49,423 nt of DNA from positions 1 through 49,423 of the forward strand of contig JACREC010000046.1 in assembly GCA_016218445.1 (NCBI GenBank), read 5' to 3'. Source of the DNA: Nitrosomonadales bacterium. Its GTDB lineage: Bacteria; Pseudomonadota; Gammaproteobacteria; Burkholderiales; Gallionellaceae. The position numbers and the translations under genes are program-made. Shown here piece after piece: positions 1 through 49,423 of this stretch. How positions within the stretch are numbered: position 1 is the first letter of the stretch; the number at the start of each line of letters is the position of its first letter. Under the pieces are notes generated by a model. It had not been told where the DNA came from. It made no database searches and saw only the letters and a program-made list of their open reading frames with translations.

Positions 1-144
1 AAGGCTTCGCCACCACTGAGGCCATTATAATCATCGCCCGCAAGATACTTCGCATTGCCTTTGCAGTGTGGACTTCCAACAAACCTTTTGATCCGGGTAA
101 ACTCGGATTTCAGGCTTGCAAAAAACCATAGGATCTACGCCAGC

Positions 145-858
145 TTAACCCCTCAAGAGCGCAGCTTCGATATAAACATCCACCCCGTTAGCCGGAGTAA
201 TGGCCGCAGCAGGTATAGCCACTCCATTGCGCCAATCCGTTACCGCCTGCTGTTTCCCCGCACCCGTTACCAGAAACATCACTTGACGTGCGGCACCCAA
301 GCGGTATGCGCTGAGCGAGACACGTTGCGGCGGTGGCTTGGGTGAGTTGAATACGGCAATGGCGGCTGGGGCATCCGGCGTATTACCCCAGTCGTGATCC
401 GGAAACAGGCTGGCGGTGTGTCCGTCTTCGCCCAGCCCCAGCAGCACTAGATCGAACAGTCCGATTCCTGCCACTATTCGCGCATAAGCGCGGGCAGCGG
501 CTTCAGCTCCTGTCTCTGCGGGAATGGGATGTATCTGGTTGGGCGGGATGGCGACATGATTCAGCCAGGCCTGAGCGGCCATCCGGCTGTTGCGCTCCGC
601 ATGGTCGGGCGGCAGGCAGCGCTCATCGCCGAAATACACATGCCATGCGTTCCAGTCCGTGTCGGCTTTGCGCAGCAATTCATATACCCGGCGCGGTGAT
701 GTGCCGCCAGCCAGCACGATATAAAACGCTCCGCGCTGGCTGATGGCCTGCTGTGCGGCGTGCAGTATCGCTTGCGCTGCCGCCTGTTCCAGTTCGGCGG
801 TGGTGTGATAACCGTGCCAGCGGCATTGTTGCGGCGGGTCGCTGTTTTTTAATAAAGG
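145..858 (-). CDS. pgl: 6-phosphogluconolactonase
   Basis: ORF 145..927; motifs VLAGGTSPRRVYELLR, VYFGDERCLPPDHAERNSRMA, LGLGEDGHTASLFP. Start placed at internal Met (MPLLKNSD). Confidence 0.9.
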   Translation of the reverse strand, partial: PLLKNSDPPQQCRWHGYHTTAELEQAAAQAILHAAQQAISQRGAFYIVLAGGTSPRRVYELLRKADTDWNAWHVYFGDERCLPPDHAERNSRMAAQAWLNHVAIPPNQIHPIPAETGAEAAARAYARIVAGIGLFDLVLLGLGEDGHTASLFPDHDWGNTPDAPAAIAVFNSPKPPPQRVSLSAYRLGAARQVMFLVTGAGKQQAVTDWRNGVAIPAAAITPANGVDVYIEAALLRG

Positions 859-954
859 CATATAATTCGCCAGGTAATTATGATGGCCATGATGCGATTC
901 TACGGCTGGCATGAATCGGTTGTGCAAGTTAATTATCTTTGCAGGGGAAATTCT

Positions 955-1875
955 ATGCGAATGGCGATGATAGGGCTGGGCAAAATGGGCGGCAACATGG
1001 TGCGCAGATTGCGCCGCGGCGGTGTCGAGGTGGTGGGTTACGACCGCGCGCCGGAGGTGGTTGCGCAGCTTGCCAAAGAGGAAGGCATGGTTGCCTCATC
1101 ATCGGTGGCCGACGCGGTGGCGAAATTGTCCAGCCCGCGCGTGGTATGGCTCATGCTGCCGAGCGGCGAGCCGACCGAGCAGCAGGTTCGCGCGCTGGTG
1201 CCGCTGCTGTCGAAAGGCGACATCATCGTGGACGGTGGCAACTCGAATTACCACGACAGCCAGCGGCGCGGCGCATGGCTGGCGGAGCAGGGCATCGGCT
1301 TCATGGATTCCGGCACCTCCGGCGGCATCTGGGGGCTGGAGAACGGTTATTGCCTGATGGTCGGTGCGACTGCCGAAGTGGCGCAGACGATGCGCCCCAT
1401 ACTACAGGCATTGGCTCCCGCTGCGGATCGCGGCTGGGCGCATGTGGGGCCGGTCGGCGCGGGACACTACACCAAGATGATCCACAACGGCATCGAGTAC
1501 GGCATGATGCAGTCCTTCGCCGAGGGGCTGGAATTGCTGCGCGGCAAGCAGGAATTTGCGCTCGACCTGGCGCAGATCACCGAACTGTGGCGGCACAGTT
1601 CGGTGGTGCGCAGCTGGCTGCTTGACCTCACCGCAGAAGCGCTGAAGCACGATCAGGAGTTGACGCAAATAGCCCCGTATGTGCCCGATTCCGGCGAAGG
1701 GCGCTGGACGGCGGTGGAGGCGGTGGATCAGGGTGTCGCCGCACCGGTGCTGACGCTGGCGTTGCAGATGCGCTTTACCAGCCAGGATGAAACCGGATAC
1801 GGCTACCGTCTGCTTTCCATGATGCGCAATGCCTTCGGCGGCCATGCGGTGAAACAGGCGGGCGGGAAAAAATGA
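955..1875 (+). CDS. gnd: 6-phosphogluconate dehydrogenase (decarboxylating), short type
   Basis: MAMIGLGKMGGNMVRRL Rossmann motif, VDGGNSNYHDSQRR, GHYTKMIHNGIEYGMMQ. Start at ATG 955 rather than 880. Confidence 0.92.
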   Translation: MRMAMIGLGKMGGNMVRRLRRGGVEVVGYDRAPEVVAQLAKEEGMVASSSVADAVAKLSSPRVVWLMLPSGEPTEQQVRALVPLLSKGDIIVDGGNSNYHDSQRRGAWLAEQGIGFMDSGTSGGIWGLENGYCLMVGATAEVAQTMRPILQALAPAADRGWAHVGPVGAGHYTKMIHNGIEYGMMQSFAEGLELLRGKQEFALDLAQITELWRHSSVVRSWLLDLTAEALKHDQELTQIAPYVPDSGEGRWTAVEAVDQGVAAPVLTLALQMRFTSQDETGYGYRLLSMMRNAFGGHAVKQAGGKK

Positions 1876-3377
1876 AAACATTGGAGCCTTGTACGCTGGT
1901 GATATTCGGCGCGGGCGGCAATCTGAGCCGCCGCAAGCTGATCCCTGTCTTGTTTCGCCTGGAGATGGCAAAACGCCTGCCGGAGCAGATGGTGATATTG
2001 GGCTGCGATATCGCGCAGCGTCAGCGCGATGAATGGTTGAGCATTGTGTCGGAAATTTTGCGGCCGATCTATCCGCAGGGGATGGACGAAACCGTGCTGC
2101 AACGCTTTTGCGCCCGGCTGCATTATTTTGCCATCCCGCCCGGCGATGACGCAGCCTACTCGCGCTTGCAGCAGATGTTGGACGGGAATGCGGATTTTCC
2201 TCCAAACATAGTCTATGACATGGCGGTGCGTCCGGCAGACTATCCCGCCATCGTCGAAAAGCTGGGCAACGTGGGTTTGCTCAATCAGAAAAACGGCTGG
2301 CGCCGTGTGGTGATCGAAAAGCCTTTTGGCTACGATTTGTTGAGCGCGCAGACTCTGCAAGGAAGTTTGTACAAGCATCTGGACGAACCGCAGATTTACC
2401 GCATTGATCATTACCTCGGCAAAGGCACGGTGCAGAACGTGATGGTGTTTCGCTTCGCCAACCTGCTGCTGGAGCCGCTGTGGAACCACCATTACATCGA
2501 CCACGTGCAGATCACCCATTCCGAAACCTTGGGTATCGAAGGGCGCGCGGATTACTACGAAGGCGCCGGTGCGCTGCGCGACATGATCCAGAGCCATTTG
2601 CTGCAATTGCTGGCACTGGTGGCGATGGAGCCGCCGGTAACGATGTCCGCCGAGCACTTGCGCGACGAAAAAGTGAAAGTGCTGAGAGCGATACGCCCGA
2701 TCACGCAGAACTCGGTGCATGCCCACGCATTCCGCGGCCAGTACACCAGTGGCAGCATAGACGGCAAAACTGTGCCCGGATATCTGGAAGAACCCGGCGT
2801 GGCGGCGGATAGCACCACCGAAACTTATGCAGCATTGAAGCTGTTCATCGACAACTGGCGCTGGGCGGGCGTGCCGTTTTACCTGCGCACCGGCAAGCGC
2901 ATGGCGGAAAACAGCTCGGCAATCTGCATCCGTTTCAAGAGCCCGCCGCAGGATTTGCTGCGCCACACACGCCACGGCCCGCCGCAGCCGAACTGGATCA
3001 TGCTGGGCATCCAGCCCAACGATTGCCTGAAAATGGAAATGCAGGTCAAGGTGCCCGGGCTGGATCTGCATACCCGCGCCCTCAGCCTGGATGCCACGTA
3101 CCGCAAGGGCGACGACGAGGATTACGACGCTTATGAAGGCCTGCTGCTGGACGTAATTGAGGGTGACCATTCGCTGTTTTTGCGCATGGACGAAGTGGAA
3201 GCGGCATGGCGCGTGGTGGACCCGATCCTCAAGGTATGGGCGATGGAGCGCGACTTCATCAATACTTATCCGGCGGGCAGTTGGGGGCCGCGCGGCACCT
3301 ACCGGCTGTTCGACCGCGATGACCAGTTCTGGCGTCATTCGTTGAATCTGGATGGCGCCAATCTGGAGGCTTACTGA
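1872..3377 (+). CDS. zwf: glucose-6-phosphate 1-dehydrogenase
   Basis: IFGAGGNLSRRKLIPVLF, RIDHYLGKGTVQNVMVFRFAN, FYLRTGKRM; overlaps gnd end. Confidence 0.95.
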   Translation: MKTLEPCTLVIFGAGGNLSRRKLIPVLFRLEMAKRLPEQMVILGCDIAQRQRDEWLSIVSEILRPIYPQGMDETVLQRFCARLHYFAIPPGDDAAYSRLQQMLDGNADFPPNIVYDMAVRPADYPAIVEKLGNVGLLNQKNGWRRVVIEKPFGYDLLSAQTLQGSLYKHLDEPQIYRIDHYLGKGTVQNVMVFRFANLLLEPLWNHHYIDHVQITHSETLGIEGRADYYEGAGALRDMIQSHLLQLLALVAMEPPVTMSAEHLRDEKVKVLRAIRPITQNSVHAHAFRGQYTSGSIDGKTVPGYLEEPGVAADSTTETYAALKLFIDNWRWAGVPFYLRTGKRMAENSSAICIRFKSPPQDLLRHTRHGPPQPNWIMLGIQPNDCLKMEMQVKVPGLDLHTRALSLDATYRKGDDEDYDAYEGLLLDVIEGDHSLFLRMDEVEAAWRVVDPILKVWAMERDFINTYPAGSWGPRGTYRLFDRDDQFWRHSLNLDGANLEAY

Positions 3378-3421
3378 TAACGGATGTCCGTTATTGTGAT
3401 TGGCAAGCGGTTATCTTGCCG
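3376..3421 (+). terminator. two small hairpins after zwf (AACGGA-TG-TCCGTT; GGCAAG-N7-CTTGCC)
   Basis: Inverted repeats directly after the zwf stop; no strong T tract, so weak as an intrinsic terminator. Confidence 0.3.
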
Positions 3422-3563
3422 GTGAGACTCAACGTTGGCTTGCGACCCTTAAGAGACGGTCGCGATCTAATTTAATTCAATTACCAAGTTGACCGCCGAG
3501 CAGTGGTTATAGTCATCCCGAAAGCGGTTGCTGGAATTTTACGTTTTGGAAATAGCTGAATTG

Positions 3564-3959
3564 TCAGGCAGCCATGAAGCCCGGCAATTTGGATGCCTTC
3601 CCATCGAAGGTCGCAGTCGCCCGACACCCCATCCGTCGATTTTTTGCGCCAATCAGGCAATCGGCAAAATCGGCAGCTGACTCCTTCCAGATGAAAAGAG
3701 CTTCCTCGATCGAGGGCTCGTCCTCAAATTGGATATCGGTCGAATTTAGCAAGCCGGAAATGGCTTCGATGATCTGATTTTTTGGCACGACATACCGGCT
3801 GCGCAGCACCCATTCCGTTTCCATGAGAACCAGCTGACTGACGAAAACGCGGCGCCCTGCCGCAACTTCACGCCTGATCAGTTTGCGTGCCTTCTCAAAC
3901 TGAATCTCGTCATCCCGAACCAGGAAACGAACAAGAACATTGGTGTCGATTCCAAGCAT
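3564..3959 (-). CDS. PIN-domain toxin, VapC-like
   Basis: MLGIDTNVLVRFLVRDD..., acidic PIN residues (ESAADFADCLIGA, TFDGKASKLPGF); adjacent to AbrB-type antitoxin. Confidence 0.85.
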   Translation of the reverse strand: MLGIDTNVLVRFLVRDDEIQFEKARKLIRREVAAGRRVFVSQLVLMETEWVLRSRYVVPKNQIIEAISGLLNSTDIQFEDEPSIEEALFIWKESAADFADCLIGAKNRRMGCRATATFDGKASKLPGFMAA

Positions 3960-4177
3960 CAGCGCGACAACTGTTCAACAGGAACAGACTTCCTTCCCTT
4001 CTTGCGCAGCGTGCCGGCCAACTCAGTAATGCTCTTGTTTTTAAGGCGCATGACGACCGTTGCATCGGGCATCAACGTAAATGTCATCCGGTCCCCGGAC
4101 TTCATGCCAAGACTATCCCGAATTTCCTTGGGTATTGTCGTTTGGCCCTTGCTGGTAAGTGTGGCATCGGTTGGCAT
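3959..4177 (-). CDS. AbrB/MazE-type (VapB-like) antitoxin
   Basis: DATLTSKGQTTIPKEIRDSLGMKSGDRMTFTL swapped-hairpin signature; overlaps toxin gene. Confidence 0.85.
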   Translation of the reverse strand: MPTDATLTSKGQTTIPKEIRDSLGMKSGDRMTFTLMPDATVVMRLKNKSITELAGTLRKKGRKSVPVEQLSR

Positions 4178-4287
4178 TGCAATCTCCTTTATTACTTACA
4201 TTGTTAATTATAGTATGGATTCTGGTGGTAGGCAATCAGGAGGAACATATGCTTGACGGACAAGATGGTGTCTATCACTCGACATAC

Positions 4288-6264
4288 TCAAATCACCCGG
4301 TCATTGCCGCCATCCACCGGAAGCCATGCTCCTGTGGTCTTGGCAAATAGTGGTCCGCACATCTCCGCCGCCAGTTCTGCCACATCCTTGCTGGTCACTT
4401 CGGTCTTGAGTACATTGTTTTTCTTGTACTCGTCCACCGTCAGGCCATAGTGCTTGGCGCGCGCGGCCAGCACCTCCGGCGTCCACAGGCCGGTGTCGAA
4501 CACGGCATTAGGATGCAGCGAATTGATGCGGATGTTGTCGCTGCCCCATTCCAGCGCCGCGACGCGCGCCAGCTGGTTGAGCGCAGCCTTGGAGGCCGAA
4601 TAGGCGGCGGCGCCGGGGCCGGGTGCAGGGACATTCTTCGAGCCGATCACCACCACACGCCCGCCGCGCGGCGCGAGCTTGAGGAAGGGATGGCACTCGC
4701 GCATCAGCATCAGGTTGGCGTCGAGGTTGATGCGCATCACCTTCTGCCATTCTTCGGTCTTGAGCGATTCGATACGGCAGCCGCCGGGGAAGATGCCGGC
4801 GTTCAGCACCAGCATATCCAGGCCGCCGAAAGCTTCCTCTGTTTGCACCAGCGCCTGCGTGAATTGCGCCGCCGAGGTGAGGTCGCATTGCAGCCCGAGG
4901 AAATTCGCGCCTGTTTTCATGGCGGTGACTGAAGCATCCACATCCAGCGCAACCACCGCCGCACCGCGCGCCAGCAGCGCTTCGACGCAGGCCTTGCCGA
5001 TGCCGGAGGCTGCACCGGTGACCAGTGCCACTTCGCCGCTGAACGGCAACGGCTTGCCGCCCTTGCGCAATTTAGCCTGTTCCAGGTCCCAGTACTCGAC
5101 ATCAAAAATATCCCTGGCGGGCAGCGCGCGGTAGCCACCCAAGGCGGTGGCGCGCAGGATGATGTCCATGGTGTGGGCGTAAATGTCGGCGACGATACTT
5201 GCTTCCTGTGCGCTCCTGCCCACCGCGCACAGTCCCAACTCACTATCAAGCACCACGCGCGGAGCCGCATCCAGCATGGTCTTGCGCTCTTTCGCCTGCG
5301 GCTCGTGGGCCGCAAAATATTTTTTGTAGCTCTCTACATATCCCGCCACATCGCGCCCCAGCATCGGCAGGCGCTTGGTGCGGATCACGTGGTCGGGCGT
5401 GGCCGGGCCTTGCTGTGCAATCGTGGAAATATCCGCGCGGCGCACGAAGGACAGGCTTTTGTCGTCCGCGTGGCGCGCAACAATCACTGGAAAACCCGCC
5501 GCTTTGGAAATGTCGGCGCGCAGCCTGGCCTGTACACTTGCCAGCTCCATACCATGTGCAGCAGCCACGGCGGATGGCGCGACATTCCATGCCTTGCGCT
5601 GCTTGAGATATTCCTCAGCGCGATTGACCAGAGCGATCATCCGCTCATAGGATTCCTTCGCGTTCTGTCCAAACGAGAAGATGCCGTGGTTCAGCAGCAC
5701 TATGCCGATGGTATGGACTCCGGCTTCGGCGGCAAAGCGCTCCGCGCAAAGCCTGGCGAGATCGAATCCCGGCATGACGTAGGGAATGACCACCACCGTG
5801 TCAGCGTAAATCTCGCGTATCCTCGCCTCGCCATCCGCCGTGTTGGTGATGGCAACGATGGCATCGGCGTGGGTATGATCCACGTAGGGGTAGGGCAGGA
5901 TGGCGTGCAGGATCGCTTCCACCGAAGGAACCGGCGCAGCGGCGCGGGTCTGGTGCGTGACCAGTTGATTGACCATCTCCGGATCGGGCAGCGCAGGCAG
6001 CTTCACCAGTTTCTTCAGGTGCTCCAAACGCACCGGAGCAAAGCCAGCGGCAGCGATGGTCTCCAGGTCCCAGCCGCTGCCCTTGACGTAGAGCACCTGC
6101 TCTTCTTCGCCCAGGATATTCTTCTCGGTGATCTTCACGGAAGTGTTGCCGCCGCCATGCAGCACCAGGGATTTGTCCTGTCCGAGCAGGCGCGAGGTAT
6201 AAACGCGCCGTTCGAGTTCGCTGTTGCAGTTTGCCGCTTCGTCATTATTCCATAAACTATGCAT
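4288..6264 (-). CDS. bifunctional class II aldolase / short-chain dehydrogenase
   Basis: N-terminal aldolase/RhaD-like (LGQDKSLVLHGGGNTSVK, VDHTHADAIVA) fused to SDR (ALVTGAASGIGKACVEALL, YSASKAALNQLARVAALE). Start at MHSLWNND. Confidence 0.88.
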   Translation of the reverse strand: MHSLWNNDEAANCNSELERRVYTSRLLGQDKSLVLHGGGNTSVKITEKNILGEEEQVLYVKGSGWDLETIAAAGFAPVRLEHLKKLVKLPALPDPEMVNQLVTHQTRAAAPVPSVEAILHAILPYPYVDHTHADAIVAITNTADGEARIREIYADTVVVIPYVMPGFDLARLCAERFAAEAGVHTIGIVLLNHGIFSFGQNAKESYERMIALVNRAEEYLKQRKAWNVAPSAVAAAHGMELASVQARLRADISKAAGFPVIVARHADDKSLSFVRRADISTIAQQGPATPDHVIRTKRLPMLGRDVAGYVESYKKYFAAHEPQAKERKTMLDAAPRVVLDSELGLCAVGRSAQEASIVADIYAHTMDIILRATALGGYRALPARDIFDVEYWDLEQAKLRKGGKPLPFSGEVALVTGAASGIGKACVEALLARGAAVVALDVDASVTAMKTGANFLGLQCDLTSAAQFTQALVQTEEAFGGLDMLVLNAGIFPGGCRIESLKTEEWQKVMRINLDANLMLMRECHPFLKLAPRGGRVVVIGSKNVPAPGPGAAAYSASKAALNQLARVAALEWGSDNIRINSLHPNAVFDTGLWTPEVLAARAKHYGLTVDEYKKNNVLKTEVTSKDVAELAAEMCGPLFAKTTGAWLPVDGGNDRVI

Positions 6265-6291
6265 ATTCTTCCTTGCTCCTGATTCGCAATT

Positions 6292-6432
6292 GGGAATCCC
6301 TAGAAATCCACATTTCATCCCAACTGCTGCGTTGCGAAAAAAATTTCTTGCTTACATATACCTCATATGTGGCGCGGCGAAATTTTTTCCGCGCCTTGCA
6401 TTTGGGCGAACTCTGAATTTCTAGAGGTTCCC
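6292..6432. repeat. MITE-like palindromic element with ~20-bp imperfect terminal inverted repeats
   Basis: gggaatccctagaaatcca ... tgaatttctagaggttccc; internal inverted segments gttgcgaaaaaaatttcttg / cggcgaaattttttccgcg. Confidence 0.6.
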
Positions 6433-6437
6433 ATTTA

Positions 6438-7880
6438 TCACTGCATCAGCCGTGCATAAATATCGCGATAGGCCGCTGCGCTTTTATCCCAACTGAAATC
6501 TCTGGCCATGCCATTCCGTTGCAATGTCCGCCAGGTTTTTTTATTGCGGTAAGCCACCACGGCGCGGCGCGCGGCGGACAGCAGGCTGGATGCACCCATG
6601 CTGTCAAACACAAAGCCGGTGGCATCGCCCCGCTTCAGCGAAGCTGCGCTGCAATCCACCACCGTGTCTATCAGGCCGCCGGTAGCGTGCACCACCGGCG
6701 GTGTGCCGTAACGCTGGCTGTACATCTGGTTGAGGCCGCACGGCTCGAAGCGCGATGGCATCAGAAAGATATCCGCACCTGCCTCGATCAGGTGCGATAA
6801 CCCCTCGTCGAAACCCACATAAGCGCCGACCTGGCCGGAATAACGGTGCGAAAGCCCCAGCGCCGTTCGCTGCATACCCGCATCACCGCTGCCCAGCAGC
6901 ACCAGTTGCGCCGGCAAGGCCACCAGTTGCGGTGTGATTTTGAGCACCAGATCCAATCCCTTCTGGCGGGTAAACCGGCTCACCAATCCAAACAAGGGCA
7001 CCTTGGGGTCAACGTGCAATCCCATACGCTTTTGCAACTCGCGCTTGTTGGCAGATTTCCCGCTCAAATCCGTAGCGTCATAAGCCTGAACAAGATTGGG
7101 GTCGGCAGCAGGATTCCAATCCTCGGTATCAATGCCGTTCAGGATGCCGTTCAGGACCTTGCGCCGGTGGGCAAGCAAGCCCTGCATGCCGAATCCCAGC
7201 ACATCGGTCTGGATTTCTTCGGCATAAGACGGACTCACCGTGGTGATGTGGTCGGCGTAATACAATCCCGCCTTCAAAAAAGACAGTTTGCCGTGAAATT
7301 CCACGCCATCCGGTTGGAAACATTCCGCTGGCAGGCCCAGTTCCGCAGCCGTCTGCGGCGGAAATATGCCCTGAAACGCGAGATTGTGCACGGCCATCAC
7401 ACACGGTGCGGCGCCCGGCGCAAAATGCAGGTAGGCCGGAGCCAGCCCGGTTTGCCAGTCGTTGCAATGCACCACATCAGGCTTCCACTCCAGCGGTGAA
7501 TCCGTGCTGCCCAACACGGCGGCGATTTTTGACAGCAGCCCGAAGCGCTGCGCATTATCCGGCCAGTCGCCGCCGTGCTCGTCCTGATAAGCTCCCCCGC
7601 CACGCTGATACAGCTCGGGGCATTCGACCACCCAGAGCGGCACGCCATCCGGCAAGGCGCCGGACAGCAGGCGCGCCGGGGGAAAGCCGGGCAAGGCGGG
7701 GAAATCGGCGGCAGTTTGCGGGGATGGCAACGCCTTCAACACTTGCGGATAGCCCGGCAGCAGCACACGCACGTCCACGCCCATGCTATGCAGCGCGGCC
7801 GGAAGCGCTGCACTGACATCGGCCAAGCCGCCGGTCTTGATCAGCGGCGCGACTTCAGAAGTGGCAAACAATACCCGCAT
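6438..7880 (-). CDS. glgA: glycogen synthase (ADP-glucose type)
   Basis: MRVLFATSEVAPLIKTGGLADVSAALPAAL; VSRFTRQKGLDLVL; MPSRFEPCGLNQMYSQRYGTPPVV. Confidence 0.95.
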   Translation of the reverse strand: MRVLFATSEVAPLIKTGGLADVSAALPAALHSMGVDVRVLLPGYPQVLKALPSPQTAADFPALPGFPPARLLSGALPDGVPLWVVECPELYQRGGGAYQDEHGGDWPDNAQRFGLLSKIAAVLGSTDSPLEWKPDVVHCNDWQTGLAPAYLHFAPGAAPCVMAVHNLAFQGIFPPQTAAELGLPAECFQPDGVEFHGKLSFLKAGLYYADHITTVSPSYAEEIQTDVLGFGMQGLLAHRRKVLNGILNGIDTEDWNPAADPNLVQAYDATDLSGKSANKRELQKRMGLHVDPKVPLFGLVSRFTRQKGLDLVLKITPQLVALPAQLVLLGSGDAGMQRTALGLSHRYSGQVGAYVGFDEGLSHLIEAGADIFLMPSRFEPCGLNQMYSQRYGTPPVVHATGGLIDTVVDCSAASLKRGDATGFVFDSMGASSLLSAARRAVVAYRNKKTWRTLQRNGMARDFSWDKSAAAYRDIYARLMQ

Positions 7881-7882
7881 TG

Positions 7883-10441
7883 CTACAGCCAACGCATGCA
7901 GCCTATCTCAAGCGGATGAGTCAGCATTTCGTGGCAAGGATAAACCCGTATGCGATACTCGAGCTTGCCACATTGTTCCGGCATCAACTCAAGCGTAAAA
8001 ACATGTTCACCCGTTTCATCGGCGGTGCCTTGCGCCTGAAACCTGTATTTCATCGACTGCTGGAGTTTTTCCTGATTGCTCTGATAGCCGATCAACATTT
8101 CCACCACCACATCGGCAGGCTGCAGGCCGTTCAGTTTGATGCCCACCTCGAAGCGCACGCCATCCTTGAACGTGATGCTGTGTTTGGGCACATCCATGCG
8201 GCGTATCGTCACGCCGTGCCAGGCCTGGCGGACAGCATTTTTCCAGGCCGCGATTTGGCGCGCGCCATTAAAATTACTGCCCCAATACTTGCGGTATTGC
8301 CGGGTAGCCGGCAGGTAAGTTTTGGCCACATACTCACCCACCATGCGCGTGGAATTAAAACGCGGCAGCAAGGATGCGACAGATTGCTTGGACATCTTCA
8401 CCCATTCATGCGAATAGCCCATCTTGTCGCGGTTGTAATAGGTCGGGATGACCTGATCCTGCAGCAGCTCATATAACGTCTGGCTTTCTTCGCGATTGCG
8501 CTGCTCTTCCGGCAGTAATTCCGAAACCGGTTTGATTGCCCAGCCATTTTTGCCGTTGTAGCCCTCATCCCACCAGCCATCCAGCACGGACAGGTTGAGC
8601 ACACCATTCATCGCCGCCTTCATGCCGGAAGTGCCGCTTGCCTCAAGCGGGTACAACGGGTTGTTCAGCCACACATCCACCCCGGCCACCAAACGGCGTG
8701 AAAGCCGCAGGTCGTAACCTTCGAGCATCAGAATTTTCCCTTCAAATTCCGGCAGGCGCGAAACCTGGGTGACACGGCGGATCAGATCCTGCCCCGGAAT
8801 GTCGGCAGGGTGCGCCTTGCCGGCAAAAATGAACAGCACCGGACGTTCGGTATCCCCCATGATCTGGCGCAACCAGTCAAGGTTTTCGAACAGCAATAAG
8901 GCGCGCTTATAGGTCGCGAAACGGCGCGCGAAACCGATGGTGAGCACATTCGGGTTGGCCGGATCGGCGTATTTCAGGATGCGATCGAGATGCGCTTCAG
9001 AACCGTGGTTGCGATAGTGCTGCTGGCTGACAATCTGGCGTATCAGTTGCAGCATTCTCGACTTGAGCGACTCGCGCACACTCCAGAATTGATGATCGGG
9101 GATGTTGTCTATTTGTTGCCAGAAAGCGACATCGGTCAAGTGCTGGCTCCAGCCCCAGTCGAGAAAACGCTCGAACACTTCCAGCCACTCCTTGGCCAGG
9201 AAGGTGGGCATATGCACTCCGTTGGTGACATAGCTCATGGGATTTTCTTCTTCCTCGATTTCCGGCCACATTTCGGCGCAGATTTCGGAAGAAACCCTGC
9301 CGTGGATGCGCGACACGCCATTCTGGAAGCGCGAGCAGCGGATCGCCAGCGCAGTCATGTTGAAATCGGGCGAATCCGGCGCGCGGCCCAAAGCGAGGAA
9401 TTCCTCCTGGCTGATTTTCAGTTGCGGATAGTAATGATCGAAGTAGGACAGCATCATGCCGTGGTTGAAATGATCATGCCCTGCCGGCACCGGCGTGTGC
9501 GTGGTAAAAATGGTGTGCGCAGCGACGGCCTCCAGCGCGCTGGAGAAATCCATGTCCTGCTCCCTCAGGATGCGGATGCGTTCCAGCGACAGGAAGGCGG
9601 CATGGCCTTCGTTCATGTGCCACACGCTGGGCTGGATGCCCATCGCTCCCAGGGCGCGCGCGCCGCCGATGCCGAGCACGATCTCCTGCTCGATGCGCAT
9701 GGTCTTGTCGCCGCCGTACAAGTGGTGCGTGATGGCGCGGTCATGCGGGGAATTCTCGTCGAGGTCGGTATCCAGCAGGTAGATCGTGACATTACCGACA
9801 CGCGCCTGCCAGATCTTCACCGCTACGCTGCGCCCCGGCAACTCAACGCTCACGCGCACTTCCGAGCCGTCCTTGTGCAATACCGGGGAAATCGGCAGGT
9901 TCTCGAAATCGGAATCGGTATAAATGGCATTCTGGTTGCCGTGCCCGTCTATGGTCTGGTAGAAATATCCCCGGCGATACAGCAGGCCGACACCAACAAA
10001 CGGCAGATGCATGTCGCTTGCTGATTTGCAGTGATCCCCGGCCAAAATTCCCAGCCCGCCGGAATAAATCGGAAAGCTTTCATGAAACCCAAATTCGGCG
10101 CAGAAATAAGCCACCAAATCGTTTTCCGCGAACCCCTCGGTGTAACTGTTGCGTACCGGCTTGGTGTGGTAGGAATCATAGGCCGCCAGGACGCGGTGGT
10201 AACTGGCCAGAAAAATCGGGCCTTCCGACGCGTCAATCAGCCGCTGCTCGTCGACACGGCGCAGGAAAGCCTTCGGGTTTTGGTCTACTGTATCCCACAA
10301 ATTCCGGTCAATATGGGAAAACAGGTCACGCGTGGGCAGGTCCCAGCTGTACCATAAATTATTGGCCAGCTCTTCGAGCCTGGCTAATCGTGCCGGAATC
10401 TTTGGTCTGACTTCGAGGATATACGGCGTGCTTTTATGCAT
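7883..10441 (-). CDS. glgP: alpha-glucan (glycogen) phosphorylase
   Basis: LWYSWDLPTRDLF, YSGGLGILAGDH, HMNEGHAAFL, LYPLEASGTSGMKAAMNGVLNLSVLDGWWDEGYNG. Confidence 0.93.
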   Translation of the reverse strand: MHKSTPYILEVRPKIPARLARLEELANNLWYSWDLPTRDLFSHIDRNLWDTVDQNPKAFLRRVDEQRLIDASEGPIFLASYHRVLAAYDSYHTKPVRNSYTEGFAENDLVAYFCAEFGFHESFPIYSGGLGILAGDHCKSASDMHLPFVGVGLLYRRGYFYQTIDGHGNQNAIYTDSDFENLPISPVLHKDGSEVRVSVELPGRSVAVKIWQARVGNVTIYLLDTDLDENSPHDRAITHHLYGGDKTMRIEQEIVLGIGGARALGAMGIQPSVWHMNEGHAAFLSLERIRILREQDMDFSSALEAVAAHTIFTTHTPVPAGHDHFNHGMMLSYFDHYYPQLKISQEEFLALGRAPDSPDFNMTALAIRCSRFQNGVSRIHGRVSSEICAEMWPEIEEEENPMSYVTNGVHMPTFLAKEWLEVFERFLDWGWSQHLTDVAFWQQIDNIPDHQFWSVRESLKSRMLQLIRQIVSQQHYRNHGSEAHLDRILKYADPANPNVLTIGFARRFATYKRALLLFENLDWLRQIMGDTERPVLFIFAGKAHPADIPGQDLIRRVTQVSRLPEFEGKILMLEGYDLRLSRRLVAGVDVWLNNPLYPLEASGTSGMKAAMNGVLNLSVLDGWWDEGYNGKNGWAIKPVSELLPEEQRNREESQTLYELLQDQVIPTYYNRDKMGYSHEWVKMSKQSVASLLPRFNSTRMVGEYVAKTYLPATRQYRKYWGSNFNGARQIAAWKNAVRQAWHGVTIRRMDVPKHSITFKDGVRFEVGIKLNGLQPADVVVEMLIGYQSNQEKLQQSMKYRFQAQGTADETGEHVFTLELMPEQCGKLEYRIRVYPCHEMLTHPLEIGCMRWL

Positions 10442-10639
10442 GAATCACGTTACTCCGGTTTATTGCGGGCTGATCGAATTGATCTGGGTAGCCACAAGCG
10501 GGCTGTAAACATCGGGCAGCGTCTATATTTTGGGCTGTTGCTGTCTGGCGCTACCGCGATTGTTTCCGCCGGCATTATACCAACCTATCGCACAGCGTGA
10601 TGCGCTTTGCCCGACTTGGCTTCGAACCACAGGAGGAAG

Positions 10640-10921
10640 GTGGCCGGTGAATCTTTTGTAATGCACCGGGTGCTGCTTGCGTTCCTCCGCAGCCTTGCGC
10701 TTGCTGATTTCGTGGAATGCCGCCACATGGCGGGTGACCTTGCCACTCTCGTCGCGCAGCAGCTTGATGGAAAGCCGCCCGGTGTAAAGCTCTCTGCTCT
10801 TGCGGCGGTTACAGATTTCACCACTCCAGATGCCGGTGGCGAGCAGCGTTTTCCAGGCATTGATATAAAACACCGGCGGATGGGTTTTAGAGGAAAGTAT
10901 GCGCGGGTTCTTGCAAGAACA
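10640..10921 (-). pseudogene. remnant of a PAS-domain signalling protein
   Basis: Reverse-strand reading KNPRILSSKTHPPVFYINAWKTLLATGIWSGEICNRRKSRELYTGRLSIKLLRDESGKVTRHVAAFHEISKRKAAEE resembles the PAS/PAC part of PAS-GGDEF-EAL proteins; no start upstream and no intact downstream domain. Confidence 0.7.
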
Positions 10922-10929
10922 TCATCAAT

Positions 10930-12324
10930 TTACCGCAAGTGCAGCGCCATGCGCGCCAATGCGGTCTCGCGTGGAAACAGCGCCACGACTGCATCTACCG
11001 AAGGGGTCTGGGTTTGGCCGGTGAGCATCACGCGCAACGGCATCGCCAGCCTGGGCATTTTCAAACCATGCTTGCCGACCATTTCCTTGATCGCCGCATT
11101 GATCACCGGAGCTTCCCATGTTATCTCCCTGAAGCGTTCCATCAGCTCGCGCAAGGCGGGCACCGCTTCGGCGGAGAGATGTGCATCCAGCAATTCCTTC
11201 GCGGGATGCAGGTCAATGTAAAACACTTCTGCGGCATCGGCCAGTTCGTTGAGAGTTGCGACACGCTCCTTGTAAAGCGCGATGACGGCTTCCAGCGCAG
11301 GTGCGGCGCCCACCGTTACGCCGCGCGCTTCGAGGCGCGGGTGCACCAGTGCGGCGAGGCGCGCATTGCCGGCCTGTTTCAGATAATGCTGGTTGACCCA
11401 ATTCAATTTCTCGGTGTTGAACTGCGCGGCGGACGGCGTGATGTGATCAAGATCAAACCATGAGCAGAATTGCTCCACCGAGAAAATCTCCTCGTCGCCG
11501 TGCGACCATCCCAATCGCGCCAGATAATTGATCACCGCCTCCGGCAGATAGCCGTCTTCATCGTATTGCATCACACTGACCGCGCCGTGGCGCTTGGAGA
11601 GCTTGGTGCCGTCGTCGCCGAGGATCATGGACAGGTGCGCATACTGCGGCACGGTCGCACCGAGCGCCTTAAGGATGTTGATCTGGCGCGGCGTATTGTT
11701 GACATGGTCGTCGCCGCGTATCACATGCGTGATGCCCATATCCCAGTCATCCACCACCACGCAGAAATTATAGGTGGGCGTGCCATCGGCGCGCGCAATG
11801 ACCAGATCGTCCAGTTCGCCGTTGTTGAATCCGATGTACCCTTTCACCAAATCCTTCCAGCCGACCATGCCCTGAACAGGATTCTTGAACCGCACCACCG
11901 GCGCGATGCCCGCGGGCGGCTCGGGCAGCACCTTGCCGGGTTCCGGGCGCCAGCGGCCATCGTAGCGCGGCTTCTCGCCGCGCGCGCGTTGCGCCTCGCG
12001 CATGACCTCCAGTTCTTCCGGCGGGGTGTAGCAATAATAAGCCGTGCCCTCATCCAGCATGTGCCGGATCACCGCCTTATAGCGATCCATACTGCGCATC
12101 TGGTAGAACGGGCCTTCGTCGTAATCCAGTTTGAGCCACGCCATGCCGTCGAGAATGGCCTGCACCGCCTCGGGTGTGGAGCGCTCGACATCGGTGTCCT
12201 CAATGCGCAGGATGAAAACGCCGCCATGCTTGCGGGCATAAGCCCAGGAAAACAGCGCCGTGCGGGCGCCGCCGATATGCAGGTAACCCGTCGGACTGGG
12301 CGCAAAACGAGTACGTATAGCCAT
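10930..12324 (-). CDS. gltX: glutamyl-tRNA synthetase
   Basis: [24 protein letters not shown] (HIGH), [12 protein letters not shown] (KMSKS-like). Confidence 0.96.
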
Positions 12325-12428
12325 GGGTTAAACCAAAAATGAAGAGCGTGTATTTTACGCCACCTTGCGTTGCGCCATAAACAATTGACTGAAAAACGCC
12401 CGGTGTGATTTAATGCGCGCCCTCGAAT

Positions 12429-12503
12429 GGGCGGTTAGCTCAGCGGTAGAGCACTGCCTTCACTCGGCAGGGGTCACTGGTTCGATCCCAGTACCGCCCA
12501 CCA
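12429..12503 (+). tRNA. tRNA-Val (CAC)
   Basis: GGGCGGT...ACCGCCCACCA acceptor; anticodon arm CTGCC-TTCACTC-GGCAG; TTCGATCC T-loop; encoded CCA. Confidence 0.93.
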
Positions 12504-12557
12504 AGTAAATCAGTGTCTTGGTTTTGACCAACACCTTGCTTCCGCATTTAACGGAAT

Positions 12558-13472
12558 TTATCGTTTCAGCACCCGCCCGGCCACGGCGTCCAGTTGCCGA
12601 ACCTTCGCCGCGTCGCGCGCTTCCGGCGCGGTAATGATGGCGTATTCCAGCACCGAGCGGCAGGAGCAGGCGTCGCCGTGGGTATCCCCGGTCACTTTCG
12701 GCGCGACTTGTTTCACCAGCGCGCGCGCCTTGTCGGCGTTTGCCAGCAGCACCTTGATGATCTGCTCCACCGTCACGTCGTCATGGTCCGGGTGCCAGCA
12801 ATCGTAATCCGTCACCATCGCCACCGTGGCGTAACACAGCTCTGCCTCGCGCGCGAGCTTGGCTTCGGGCATGTTGGTCATGCCGATCACATCACAGCCC
12901 CAGGAGCGATATAGCTCGGATTCCGCCAGGCTGGAAAACTGCGGCCCTTCCATCACCAGATAGGTGCCGCCGCGCAACGCGGTGATACCCGCTTCCTTTG
13001 CCGCCGCTTCGATATGGTCGCCCAGGCGCTTGCACACCGGGTGCGCCATGGAGACATGCGCCACCAGCCCCGTTCCGAAGAAGGATTTGTTGCGCGCGAA
13101 CGTGCGGTCTATGAATTGATCCACGATCACGAAGGTGCCGGGCTTCAGGTGTTCGCGCAACGAGCCCACCGCGCTCACCGAAATCACGTCGGTTACCCCG
13201 GCGCGTTTCAGCACATCAATATTGGCGCGGAAATTGATTTCGGAAGGCGGTATCTTGTGCCCGCGCCCGTGACGCGGCAGGAACACCATCTGCCGGCCAT
13301 TCAACTCACCGAGCAGCAACTCGTCTGAGGGCGCGCCGAACGGCGACGACACGGCTACCCAGCGTTTGTTGACCAGCCCGTCAATGTCATAGACACCGCT
13401 CCCGCCGATGATACCCAGAATGGAATTTTGTTTGGCCTTTTGCACCCCGATCTCCTCTTTTGTTTTACGCAA
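12558..13472 (-). CDS. mtnP: S-methyl-5'-thioadenosine/inosine phosphorylase family
   Basis: LGIIGGSGVYDIDGL, FLPRHGRGHKIPPSEINFRANI, YLVMEGPQFSSLAESELYRSWGCDVIGMTNMPEAKLAREAELCYA. Start uncertain. Confidence 0.88.
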   Translation of the reverse strand: MRKTKEEIGVQKAKQNSILGIIGGSGVYDIDGLVNKRWVAVSSPFGAPSDELLLGELNGRQMVFLPRHGRGHKIPPSEINFRANIDVLKRAGVTDVISVSAVGSLREHLKPGTFVIVDQFIDRTFARNKSFFGTGLVAHVSMAHPVCKRLGDHIEAAAKEAGITALRGGTYLVMEGPQFSSLAESELYRSWGCDVIGMTNMPEAKLAREAELCYATVAMVTDYDCWHPDHDDVTVEQIIKVLLANADKARALVKQVAPKVTGDTHGDACSCRSVLEYAIITAPEARDAAKVRQLDAVAGRVLKR

Positions 13473-13623
13473 TCAAATCACCTGTACGTTGCCGCTACTG
13501 TATGGGCGCGAGTGTCAATCCCACGTCAAACTTGTTGGGCGCCTCTAAAAATTGCCCGTAAAATTCACCGCATCAGTCAGCATGACGATGCAGGGAAACG
13601 TTATGGAGTAGTGCAACCACGAA

Positions 13624-13652
13624 TTAAAAATTAGCCAGCGCAAGACTGGCTA
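13624..13652 (-). terminator. intrinsic terminator for the Sel1-repeat gene
   Basis: Minus strand AGCCAG-TCTTGCG-CTGGCT followed by AATTTTTAA, just downstream of stop at 13671. Confidence 0.55.
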
Positions 13653-13670
13653 GTAGCATGTTCACTCTCG

Positions 13671-14174
13671 CTAACAGCCCTTGAACTTTTTAGCGGTGCA
13701 TTTTTTGGCGAGTTCCTGCGCTTTGGCAATTTGGGTGGCAGTCATGGACTTTGCAATTGAATCGCGATCTACAATTAATTCTTTCCGGACTTCACTGTCA
13801 GCATTGGCAATCGCAATATTGAACCACATATGCGACTGAACGTAATCCTGAGGAACACCTTTTCCACCGGCATACATCCATCCGAGGTTGAATTGTGCCA
13901 AAGCATTGCCCTGTTCTGCGGCCAGCCGATACCACTTCCTTGCCTCTTTGTAATCCTGAGGAACACCTCTCCCGGTGCGATACATCACCCCAAGGTTGTA
14001 TTGTGCTTCAGCGTTTCCCTTTTTTGCCAGGGGGGTGTACAACTTTGCGGCTTGTTCATAATCACCCGCATCGTATGCACGTTTTGCATCTGGTGACGGA
14101 TCGGCCATTGCCTGTCCGGTCAACGCAAACAAGCACCCACAAACCAACAACATATGTCTTAGCAATTGATTCAT
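13671..14174 (-). CDS. secreted Sel1/TPR-like repeat protein
   Basis: Signal peptide MNQLLRHMLLVCGCLFALTGQAMA; Sel1 repeats AQYNLGVMYRTGRGVPQDYKEARKWYRLAAEQGNALAQFNLGWMYAGGKGVPQDY. Confidence 0.85.
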   Translation of the reverse strand: MNQLLRHMLLVCGCLFALTGQAMADPSPDAKRAYDAGDYEQAAKLYTPLAKKGNAEAQYNLGVMYRTGRGVPQDYKEARKWYRLAAEQGNALAQFNLGWMYAGGKGVPQDYVQSHMWFNIAIANADSEVRKELIVDRDSIAKSMTATQIAKAQELAKKCTAKKFKGC

Positions 14175-14353
14175 TTTCGTTATCCTCTTATCGACGCAGA
14201 ACCTTGAGTGCAAGCTACGCCCCTGCCGCCCATTAATCAATATGCCAGATTATCCAGACAATCTTTTTACCACGGATTCACGTTCTCAAGATTACAGTAA
14301 TTGACCCTGATCAATCACGAAAATAATCGCAAAATCGGATACCATAGTCAACC

Positions 14354-15337
14354 ATGAATCATTTTCTTGCGGGTGATATTGGCGGCACCAAGACGCTGCT
14401 GCAGATCAGTGCGGCAGACAGGGCGCGCGAACCGTTGCTGCAAAAATCCTACCCCAGCACCGGATACGCCGGACTTGCGGAAATTCTGGATGAATTCTTG
14501 CGCGAGGCAGATGTATCCGACATCGCCGCTGCCTGTTTTGCGCTGGCTTGCCCCGTTTCCGGCAGGCGGGTAAAGCTGACCAATCTGCCGTGGGAGGTGG
14601 ATGCGGATGAGATTGCCGCGCGCTTTGCCATTGGCCGCGTATCGTTGATCAACGATTTCGAGGCCGTGGGGCTGGGTATCGCGGCCTTGCAGCCGGATGA
14701 CCTGCTGATCTTGCAACCCGGCGAACCGCAAGCGCAAGGCGTACGCATTGTGGTCGGTGCGGGTACCGGGCTGGGGGTGGCGTGGTTGTCCTGGCAGGGG
14801 GATGGTTATGCGGTACACCCATCGGAAGGCGGGCATATGGATTTTGCCCCGGCCGATGCCATCCAATATGAACTATTGCAGTATTTGCAGCAACGCCACG
14901 GCCATGTTTCCTATGAGCGCATTGTTTCCGGCCCCGGACTGGTGGCGACGTTTGAGTTTCTGCGTGACACGGGTCGGGGCATCCCATCGGCGCAACTTGT
15001 TGCGGCGATGGGGAGGGGAGATGCCGCGACTGCGCTAACGCAATTTGCGCAGCTGGGTGATGAACCCATCGCACGCATGGCGCTGGATTTGTTCCTCCGG
15101 ATTTATGGCGCATTTGTGGGCAATGTGGCGCTTGCCGCGCTGCCGCGCGCGGGTATTTATGTGGCAGGTGGGGTCGCGGCAAAAGTTGCTGCAACCGTAC
15201 AGCAAGGAGCGTTCCTGCGCGCCTTCCTGGACAAGGGGCGCTTTACCGGGCTGCTCGAAACCCTGCCGTTGCACATCGTGACCAACCCGCAGGTCGGCTT
15301 GCTGGGTGCTGGCCTGACTGCACAACGCATGGTCTGA
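14354..15337 (+). CDS. glk: glucokinase
   Basis: FLAGDIGGTKTLL, LINDFEAVGLGIAAL, GAGTGLGVAWL, SEGGHMDFAP. Confidence 0.92.
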   Translation: MNHFLAGDIGGTKTLLQISAADRAREPLLQKSYPSTGYAGLAEILDEFLREADVSDIAAACFALACPVSGRRVKLTNLPWEVDADEIAARFAIGRVSLINDFEAVGLGIAALQPDDLLILQPGEPQAQGVRIVVGAGTGLGVAWLSWQGDGYAVHPSEGGHMDFAPADAIQYELLQYLQQRHGHVSYERIVSGPGLVATFEFLRDTGRGIPSAQLVAAMGRGDAATALTQFAQLGDEPIARMALDLFLRIYGAFVGNVALAALPRAGIYVAGGVAAKVAATVQQGAFLRAFLDKGRFTGLLETLPLHIVTNPQVGLLGAGLTAQRMV

Positions 15338-15340
15338 GGC

Positions 15341-15778
15341 ATGGCATCAGTCGAAAAATCGGTGCTGGTCCCGTATAGTGCGGAACAGATGTTTGCGCTG
15401 GTGGATAATGTGGCGGACTACCCGAAGTTCCTCCCCTGGTGCGGCGGGGCCAGCGTCACTTCGGTGGATGGCGACACCGTGCATGCGACGGTGCATATTG
15501 ATTATCACCACATCAAGCAGAGTTTCACCACGGAGAATGTGCGCCAGGCTCCCCATTGCATTGACATCACGCTGAAGGACGGGCCGTTTAAGCATCTCGA
15601 CGGCGGCTGGCATTTCATACCGCTTTCCGAATCTGCCTGTAAAATAGAGCTTCAGTTGCATTATGAGTTTTCCCACAAGCTGCTGGAAAAAGTGTTAGGC
15701 CCCATTTTTCATTACATTACCAACAGTTTTGTGGATGCTTTTGTCCACCGTGCAGAAAAGGTTTATGCGAGCAAATGA
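15341..15778 (+). CDS. RatA/COQ10-like START domain protein
   Basis: SVEKSVLVPYSAEQMFALVDNVADYPKFLPWCGGASV; YEFSHKLLEKVLGPIFHYITNSFVDAFVHRAEKVY. Confidence 0.88.
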   Translation: MASVEKSVLVPYSAEQMFALVDNVADYPKFLPWCGGASVTSVDGDTVHATVHIDYHHIKQSFTTENVRQAPHCIDITLKDGPFKHLDGGWHFIPLSESACKIELQLHYEFSHKLLEKVLGPIFHYITNSFVDAFVHRAEKVYASK

Positions 15779-16092
15779 GCGACAGGATCAACATTGAAGT
15801 GGTGTATGCGTTGCCGCACGAGCAGATATTGCTGAAGCTGCAAACGCCGCAACACACCACCGTGGCCGAGGCAATCAAGCTGTCCGGCGTTCTGGAAAAG
15901 CACCCGGAGATCGACTTGGCCACAAATAAACTAGGCATCTACGGGAAATTGGCCAAGGCAGATGCGGTGTTGCGTGATAAGGATCGCATAGAGGTTTATC
16001 GCCCGCTGCTTGCCGACCCGAAAGAAGTGCGCCGCAAACGGGCGGAAGAAGGCAAGGCCATGAAGAGGGGCGGCGGCGAAGCCGCTGCTTGA
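15775..16092 (+). CDS. RnfH (RatB) family ubiquitin-like protein
   Basis: INIEVVYALPHEQILLKLQ...GIYGKLAKADAVLRDKDRIEVYRPLLADPKEVRRKRAEEG; ATGA overlap with ratA-like gene. Confidence 0.88.
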   Translation: MSDRINIEVVYALPHEQILLKLQTPQHTTVAEAIKLSGVLEKHPEIDLATNKLGIYGKLAKADAVLRDKDRIEVYRPLLADPKEVRRKRAEEGKAMKRGGGEAAA

Positions 16093-16097
16093 TTGCC

Positions 16098-16949
16098 ATG
16101 CTTGATTACGACCTGCATTGCCATTCCACCGTTTCCGATGGATTGCTGACGCCAACCGATTTGGTGGCGAGGGCTGCCGGGCGCGGGGTGAAATTTCTTG
16201 CGTTGACCGACCACGACGATGTCGCCGGCTTGGCCGAGGCGGCGGAAGCCGCTGCACGGCACGGTATCCAGTTCATCAACGGTGTGGAGATTTCGGTGAG
16301 CTGGCGCAGCCACACCCTGCATATCGTCGGACTGCGCATTGATCCCGCCTATGCGCCCCTGGCAGAAGGCTTGCGCACCATCCGCAACGGGCGCGGCGCA
16401 CGGGCGCAACTGATGGCCGAGTCGCTGGCCAAGGCTGGAATCGGCGGGGCGCTGGAAGGCGCCTACCGTTATGCGGGCAACCCGAGCATCATCGGACGCA
16501 CGCACTTTGCCCGTTTTCTGGTGGAGAGCGGCTATTCCAGGGATGTGCGCAGCGTGTTCAATAATTACCTGGTCAAGGGTAAGCCGGGCTATGTGTCGCA
16601 TCAATGGGCAGCGTTGCCGGACACTGTCAGCTGGATACGCGGCAGCGGCGGTGTCGCTGTGCTGGCGCACCCGGGCCGCTACACTTCCGGGCGCAAGCAT
16701 ATGGGCAGCACGACCCTGCGTGAGCTGCTGCGCGAATTTACCGATTTGGGCGGGCAGGGGATCGAGGTGGTGAGCGGCGCCCACACGCCAGAGCAATATG
16801 CCGAGTTTGCCCGTTACGCCCAGGAGTTCGGCTTGTACGCATCGTGCGGCTCGGATTTTCACGGCCCCGGCGAAAGCTACCGCGACCTGGGAGGCTTGCC
16901 CGATTTTCCGCTGGGCTGCCGTCCGGTGTGGCAGTTGTGGGAAAATTGA
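16098..16949 (+). CDS. PHP-domain phosphoesterase (3',5'-nucleoside bisphosphate phosphatase type)
   Basis: DYDLHCHSTVSDGLLTP, ALTDHDDVAGLAEA, SCGSDFHGPG. ATG 16098 preferred over TTG 16089. Confidence 0.88.
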   Translation: MLDYDLHCHSTVSDGLLTPTDLVARAAGRGVKFLALTDHDDVAGLAEAAEAAARHGIQFINGVEISVSWRSHTLHIVGLRIDPAYAPLAEGLRTIRNGRGARAQLMAESLAKAGIGGALEGAYRYAGNPSIIGRTHFARFLVESGYSRDVRSVFNNYLVKGKPGYVSHQWAALPDTVSWIRGSGGVAVLAHPGRYTSGRKHMGSTTLRELLREFTDLGGQGIEVVSGAHTPEQYAEFARYAQEFGLYASCGSDFHGPGESYRDLGGLPDFPLGCRPVWQLWEN

Positions 16950-16960
16950 ATAATAACTGC

Positions 16961-17010
16961 GTGATTGGTGATAAGTGATGGGTGATTCACCTAGCCTCGT
17001 CACTTTTCAC
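16961..17010. repeat. quasi-palindromic element built from GTGATWRGTGA words
   Basis: gtgattggtgataagtgatgggtgattcacctagcctcgtcacttttcac. Confidence 0.5.
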
Positions 17011-17024
17011 TTGGCTCTAATAAC

Positions 17025-17669
17025 ATGACACAATTTTTTTCCATCCACCCGGACAATCCGCAGCCGCGCCTGATCAGGCAGGCTGCGGCCATGGTGCGCG
17101 ATGGCGCGGTAATCGTGTATCCCACTGATTCCTGCTACGCACTGGGTTGCCATTCCAGCGACAAGACCGCAATGGCGCGTATCCTCCAGATACGCGGTCT
17201 GGATGAAAACCACTACATGACGCTGATGTGCCGCGACCTGTCCGAACTTGGCCGTTACGCGCGGGTGGACAACGTGCAATTCCGCCTGCTGAAGAACAAT
17301 ACGCCGGGCAACTACACCTTCATCCTCGAAGCTACCAGGGAAGTGCATAAGCGCCTGCAAAATCCCAAGCGCAACACTGTCGGCATTCGTATTCCCGACC
17401 ATCCGGTGGCGCTGGCGCTGCTGGAAGAACTGGGCGAGCCCCTGTTAAGCTCCACCCTGATCCTGCCGGGTGAAGCGCTTCCCCTGAGCGATGCGGATGA
17501 AATCCGTGACCGTCTTGATCGCCGGGTTGACCTGGTGCTGGATGGCGGTGCGGCCGGACTGGAGATGACAACGGTGATCGACCTGACCGGCGAGACTCCC
17601 GTGCTGGTGCGGCGCGGCAAGGGGAATGTTGCCCCGTTTGAAATTGCCAATTTGGAAATTGAGAAATAA
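17025..17669 (+). CDS. YciO/Sua5 family threonylcarbamoyl-AMP synthase-like protein
   Basis: DGAVIVYPTDSCYALGC, TRYVHKRL-like stretch REVHKRLQNPKRNTVGIRIPDHPVALALLEELGEPLLSSTL. Confidence 0.88.
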   Translation: MTQFFSIHPDNPQPRLIRQAAAMVRDGAVIVYPTDSCYALGCHSSDKTAMARILQIRGLDENHYMTLMCRDLSELGRYARVDNVQFRLLKNNTPGNYTFILEATREVHKRLQNPKRNTVGIRIPDHPVALALLEELGEPLLSSTLILPGEALPLSDADEIRDRLDRRVDLVLDGGAAGLEMTTVIDLTGETPVLVRRGKGNVAPFEIANLEIEK

Positions 17670-18317
17670 ATGCAGTTCGACCAACTGATCCAGACTGTCG
17701 CCGTCGCGGCCATTCCCATCGTTTTTGCCATTACCCTGCATGAGGCGGCGCACGGTTATGTGGCGCGGCATTTCGGCGATATGACGGCTTATCGGCAGGG
17801 CCGTATCAGCCTCAACCCGATGCGCCATATTGACCCCGTGGGCACTATCCTGCTGCCCTTGTTGACACTGTGGCTGGGCGGCATCCTGTTCGGCTGGGCC
17901 AAGCCGGTGCCGGTCAACTTCGGTGCGTTGCGCCGTCCCAAACAGGATATGCTGTGGGTGGCGCTGGCAGGCCCCGCAGCTAACCTGTTTATGGCGCTGT
18001 GCTGGGGGTTGCTGGCAAAACTGGCATGGTCGTTTCCGGGCAACTATTTCGCCGAGCCGCTGCTGGAAATGGCGCGGATTGGGATTAAAATCAATGTCGT
18101 CCTGATCGCGCTGAATCTGCTGCCCCTGCCGCCGCTGGATGGCGGGCGCATTGCCGTCAGCATGTTGCCGCACCGGCAGGCGTACAAGCTGGCGATGCTG
18201 GAGCCATATGGCATGTTCATCCTGATTTTCATGGCGTTTACGCCGCTGCTGGGCTGGATACTGATGCCGCCGATAGTCGGGCTGATGCGCTTGATAAGTT
18301 TTATTTTTGGATTGTGA
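17670..18317 (+). CDS. site-2 protease family (M50) membrane protein
   Basis: AITLHEAAHGYVARHFGD (HExxH-like), LPLPPLDGGRI. Confidence 0.9.
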   Translation: MQFDQLIQTVAVAAIPIVFAITLHEAAHGYVARHFGDMTAYRQGRISLNPMRHIDPVGTILLPLLTLWLGGILFGWAKPVPVNFGALRRPKQDMLWVALAGPAANLFMALCWGLLAKLAWSFPGNYFAEPLLEMARIGIKINVVLIALNLLPLPPLDGGRIAVSMLPHRQAYKLAMLEPYGMFILIFMAFTPLLGWILMPPIVGLMRLISFIFGL

Positions 18318-18323
18318 AAAACC

Positions 18324-19526
18324 ATGTTTGCTGATCGCGTGTTATCCGGGATGCGTCCCACCGGAAGTTTGCATCTGGGGCATTACCACGGCGTGCTGAA
18401 AAACTGGGTGGTGATGCAACAGGAATTCGAATGCCTGTTCTTTGTCGCCGACTGGCATGCGCTGACCACGCATTACGACACCCCGCAGATCATCGAACAA
18501 AACGTGTGGGACATGGTGATAGACTGGCTGGCCGCAGGCGTTGACCCTGCGCGTGCCACGCTGTTCATCCAGTCGAGGGTGCCGGAACACGCCGAACTGC
18601 ACCTGCTGCTTTCCATGATCACGCCGCTGGGCTGGCTGGAACGCGTGCCGACCTACAAGGACCAGCAGGAGAAGTTGTCGGACAAGGATCTGGGCACTTA
18701 TGGTTTTCTCGGCTATCCGTTGCTGCAAAGCGCGGACATTTTGATTTATCGCGCCACCCATGTGCCGGTGGGCGAAGACCAGGTGCCGCATATCGAATTT
18801 ACCCGCGAGATTGCGCGCCGCTTTAACCACATCTATGGACGCGAACCCGGCTTTGAGGAAAAGGCCGAAGCGGCGGTTAAAAAACTCGGGAGCAAGAAGG
18901 CCAGGCTGTATGCTGAACTGCGGGCGCGTTTTCAGGAGCAGGGTGACGACGCAGCGCTGGAGTCCGCCAAATCCTTGCTGGATGAGCAGCAGAGCCTCAG
19001 CATGGGTGACCGCGAGCGCCTGTTCGGCTACCTCGAAGGCGGCGGCAAGATGATCCTGTCCGAGCCGGAGGCCATGCTCACCGCGGCCTCGAAGATGCCC
19101 GGACTGGACGGGCAGAAAATGTCCAAGTCGTACAACAACACCATCACCCTGCGCGAAGACGAAGCCAGCGTGACCAAAAAGATCCGCACCATGCCGACCG
19201 ACCCGGCGCGCGTGCGCCGCACCGATCCCGGCACCCCGGAAAAATGCCCGGTATGGCCGCTGCACCAGGTGTATTCCAGCGAGGACACCAAACAATGGGT
19301 GCAGCGGGGCTGCACCACCGCCGGTATCGGCTGCCTCGAATGCAAGCAGCCGGTGATAGATGCGGTGCTGGAAGAGCAGAAGCCGATGCGCGAACGCGCC
19401 CAGCAATACCTGGACGACCCGACGCTGGTGCGCAACATCATCGCCGACGGTTGCGAGAAGGCGCGCAGGCTGGCAGGCGAGACCATGCGCGATGTGCGCG
19501 AGGCGATGGGGCTGAGTTACAGTTAG
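18324..19526 (+). CDS. trpS: tryptophanyl-tRNA synthetase
   Basis: SGMRPTGSLHLGHYHGVLKNW, VGEDQVPHIEFTREIARRFN, DGQKMSKSYNNTI. Confidence 0.95.
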   Translation: MFADRVLSGMRPTGSLHLGHYHGVLKNWVVMQQEFECLFFVADWHALTTHYDTPQIIEQNVWDMVIDWLAAGVDPARATLFIQSRVPEHAELHLLLSMITPLGWLERVPTYKDQQEKLSDKDLGTYGFLGYPLLQSADILIYRATHVPVGEDQVPHIEFTREIARRFNHIYGREPGFEEKAEAAVKKLGSKKARLYAELRARFQEQGDDAALESAKSLLDEQQSLSMGDRERLFGYLEGGGKMILSEPEAMLTAASKMPGLDGQKMSKSYNNTITLREDEASVTKKIRTMPTDPARVRRTDPGTPEKCPVWPLHQVYSSEDTKQWVQRGCTTAGIGCLECKQPVIDAVLEEQKPMRERAQQYLDDPTLVRNIIADGCEKARRLAGETMRDVREAMGLSYS

Positions 19527-19544
19527 GCGGGGCTAAGCGCGATT

Positions 19545-19889
19545 ATGCTTTATTATGCGACCAAAGTTTTGTTGACTGCCGGGCTGATCGTATTGATCAG
19601 CGAGGTGGTCAAACGCAGCAGCATGTTTGGCGCATTGCTCGCTTCGGTACCGTTGACTTCACTGGTGGTAATGATCTGGCTATATATCGAAACCGGCGAT
19701 GAACAGAAGATATCGGCATTCTCCCTCAATGTTTTTTGGCTGGTCATCCCATCACTGGCGCTGTTCCTGGTGTTGCCGTTGATGATTAAATTCGGCTGGG
19801 GATTCTGGCTGAGCGTGACGGCGGCTGTGCTGGCAACGATAGCCTGTTATGGCTTGATGTTGTCCATACTGAAGCAATTTGGCATATAG
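19545..19889 (+). CDS. small membrane protein, DUF3147-like
   Basis: Four hydrophobic segments; VLLTAGLIVLISEVVKRSSMFGALLASVPLTSLVVMIWLYIETGD. Confidence 0.7.
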   Translation: MLYYATKVLLTAGLIVLISEVVKRSSMFGALLASVPLTSLVVMIWLYIETGDEQKISAFSLNVFWLVIPSLALFLVLPLMIKFGWGFWLSVTAAVLATIACYGLMLSILKQFGI

Positions 19890-20696
19890 GTGCAGCCCGT
19901 GAATGACCTGATACAACCCGTTGCACGCATCCACGGCGAACCGTTGCTGGAGATGCCGCATGATCTGTATATCCCGCCGGATGCGCTGGAGCTGGTGCTG
20001 GAAACTTTTCAGGGGCCGCTCGACCTGTTGCTGTACCTGATCCGCAGGCACAACCTGGATGTGCTCGACATCCCGATGGCGCAGTTGACGCAGCAATACA
20101 TGAGCTATATCGAGATCATGCAGCGCAACCGTCTGGAACTGGCCGCCGAGTACTTGCTGATGGCGGCGGTGCTGATCGAGATCAAGTCGCGCATGTTGCT
20201 GCCGCATCCGCCCAAGGTCAGCGAGGAAGGCGTGGAAGACCCGCGCGCCGAGTTGATGCGCCGCCTGCTCGAATACGAACAGATGAAGCTCGCCGCGCAG
20301 AAACTGAACGAATTGCCGCAGGCCGGACGCGATTTCGAGCTGGTGCAGGTGTTGATCGAACACACGGTGGAGCAGCGCCTGCCCAACGTCGCCGTGGAGG
20401 ATTTGCGCCAGGCATGGCTGGCGTTGCTGGCGCGCGCGAAGCTGAATGCGCACCACAAGGTGCGGCGCGAGGAATTGTCGGTGCGCGAACAGATGACGCG
20501 CCTGTTGCGCCAGTTGCGGCACGGCGAATTCGAGGTGTTCGAAAATCTGTTCGATGTGAGCGGCGGCATTCCGCAACTGGTTGTTACTTTTATCGCGATT
20601 CTGGAACTGGCAAAAGAAACCTTGGTTGAAATCACACAATCCGAAACACTGGGGAACATCTATGTCCGAGCAAGCCGTAGCCTTACCGCAATCTGA
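19890..20696 (+). CDS. scpA: segregation and condensation protein A
   Basis: FQGPLDLLLYLIRRHNLDVLDIPMAQLTQQYMSYI; GTG start. Confidence 0.93.
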   Translation: MQPVNDLIQPVARIHGEPLLEMPHDLYIPPDALELVLETFQGPLDLLLYLIRRHNLDVLDIPMAQLTQQYMSYIEIMQRNRLELAAEYLLMAAVLIEIKSRMLLPHPPKVSEEGVEDPRAELMRRLLEYEQMKLAAQKLNELPQAGRDFELVQVLIEHTVEQRLPNVAVEDLRQAWLALLARAKLNAHHKVRREELSVREQMTRLLRQLRHGEFEVFENLFDVSGGIPQLVVTFIAILELAKETLVEITQSETLGNIYVRASRSLTAI

Positions 20697-21330
20697 TGCA
20701 CTACTAACCGTTCGTGCTGAGCCTTTCGACGAAGCTCAGGACAGGCCAGTCGAAGCACCCGCCGAAGGGGGCGCGGCACCAATTGATGCGGTGCAACTCA
20801 AGAAAACTCTGGAAGCCGCCCTGCTGACCACGCAGGAACCGCTGTCGCTGGCCGAACTGAAAAAACTCGGCGATGCGCCGGTGGAAAGCCGACTCATCGA
20901 AGAACTGCTCGAACAACTGGCGCAGGAATACGCGGGCAGCGGCGTGGAACTCAACCGCGTGGCGAACGGCTGGCGCTTCCGCGCCCGCCCCGAAATGCAA
21001 CCCTACCTGGATCGCCTCAACCCGCAGAAGCCGCCGCGCTACTCGCGTGCGGTGATGGAGACGCTCGCCATCATCGCTTACCGCCAGCCGGTGACGCGCG
21101 GCGACATCGAGGAAATTCGCGGCGTGGCCGTGTCCTCGCAAATCCTCAAGACCCTGGAAGTGCGCGGCTGGATTGAAGCCATCGGCACGCGCGACACGCC
21201 GGGCAAACCCGAGCTGTTCGCCACCACCAAACAACTGCTCGACGATCTCAACTTGCGTTCCCTGCAGGAACTGCCTTCGCTGGAAGAAATCGGCTCGCTG
21301 CTGGAACAGGGTGGAAACGTAGGGGCGTGA
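20662..21330 (+). CDS. scpB: segregation and condensation protein B, with repeat-derived N-terminal segment
   Basis: LEAALLTTQEPLSLAELKKL, PRYSRAVMETLAIIAYRQPVTRGDIEEIRGVAVSSQILKTLEVRGWIEAIGTRDTPGKPELFATTKQLL. Start at ATG 20662, overlapping scpA. Confidence 0.92.
   Translation: MSEQAVALPQSDALLTVRAEPFDEAQDRPVEAPAEGGAAPIDAVQLKKTLEAALLTTQEPLSLAELKKLGDAPVESRLIEELLEQLAQEYAGSGVELNRVANGWRFRARPEMQPYLDRLNPQKPPRYSRAVMETLAIIAYRQPVTRGDIEEIRGVAVSSQILKTLEVRGWIEAIGTRDTPGKPELFATTKQLLDDLNLRSLQELPSLEEIGSLLEQGGNVGA
20706..20758. repeat. dispersed repeat (CGTTCGTGCTGAGC..GCTCAGGACAGGCCAGTCGAAGCAC type) translated within scpB
   Basis: accgttcgtgctgagcctttcgacgaagctcaggacaggccagtcgaagcac encodes TVRAEPFDEAQDRPVEAP. 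Confidence 0.7.
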
Positions 21331-21342
21331 TTCATCACGCTC
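21319..21342 (+). repeat. REP-like unit R1 (contains scpB stop codon)
   Basis: gtaggggcgtgattcatcacgctc. Confidence 0.75.
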
Positions 21343-21352
21343 AGAACAAAAT

Positions 21353-21376
21353 GTAGGGGTGCAATTTATTGCGCCC
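21353..21376 (+). repeat. REP-like unit R2
   Basis: gtaggggtgcaatttattgcgccc. Confidence 0.8.
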
Positions 21377-21399
21377 AAAACAACGAAGGCGTGTAAATC

Positions 21400-21423
21400 G
21401 GGCGCGATAAATCGCGCCCCTAC
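21400..21423 (-). repeat. REP-like unit R3 (inverted)
   Basis: gggcgcgataaatcgcgcccctac. Confidence 0.8.
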
Positions 21424-21494
21424 GACATTTGCAGCGCGCAATGCCATCGCCCCCACGACCCAATGACAGCCACACCTTTTTGAGATCCACGTTC

Positions 21495-23309
21495 ATGACC
21501 ACAACCATCAAACCAGCAGGCCGTACCTTGGCCGAGTTCCAGCCACTTAAACCGGCGGAACAGGAGCTGCTGGAGGCATGCCGACAGGGAACGGTTGCGC
21601 GCATTTCGGATAAACGCCCCGAAGCGGCGAATGACAACAACATCGTGCGCGCCGCCTTCCTGCGTTTTCTCGCACTCGGCGGAGACGAGCAAACCCCCGT
21701 TCATGAACACGGCGTTCAACTCCTCGGTGCATGGGTCGAAGGCGTACTGGACATGTGGGCCGCCAGTGTTCCCTCTGATCTTGCTATTTTGGATTGTCAC
21801 TTTGACATCACTCCTGTGTTTCTTGGCGCAAAGATCGCGGGGACACTTAATCTTAGTGGCTGCCAAATTCCCGGCCTAAACGGGGATAGACTTGCTTGCA
21901 ATGGTGGTCTGTTCCTGCACCAAGGCTTTGCTGCCACAGGAGAAGTGCGACTGCTGGGTGCCCAGATCGGCGGAGACCTCGATTGCAGTAGCGCGAAATT
22001 CGATGGCAAGGAGAATGACTATGCACTGTGGGCAGATGGTGTAATGGTTAAAGGCTGCGTATTTCTGAACAAAGGCTGCACTGCTACCGGAGAAGTACGA
22101 CTACTGGGTGCACAGATCGGTGGAAACCTTGATTGCAGCGGCGCGGAATTCGACGACAAGGATGGCAATGCACTGTCGGCAGATGGTGCTGTAATTAAGG
22201 GCAGCGTATTCCTGAACAAAGACACAGATAAAGGCGCGGATAAAAACTTCACTGCCACGGGAGAAGTGCGACTGTTGGGCGCCCGGATCGACGGAGACTT
22301 TGATTGCAGTTGCGCGAAATTCGATGGCAAGAATAACAAAGCACTGTCAGCAGAGGGAATGATGGTCGCAGGAACTTTCTTCTTCCGAAACTTGGTCGAA
22401 CCGGTCAACGGAGTTTCTCTCGCTTCGAGCCATGTGGGCCGCTTGGCAGACGATGCAGGAAGTTGGGGTAAGTGGCTCCATTTGGATGGTTTCACTTACG
22501 ACAGCATTGCCAGCGGCGCGCCGACCGATGCGGTTACACGCCTCGCATGGCTAGACAAGCAATATCAACCACACTCCGGGCTCAATGGAAATGGTGCAGA
22601 CTTCAAACCCCAGCCTTGGCGACAGCTTGCCAAGGTGCTGCGGGAAATGGGCCACGCAGAGAATGCGCGACAAGTGGCAATTGCTTTCGAGCATCGGTTG
22701 CGCAAGGCCAACTTGATTGGGCAGATGCCCAAACATTGGGGCAAGTTGAACTCGTGGTTTTACCGCAATATCAGCCGTGGGGGACATTGGCTGTTCTGGG
22801 TGTTCACCGGTTACGGCTACCGCCCCTTGCGCTTGCTGGCCTGGATATTCGGCGTGTGGATGTTCTGCGGGATGCTTTACTGGTATGTCGCACTGGCTGG
22901 TGTGTTTGCGCCATCCAATCCGCTGGTGTTCCAAAACTTGGCGTACGACGTTTGCAAGCCAGGTCATGTTACACCCGCCCAGCAGGGTAAGGCCGCCAGC
23001 GCCGCCCCGCCGACCATACAAGGCGCGGGCAACTGGTATTTGTGCGAAAAATTACCCGAGGAGTATTCTGGTTTCAGCCCGCTGGCTTATTCGCTGGACG
23101 TGATCCTGCCCTTGGTGGATTTGCAGCAGGAGACCAGTTGGTCGCCCTTGATCCAGACGCCAAAGAATGTCTGGTATCAAGAGTTGGCAGCCTTCGATTT
23201 GAAACACCTCACCCGTTTGGTCTTGTGGTTTGAAATCCTGTTCGGCTGGGTGTCCAGTTTGTTGCTGGTGGCGGTGGTTTCAGGTTTGACCAAACGGCGC
23301 GAAGAATGA
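21495..23309 (+). CDS. pentapeptide-like repeat membrane protein
   Basis: Three near-identical modules TATGEVRLLGAQIGGDLDCSSAKFDGK followed by transmembrane segments (LLAWIFGVWMFCGMLYWYVALAGVF; FGWVSSLLLVAVVSGL). Confidence 0.8.
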   Translation: MTTTIKPAGRTLAEFQPLKPAEQELLEACRQGTVARISDKRPEAANDNNIVRAAFLRFLALGGDEQTPVHEHGVQLLGAWVEGVLDMWAASVPSDLAILDCHFDITPVFLGAKIAGTLNLSGCQIPGLNGDRLACNGGLFLHQGFAATGEVRLLGAQIGGDLDCSSAKFDGKENDYALWADGVMVKGCVFLNKGCTATGEVRLLGAQIGGNLDCSGAEFDDKDGNALSADGAVIKGSVFLNKDTDKGADKNFTATGEVRLLGARIDGDFDCSCAKFDGKNNKALSAEGMMVAGTFFFRNLVEPVNGVSLASSHVGRLADDAGSWGKWLHLDGFTYDSIASGAPTDAVTRLAWLDKQYQPHSGLNGNGADFKPQPWRQLAKVLREMGHAENARQVAIAFEHRLRKANLIGQMPKHWGKLNSWFYRNISRGGHWLFWVFTGYGYRPLRLLAWIFGVWMFCGMLYWYVALAGVFAPSNPLVFQNLAYDVCKPGHVTPAQQGKAASAAPPTIQGAGNWYLCEKLPEEYSGFSPLAYSLDVILPLVDLQQETSWSPLIQTPKNVWYQELAAFDLKHLTRLVLWFEILFGWVSSLLLVAVVSGLTKRREE

Positions 23310-24049
23310 AAGGTTGCGGATCAGGGCGAAATGAATTGCGCCCCTACAATGCGGGAACCCATTCATGCGTAGGGGTGCGATTTATCGCGCCCGATTTGCC
23401 ACCCGAATTTATTGCGCCCGATTTACCGCCTGACACACCGGCATTCAACCCTGATATCCACCATCGTCGTTCCATCCGGTTACGCGGCTACGATTATTCG
23501 CAGGCCGGGGCGTATTTCATAACCCTATGTACGCAAAAACGGGAATGCCTGTTTGGTGGCGTGATGGGTGATGTTATGCAGTTGAACGATGTCGGACGTT
23601 TGGTGAGAAATGTTTGGGATATGTTGCCCGATCATTATGCAGGTGTGACATTGGATACGTTTGTGGTTATGCCAAATCATATTCATGGCATTGTCATGTT
23701 GAACGACGTAGGAGCGCAATTCATTGCGCCCAATAACGATGATGGCGCAATAAATCGGGGCACGATAAATCGCGCCCCTACGATAGGTGAAATCATCCGC
23801 GCATTTAAGGCGCGTTGTACGCACGGCATCAACCAATTGCGCAGTGTGCAAGGCGTGTCAATTTGGCAGCGCAATTATTACGAACACATCATTCGTGACG
23901 AATCCTCGTTGCAGGAAATCCGCGAATACATAACCAATAACCCGGTACAGTGGGCAAATGATCGTGAAAACCCGGATGTCGTGGAGGGCGCGATGAATCA
24001 GGGCGCAATAAATTGCGCCCCTACGGATTTGAAAGATACCAAGGTATGA
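23306..24049 (+). CDS. REP-associated Y1/HUH transposase-like protein (RAYT / IS200-like)
   Basis: HHRRSIRLRGYDYSQAGAYFITLCTQKRECLFG, VVMPNHIHGIVML (HUH), WQRNYYEHIIRDESSLQEIREYITNNPVQW (Tyr). ATG 23306 overlaps upstream stop; core may start near NPDIHHRR. Confidence 0.88.
   Translation: MKGCGSGRNELRPYNAGTHSCVGVRFIAPDLPPEFIAPDLPPDTPAFNPDIHHRRSIRLRGYDYSQAGAYFITLCTQKRECLFGGVMGDVMQLNDVGRLVRNVWDMLPDHYAGVTLDTFVVMPNHIHGIVMLNDVGAQFIAPNNDDGAINRGTINRAPTIGEIIRAFKARCTHGINQLRSVQGVSIWQRNYYEHIIRDESSLQEIREYITNNPVQWANDRENPDVVEGAMNQGAINCAPTDLKDTKV
23324..23347 (-). repeat. REP-like unit R4
   Basis: gggcgaaatgaattgcgcccctac. Confidence 0.75.
23369..23392 (+). repeat. REP-like unit R5
   Basis: gtaggggtgcgatttatcgcgccc. 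Confidence 0.8.
23405..23419 (+). repeat. partial REP-like unit R6, tandem with R5
   Basis: gaatttattgcgccc; encodes second FIAPDLPP copy. Confidence 0.6.
23708..23731 (+). repeat. REP-like unit R7 inside transposase CDS
   Basis: gtaggagcgcaattcattgcgccc, encodes VGAQFIAP. Confidence 0.8.
23742..23781 (-). repeat. REP-like partial plus full unit R8 inside transposase CDS
   Basis: atggcgcaataaatcg + gggcacgataaatcgcgcccctac. Confidence 0.8.
23986..24024 (-). repeat. REP-like partial plus full unit R9 at the 3' end of transposase CDS
   Basis: gggcgcgatgaatca + gggcgcaataaattgcgcccctac. Confidence 0.8.
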
Positions 24050-24849
24050 AGCACATTCAATCCCGCGATAATCCGTTTTTCAAGGAACTCGTCAAACTCG
24101 CCGGTTCGGCGCGTCAGCGCAGGAAGGCCGCGCAAACCCTGCTGGATGGCGTGCATCTGGTTCAGGCGTATCTCGCCTCAGGCGGCAAGCCGCAACATTT
24201 GCTGGTAACACAAGCGGCATTGCAGGATCGCGAAGTGGCGGCATTGCTGAAAAAACTTTCCGCTGTGCCGCTTACGCAACTGGACGATACTTTATTTGCC
24301 GAACTGTCCGAACTCAAGACGCCCAGCGGCATCCTCGCGCTGATCGAGTTGCCGCAGCCCACCGCATCAATTGCCGCCACCTGCTTTGCGCTGTTGCTGG
24401 AAGACATACAAGACCCGGGCAATCTCGGTTCCATGCTGCGTTCCGCTGCCGCAGCGGGATGCGATGCAGTGTTCCTGTCCAAAGGTTGTGCCGATGCATG
24501 GTCGCCCAAGGTGCTGCGCGCGGGGATGGGCGGGCATTTCGTGCTCAGTATCCACGAATCCATGGATTTGCCCGCTGTTGCCGCAGTATTCAAGGGCGAG
24601 CTATTTGCCGCATCGCTGGATGCAAAAACCAGCCTGTATGACTGCGATCTGCGCGGCAAGCTGGCTTTTGTGCTGGGCAATGAAGGGGCGGGGTTATCCG
24701 GAGAATTGCTGGCGGCGGTCAGCCGGCATGTCGCCATTCCCATGCCGGGGAAAGTCGAATCATTGAATGTCGCGGCTGCGGCTGCGGTGTGCTTGTTCGA
24801 GGCCGCGCGGCAGCGCCAATTTACTCATCCTGCAAAAGCACCAGCGTAA
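24046..24849 (+). CDS. TrmH/SpoU family RNA methyltransferase
   Basis: SRDNPFFKELVKLAGSARQRRKAAQTLLDGVHLV, LEDIQDPGNLGSMLRSAAAAGCDAVFLSKGCADAWSPKVLRAGMGGHF, LGNEGAGLS, IPMPGKVESLNVAAAAAVCLFEAARQR. Confidence 0.92.
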   Translation: MKHIQSRDNPFFKELVKLAGSARQRRKAAQTLLDGVHLVQAYLASGGKPQHLLVTQAALQDREVAALLKKLSAVPLTQLDDTLFAELSELKTPSGILALIELPQPTASIAATCFALLLEDIQDPGNLGSMLRSAAAAGCDAVFLSKGCADAWSPKVLRAGMGGHFVLSIHESMDLPAVAAVFKGELFAASLDAKTSLYDCDLRGKLAFVLGNEGAGLSGELLAAVSRHVAIPMPGKVESLNVAAAAAVCLFEAARQRQFTHPAKAPA

Positions 24850-24913
24850 TCCGGTATCCGTATATATCCGGGGCTAATATCACGACCTGTTAATTAAAAC
24901 ATACGTCGCAGAC

Positions 24914-25203
24914 GTGTAGGTTGGGTTAGGCGCGGTCTTTGCACCAAAGGCAGGCAATTCTCTAAGCTCTTCGAGCTTGAGAAGTTGACACCGCCGTAAC
25001 CCAACAAAAACCAGCATTGATGTGCGCCGCCCATCCGCAGATATTGAAGATTGGTTGTTGGGTTACACCCGCAAGAAGTAGGCCGTGGTTGTAAAGGGCT
25101 AAAGCCCAAACAACACACGCTCCGCGATAAAGCCGCTCTGACGATTTCTCATGCGGGATACCGCGTAGAGAATCGCGTAACTTTGTTGAACCCAACCTAC
25201 ATG
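24914..25203. repeat. intergenic composite of TAGGTTGGGTTA-type repeats (both orientations)
   Basis: gtgtaggttgggttaggcgc (24914), cgccgtaacccaaca (~24992), ttgttgggttacaccc (~25055), gttgaacccaacctac (~25185). Confidence 0.65.
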
Positions 25204-25244
25204 ACTAATTTGTAGAGCATGATTTCAATCTGAAAATTTCAAAA

Positions 25245-25334
25245 CCGCATAACCACGGAAAACACGGATAACGCGGAAAAGACCAAAGTTTGGTTTGCAT
25301 TCCGTGTACATCCGTGTCTTCCGTGGTTAACCGC
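25245..25334. repeat. inverted CCACGGAAAACACGG-type repeat
   Basis: ccgcataaccacggaaaacacggataacgcgg vs ccgtgtacatccgtgtcttccgtggttaaccgcc. Confidence 0.6.
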
Positions 25335-25369
25335 CGTTTTCGGGTTTATCCGTATGCGTCCGTGGCTAG

Positions 25370-25813
25370 TCAGGTTTGTTGGTCAAGCGCGTCCGCGCCG
25401 GCTTGCGCGATCTGCCCGTCCTGGAACGAGCGCATGCCGCTGATGCCCAGCCCGCCGATGACATGGCCGTCGCGCTTGAGCGGCACCCCGCCTTCGGCGG
25501 GGATGACGCCGGGCAGGGCGAGATGGATCAGGCGTCCGCTCAGCACCGCATCTTCCGACGCCTTGGTCGGGCGCTGGAATGCGACAGCGGCGCGCGCTTT
25601 GCAGATGGCGGTTTCCACGCTGCCGAACTGGGTGGCGTGGCTGCGTTGCAGATAAAGCAGGTGGCCGCCATCGTCCACTACCGCGATCACCACACGCCAT
25701 TCATTGCGCAGTGCTTCGGCTTCGGCGGCGGCAGCGATGAGTTTGGCGTCGGCAAGCGTGAGGACAGGCTTGCTTGTCTTGTGTGATTCTACGCGTGGGG
25801 CGGAACTGGCCAC
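25370..25813 (-). CDS. GlcG/HbpS-like heme-binding family protein (DUF336)
   Basis: LTLADAKLIAAAAEAEALRNEWRVVIAVVDDGGHLLYLQRSH...KARAAVAFQRPTK...PGVIPAEGGVPLKRDGHVIGGLGISG; GTG start inferred. Confidence 0.82.
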   Translation of the reverse strand: MASSAPRVESHKTSKPVLTLADAKLIAAAAEAEALRNEWRVVIAVVDDGGHLLYLQRSHATQFGSVETAICKARAAVAFQRPTKASEDAVLSGRLIHLALPGVIPAEGGVPLKRDGHVIGGLGISGMRSFQDGQIAQAGADALDQQT

Positions 25814-25815
25814 GA

Positions 25816-27295
<1,480 letters not shown>

Positions 27296-27299
<4 letters not shown>

Positions 27300-27484
27300 C
27301 GAAGCTGTTCGGCTTCTTCCGGCGTCAGTGTGCGTGCTTCATCCGCCAGCATCACCGGGATGCCGTCCTTGATGGCATAGGCGAGACGGTCGGCTTTGCA
27401 GACCAGTTCCTGCTCGGCCTTGCGGTAAACCAGCGGGGATTTGCACAGCGGGCAGACCAGGATTTCAAGCAGTTTGGCGTCCAT
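27296..27484 (-). CDS. Trm112/YcaR family small zinc-ribbon-like protein
   Basis: [46 protein letters not shown]. Confidence 0.9.
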
Positions 27485-28457
27485 TCGGGGCGATCCTTTC
27501 CAGGATGTGTTGGGTAAGCGACGGGTCAACTTGCGCATCCACACGCAGCGCCCAGTATTTTTTTGTGGCGAATGCGGTGCATTTTACCGCATCTTTTTCC
27601 GTCATGAGTACCGCATCGGCATTGGCATAGGCTAAATCATTTGGCGTGTAGCGGTGGTGGTCGGGGAAGGGGTGGGCCTGCACCACCAGCCCAAGATGGT
27701 TGAGGTGTGCGAAAAAGCGCTGCGGATGGCCGATCCCGGCGATGGCGTGCAGGTGCTGACCGTGAAAATCGGCGGCATATGCCGGGGTATTCGGGTTGAG
27801 CAGATTGTAGAAACGTGCGCCATGCAATTGCATGGCATATTCGCCCGCCACAGATGTCCCGCCATTAACGACCACCGCATCTGCTTCGGCCAGACGAGAT
27901 GGCAGCTCGCGTAACGGCCCGGCGGGAAGCAGGAAACCATTGCCGAAGCGGCGTATGCCATCCACTACCACGATTTCAACATCGCGCTGCAAACGGTAAT
28001 GTTGCAGGCCATCATCGCTGAGTAAAACATCGCATTCCGGATGGGCGCGTAATAATCCTCTTGCGGCGGCAACGCGGTCTCGTCCGAACCATACCGGGCA
28101 CAGCTTGCGTTGCGCCATCAGCACCGCTTCATCGCCGGCTGCATCCGGGTCGCTGGAAGGATGTACGGCTTGCGGGGAGGCGGCTTTGCTTGCGTAGCCG
28201 CGGCTGATGATGCCGGGGTGCCAGCCGTTATCCAGCAGTTGCTGTGCCAGCCAGAGCGTGAGCGGAGTTTTGCCGCTGCCGCCGACCGTAATGTTACCCA
28301 CCACGATGACGGGAACCGGCAGTTTTTCGCCGGGCAGGATGCCGCTGCGGTAAAGCGCGCGGCGCATGTTGGCCAGCAGGCGAAATATGAAGCTGACAGG
28401 CAGCAGGATGAGGTGCAGCGGGGTGATGCGATACCAGTATCGTTCCAGCCAGTGCAT
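27465..28457 (-). CDS. lpxK: tetraacyldisaccharide 4'-kinase
   Basis: [52 protein letters not shown]. Confidence 0.94.
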
Positions 28458-28460
28458 CCG

Positions 28461-28877
28461 TTATTTTCGGCTGGTGGTGAAGGTGATGCGGCCATAACCG
28501 GCCAGGCGCGCGGCTTCCATGATGTTGATCACGGACTGGTGTGGCGCCTTGGCATCGGCATTGATGATGATGGTGGGGTCGCTCATGTCTCCGGCCGCCT
28601 TGTGCAATTCTTCCGCCAGCCTGTCCACACTATTGAAATTAACCGCTTTGTTATTGAAGGCGTAATGTTCGGAAGCGTCAACAGATACGTTGATTTGCTG
28701 GTCCTTGTGCGTGGAGGATGTATCGCCTTCGGCCTGCGGCAAATTAATTTGAAGGCTGGAAAACCGGGTGTAGGTGGTGGTGACCATCATAAAAATCAGG
28801 ATCACCAGCAACACATCTATCATCGGAATCAGGTTGATTTCCGGTTCCTCACGCATGCGACCGCGCTGGAAGTTCAT
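28461..28877 (-). CDS. exbD: ExbD/TolR family biopolymer transport protein
   Basis: EPEINLIPMIDVLLVILIFMMVTTTY. Confidence 0.9.
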   Translation of the reverse strand: MNFQRGRMREEPEINLIPMIDVLLVILIFMMVTTTYTRFSSLQINLPQAEGDTSSTHKDQQINVSVDASEHYAFNNKAVNFNSVDRLAEELHKAAGDMSDPTIIINADAKAPHQSVINIMEAARLAGYGRITFTTSRK

Positions 28878-28902
28878 ATTATCGCGATCCTCGCGCAGCG
28901 AG

Positions 28903-28950
28903 CCCTAATCCCCCTCGCCCGCAAGCGGGAGAGGGCAGGGGAGAGGGGAC
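28903..28950. repeat. CCCTCGCCCGCAAGCGGGAGAGGG repeat
   Basis: cctaatccccctcgcccgcaagcgggagagggcaggggagagggg between exbD and exbB. Confidence 0.75.
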
Positions 28951-28976
28951 GGACTCAAGCATATTTTCCATGTCCG

Positions 28977-29585
28977 TTAGCCTTTGCGCGCGCCATGCAC
29001 GATTTCCACCAGTTTGATCGCCTGCTGCTCCATCTCGATGATCAGGCTATCCACCTTGGCGCGGAAATGGCGGTAAAAAATCATGCTCGGCACCGCGACG
29101 ACCAGGCCGAATGCGGTGTTATACAGAGCCACCGAGATGCCGTGCGCGAGAACGGCCGGGGTGTTGCCGACGGCTGTTTGTGCGCCGAAAATTTCGATCA
29201 TCCCGACCACCGTGCCGAACAGGCCGAGCAGTGGGCTGATCGAGGCGACCGTACCCAGGGTGGTGAGAAAGTGCTCCAATTCGTGCGCGGCAGTGCGTCC
29301 CGCTTCTTCGATGGAATCTTTCATTACCTCGGGTGAGCTTTTGACGTTCTTCAATCCTGCGGCGAACACACGCCCAAGCGGAGAATTTTCTGCCAGGCGG
29401 GATAGCATGGCTTCGCTGACGCCGTGTTGCTTGAGCTCCTGTATGACTTCATCGAGCAATCCTTGGGGTGCGACATTCTTGTTGCGCAGGAATACCAGAC
29501 GTTCCACGATCAGGGCGACGGCAACCACTGAGGCAATAATCAACAACCAGATGGGCCAACCGGCAGCTTCTACGATAGCGAACAC
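28977..29585 (-). CDS. exbB: MotA/TolQ/ExbB proton channel family protein
   Basis: TLGTVASISPLLGLFGTVVGMIEIF; VALYNTAFGLVVAVPSMIFYRHF. Confidence 0.92.
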   Translation of the reverse strand: MFAIVEAAGWPIWLLIIASVVAVALIVERLVFLRNKNVAPQGLLDEVIQELKQHGVSEAMLSRLAENSPLGRVFAAGLKNVKSSPEVMKDSIEEAGRTAAHELEHFLTTLGTVASISPLLGLFGTVVGMIEIFGAQTAVGNTPAVLAHGISVALYNTAFGLVVAVPSMIFYRHFRAKVDSLIIEMEQQAIKLVEIVHGARKG

Positions 29586-29919
29586 GCGACTCCTCCAAAT
29601 ATGCTTAAATTAAACAATGAGGACTTTATCTTGTTGCATCTGTTTGAGCAAGATTTCTCCCTCAGCGCAGGTTAACCCGGCTTTGTGTAAGCAGTTTTTT
29701 ATTTGTGCACAGGAACTGTGGATAACTTTGTGGGTAAGAAGTATGGAGTGATGCTTAAGCCCTTATCAGATAACCTTTTTTGTTCCGCCGCTTAATTTTT
29801 GAACTCTTAAAAAATATAATAAAAACAATAGGATGCGGTAAGTTGTCGATATGCCGGCGGGGTATCTTGCAGCAAAACGGCGTGGTTCCTTGTGTTGTGG
29901 ATTATTGTGGGATGTCAAT

Positions 29920-31194
29920 ATGTCTTTTGGCTTAATTTCAAATGAAAAAAATCGCGTATTCAGTGTGCGCGAACTCAACATGGCAGCCAAACAGTTGCTG
30001 GAAAATGGTTTGCCGTTGCTGTGGGTGCGTGGCGAAATTTCCAATTTTATCTATGCGGCTTCCGGGCATTGGTATTTTTCCCTGAAGGACGAGCAGGCGC
30101 AGGTGCGTTGTGTGATGTTCCGCCACAAAAGCCAATACCTCGACTGGCAGCCGAAGAATGGTATGCAGGTGGAAGTGCTGGCATTGGCTACACTGTATGA
30201 AGCACGCGGCGACTTTCAGTTAACGCTGGAGCAGATGCGTCCTGCCGGGCTGGGCGCGCTGTATGAGGCGTTCGAGCGGCTCAAGCGCAAGCTGGAAGGC
30301 GAGGGGTTGTTCGAAGCCGCGCGCAAACGTACGTTGCCGTTCTTGCCGGCGCAAATCGGCATCGTGACCTCGCCGCAGGCCGCCGCGTTGCGCGATGTGC
30401 TGACCACGCTGTCCCGGCGCATGCCTGGCATCCCCGTGGTGCTGTATCCCGCGCCGGTGCAGGGGGAGGGCGCCGCGCAGAAGATTGCACAGGCCATCCG
30501 GCTGGCGAATGAGCGTGCCGAATGCGATGTGCTGGTCGTGTGCCGGGGCGGCGGCAGCATCGAGGATTTGTGGGCGTTCAACGAAGAGGTTGTGGCACGG
30601 GCGATTGCCGCGAGCAATATTCCGGTGGTGAGCGGGGTGGGACACGAGACCGATTTCACCATTGCCGATTTCGTTGCGGATCTGCGTGCCGCCACGCCCA
30701 CTGCGGCGGCGCAACTGGTGGTGCCGGAACGGCAGGAGTTGCTGCAACGCCTGCGCCATGCCGCGCAGCGCCTGATGCGCGGCAGGCAGCGCCAAGCCGA
30801 GCGTGTGATGCAGCAGCTCGATTTCTTGCAGCGCCGCCTGGTGCACCCGGCGCAACGGATGCAGCAGCAGGCGCAATATCTCGACCAGCTGCGGCAGCGT
30901 CTGTACCGGGCACGTCCGGATCTCGCGCAACTCGGCGCGCGGCAGATGGAGTTGCTGCGCCGTCTGCAGGGTGCCATGCAACACGCACTCGAGCGCCACA
31001 ACACGCGGCTGTACGGCTTGCAACAACATCTGTTGCACCTCGATCCGCAACAGGTGCTGGCGCGCGGCTATAGCATGGTGCGCGATGAACACGGCGCCAT
31101 TGTTTCGGATAGCGGGGTTTTGCCTATAGGCGCGCGTTTGGACATCACTTTCGCCAAGGGTTGGGCGCGTGCCGAGTTGAAGGACAAGGGTTAG
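29920..31194 (+). CDS. xseA: exodeoxyribonuclease VII large subunit
   Basis: FSVRELNMAAKQLLENGLPLLWVRGEISNF; VVCRGGGSIEDLWAFNEEVVARAI; GVGHETDFTIADFVADLRAATPTAAAQL. Confidence 0.94.
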   Translation: MSFGLISNEKNRVFSVRELNMAAKQLLENGLPLLWVRGEISNFIYAASGHWYFSLKDEQAQVRCVMFRHKSQYLDWQPKNGMQVEVLALATLYEARGDFQLTLEQMRPAGLGALYEAFERLKRKLEGEGLFEAARKRTLPFLPAQIGIVTSPQAAALRDVLTTLSRRMPGIPVVLYPAPVQGEGAAQKIAQAIRLANERAECDVLVVCRGGGSIEDLWAFNEEVVARAIAASNIPVVSGVGHETDFTIADFVADLRAATPTAAAQLVVPERQELLQRLRHAAQRLMRGRQRQAERVMQQLDFLQRRLVHPAQRMQQQAQYLDQLRQRLYRARPDLAQLGARQMELLRRLQGAMQHALERHNTRLYGLQQHLLHLDPQQVLARGYSMVRDEHGAIVSDSGVLPIGARLDITFAKGWARAELKDKG

Positions 31195-31248
31195 GCAAGT
31201 TAAACTCCGCGCCCGCACAAATTAACCGGAAAGCCGCAGCATGAAGTT

Positions 31249-32919
31249 ATGGAACCCCTGAACAAGCCCTGCACGGGCGCAACAGCATCCCGGCACTGGC
31301 TCTGGCTGCTGCTGGCAGTGGCGGTCATCTGGTTCGGCAATATCGAATACCGCAAACTGATCAAGCCGGACGAAGGGCGCTATGCCGAGATTCCGCGCGA
31401 GATGGTGGCCAGCGGCGATTGGGTCACGCCGCGCCTGAACAACCTGAAATACTTTGAGAAGCCGCCGCTGCAATACTGGGCAACGGCGACTGCCTATACC
31501 GTATTCGGCGAGCATCAATGGACCTCGCGTCTGTGGGCTGCGCTGACCGGCTTTGCCGGCCTGCTGCTGGTGTGGCATGCCGGAGCGCGGTTGTTCGGAT
31601 GTGCAGCCGGGCGCTATGCCGCTGTGTTGCTCGGCGGCAGTTTGCTGTATGCGCTGATGGCGCACATCAACACGCTCGACATGGGCGTCACATTCTTTAT
31701 CACGCTGGGCATCGCCGGCCTGCTGCTTGGGCAACAAGCCGGGAGCGACGCGCGCACCCGCCGCAACTGGATGTATCTGGCATGGGCCGCCCTCGGTTTG
31801 GCCGTGCTGAGCAAAGGGCTGATGGGGCTGGTGTTGCCGGGCGCGGCGTTGTTCCTGTATTCCGTCGCGCAGCGCGACATTGCCGTGTGGAGGCGCATGC
31901 ACTGGGGCGCCGGATTGCTGCTGTTCCTGCTGGTCACCGCGCCGTGGTTCTATCTGGTGATGAAGGCCAACCCGGAATTCTTCGGACGCTTTTTTATTTA
32001 CGAACACTACACGCGTTTTACCACCAAGGATTTGGGGCGCTACCAGCCATGGCACTACTTTATTCCTGTACTGCTGGGCGGGATGTTGCCGTGGACTATT
32101 CTGATGTTCGACACACTGTTACGCACCTGGAAAAATAGCGCGCGTACCGGCAAAGCCTTTAACCCGGAACGTTTCCTGCTGATCTGGGCGGTGTTCATCT
32201 ACGTGTTTTTTTCGGTATCCGGTTCCAAGCTGCCGTCCTATCTGCTGCCGATGTTCCCGGCGCTGGCGCTGCTGATGGGCAAACAGGTGGCCGAAATGAA
32301 CGCGCGCAGATTGTTCTGGCTGATCGTCCCGATATTGCCGCTGGCGGTTTTGGCGTTGGGGCTTGCGCCCTTTACGGCGCGGCTGGCGGATACACCGTTG
32401 CAAGTGCAGATGTATGGCGAATATGCCAACTGGTTGGCGGCGGCGGCATTAATCTGGTTGCTGGGCACGGTCAGCGCACTGGTTCTGCTGCGCCGCGACA
32501 ACAAAACACTGGCGGTGCTGGCGTTGGCGCTAAGTTCCCTGCTGGCCGCTCAGATCGGCACGTCCGGCTACAACACCATAGCGAAGGAGCGTTCTGCTTA
32601 CCTCATTGCCGATGCGATACGCCCTTACGTCAAGGCGGATGTGCCGCTTTATTCAGTGGCTAACTACGAACAGACCTTGCCGTTCTATTTGAAGCGCACC
32701 TTCACTCTGGTGCAGTATCAGGATGAGATGGCATTCGGTATCATGCAGGAACCGCAGCGCTGGATACCGGATATCGCCAGCTTCGCGAAGGTCTGGCAGG
32801 CGCAACCGGCGGCGCTGGCGATCATGCCGGTGTATATCTACCCGCAATTGAAAAATGCAGGATTAGCGATGAAAATTATTTACGAAGATACCCAACACAT
32901 TGTGGTGAGCAAACCATGA
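31249..32919 (+). CDS. arnT: ArnT-like glycosyltransferase (GT83/PMT family)
   Basis: LIKPDEGRYAEIPREMVASGDWVTPRLNNLKYFEKPPLQYWATA; multiple TM segments; upstream of other arn-type genes. Confidence 0.83.
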   Translation: MEPLNKPCTGATASRHWLWLLLAVAVIWFGNIEYRKLIKPDEGRYAEIPREMVASGDWVTPRLNNLKYFEKPPLQYWATATAYTVFGEHQWTSRLWAALTGFAGLLLVWHAGARLFGCAAGRYAAVLLGGSLLYALMAHINTLDMGVTFFITLGIAGLLLGQQAGSDARTRRNWMYLAWAALGLAVLSKGLMGLVLPGAALFLYSVAQRDIAVWRRMHWGAGLLLFLLVTAPWFYLVMKANPEFFGRFFIYEHYTRFTTKDLGRYQPWHYFIPVLLGGMLPWTILMFDTLLRTWKNSARTGKAFNPERFLLIWAVFIYVFFSVSGSKLPSYLLPMFPALALLMGKQVAEMNARRLFWLIVPILPLAVLALGLAPFTARLADTPLQVQMYGEYANWLAAAALIWLLGTVSALVLLRRDNKTLAVLALALSSLLAAQIGTSGYNTIAKERSAYLIADAIRPYVKADVPLYSVANYEQTLPFYLKRTFTLVQYQDEMAFGIMQEPQRWIPDIASFAKVWQAQPAALAIMPVYIYPQLKNAGLAMKIIYEDTQHIVVSKP

Positions 32920-32934
32920 ACACAAAAAAAATAA

Positions 32935-32971
32935 ACCCCCTCTCCCGCCGGGAGAGGGTGGGGGAGAGGGC
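32935..32971. repeat. CCCTCTCCCGCCGGGAGAGGG repeat between arnT-like and SMR-type gene
   Basis: accccctctcccgccgggagagggtgggggagaggg. Confidence 0.8.
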
Positions 32972-32980
32972 GGTTTTTCC

Positions 32981-33352
32981 ATGAACTTCGTCAGCTTTGC
33001 TTTAATCTTCGTGGGCGTGATGCTCAACGTTGCCGCGCAGCTGCTGATCAAGGCGGGCACCAACGCCATTGGTTATTTCGAATTCAGCCGTGAGAACATC
33101 ATGCCGATCGGCTGGAGGCTTGCGACCGAGTGGCACATTGTCAGCGCGATGGGTTGCTATTTATTGAGTGTGGTGATCTGGATACTGGCGCTGTCGCGCG
33201 TGCAGGTCAGTATTGCCTACCCGCTGCTTTCCATGGGCTATGTGGTGAATGCGGTGGCGGCTTGGTGGTTTTTCAACGAAGCATTTAACCCGAGCAAGGT
33301 GGCCGGCATCGGTGTGATCATTCTCGGTGTGATAATTATTTCGCGGGCATAA
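32981..33352 (+). CDS. SMR/EamA-like small transporter, ArnE/ArnF-type flippase candidate
   Basis: 123 aa, four TM; RVQVSIAYPLLSMGYVVNAVAAWWFFNEAFNPSKVAGIGVIILGVIIISRA. Confidence 0.78.
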   Translation: MNFVSFALIFVGVMLNVAAQLLIKAGTNAIGYFEFSRENIMPIGWRLATEWHIVSAMGCYLLSVVIWILALSRVQVSIAYPLLSMGYVVNAVAAWWFFNEAFNPSKVAGIGVIILGVIIISRA

Positions 33353-33361
33353 ACTACGACC

Positions 33362-33470
33362 GTCATTCCGGCGCAGGCCGGAATCCAGCGGCTTTATTCA
33401 AAATGCCTTTAAGGTTTTGTCTCCGCGTTTCGGAGAATTTTTTTTGACTGGATTCCGGCCTGCGCCGGAT
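33362..33470. repeat. GTCATTCCGGCGCAGGCCGGAATCCAG inverted-repeat element
   Basis: gtcattccggcgcaggccggaatccag ... ctggattccggcctgcgccgga with internal ctccgcgtttcggag hairpin. Confidence 0.75.
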
Positions 33471-33558
33471 AACCAGCGACTTGCAAGCTTGCTTGCTTAG
33501 TCGAATGGCTAGTAGTTTCATCAATGACGAGCTTAAAGAAGTCACATTACGGATATAT

Positions 33559-34677
33559 ATGAGCAACTTTTTACCCTTTTCCCGCCCAACCATAGACGAA
33601 GCGACCATCGCCGCAGTGGCGGAGGTGCTGCGTTCCGGCTGGATCACCACTGGCCCGAAGGTGCAGGAATTCGAGAAGCAGTTGTCCGCCTATTTCGGCG
33701 GGCGTCCGGTGCGCACCTTCAACTCCGGCACCTGCACCATGGAGATCGCACTGCGCATCGCGGGTATCGGGCCGGGCGATGAAGTCATCACCTCGCCGAT
33801 CTCGTGGGTGGCCACCGCGAATGTGATACTCGAAGTGGGCGCAACGCCGGTATTTGCCGACGTCGATCCAGCCACGCGCAACATCGATCTGGACAAGGTC
33901 GAGGCGGCGATTACGCCGCGCACCAAGGCCATCATCCCGGTCTATCTGGCGGGCAAGCCGGTGGACATGGACAGGCTGTATGCGATAGCCAGGAAGCACA
34001 AATTGCGCGTGGTGGAGGATGCCGCGCAAGCCATCGGTTCGTCATGGCATGGCAAGCCCATCGGCTCGTTCGGCGATTTCGTCTCATTCAGCTTTCAGGC
34101 CAACAAGAACATCACCACCTCCGAAGGCGGCTGCCTGGTGCTGAACAACGCCGAGGAAGCCACGCTCGCGGAAAAGTATCGCCTGCAAGGCGTGACACGC
34201 AGCGGCTGGGACGGCATCGAAGTGGATGTGCTGGGCGGCAAGTTCAACATGACCGACGTTGCCGCCGCGATTGGCTTGGGCCAGCTTGCGCAACTGGATG
34301 CCATCACCGCGCAGCGGCGCAAACTGGCGCGGCATTATTTTGCCACGCTCGGCAAGGATTTCGAGAAACAGACCGGCGCGCAACTGCCGCTTGCCGATTT
34401 CACGAATACCAACTGGCACCTGTTCCAGATCGTGCTTCCGGAGCGCATTACTCGCGCCGATTTCATGGCGCGGATGAAAGAGCGAAACATCGGCGTCGGC
34501 TATCACTATGCGCCCATCCATCTGTTCAAGCTGTACCGCGCGCTGGGGTTCAAGGAAGGCATGTTTCCGGTTGCCGAGCGCGTCGGCAAGCAGATCGTTT
34601 CGTTGCCGATGTTCTATGCGATGAATGAAAGAGATGTCGAGCGCACGTGTGCGGCGATGCGCGAGGTGTTGAGGTAG
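33559..34677 (+). CDS. arnB: DegT/DnrJ/EryC1/StrS aminotransferase, ArnB-like
   Basis: LRSGWITTGPKVQEFEKQLSAYFG; VEDAAQAIGSSWHGKPIGSFGDFVSFSFQANKNITTSEGG (PLP lysine). Confidence 0.85.
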   Translation: MSNFLPFSRPTIDEATIAAVAEVLRSGWITTGPKVQEFEKQLSAYFGGRPVRTFNSGTCTMEIALRIAGIGPGDEVITSPISWVATANVILEVGATPVFADVDPATRNIDLDKVEAAITPRTKAIIPVYLAGKPVDMDRLYAIARKHKLRVVEDAAQAIGSSWHGKPIGSFGDFVSFSFQANKNITTSEGGCLVLNNAEEATLAEKYRLQGVTRSGWDGIEVDVLGGKFNMTDVAAAIGLGQLAQLDAITAQRRKLARHYFATLGKDFEKQTGAQLPLADFTNTNWHLFQIVLPERITRADFMARMKERNIGVGYHYAPIHLFKLYRALGFKEGMFPVAERVGKQIVSLPMFYAMNERDVERTCAAMREVLR

Positions 34678-34747
34678 GGCGCAACGCATAGCGGTTGCGC
34701 CGGATGGTTTATGCGGCGGATCACCTAAAGGCATCCGCCCTACGCGA
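34674..34747. repeat. GTAGGGCGCAAC..GCCCTAC palindromic element (contains arnB stop)
   Basis: gtagggcgcaacgcatagcggttgcgccgg...ggcggatcacctaaaggcatccgccctac. Confidence 0.65.
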
Positions 34748-34779
34748 ATTGCATACAGTTTATCTAGCCATTATTTATT

Positions 34780-35214
34780 ATGGGGCGATGCATTTGGGAG
34801 GCGACAATTACTGTGATACCCCATGAAAATCGGAATCCACTTGTTCGACAGCTATCCGCTATGGATTGTGTGGACGTGCTCGTGCGATTTGTTGCAATTA
34901 TCTTGTGCCTTTCTTTTTTGTTAGGATTCCTTAGAGTTGCAAATTTCAGAGGCGATCTGGGCCTGGATATATTGATGGTCTCGCATATTGCGCTTATGTT
35001 TTTTTGTGTTGCATTTCCTAGGAAGTACTCTCGCAACATGCTGATCATATTGTTGATTTTAGCCGTAGTTGCAGTTATGGACTTTGTTGTGCGAGCGTTA
35101 CCTGCACTATTACAGCGTGAGGATTACCTAAATGACATTGTGTTTTATGCAACTGAACTTATCATTGTCATATGGTATATTGTCATGCAATTCAGCTCGC
35201 GTAGGGCGCAATAA
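34780..35214 (+). CDS. hypothetical membrane protein within arn cluster
   Basis: 3-4 hydrophobic segments (FVAIILCLSFLLGFL, LMVSHIALMFFCVAF, MLIILLILAVVAVMDFVV, ELIIVIWYIVMQF); AT-richer than neighbours; start uncertain. Confidence 0.5.
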   Translation: MGRCIWEATITVIPHENRNPLVRQLSAMDCVDVLVRFVAIILCLSFLLGFLRVANFRGDLGLDILMVSHIALMFFCVAFPRKYSRNMLIILLILAVVAVMDFVVRALPALLQREDYLNDIVFYATELIIVIWYIVMQFSSRRAQ

Positions 35215-35288
35215 CCAACGGGCATTGCGCCGTATGTGTCGCTCCTGAACATTCGGTGCAATGCGCTTCGCTTATTGCACCCTACCAA
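35203..35288. repeat. GTAGGGCGCAATAA..TTATTGCACCCTAC element
   Basis: gtagggcgcaataaccaacgggcattgcgcc...ggtgcaatgcgcttcgcttattgcaccctac. Confidence 0.7.
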
Positions 35289-35331
35289 CCCAATTCCGCT
35301 AACCCCTCCCCATGCGGTAGAATGCCGCCCC

Positions 35332-36297
35332 ATGCATAACCCACAACTTTCCGTCGTCATCCCCGTCTATAACGAAGAGCAGGGCTTGCAGGCGCTGTTT
35401 GACCGGCTGTATCCGGCGCTGGACAAGCTCGGCATCGTGTACGAGATTCTGTTCATCAACGACGGCAGCCGCGACCGTTCCGCCGCGATTTTGCGCGAGC
35501 AGTTTCAGGCACGTCCGGATGTGACGCGGGTGATCCTGTTCAACGGCAATTTCGGCCAGCACATGGCGATCATGGCAGGCTTCGAGCACAGCCGCGGACA
35601 GCGTATGGTGACGCTGGATGCCGACCTGCAGAACCCGCCGGAGGATATTGGCCTGCTGCTGGCGAAGATGGACGAGGGATACGATTACGTCGGCTCGATC
35701 CGCCGGCAGCGCAGCGATAGCTGGTGGCGGCATGTTGCGTCGCGCGCGATGAACGGCCTGCGCGAACGCATCACGCGCATCAAGATGACCGATCAGGGCT
35801 GCATGTTCCGTGCCTACGACCGCCACATCGTCGATGCGGTCAACAGTTGCAAGGAGGTGAGCACCTTCATCCCGGCGCTGGCCTACACTTTCGCACGCAA
35901 TCCCGCCGAGGTGGTGGTGGGGCATGAGGAGCGCACCGCGGGCGAATCGAAGTATTCGCTGTACAGCCTGATCCGCCTGAATTTCGACCTGATGACCAGC
36001 TTCTCGCTGGTGCCGTTGCAACTATTCTCCATGGCCGGGATGCTGATCTCGCTGTTCTCCGGCCTGTTCTTCGTATTCCTGGCGATACGCCGCCTGGTGG
36101 TTGGCCCCGAGGCGGAAGGGCTGTTCACGTTGTTTGCGCTGATGTTCTTCCTGATCGGCATCGCGCTGTTCGGCATCGGCCTGCTGGGCGAATACATCGG
36201 GCGCATCTACCAGCAGGTACGCCATCGGCCGCGCTATCTGGTGGAGGCGGTGCTGGAGCAGCCCACACCATCCCCTCTCCCGCCGGGAGAGGGTTAG
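35332..36297 (+). CDS. arnC: ArnC-like family 2 glycosyltransferase
   Basis: LSVVIPVYNEEQGLQALFDRL, INDGSRDRSAAIL, MVTLDADLQNPPEDIGLLL, two C-terminal TM helices. Confidence 0.87.
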   Translation: MHNPQLSVVIPVYNEEQGLQALFDRLYPALDKLGIVYEILFINDGSRDRSAAILREQFQARPDVTRVILFNGNFGQHMAIMAGFEHSRGQRMVTLDADLQNPPEDIGLLLAKMDEGYDYVGSIRRQRSDSWWRHVASRAMNGLRERITRIKMTDQGCMFRAYDRHIVDAVNSCKEVSTFIPALAYTFARNPAEVVVGHEERTAGESKYSLYSLIRLNFDLMTSFSLVPLQLFSMAGMLISLFSGLFFVFLAIRRLVVGPEAEGLFTLFALMFFLIGIALFGIGLLGEYIGRIYQQVRHRPRYLVEAVLEQPTPSPLPPGEG

Positions 36298-36363
36298 GGT
36301 GAGGGAGCGCCTGATGAACGTGCTGACCCTCACCCCCAGCCCCTCTCCCGGCGGGAGAGGGGG
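36271..36363. repeat. pair of inverted CCCTCTCCCGCCGGGAGAGGG repeats; first supplies the arnC stop
   Basis: tcccctctcccgccgggagagggttagggtgaggg ... accctcacccccagcccctctcccggcgggagaggggg. Confidence 0.8.
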
Positions 36364-36384
36364 ATATTCGCGCCGGGAGATGCG

Positions 36385-37302
36385 ATGAGCCGGGCTGTCG
36401 TTTTCGCCTACCATAATGTCGGTTACCGCTGCCTTTCGGTGCTGCTGGCGCACGGTGTAGATGTCGCATTAGTCGTCACGCACCGCGACAACCCGAAGGA
36501 AAATATCTGGTTTGACAGCGTGGCGGAATTGGCGGCGCTGCACGGCATTCCGGTGATCATGCCGGACAACCCGAATACGCCGGAAGTGGTGGAGCAGATT
36601 CGCGGCTTGCAGCCGGATTTCTTTTTTTCGTTCTATTATCGCGAGATGCTGAAAGCTCCGCTGCTGGTTATCCCCAATCGTGGCGCGTTCAACATGCATG
36701 GCTCGCTGCTGCCCAAATACCGTGGCCGCGTGCCGGTGAATTGGGCGATAATCCACGGTGAAACGGAAACGGGCGCGACCCTGCATTACATGACGGAGAA
36801 GCCGGATAACGGCGCAATCGTGGCACAGCAGGCGGTGCCGATTTTGCCCGACGACACGGCATTGGAAGTATTCCAGAAGGTTACCGTGGCGGCAGAGATC
36901 GCGCTGAACGATATTCTGCCTGCATTGCTGGCGGGTACCGCACCGGCAATTCCGCAGGATTTGAGCCAGGGCGCTTACTTCGGCGGGCGCAAGGCGGAAG
37001 ACGGCATCATTGACTGGTCGCAGGATGCGCGCAGCATCCACAATCTGGTGCGCGCCGTGGCGCCGCCTTATCCGGGCGCAACCACGCAGTTGCTGGGCAA
37101 ACCGATGCGCATTTTGCAAACGCTGGTCACCGGCTGTACGGTATCGGATGAAAAGCCCGCGTTCTACGTCAAGCAGGGCAAGGCTTATGCGATTTGCGGC
37201 AGCGGAGTGCTGCGCGTGGTGCGCTTCGAGTTGGATGGTGTCGAGATGAGCGCGGCGGAATTCGCCGCACGGCATGGCACAGAGAAATATGAGTTTGCAT
37301 AA
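36385..37302 (+). CDS. ArnA N-terminal-type formyltransferase (stand-alone)
   Basis: VVFAYHNVGYRCLSVLLAHGVDVALVVTHRDNPKENIWFDSVAELA; FNMHGSLLPKYRGRVPVNWAIIHGETETGATLHYM. Confidence 0.87.
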   Translation: MSRAVVFAYHNVGYRCLSVLLAHGVDVALVVTHRDNPKENIWFDSVAELAALHGIPVIMPDNPNTPEVVEQIRGLQPDFFFSFYYREMLKAPLLVIPNRGAFNMHGSLLPKYRGRVPVNWAIIHGETETGATLHYMTEKPDNGAIVAQQAVPILPDDTALEVFQKVTVAAEIALNDILPALLAGTAPAIPQDLSQGAYFGGRKAEDGIIDWSQDARSIHNLVRAVAPPYPGATTQLLGKPMRILQTLVTGCTVSDEKPAFYVKQGKAYAICGSGVLRVVRFELDGVEMSAAEFAARHGTEKYEFA

Positions 37303-37319
37303 AGTATTGTCAAAGTTTT

Positions 37320-37387
37320 GTCATTCCCGCGAAGGCGGGAATCCAGTTTAATAAAATTGCTGGATTCCGGGTCAAGCCCGGAATGAC
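37320..37387. repeat. GTCATTCCCGCGAAGGCGGGAATCCAG inverted-repeat element
   Basis: gtcattcccgcgaaggcgggaatccag...ctggattccgggtcaagcccggaatgac. Confidence 0.8.
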
Positions 37388-37416
37388 GGGTAAATTTAAT
37401 CGTTAAGGAAACAGCA

Positions 37417-38457
37417 ATGAAAAAAGTATTGATCCTCGGTGTGAACGGCTTCATCGGCCACCATCTGTCCAACCGCATCCTCGCCACTACCGATTGGGAA
37501 GTGTATGGCATGGACATGAATACCGAGCGCATCACCGATCTGCTCGACCAGCCGCGCTTTCATTTCTTCGAGGGCGACATCACCATCAACAAGGAGTGGA
37601 TGGAGTATCACATACGCAAGTGCGACGTGATCCTGCCGCTGGTGGCGATTGCCACACCGGCCACTTACGTCAAACAGCCGTTGCGCGTATTCGAACTGGA
37701 TTTCGAGGCCAACCTGCCCATCGTGCGCGCGGCGGTAAAGTACAACAAGCATCTGGTGTTCCCATCCACTTCGGAAGTGTATGGCATGTGCCACGATGAG
37801 GAATTCGACCCGGAAAATTCCGAGCTGATCTGCGGTCCGATCAACAAGCCGCGCTGGATTTATTCCTGTTCCAAGCAGTTGATGGATCGCGTGATCTGGG
37901 GTTACGGCATGGAAGGTTTGAACTTCACGCTGTTCCGTCCGTTCAACTGGATCGGCTCCGGACTGGATTCGATCCATACGCCGAAGGAAGGCAGCTCGCG
38001 CGTCGTCACGCAATTCCTCGGCCACATCGTGCGCGGCGAGAACATCAGCCTGGTGGATGGCGGGCAGCAGAAACGCGCCTTCACCTATGTGGACGATGGC
38101 ATCGACGCACTGATGAAAATCATTGCGAACAAGGACGGCATCGCCACCGGCAAGATTTTCAATATCGGTAACCCAACCAACAACTATTCCGTCCGCGACC
38201 TCGCGGCGATGATGCTGAAACTGGCCGGGGAATATCCGGAATACCGCGATTCCGCAAAGAAGGTGAAGCTTGTCGAGACCACCTCGGACGCCTATTACGG
38301 CAAAGGCTATCAGGACGTGCAGAACCGTGTGCCGAAGATCACCAACACCTGCGAAGAGCTGGGCTGGAAGCCGACGACTTCGATGGCGGACACGTTGCGC
38401 AAGATTTTCGATGCGTATCGCGGGCAGGTAGCAGAGGCGCGCGGTTTGGTAGATTAG
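37417..38457 (+). CDS. ArnA C-terminal-type UDP-glucuronate decarboxylating dehydrogenase (stand-alone)
   Basis: KKVLILGVNGFIGHHLSNRIL, PSTSEVYGM, RWIYSCSKQLMDRVIWGYG, GGQQKRAFTYVDDGIDAL. Confidence 0.88.
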   Translation: MKKVLILGVNGFIGHHLSNRILATTDWEVYGMDMNTERITDLLDQPRFHFFEGDITINKEWMEYHIRKCDVILPLVAIATPATYVKQPLRVFELDFEANLPIVRAAVKYNKHLVFPSTSEVYGMCHDEEFDPENSELICGPINKPRWIYSCSKQLMDRVIWGYGMEGLNFTLFRPFNWIGSGLDSIHTPKEGSSRVVTQFLGHIVRGENISLVDGGQQKRAFTYVDDGIDALMKIIANKDGIATGKIFNIGNPTNNYSVRDLAAMMLKLAGEYPEYRDSAKKVKLVETTSDAYYGKGYQDVQNRVPKITNTCEELGWKPTTSMADTLRKIFDAYRGQVAEARGLVD

Positions 38458-38460
38458 AAC

Positions 38461-38529
38461 AGGACTGAGGTGCGAGGACTGAGGCGCGAGTAAAACCTGC
38501 TGCCCTGCCTTGCCTCAGTCCTCAGTCCT
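38461..38529. repeat. quasi-palindromic element of ACTGAGG words
   Basis: aggactgaggtgcgaggactgaggcgcgag ... ttgcctcagtcctcagtcctt. Confidence 0.65.
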
Positions 38530-38537
38530 TTTCCCTT

Positions 38538-39434
38538 ATGAAACTCGCCCTAAAAATTGATGTGGATACCTACCGCGGCACCCGCGAAGGTGTGCCGCGC
38601 CTCATTGAAACTCTCAAAAAGCACAACGCGCAAGCCTCTTTCTTTTTCTCGCTCGGCCCCGACCACACCGGGCGCGCCATCTGGCGTGTATTCCGCCCCG
38701 GTTTTCTGGGCAAGGTGTCGCGCACTTCGGTGGTGGAACATTACGGCATCAAGACGCTGTTGTATGGCACGTTGCTGCCGGGGCCGGACATCGGGCACGG
38801 CTGCGCGGACGTCATGCGCTCGGTGCGCGATGCGGGCTTTGAGGTCGGCATCCATTGCCACGACCACATCCGCTGGCAGGATCATGTCGCTGGCAAGGAT
38901 GCCGAATGGACACGGCGCGAAATGCAGCGCGCGGTGGACAGGTTCACCGAAATATTTGGCGAGACGCCCAAGGCACACGCCGCAGCAGGCTGGCAGATGA
39001 ACCGCCATGCCTTGCGCCTGACGCAGCAACTGGGCTTCGATTACAGTTCCGACACGCGCGGCACGCATCCCTTCATTCCCACCGTGAACGCCGAGATCGT
39101 CGCCTGCCCGCAACTGCCCACCACCCTGCCGACACTGGACGAACTGATGAACCGCAACGGCATCACGCCGGACAACATCGCGCAACACATCCTGCAACTG
39201 ACCGCTAATCCATGGGCTACTGGCCATGTGTTCACCCTGCATGCCGAACTGGAAGGCGGCAAATTGCTGCCGGTATTCGAGCAATTGCTCAGCGGCTGGA
39301 AAGGGCAGGGCTACGAACTGGTGTCGTTGCGGCAATATCTCGAAGGGCTTGAGGGTATACTGCCCAGGCACGAGATGGTGATGCGCGAAGTGGATGGGCG
39401 TGTTGGCACGCTTGCCGTGCAGGGTAATACCTGA
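38538..39434 (+). CDS. arnD: ArnD-like polysaccharide deacetylase family deformylase
   Basis: LALKIDVDTYRGTREGVPRLIETLKKHNAQASFFFSLGPDHTGRAIWRVF; GIHCHDHIRWQDHV. Confidence 0.88.
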   Translation: MKLALKIDVDTYRGTREGVPRLIETLKKHNAQASFFFSLGPDHTGRAIWRVFRPGFLGKVSRTSVVEHYGIKTLLYGTLLPGPDIGHGCADVMRSVRDAGFEVGIHCHDHIRWQDHVAGKDAEWTRREMQRAVDRFTEIFGETPKAHAAAGWQMNRHALRLTQQLGFDYSSDTRGTHPFIPTVNAEIVACPQLPTTLPTLDELMNRNGITPDNIAQHILQLTANPWATGHVFTLHAELEGGKLLPVFEQLLSGWKGQGYELVSLRQYLEGLEGILPRHEMVMREVDGRVGTLAVQGNT

Positions 39435-39520
39435 ATGTGCGTACAGGTACCAGTTGATTTGATGCGGCGTTTCCGGATTGAATTTTCGCTCTCGAAGACT
39501 TGATTCTAATAGGAGTTACT

Positions 39521-41893
39521 ATGAAAACCATTAAATGGCCAACGCCTTTTTATTATGAATTTAAGGAAAACCTGGATGACTTCGATAGCGAACCCTGCTT
39601 TATCGTATTCAATGATGGGCACGAGTTCCAGGGGGAATTAACCCGTTTTTCTCCCGAAGAGGGCATCCTGGAAACCTTAGCTGCCACTGGCGGCCTCAAC
39701 AAGCTAAAGTTGCAGTACGTCAATTATCTTCGCCTTGTTCATCCAGTACACCTCAAAAAGAAGGCCGGCTTGATCGATGAAAATCATGCAGTAGTTTTTG
39801 GAGATTCCAGGAAGCAGAGTTGCTCGGTTTTATTTACCAACGGCAAAAAACTTGAGGGCGAAACTGTCGATTCCGTTGTTGACAATTCTGGACTCTATCT
39901 TTTTCTGGCAGGTGCGTCCGGAACCGTTTTTCGCCATTTCATTCCCACACAAGCGATTAAAAGCTACCACATAGGTGAAGCGATCGGCCAGATGCTGGTC
40001 AAGGAAAATGTTGTTACCCAGAAAGAAATAGACCTCGGACTCGAGAATCAGGAGCTGCTTCGCGCCAAGCGTATCGGCGAATACTTGACCAATGAACAAA
40101 TTGTTACGCCGGCTCAACTTGTCGCGGCAGTCGAACGCCAGTTCGGATCCGATTTGAAGCTTGGGGATGTGCTGATCCGGGAGAAGATAATCACGCAGAA
40201 AGACCTGGAAGCAGCATTGGCCAAGCAGACGCTCAACAGGAAAAAAACACTAGGCGAAATCCTGGTCAACATGGGTGTGGTTGATGAAGATACCATCAGG
40301 CGCATGCTGGTCGAAAAGCTGGGCATTCCGTTTGTGAATGTCAAAAAATACAAGGTTGATCCCAATGCTGTCTTGCTTGTTCCAATCGGTTTTGCCAAAA
40401 AATATTCAATCGTGCCACTTTTCCGCAAGGATAAAACGCTGATTGTTGCGATGGAAAACCCGATGAATTGGGAGTTATTGAACGAACTGCGCTTTTTAAC
40501 CAGTATGAATATTGTGCCCGTTATGGCATCGAAGGGAGATATCCTTTATGCCGTCAAGCATTTCTACAAATCGGCGGAAAGTACGCTGCAAATTAATGAC
40601 CTTGCTTTCGACCTGATTTCTTCGGAGGGTGCGGAAAATTCCACTGAGGAAAACATTACGGAGTCGGACAATTCACTGGTCAGGCTTGTCAATAAGGTTA
40701 TTGTCGATGCATGTGATCAGGACGTATCGGACATCCACATCGAGACCTATTCAGGGAAGCGCAATACGGTTATCCGGTTTCGCGTAGATGGGTCGCTCAG
40801 CAAGTATTACGAATTCCCTTCGAACTATAGAAATGCGCTGATCTCCAGAATAAAGATCATGGCGAAACTGGATATCTCTGAAAAGCGCAAACCGCAGGAC
40901 GGGAAAATTGAGTTAAAGCGTCGCGGAGAAGAAAGAGTCGAGCTTCGCGTCGCAACAGTTCCAACGGCTAACGGCCTTGAAGACATCGTCATGCGGGTAC
41001 TCACCGCTGCGGAACCCGTTCCGATTGAAAAAATGGGACTAGCCGCCGACGTATTGGAGAGAATCAAGCAATTGGCCGCAAAACCGTACGGGCTTTTTCT
41101 GGTCTGCGGTCCGACTGGATCGGGTAAAACGACCATGCTGCATTCGATACTCGGATTCATCAATACGCCAGACAGAAAAATATGGACTGCTGAAGATCCT
41201 ATCGAGATCACTCAGGAGGGGCTGCGTCAGGTTCAGGTAAATTCGCGTATCGGCTGGACTTTCGCTGCTGCAATGCGCAGTTTTTTGCGCGCCGACCCGG
41301 ATGTCATCATGGTCGGTGAAATGCGCGATAGCGAAACCGCAAAAACCGCCATCGAAGCTTCCCTGACGGGCCACATGGTTTTTTCAACGCTGCACACAAA
41401 CAACGCGTCGGAAAGCATGGTGAGGCTGCTTGATCTGGGAATGGATCCGTTCAATGCTTCAGATGCGCTGGTTGGCATCCTTGCGCAGCGTTTGGCCAAA
41501 CAATTCTGTGAACATTGCAAAAAAAGCCATACCGCATCGGTTGACGAAATTAACGAATTGGCCCAGGAATATTGCCAGAACACACCGCTCGATCCTGATA
41601 CCGTGTATCAACAGTGGCGAAAAACTCACGCCAATGAAAGTGGGGAATTTTCGCTTTCTTCCGCTAAAGGATGTGCTGAATGCGGCGGTACGGGATATAA
41701 AGGAAGAATAGGCTTGTACGAATTCCTGGAGGCGACTGTGCCAATCAAGAAACTGATTCAGAAACATGCTGCAGCCGAAGACCTGCTGTTTGCGGCCATC
41801 AATCAGGGTATGCATACCTTGAAACAGGACGGAATTGAGAAGATTCTGCAGGGACATACCGATATTTTCCAAGTCAGGGCGGTCTGCAATTAA
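39521..41893 (+). CDS. GspE/PilB-type secretion ATPase with unusual N-terminal region
   Basis: Walker A GPTGSGKTTMLHSIL, Asp box EDPIEITQEGLRQVQVN, Walker B LRADPDVIMVGEMRDSETAKTAIEASLTGHMVFSTLHTN, Zn motif CEHC...CAEC. Confidence 0.88.
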   Translation: MKTIKWPTPFYYEFKENLDDFDSEPCFIVFNDGHEFQGELTRFSPEEGILETLAATGGLNKLKLQYVNYLRLVHPVHLKKKAGLIDENHAVVFGDSRKQSCSVLFTNGKKLEGETVDSVVDNSGLYLFLAGASGTVFRHFIPTQAIKSYHIGEAIGQMLVKENVVTQKEIDLGLENQELLRAKRIGEYLTNEQIVTPAQLVAAVERQFGSDLKLGDVLIREKIITQKDLEAALAKQTLNRKKTLGEILVNMGVVDEDTIRRMLVEKLGIPFVNVKKYKVDPNAVLLVPIGFAKKYSIVPLFRKDKTLIVAMENPMNWELLNELRFLTSMNIVPVMASKGDILYAVKHFYKSAESTLQINDLAFDLISSEGAENSTEENITESDNSLVRLVNKVIVDACDQDVSDIHIETYSGKRNTVIRFRVDGSLSKYYEFPSNYRNALISRIKIMAKLDISEKRKPQDGKIELKRRGEERVELRVATVPTANGLEDIVMRVLTAAEPVPIEKMGLAADVLERIKQLAAKPYGLFLVCGPTGSGKTTMLHSILGFINTPDRKIWTAEDPIEITQEGLRQVQVNSRIGWTFAAAMRSFLRADPDVIMVGEMRDSETAKTAIEASLTGHMVFSTLHTNNASESMVRLLDLGMDPFNASDALVGILAQRLAKQFCEHCKKSHTASVDEINELAQEYCQNTPLDPDTVYQQWRKTHANESGEFSLSSAKGCAECGGTGYKGRIGLYEFLEATVPIKKLIQKHAAAEDLLFAAINQGMHTLKQDGIEKILQGHTDIFQVRAVCN

Positions 41894-41924
41894 GCTACAA
41901 GCCGCGATCCGCTTGGTTTGTAAT

Positions 41925-43271
41925 CTAACCTTCGCGCCCTATCCCGTGATACTCGATGCCCATCGCCTTGATGTCGGCCGGCTCGAACAGGTTGCGCCCG
42001 TCGAAGATCACCGGCTGTTTCAGGCGTGATTTTATGGTTTCGAAATCCGGGCTCTTGAAGGCCTTCCATTCCGTCACGATGATCAGCGCATCGGCATCCT
42101 GCAGCGCATCCTTCGAGTTGTCGGCATAGCTCAGATCGGCGCGTTCGCCATAAATGTGGCGGGTTTCTTTCATCGCCGCCGGGTCGTAGGCGGTAACGGT
42201 TGCGCCTCGCGCCCATAACCCTTCCATCACCACGCGGCTGGTGGCCTCGCGCATGTCGTCGGTGCCCGGCTTGAACGCCAGTCCCCATAGCGCGAAGTGT
42301 TTGCCTTTGAGGTCGTTGCCGAAACGCCTGGTAATCTTTTGCAGCAGCACGTTCTTCTGCGCATGGTTCACCTCTTCCACCGCATGCAGGACTTTCAGCG
42401 GCAGGCCATATTCTTCGCCGGTGCGTTGCAGGGCGCGGATGTCCTTGGGGAAGCACGAGCCGCCGTAGCCGCAGCCGGCGTACAGAAAGTGATAACCGAT
42501 GCGCTGGTCGGAGCCGATGCCCTTGCGCACATGCTCGATGTCCGCACCGACGCGCTCGGCCAGGTTGGCCAGTTCGTTCATGAATGAGATGCGCGTGGCG
42601 AGCATGGCGTTGGCAGCGTACTTGGTCAGCTCGGCGGATTTGATGTCCATCACCATCAGGCGGTCGTGGTTGCGCTGGAACGGGGCGTACATGTCGTGCA
42701 TCACCTTGATGGCGCGCTCATCCTCCGCGCCGATCACTATGCGGTCCGGGCGGTTGAAGTCTTCGATAGCAGCACCTTCCTTGAGGAATTCAGGATTCGA
42801 TACCACGGAAAAACCAGGACTGAGGGCTGAGGACTGAGGTTTGAGGCCGCGTTTTTCGAGCTCTTCCTGCACGGCAGCACGGACTTTATCTGCGGTGCCG
42901 ACCGGCACCGTGGACTTGTCCACGATCACTTTGTATTCGTTCATGTGCTTGCCGATGTTGCGCGCGGCGGCTACAACATATTGCAAATCCGCGGAGCCGT
43001 CCTCACCGGACGGGGTGCCCACCGCGATCATCTGCACCAGGCCATGCGCCACGCTCTCCGCAACGTCGGTGGTGAAGCGCAAGCGGCCAGCCGCAACATT
43101 GCTCTTAATGACGTCTTCCAGACCCGGCTCATAAATCGGCACGCCGCCGTTGTTGAGAATGTCTATCTTGCGCGGATCGACATCCAGGCAGATGACATCG
43201 TTGCCCAGTTCGGCGAGGCATGCGCCGGAAACCAGGCCGACATAGCCGGAACCTATTACGGTAATTTTCAT
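41925..43271 (-). CDS. ugd: UDP-glucose 6-dehydrogenase with internal repeat-encoded segment
   Basis: [70 protein letters not shown]. Confidence 0.94.
42815..42846. repeat. ACTGAGG-word repeat inside ugd
   Basis: caggactgagggctgaggactgaggtttgagg encodes [10 protein letters not shown] on minus strand. Confidence 0.75.
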
Positions 43272-43302
43272 TGCATCAAGCTTTCAAAAAATGAGGCACG
43301 CA

Positions 43303-44241
43303 TTATACGTGCAACCATCTGGTGATTGTGTTCCTGACTTGTTCAGCCAGGTTGTGCGCCAGGCAGTCAATCTCGATGTTGTCCGGCATCGAACGCAGCC
43401 AGGTGAGCTGCCGCTTGGCGAGTTGGCGGGTGGCGGCGATGCCTTTGTCCAGCAGTTCCGCCTCGCTGATTTCGTCTTCGAGATATTGCCATGCCTGGCG
43501 GTAGCCAACACAACGCATGGAGGTCATGTTCGCGTGCAGCGAATATTTTTCGCGGAGGGTGCGCAGTTCATCGACCAAGCCTTGTTCGAACATGCTCTTG
43601 AAGCGGGTAGCAATGCGGGCGTGTAATGCAGAACGGTCAGAAGGGGCGAGGGCAATGGAGATGATGCGGTAGGGCAGTTCGCTGTCAGTTTTTTGTTTGA
43701 GCAGCGCGGACATGGGCTGCCCGGTGAGCCGATAGATTTCCATTGCGCGCTGGATGCGTTGCGTGTCGGCCGGCTTCAGGCGTGCGGCGGTTTCCGCATC
43801 TACCTGCGCGAGTTGCCGGTGCAGGTGCTGGATGCCGTGTTGCGCGATCTCGGTATCGAGTGCGGCGCGCACAGCGGCATTAGCCTGCGGCAATTCGCTC
43901 AGCCCTTCGCGCAGTGACTTGAAGTACAGCATGGTGCCGCCGACCAGCAGCGGGATCTTGCCGCGCTGCGTGATGTCGTGCATCAGGCGCAGCGCATCGT
44001 GGCGGAAGGCTGCGGCGGAATAGGCTTCGGTGGGGTCGAGTATGTCGATCAGGTGATGCGGTGCGCGGGCGAGGGTGGTGGCATCCGGCTTGGCGGTGCC
44101 GATGTCCATGTCCCGGTACACCAGCGCCGAATCCACGCTGATGAGTTCCACCGGCAAGCGCTGCGCCAGTTCCACCGCGACGTTTGTCTTGCCGCTGGCG
44201 GTGGGACCCATCAGGAAGATGGCGGGGGGTAGCGTTGTCAT
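43303..44241 (-). CDS. miaA: tRNA dimethylallyltransferase
   Basis: [44 protein letters not shown]; start at MTTLPPAIF. Confidence 0.94.
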
Positions 44242-44266
44242 GCGAAACAGTCCATTTGGCACAATA

Positions 44267-44355
44267 TCCCCTCCCCCTTGCAGGGGGAGGGGTAGGGAGG
44301 GGGTAGACACTCGACTTCTACCCCCATCCTAACCTTCCCCCAGCAAGGGGGAAGG
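44267..44355. repeat. paired CCCTCCCCCTTGCAGGGGGAGGG elements in inverted orientation
   Basis: ccctcccccttgcagggggaggggtagggagggggtag ... ctacccccatcctaaccttcccccagcaagggggaagg. Confidence 0.75.
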
Positions 44356-44374
44356 AATGAGAGCGGTTCTGAGT

Positions 44375-45640
44375 TCATGCCAATTCCTTATCGCGCGTTT
44401 CGCGCATCGCCAGTACAGCCAGCACGCTGATTGCTGCCGCGGCAGAAACGTAGCTGCCCACCCAGGCGAGTCCGCCGCGCAGCGCCAGTTGTTGCGCGAG
44501 ATAAGGTGCGAGCGAAGCGCCGAGTATGCCACCCAGGTTGTAAGCTGCACCTGCCCCGGTGTAGCGCACGGCGGTCGGGAACAGCTCCGGCAGCAACGCG
44601 CCCATTGGCGCGAAGGTGGCGCCCATCAGGAGCAGTTCGATGGATAAGAAGGCGGTGACTTGCCACGGCGAGCCGCTGCCCAGCATCGGCGCCAGCAGGA
44701 AGCCGGACAGGAATGCCGCGCTGCCCGCAACCAGCAGCACCGGGCGGCGGCCATAACGGTCGCCTGCCCATGCGGAAAGCGGCGTGGCAGCAGCCATGAA
44801 GAGAACGGCGATGCACAGCATGGACAGGAATTGCGGACGCGGGATGCCGAGCGTGGTGACACCGTAGCTCAACGAAAACACCGTGGAAATGTAGAACAGC
44901 GCGTAACACACGACCATGGCCAGTGCGCCCAGCAGCAAGGGCGCGGCATGATGTGAGAGCAGTTGCGCGAGCGGCAACCTGACGGGCTGCCGCGTTGCCA
45001 ACTCCTTGGCGAACACCGGCGTCTCCGCGAGCCTGAGCCGCACGTAGAGGCCGACGATGACCAGCGCCGCGCTGGCTAGGAACGGGATGCGCCAGCCCCA
45101 TGCGCGGAACTGCGCATCGTCGAGCCACTGCGACAGCAGCAGGAAACTGCCGGTGGCGCACAGGAAGCCAACGGGCGGCCCAAGTTGCGGGAACATGCCG
45201 AACCAGCCGCGCTTGCCTTCAGGCGCATATTCCGCAGCGAGCAGGGCCGCGCCGCCCCATTCGCCGCCCAAGCCGATGCCTTGGCCGAAGCGCAGCAGGC
45301 AGAGCAGGGCGGGTGCGGCCCAGCCGATCAGGTCGTGGCCGGGCAGCACGCCGATCAGCGTGGTGGAGATGCCCATTACCAGCAGCGAAGCAACCAGAGT
45401 CGTTTTACTGCCGATGCGGTCGCCGAAATGGCCGAACAGCAAGGCGCCGAACGGGCGCGCGAGAAACGCGATGCCGAAAGTGAGGAACGCATTCAGCGCC
45501 TGCGCCGCGGGATCGCTGCCGGGAAAAAATACCGGGCCGATCACCATCGCCACAGCGAGGCCGTAAATATAGAAATCGTAAAACTCGATGGCCGTGCCGA
45601 TGAAACTGGCGAAGGCGATACGCGTGGTGGAGGGTGTCAT
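44375..45640 (-). CDS. MFS metabolite:proton symporter-type transporter
   Basis: SFIGTAIEFYDFYIYGLAVAMVIGPVFFPG; FGHFGDRIGSKTTLVASLLVMGISTTLIG; GGEWGGAALLAAEYAPEGKRGW. Confidence 0.88.
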   Translation of the reverse strand: MTPSTTRIAFASFIGTAIEFYDFYIYGLAVAMVIGPVFFPGSDPAAQALNAFLTFGIAFLARPFGALLFGHFGDRIGSKTTLVASLLVMGISTTLIGVLPGHDLIGWAAPALLCLLRFGQGIGLGGEWGGAALLAAEYAPEGKRGWFGMFPQLGPPVGFLCATGSFLLLSQWLDDAQFRAWGWRIPFLASAALVIVGLYVRLRLAETPVFAKELATRQPVRLPLAQLLSHHAAPLLLGALAMVVCYALFYISTVFSLSYGVTTLGIPRPQFLSMLCIAVLFMAAATPLSAWAGDRYGRRPVLLVAGSAAFLSGFLLAPMLGSGSPWQVTAFLSIELLLMGATFAPMGALLPELFPTAVRYTGAGAAYNLGGILGASLAPYLAQQLALRGGLAWVGSYVSAAAAISVLAVLAMRETRDKELA

Positions 45641-45649
45641 TCTGAGTTG

Positions 45650-45733
45650 TAAGTTGTTAGACGTAAGTCGTAAGTTGGTGTTGTCGCTGCGCGGTTCTTT
45701 AACTAGCAACTTACGTCTTACGTCTAACAACTT
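45650..45733. repeat. quasi-palindromic element of GTAAGTTG/ACGTAAG words
   Basis: gtaagttgttagacgtaagtcgtaagttg ... caacttacgtcttacgtctaacaac. Confidence 0.65.
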
Positions 45734-45736
45734 TTC

Positions 45737-47593
45737 TCATTTCCCGCGCATGAACATCGCGTCGAGTTCGGCGAGTGAGATCTGGAACCAAGTCGGGCGC
45801 CCGTGGTTGCATTGGCCGGAGCGCTCGGTGCGTTCCATCTCGCGCAGGATGCCGTTCATCTCGGCCAGCGTGAGTTGCTGGTTGGCGCGCACGGCGGCAT
45901 GGCAGGCCAGTGTGGCGAGCAGTTCGTTGCGCCGTTCGGTCAGCGCGCGGCTCGCGCCATATTCGCGCAGTTCGTGCAACACATCGCGCGCGGCAGCCTC
46001 GGCGTGCGCCTGCTTGAGCAGGGCGGGCATGGCGCGCACCGCCAGGGTGGTGGGCGAGAGCGGGGCAAGGTCGAAACCGAGTTGCGCCAGCGTTGCCTGT
46101 TCTTCTTCTGCGGTGGCGACATCCAGCGCAGCGGCGGCGAAACTCACCGGAATCAGCAGCGGTTGCGCGGGAATACGTTGCTCATCGAGCGCGGCCTTGA
46201 GTTTTTCATACACGATGCGTTCGTGCGCGGCATGCATATCCACTATCACCATGCCGTACTGGTTCTGCGCCAGAATGTAGATGCCGGCAAGTTGGGCGAG
46301 GGCAAAGCCAAGCGGCGGGATGCCGGTGTCGCTTGGCGGTTCATCACTTTCGTTTGCCTGACAACCTGCAACTGACAACTGAGCCCCACCCCTGTTCCCA
46401 AACAGCGCATCGTAGAAGGCAAGCGGCTGGGCAGCCGTGTGCAAAGGCATGGTGTGTTGTTGCGAGGTAAGGGTATTGTCATTCCGGCGCAGGCCGGAAT
46501 CCAGTTGATTAAAAGCGCTGGATTCCGGCCGGAGTTTATCCTGAGCGCGGACGAGGGGCCGGAATGACGAATCTGGTTCGGGGGTTTCCTTCGTTTCAGC
46601 TCCCGCCATCGGCGCACCCAGCGCCTGTTGCAGAGTGTGGAATATGAATTGGTGTATGGCCTGGCTGTCGCGGAAACGCACCTCGCTCTTGGCCGGATGC
46701 ACGTTCACGTCCACCTGCTCCGGCGGTAGTTCGAGAAACAACACGAAGGCCGGATGGCGCTGGTGGTGCAGGATGTCCTGGTAGGCCTGGCGCAGCGCGT
46801 GCGCCAGCACCTTGTCGCGCACGAAGCGGCCATTGACGAAAAAAAATTGCGCATCGCGCGTGGCGCGCGAGTAGGCGGGCAGCGAGACCATGCCGTACAG
46901 GCGCAGGTTCGCGGCTTGGCGATCCACGCTGACTGCGCCCTGCGCGAATTCGTCGCCGAGCAGGGCGGTGATGCGCTGTTGCAGGGAGTGGGCGGGCAGT
47001 TGCCACACCATGCGGTTGTTGTGTTGCAGCGAGAGCGCGGCATCCGGGCGCGACAGCGCGATGCGCTTGAAGGCCTCCTCGCAATAGGCGAACTCGGTGG
47101 CTTCGGACTTGAGGAATTTGCGCCGCGCCGGGGTGTTGAAATACAGCTCGCGCAGTTCCACGCTGGTGCCATGCGCGTGGGCGGCGGGTGCGGCATCGCT
47201 TTGTGTGCCATCAACTGCCTGAATTTGCCAGGCATGGGTAGATTCCGTGATGCGGCTGGTGAGCGTTACCTGAGCCACCGCCGCCATGCTGGCCAGCGCC
47301 TCACCGCGAAAGCCCATGCTGGCAACGCGCTGCAAGTCATCCAGCGAAGAAATCTTGCTGGTGGCATGGCGCATCAGGGCAAATGGCAATTCACCGTGCG
47401 CAATGCCGCCGCCGTTGTCGCGCACGCGCAGCAGCTTGATGCCGCCGCCCTCCAGTTGCACCGCGATCTCGGTTGCTCCCGCATCCAAACTATTCTCCAT
47501 CAGTTCCTTGAGCGCGGAAGCAGGGCGTTCGATCACCTCGCCGGCGGCGATCTGGTTGATGAGCAGGTCGGGCAACAGACGGATGGCAGACAT
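45737..47593 (-). CDS. mutL: DNA mismatch repair protein MutL with repeat-encoded linker
   Basis: IRLLPDLLINQIAAGEVIERPASALKELMENSLDAGATEI; GFRGEALASMAAV; C-terminal QCNHGRPTW. Confidence 0.95.
   Translation of the reverse strand: MSAIRLLPDLLINQIAAGEVIERPASALKELMENSLDAGATEIAVQLEGGGIKLLRVRDNGGGIAHGELPFALMRHATSKISSLDDLQRVASMGFRGEALASMAAVAQVTLTSRITESTHAWQIQAVDGTQSDAAPAAHAHGTSVELRELYFNTPARRKFLKSEATEFAYCEEAFKRIALSRPDAALSLQHNNRMVWQLPAHSLQQRITALLGDEFAQGAVSVDRQAANLRLYGMVSLPAYSRATRDAQFFFVNGRFVRDKVLAHALRQAYQDILHHQRHPAFVLFLELPPEQVDVNVHPAKSEVRFRDSQAIHQFIFHTLQQALGAPMAGAETKETPEPDSSFRPLVRAQDKLRPESSAFNQLDSGLRRNDNTLTSQQHTMPLHTAAQPLAFYDALFGNRGGAQLSVAGCQANESDEPPSDTGIPPLGFALAQLAGIYILAQNQYGMVIVDMHAAHERIVYEKLKAALDEQRIPAQPLLIPVSFAAAALDVATAEEEQATLAQLGFDLAPLSPTTLAVRAMPALLKQAHAEAAARDVLHELREYGASRALTERRNELLATLACHAAVRANQQLTLAEMNGILREMERTERSGQCNHGRPTWFQISLAELDAMFMRGK
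46478..46568. repeat. GTCATTCCGGCGCAGGCCGGAATCCAG element inside mutL
   Basis: gtcattccggcgcaggccggaatccag...ctggattccggcc...gaggggccggaatgac; same family as 33362..33470. Confidence 0.8.
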
Positions 47594-47670
47594 CAATGGC
47601 GAAAGGTAATGAATTGCGCGCCATTATAACGGACGCGGTGGGTGAAATGCCTCACGCAACAGGATGCTGC

Positions 47671-47768
47671 AAATTGTGGTTCCGACATCACATCCGCTAC
47701 GTGGATATGAGTCTGCGCCGCAATGTGTCGCCCTGCGACAAATTGTGGCTCCGGCATCACATCCTGCT
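47671..47768 (+). repeat. pair of ~28-bp direct repeats, period 69 bp
   Basis: aaattgtggttccgacatcacatccgct (47671) and aaattgtggctccggcatcacatcctgct (47740). Confidence 0.6.
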
Positions 47769-47781
47769 GCGCAGAATGATT

Positions 47782-47917
47782 AGGGAAACGCAGATTAAAT
47801 CGTCATTGCGAGGAGCGTAGCGACGTGGCAATCCAGAAGTTCGTTTGAAATCAAAAAACTGGATTGCCACGCTTCGCTCGCAATGACAGATTGAGTGAAT
47901 AAATCGGCGTTTCCTTA
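47782..47917. repeat. nested MITE-like element: outer GGAAACGC(A)GATT inverted repeats around a CATTGCGAGGAGCG..CAATGACA palindrome
   Basis: gggaaacgcagattaaat-[cgtcattgcgaggagcgtagcgacgtggcaatccag...ctggattgccacgcttcgctcgcaatgac]-...ataaatcggcgtttcct. Confidence 0.65.
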
Positions 47918-48048
47918 GTTTATACCGCAAAAGGTCGCTAAGAAGGTGCGACATTTTGACGCGCGACATCATGTCGCATTCCAAAAATAATTTCCCGTCC
48001 ATAAAATTCGCGCAGTCAGTATTGGCCATAGCAACCTAAGGTGAAGAT

Positions 48049-48156
48049 ATGTTTGCCAAGCTAAAAAAGCAAATTGTTCAAGTCGCCGTCGGGAGCCTGA
48101 CCGTAAAGGAAGTGCTGCCGCAGATTCTGTGTATACGCTGGGAAGGCAATGGGTAG
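48049..48156 (+). CDS. short ORF, MFAKLK peptide copy 1 (35 aa)
   Basis: aaggtgaagatATG; MFAKLKKQIVQVAVGSLTVKEVLPQILCIRWEGNG*; leader duplicated at 48638..48658. Confidence 0.4.
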   Translation: MFAKLKKQIVQVAVGSLTVKEVLPQILCIRWEGNG

Positions 48157-48204
48157 CAATAATCCTAAATCCGAAATAACAATTTCTTAAAACGGGGGCA
48201 CGTT

Positions 48205-48504
48205 ATGACCACCACTAAAGAACTGAAATTACTGCGTGCATTCCTTGAACTGGACCAAACCCTGTTCACCGTCCAACGGCATGCTTCGCGTTCCAATGAC
48301 GGTATTCGGGTGGATTGCTTCGCGTCCAAGGGGGAGGGCAACCCTGGGTTAGTAAGGATAACCAGCCTTGTAGCCGGTGTACTCAAATATCGCCGGAATG
48401 TCTGCGGGTTGACCATGAGCAACAGAGAGAACGTTGGTCACAATTTGGTTGTTGCGCTATCTAAAAAACTCGAACTTGATCTCAAACACGAGAGAGTGAT
48501 CTAA
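48205..48504 (+). CDS. hypothetical small protein
   Basis: 99 aa MTTTKELKLLRAFLELDQTLFTVQRHASRSNDGIRVDCF...; preceded by cgggggcacgtt. Confidence 0.55.
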   Translation: MTTTKELKLLRAFLELDQTLFTVQRHASRSNDGIRVDCFASKGEGNPGLVRITSLVAGVLKYRRNVCGLTMSNRENVGHNLVVALSKKLELDLKHERVI

Positions 48505-48648
48505 CAGCAAGTTTTGCCCACCAAAAAAGCAGCGCCAATGCAGAGTGCGGCATTTTGTCGCGCGACAATATGTCACATTCTCAGGATTATTCTCCTTCCC
48601 TAGAATTCGCGTGGTCAATATTTGACTACAACAACCAAAGGTGAAGAT

Positions 48649-48789
48649 ATGTTTGCCAAACTAAAAGAAAGCAAGTTGTTCAAGTTACTTTCGGAAGCGC
48701 TCTGCTCCTCCCGCAAAGGATGCGCGAAAGATAATGCTGGGCACAATGAAAACTGCGGAGGCAAAGGAAAGTCTGTGCTGATTCCATGA
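48649..48789 (+). CDS. short ORF, MFAKLK peptide copy 2, Cys/His-containing (46 aa)
   Basis: MFAKLKESKLFKLLSEALCSSRKGCAKDNAGHNENCGGKGKSVLIP*; overlaps start of next CDS. Confidence 0.45.
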   Translation: MFAKLKESKLFKLLSEALCSSRKGCAKDNAGHNENCGGKGKSVLIP

Positions 48790-49244
48790 GTGCATTAAAA
48801 AATCCCCTGCGGCTTGCCGTCGTATTAGCTTGCGCACTTTCCGCGTCGTTCGCTCTCTCAGATGAAGCGACGGTAACGAACGAACAGCAACATATTCGCA
48901 CCCTGATAAGTGAGACCTTTGATCGCCCGAATTTACAGGTGAAATCAGAGCCAGTCATCGTGGTTGGCAATCATGCCGTAGCAGACTGGACGCAGGGCGA
49001 AAATGGTGGGCGTGCCTTGCTGCGGCGGGAAAAGGGTAAATGGAAAATCATGTTGTGCAGCGGTGACGGGCTAAAAGATGCAAAAGTGATTGAGCAAGCT
49101 GATGTGCCAAGGGACGTTGCAACCAGCTTGGCGCAGCAACTTGCCAAGGCAGAGCATGACTTGCCGCCAGAACAAATTAAACGCTTCGGCCTGTTTGGTG
49201 CTACCAAGAATATGTTGTCACAGCCCCACGAATCAGGACATTAA
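48786..49244 (+). CDS. exported protein resembling copper-uptake-system-associated proteins
   Basis: Signal peptide MSALKNPLRLAVVLACALSASFALS; VVGNHAVADWTQGENGGRALLRREKGKWKIMLCSGDGLKD. Family call from memory of the AxADWTQGExGGRALLR..W.VxLCSGDGLKD pattern. Confidence 0.6.
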   Translation: MSALKNPLRLAVVLACALSASFALSDEATVTNEQQHIRTLISETFDRPNLQVKSEPVIVVGNHAVADWTQGENGGRALLRREKGKWKIMLCSGDGLKDAKVIEQADVPRDVATSLAQQLAKAEHDLPPEQIKRFGLFGATKNMLSQPHESGH

Positions 49245-49423
49245 TCACAATTACATAACACCAAGGAAAATTCGATGAAAATTAAGGAAACGCTGAACAA
49301 GTTACTTTCTCAAAGAGCCTCGTCAGGTCACAGCATTTCTGTTTTTCACGGGCGACATTGCCCCTTTTCATCTTCAACACCCCGCACCCCGGGTGTTTTC
49401 GGGAGATTGTTCCCCCATTTTGC

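Follow-up and report, generated by a model that had tools for sequence, protein, structure and literature searches.

How does a transposase gene come to carry REP sequences in frame within its own coding sequence, and is the recurring unit a DNA element or the peptide that it encodes? The question was raised by a RAYT gene located in a 49,423 bp contig of a Nitrosomonadales bacterium (the whole contig is called the window below). With the cognate hairpin located inside the coding sequence of the transposase, enzyme and substrate are physically linked, which touches the wider questions of how RAYT-REP matching is kept up over evolution and what role RAYTs play for their hosts.

The transposase and its REP copies

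The following features were located in this part of the window:

23306..24049, + strand: RAYT (TnpA_REP) ORF, 247 aa, HUH-Y1 single-stranded DNA endonuclease family, subclass 2.4 type (profile score, fold, motifs)
23324..23347, - strand: R4, upstream flanking REP (REP match), part of the ORF only if translation begins at ATG 23306
23369..23392, + strand: R5, upstream flanking REP (REP match), pairing with R4 in a predicted hairpin
about 23402..23419, + strand: R6, half copy of the REP that lacks the GTAG foot and belongs to a 27-bp tandem duplication (repeat analysis)
23675..23686, + strand: HUH motif N-H-I-H, residues 124-127; N124, H125 and H127 invariant in 69 homologues
23702..23782, + strand: permissive loop, residues 133-159, with the in-frame REPIN (AlphaFold2 coil, REP-rich in homologues); example loop peptide FIAPNNDDGAINR
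23708..23731, + strand: R7, REP GTAGGAGCGCAATTCATTGCGCCC, read VGAQFIAP (REP match)
23758..23781, - strand: R8, inverted REP GTAGGGGCGCGATTTATCGTGCCC, read GTINRAPT on the + strand (REP match)
23864..23896, + strand: WQRNYYEHIIR, W187 to R197, putative GTAG-guide recognition segment (conservation; E. coli equivalents in PMC6006769)
23927..23929, + strand: probable catalytic tyrosine Y208 in EYITNNP (invariant; YIxNNP motif)
24001..24024, - strand: R9, downstream flanking REP (REP match), in-frame readthrough to the short tail DLKDTKV
24046..24849, + strand: SpoU-type RNA 2'-O-methyltransferase gene, its start overlapping the RAYT stop (ATGA)

The frame was open throughout positions 23306-24049. 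The profile NF047646 (REP_Tyr_transpos) matched the ORF with 67.8 bits (E 8.7e-19), short of its curated cut-off of 80 bits, with the loop insert dividing the match into two segments, and Pfam Y1_Tnp gave a weak match. The RAYT-type label is still supported because the fold matches 4er8. An AlphaFold2 model computed from 69 aligned sequences (core pLDDT >90) predicted a ferredoxin-like HUH fold with a Tyr helix, as found in HUH-Y1 transposases. The closest solved structure was 4er8, a complex of E. coli TnpA_REP with a REP hairpin (Foldseek E 1.9e-07), followed by the ISDra2 and IS608 transposases. The E. coli enzyme shares the HUH-Y1 fold but belongs to subclass 2.2, has a DHLH motif and has no reported in-gene REP.

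Subclass 2.4 of TnpA_REP, equivalent to Bertels group 4, is described with the motifs NH[IFV]H, WQ and YIxNNP and a long variable HuH-Y distance (Quentin et al. 2018, PMC6006769), and in-frame REPs in a loop of the transposase gene were already reported there for this subclass. The window ORF carries NHIH, WQ and YITNNP, as well as the in-gene REPs (R7/R8, 23708-23781), and its motifs and anatomy match those of subclass 2.4. The likeness extends to the HuH-Y distance and to the peripheral loop of the published model, and there is no substantive difference in kind; the window locus additionally reads flanking REPs in the same ORF and overlaps a SpoU methyltransferase gene by ATGA. In the open-access literature, surveyed mostly by title and abstract, no description of REPs inside RAYT genes was found beyond this paper, in the consulted passages of which phase switching and single-copy cases were not found. 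What the comparison of 97 loci presented below adds is the loop enrichment, the tracking of REP with the transposase core, phase switching and the single-copy cases.

The sequence-only reading had placed the catalytic tyrosine in NYYEH, which proved to be the wrong residue. Y208 was invariant across 69 homologues and fits the YIxNNP motif of the subclass, making it the probable catalytic tyrosine. NYYEH falls in the segment whose E. coli equivalents are named as GTAG-recognition residues in PMC6006769; in the same 69 homologues W187, Q188, E193 and R197 were invariant and H194 was conserved in at least 90%.

Eight REP matches were present in the window, compared to none in 100 dinucleotide shuffles. 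Those within the ORF were R4, R5, R7, R8 and R9; three more of the same family (two on the + strand, one on the - strand) were clustered at 21319-21423, near the start of a 626-aa ORF. R7 and R8, being in inverted orientation, form a REPIN. REPINs and REPtrons are known from GTAG-tagged REPs, their inverted dimers and their association with RAYTs (Bertels and Rainey 2011, PMC3116915; Di Nocera et al. 2013, PMC3733652). The classical ones are mostly intergenic and flank the RAYT, whereas here the dimer lies within the transposase coding sequence; intragenic REPs encoding 20-30 amino acids were described in other genes (PMC3733652).

It had been claimed that R4 to R9 all lie inside the open ORF, and the frame is indeed open through the REPs. 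The R7/R8 REPIN belongs to the protein with certainty, being enclosed on either side by conserved core. The remainder of the claim needs amending, since R6 is a half copy, R4-R6 precede the conserved core and R9 lies past it. R4-R6 and R9 are flanking REPs as is usual for a REPtron, and the RAYT frame happens to run through them without a stop; together with the three REPs at 21319-21423, R4, R5 and R9 make up the REPs with a GTAG foot on either side of the gene. For R4-R6 and R9 translation is unproven, for R4-R6 because the upstream REPs are read in differing frames among the syntenic orthologues and because in two of these, L024 and L025, an in-frame ATG follows the upstream REPs. The same downstream ATGs, and the position of R4-R6 ahead of the core where they may be 5' untranslated, would suit the view that the REPs are no part of the true coding sequence or that the gene is a pseudogene. 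We consider this very unlikely, as invariant core residues bracket R7/R8 and the five syntenic orthologues of the family have an open ORF with all motifs.

At the start of the RAYT ORF, R4 and R5 were predicted to pair in a very stable RNA hairpin (23312-23432, -55.8 kcal/mol, z -5.5), and an effect of this hairpin on translation initiation is conceivable. The SpoU methyltransferase gene followed the RAYT in 5/5 syntenic orthologues (the window and L022-L025), with the ATGA overlap in 4/5. On the other side, the stop of the 626-aa ORF (21429-23309) overlaps the RAYT start by ATGA. This ORF had no match in Pfam or NCBIfam; it contains repeats of the GEVRLLGAQIGGDLDCSSAKFDGK kind, after which come hydrophobic stretches that resemble membrane segments.

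REPs in the loop of homologous transposases

The loop sits between the HUH strand (residues 125-132) and the next helix (160-178), and was modelled as coil with moderate confidence (pLDDT about 57-70). We compared 97 non-redundant loci, drawn both from the bacterial family and from a wide range of phyla, mostly out of metagenome-assembled genomes. A loop REP was present in 77 of them under a strict REP definition, a prevalence that may be biased, since of at least 566 candidates from genome contigs the 80 most similar to the query were taken. In the 20 loci without a detectable loop REP, some copies were decayed and some loops truly empty and short (L147, L079 and L113). Several REP families were found at this same site across homologues. 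Five distinct RAYTs that were examined in this bacterial family and belong to other subclasses had no REP in the equivalent loop.

The loop held 12.4 REPs per kilobase. For the remainder of the core the density was 0.18-0.19, and for the flanks it was 3.7-5.2 within the first 150 bp and less than 0.4 beyond 300 bp. Passive landing should favour the non-coding flanks, and the observation that the loop is richer than even the nearest flanks argues against it; an additional force, of targeting or of retention, is thus needed. In 25 of the 97 loci a loop REP was present with none within 1 kb, and the presence of a loop REP was not significantly associated with the presence of flanking REPs (Fisher p 0.19).

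The idea that the loop tolerates self-insertion, put forward from the sequence alone, is well backed by the predicted coil, the enrichment of REPs across phyla, the variety of phases and REP families at one site and the homologues with an empty loop. An equally long loop with the same residues in REP-free homologues would have spoken against it, and these homologues have no such loop. A second proposal was that the 24-bp unit length preserves the frame. Unit length alone is not sufficient for this; what counts is the phase together with the total length inserted, which is about 74 nt here and 72 nt in the pair L141/L147 described below. In one homologue (L042, ORF nt 1297-1950) a REP-like segment (VGARRAVPDLSRRAVPDLG) was apparently inserted elsewhere, ahead of the HUH motif in the N-terminal half of the core, and a further permissive loop may thus exist there.

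Reading phase and match between REP and transposase

Forward loop REPs were distributed as 56, 18 and 0 in phases 0, 1 and 2, respectively (counted with a looser REP definition and including three duplicate loci). The empty phase is the one that turns GTAG into a TAG stop. The loci L063 and L067, with cores 72% identical, hold the same palindrome in phase 0 (VGARHAVPL) and in phase 1 (GRGTACRAPT), respectively, and a near-identical palindrome was likewise read in differing phases in L064 and L074. On the core tree, which is based on few columns and has many unresolved forks, the phase of the leading REP changed at least nine times. A single ancestral insertion with constant phase was rejected, the phases differing between close cores.

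It might be supposed that the loop is conserved for a function of its peptide (VGA..AP or GA..APT) and holds palindromes only incidentally, and some of the peptide's residues do recur in many homologues. When the peptides were recoded synonymously, 200,000 draws recreated a REP in 389 cases for the R7 peptide and 93 for the R8 peptide (at most 0.2%); the palindromes are therefore no by-product of the peptides. Conservation of the peptide cannot explain the recurrence either, since one palindrome read in different phases gives unrelated peptides, and several REP-less homologues simply do not have the segment. A functional peptide thus seems scarcely credible, and comparison of the sequences indicates that the recurring unit at the loop is the DNA hairpin rather than the encoded peptide.

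The REP was found to follow the transposase lineage. The identity of the cores, with the loop removed, correlated with REP similarity (Mantel r 0.42, reached in 0/2000 permutations). For 29 pairs chosen on loop-free core identity (at least 65%), mean REP similarity was 0.94 where four-fold degenerate sites were near saturation (mean identity 0.35); a comparison of such sites within groups of REP type was discarded as circular and replaced by these pairs. Among 80 loci, 49 had flanking sequence within 1 kb that shared at least 90% identity with the loop REP of the locus. The loop REP had a mean similarity of 0.85 to its own flanks versus 0.65 to foreign ones (Wilcoxon p 2e-10). Identity of REPs across phyla could come partly from horizontal transfer of the gene together with its REP.

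Origin and retention of the in-gene copy

A filled and an empty site could be compared in L141 and L147, which belong to one genus and differ there by exactly 72 nt. Both junctions are readable as C|T, and TnpA_REP is known to cleave at the dinucleotide CT (PMC8266576). Loss of the REP in L147 appears more likely than a gain in L141, because related lineages share the inverted REP with L141. Further filled/empty cases were sought in this genus and only that pair was found; a single pair cannot separate insertion from precise loss, nor prove the action of the transposase.

Starting from what was observed directly (the position in the loop, the frame constraint, the pairing of REP with transposase lineage and the near-absence of REPs from the rest of the core), we propose as the best explanation, with a probability of about 60%, the recurrent self-insertion of cognate REP or REPIN DNA into a permissive loop, followed by its retention at the DNA level. 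In this model, the subclass 2.4 RAYT would act on single-stranded REP hairpins, which are probably its DNA substrate, and the cognate REP or REPIN would be inserted as DNA. The encoded enzyme itself would cut single-stranded DNA at C|T and carry out the strand transfer that inserts the REP. The target would be the surface loop that follows the HUH strand and precedes the next helix, where the protein would tolerate extra residues, and the survivors would be in-frame insertions avoiding the phase that turns GTAG into TAG. The in-gene copy would then be a permanently linked cognate REP, travelling with the gene.

REP copies were counted in 32 host genomes with the pattern GTAGGGGC-N(11-14)-GCCC, in which a perfect palindrome with two feet counts twice, giving 2 to about 500 per genome. 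In six assemblies, L058 (Aquaspirillum serpens), L120 (Bergeyella zoohelcum), L064, L067, L099 and L101, the loop REP was the sole exact copy of its stem; degenerate copies escape such an exact search, and the assemblies are mostly drafts. The 1-kb flanks of L058, L064, L067 and L101 were also without a close copy of the loop REP, while those of L120 and L099 held near copies. Together with the excess in the loop over the flanks, the single-copy cases argue for some retention force, and genomes whose only exact REP copy found is in-gene are good natural cases for probing the function of this copy.

Such cases are what would be expected if the REPIN were a selected cis-element, kept since the transposase binds its own gene or transcript (autoregulation or cis-preference) or as a linked seed for new REP populations. 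Autoregulation, with the gene or its mRNA serving as substrate of the encoded protein, had been raised in the sequence-only reading and is a speculative form of this explanation. The six sole exact copies, four of them without a close copy in the 1-kb flanks, the 25 loci with a loop REP and none within 1 kb, and the retention of REP sequence where four-fold sites are near saturation all fit this explanation. The 20 loci without a detectable loop REP count against it, the empty homologues arguing that the copy is not necessary; moreover, in the predicted RNA of the window R7 and R8 each fold separately with no mutual pairing (z -2.8). We consider selection for such an element rather unlikely. 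Conservation of REP at the DNA level and the sole exact copies nevertheless leave room for a cis function, and it is possible, though rather unlikely, that in subclass 2.4 the in-gene REPIN is the primary selected cognate site, a DNA element retained within the coding sequence and sometimes the sole exact copy of the genome, which would provide self-recognition (autoregulation or cis-preference) or seed REP populations after horizontal transfer.

The genome to which the window belongs (1.92 Mb, 85% complete) contained about a dozen REP copies, mostly near the RAYT gene, and a search of plasmids for relatives returned distant ones only. In the window, a 20-nt inverted repeat, 95% complementary and with 40 nt between its arms (TAACCACGGAAAACACGGAT), was located at 25250-25329. 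The genome has a second RAYT of the subclass 2.4 type (L051, contig C115), and its corresponding loop holds a REP of another family (GTAGGGGCGTATGGCAATACGCCC).
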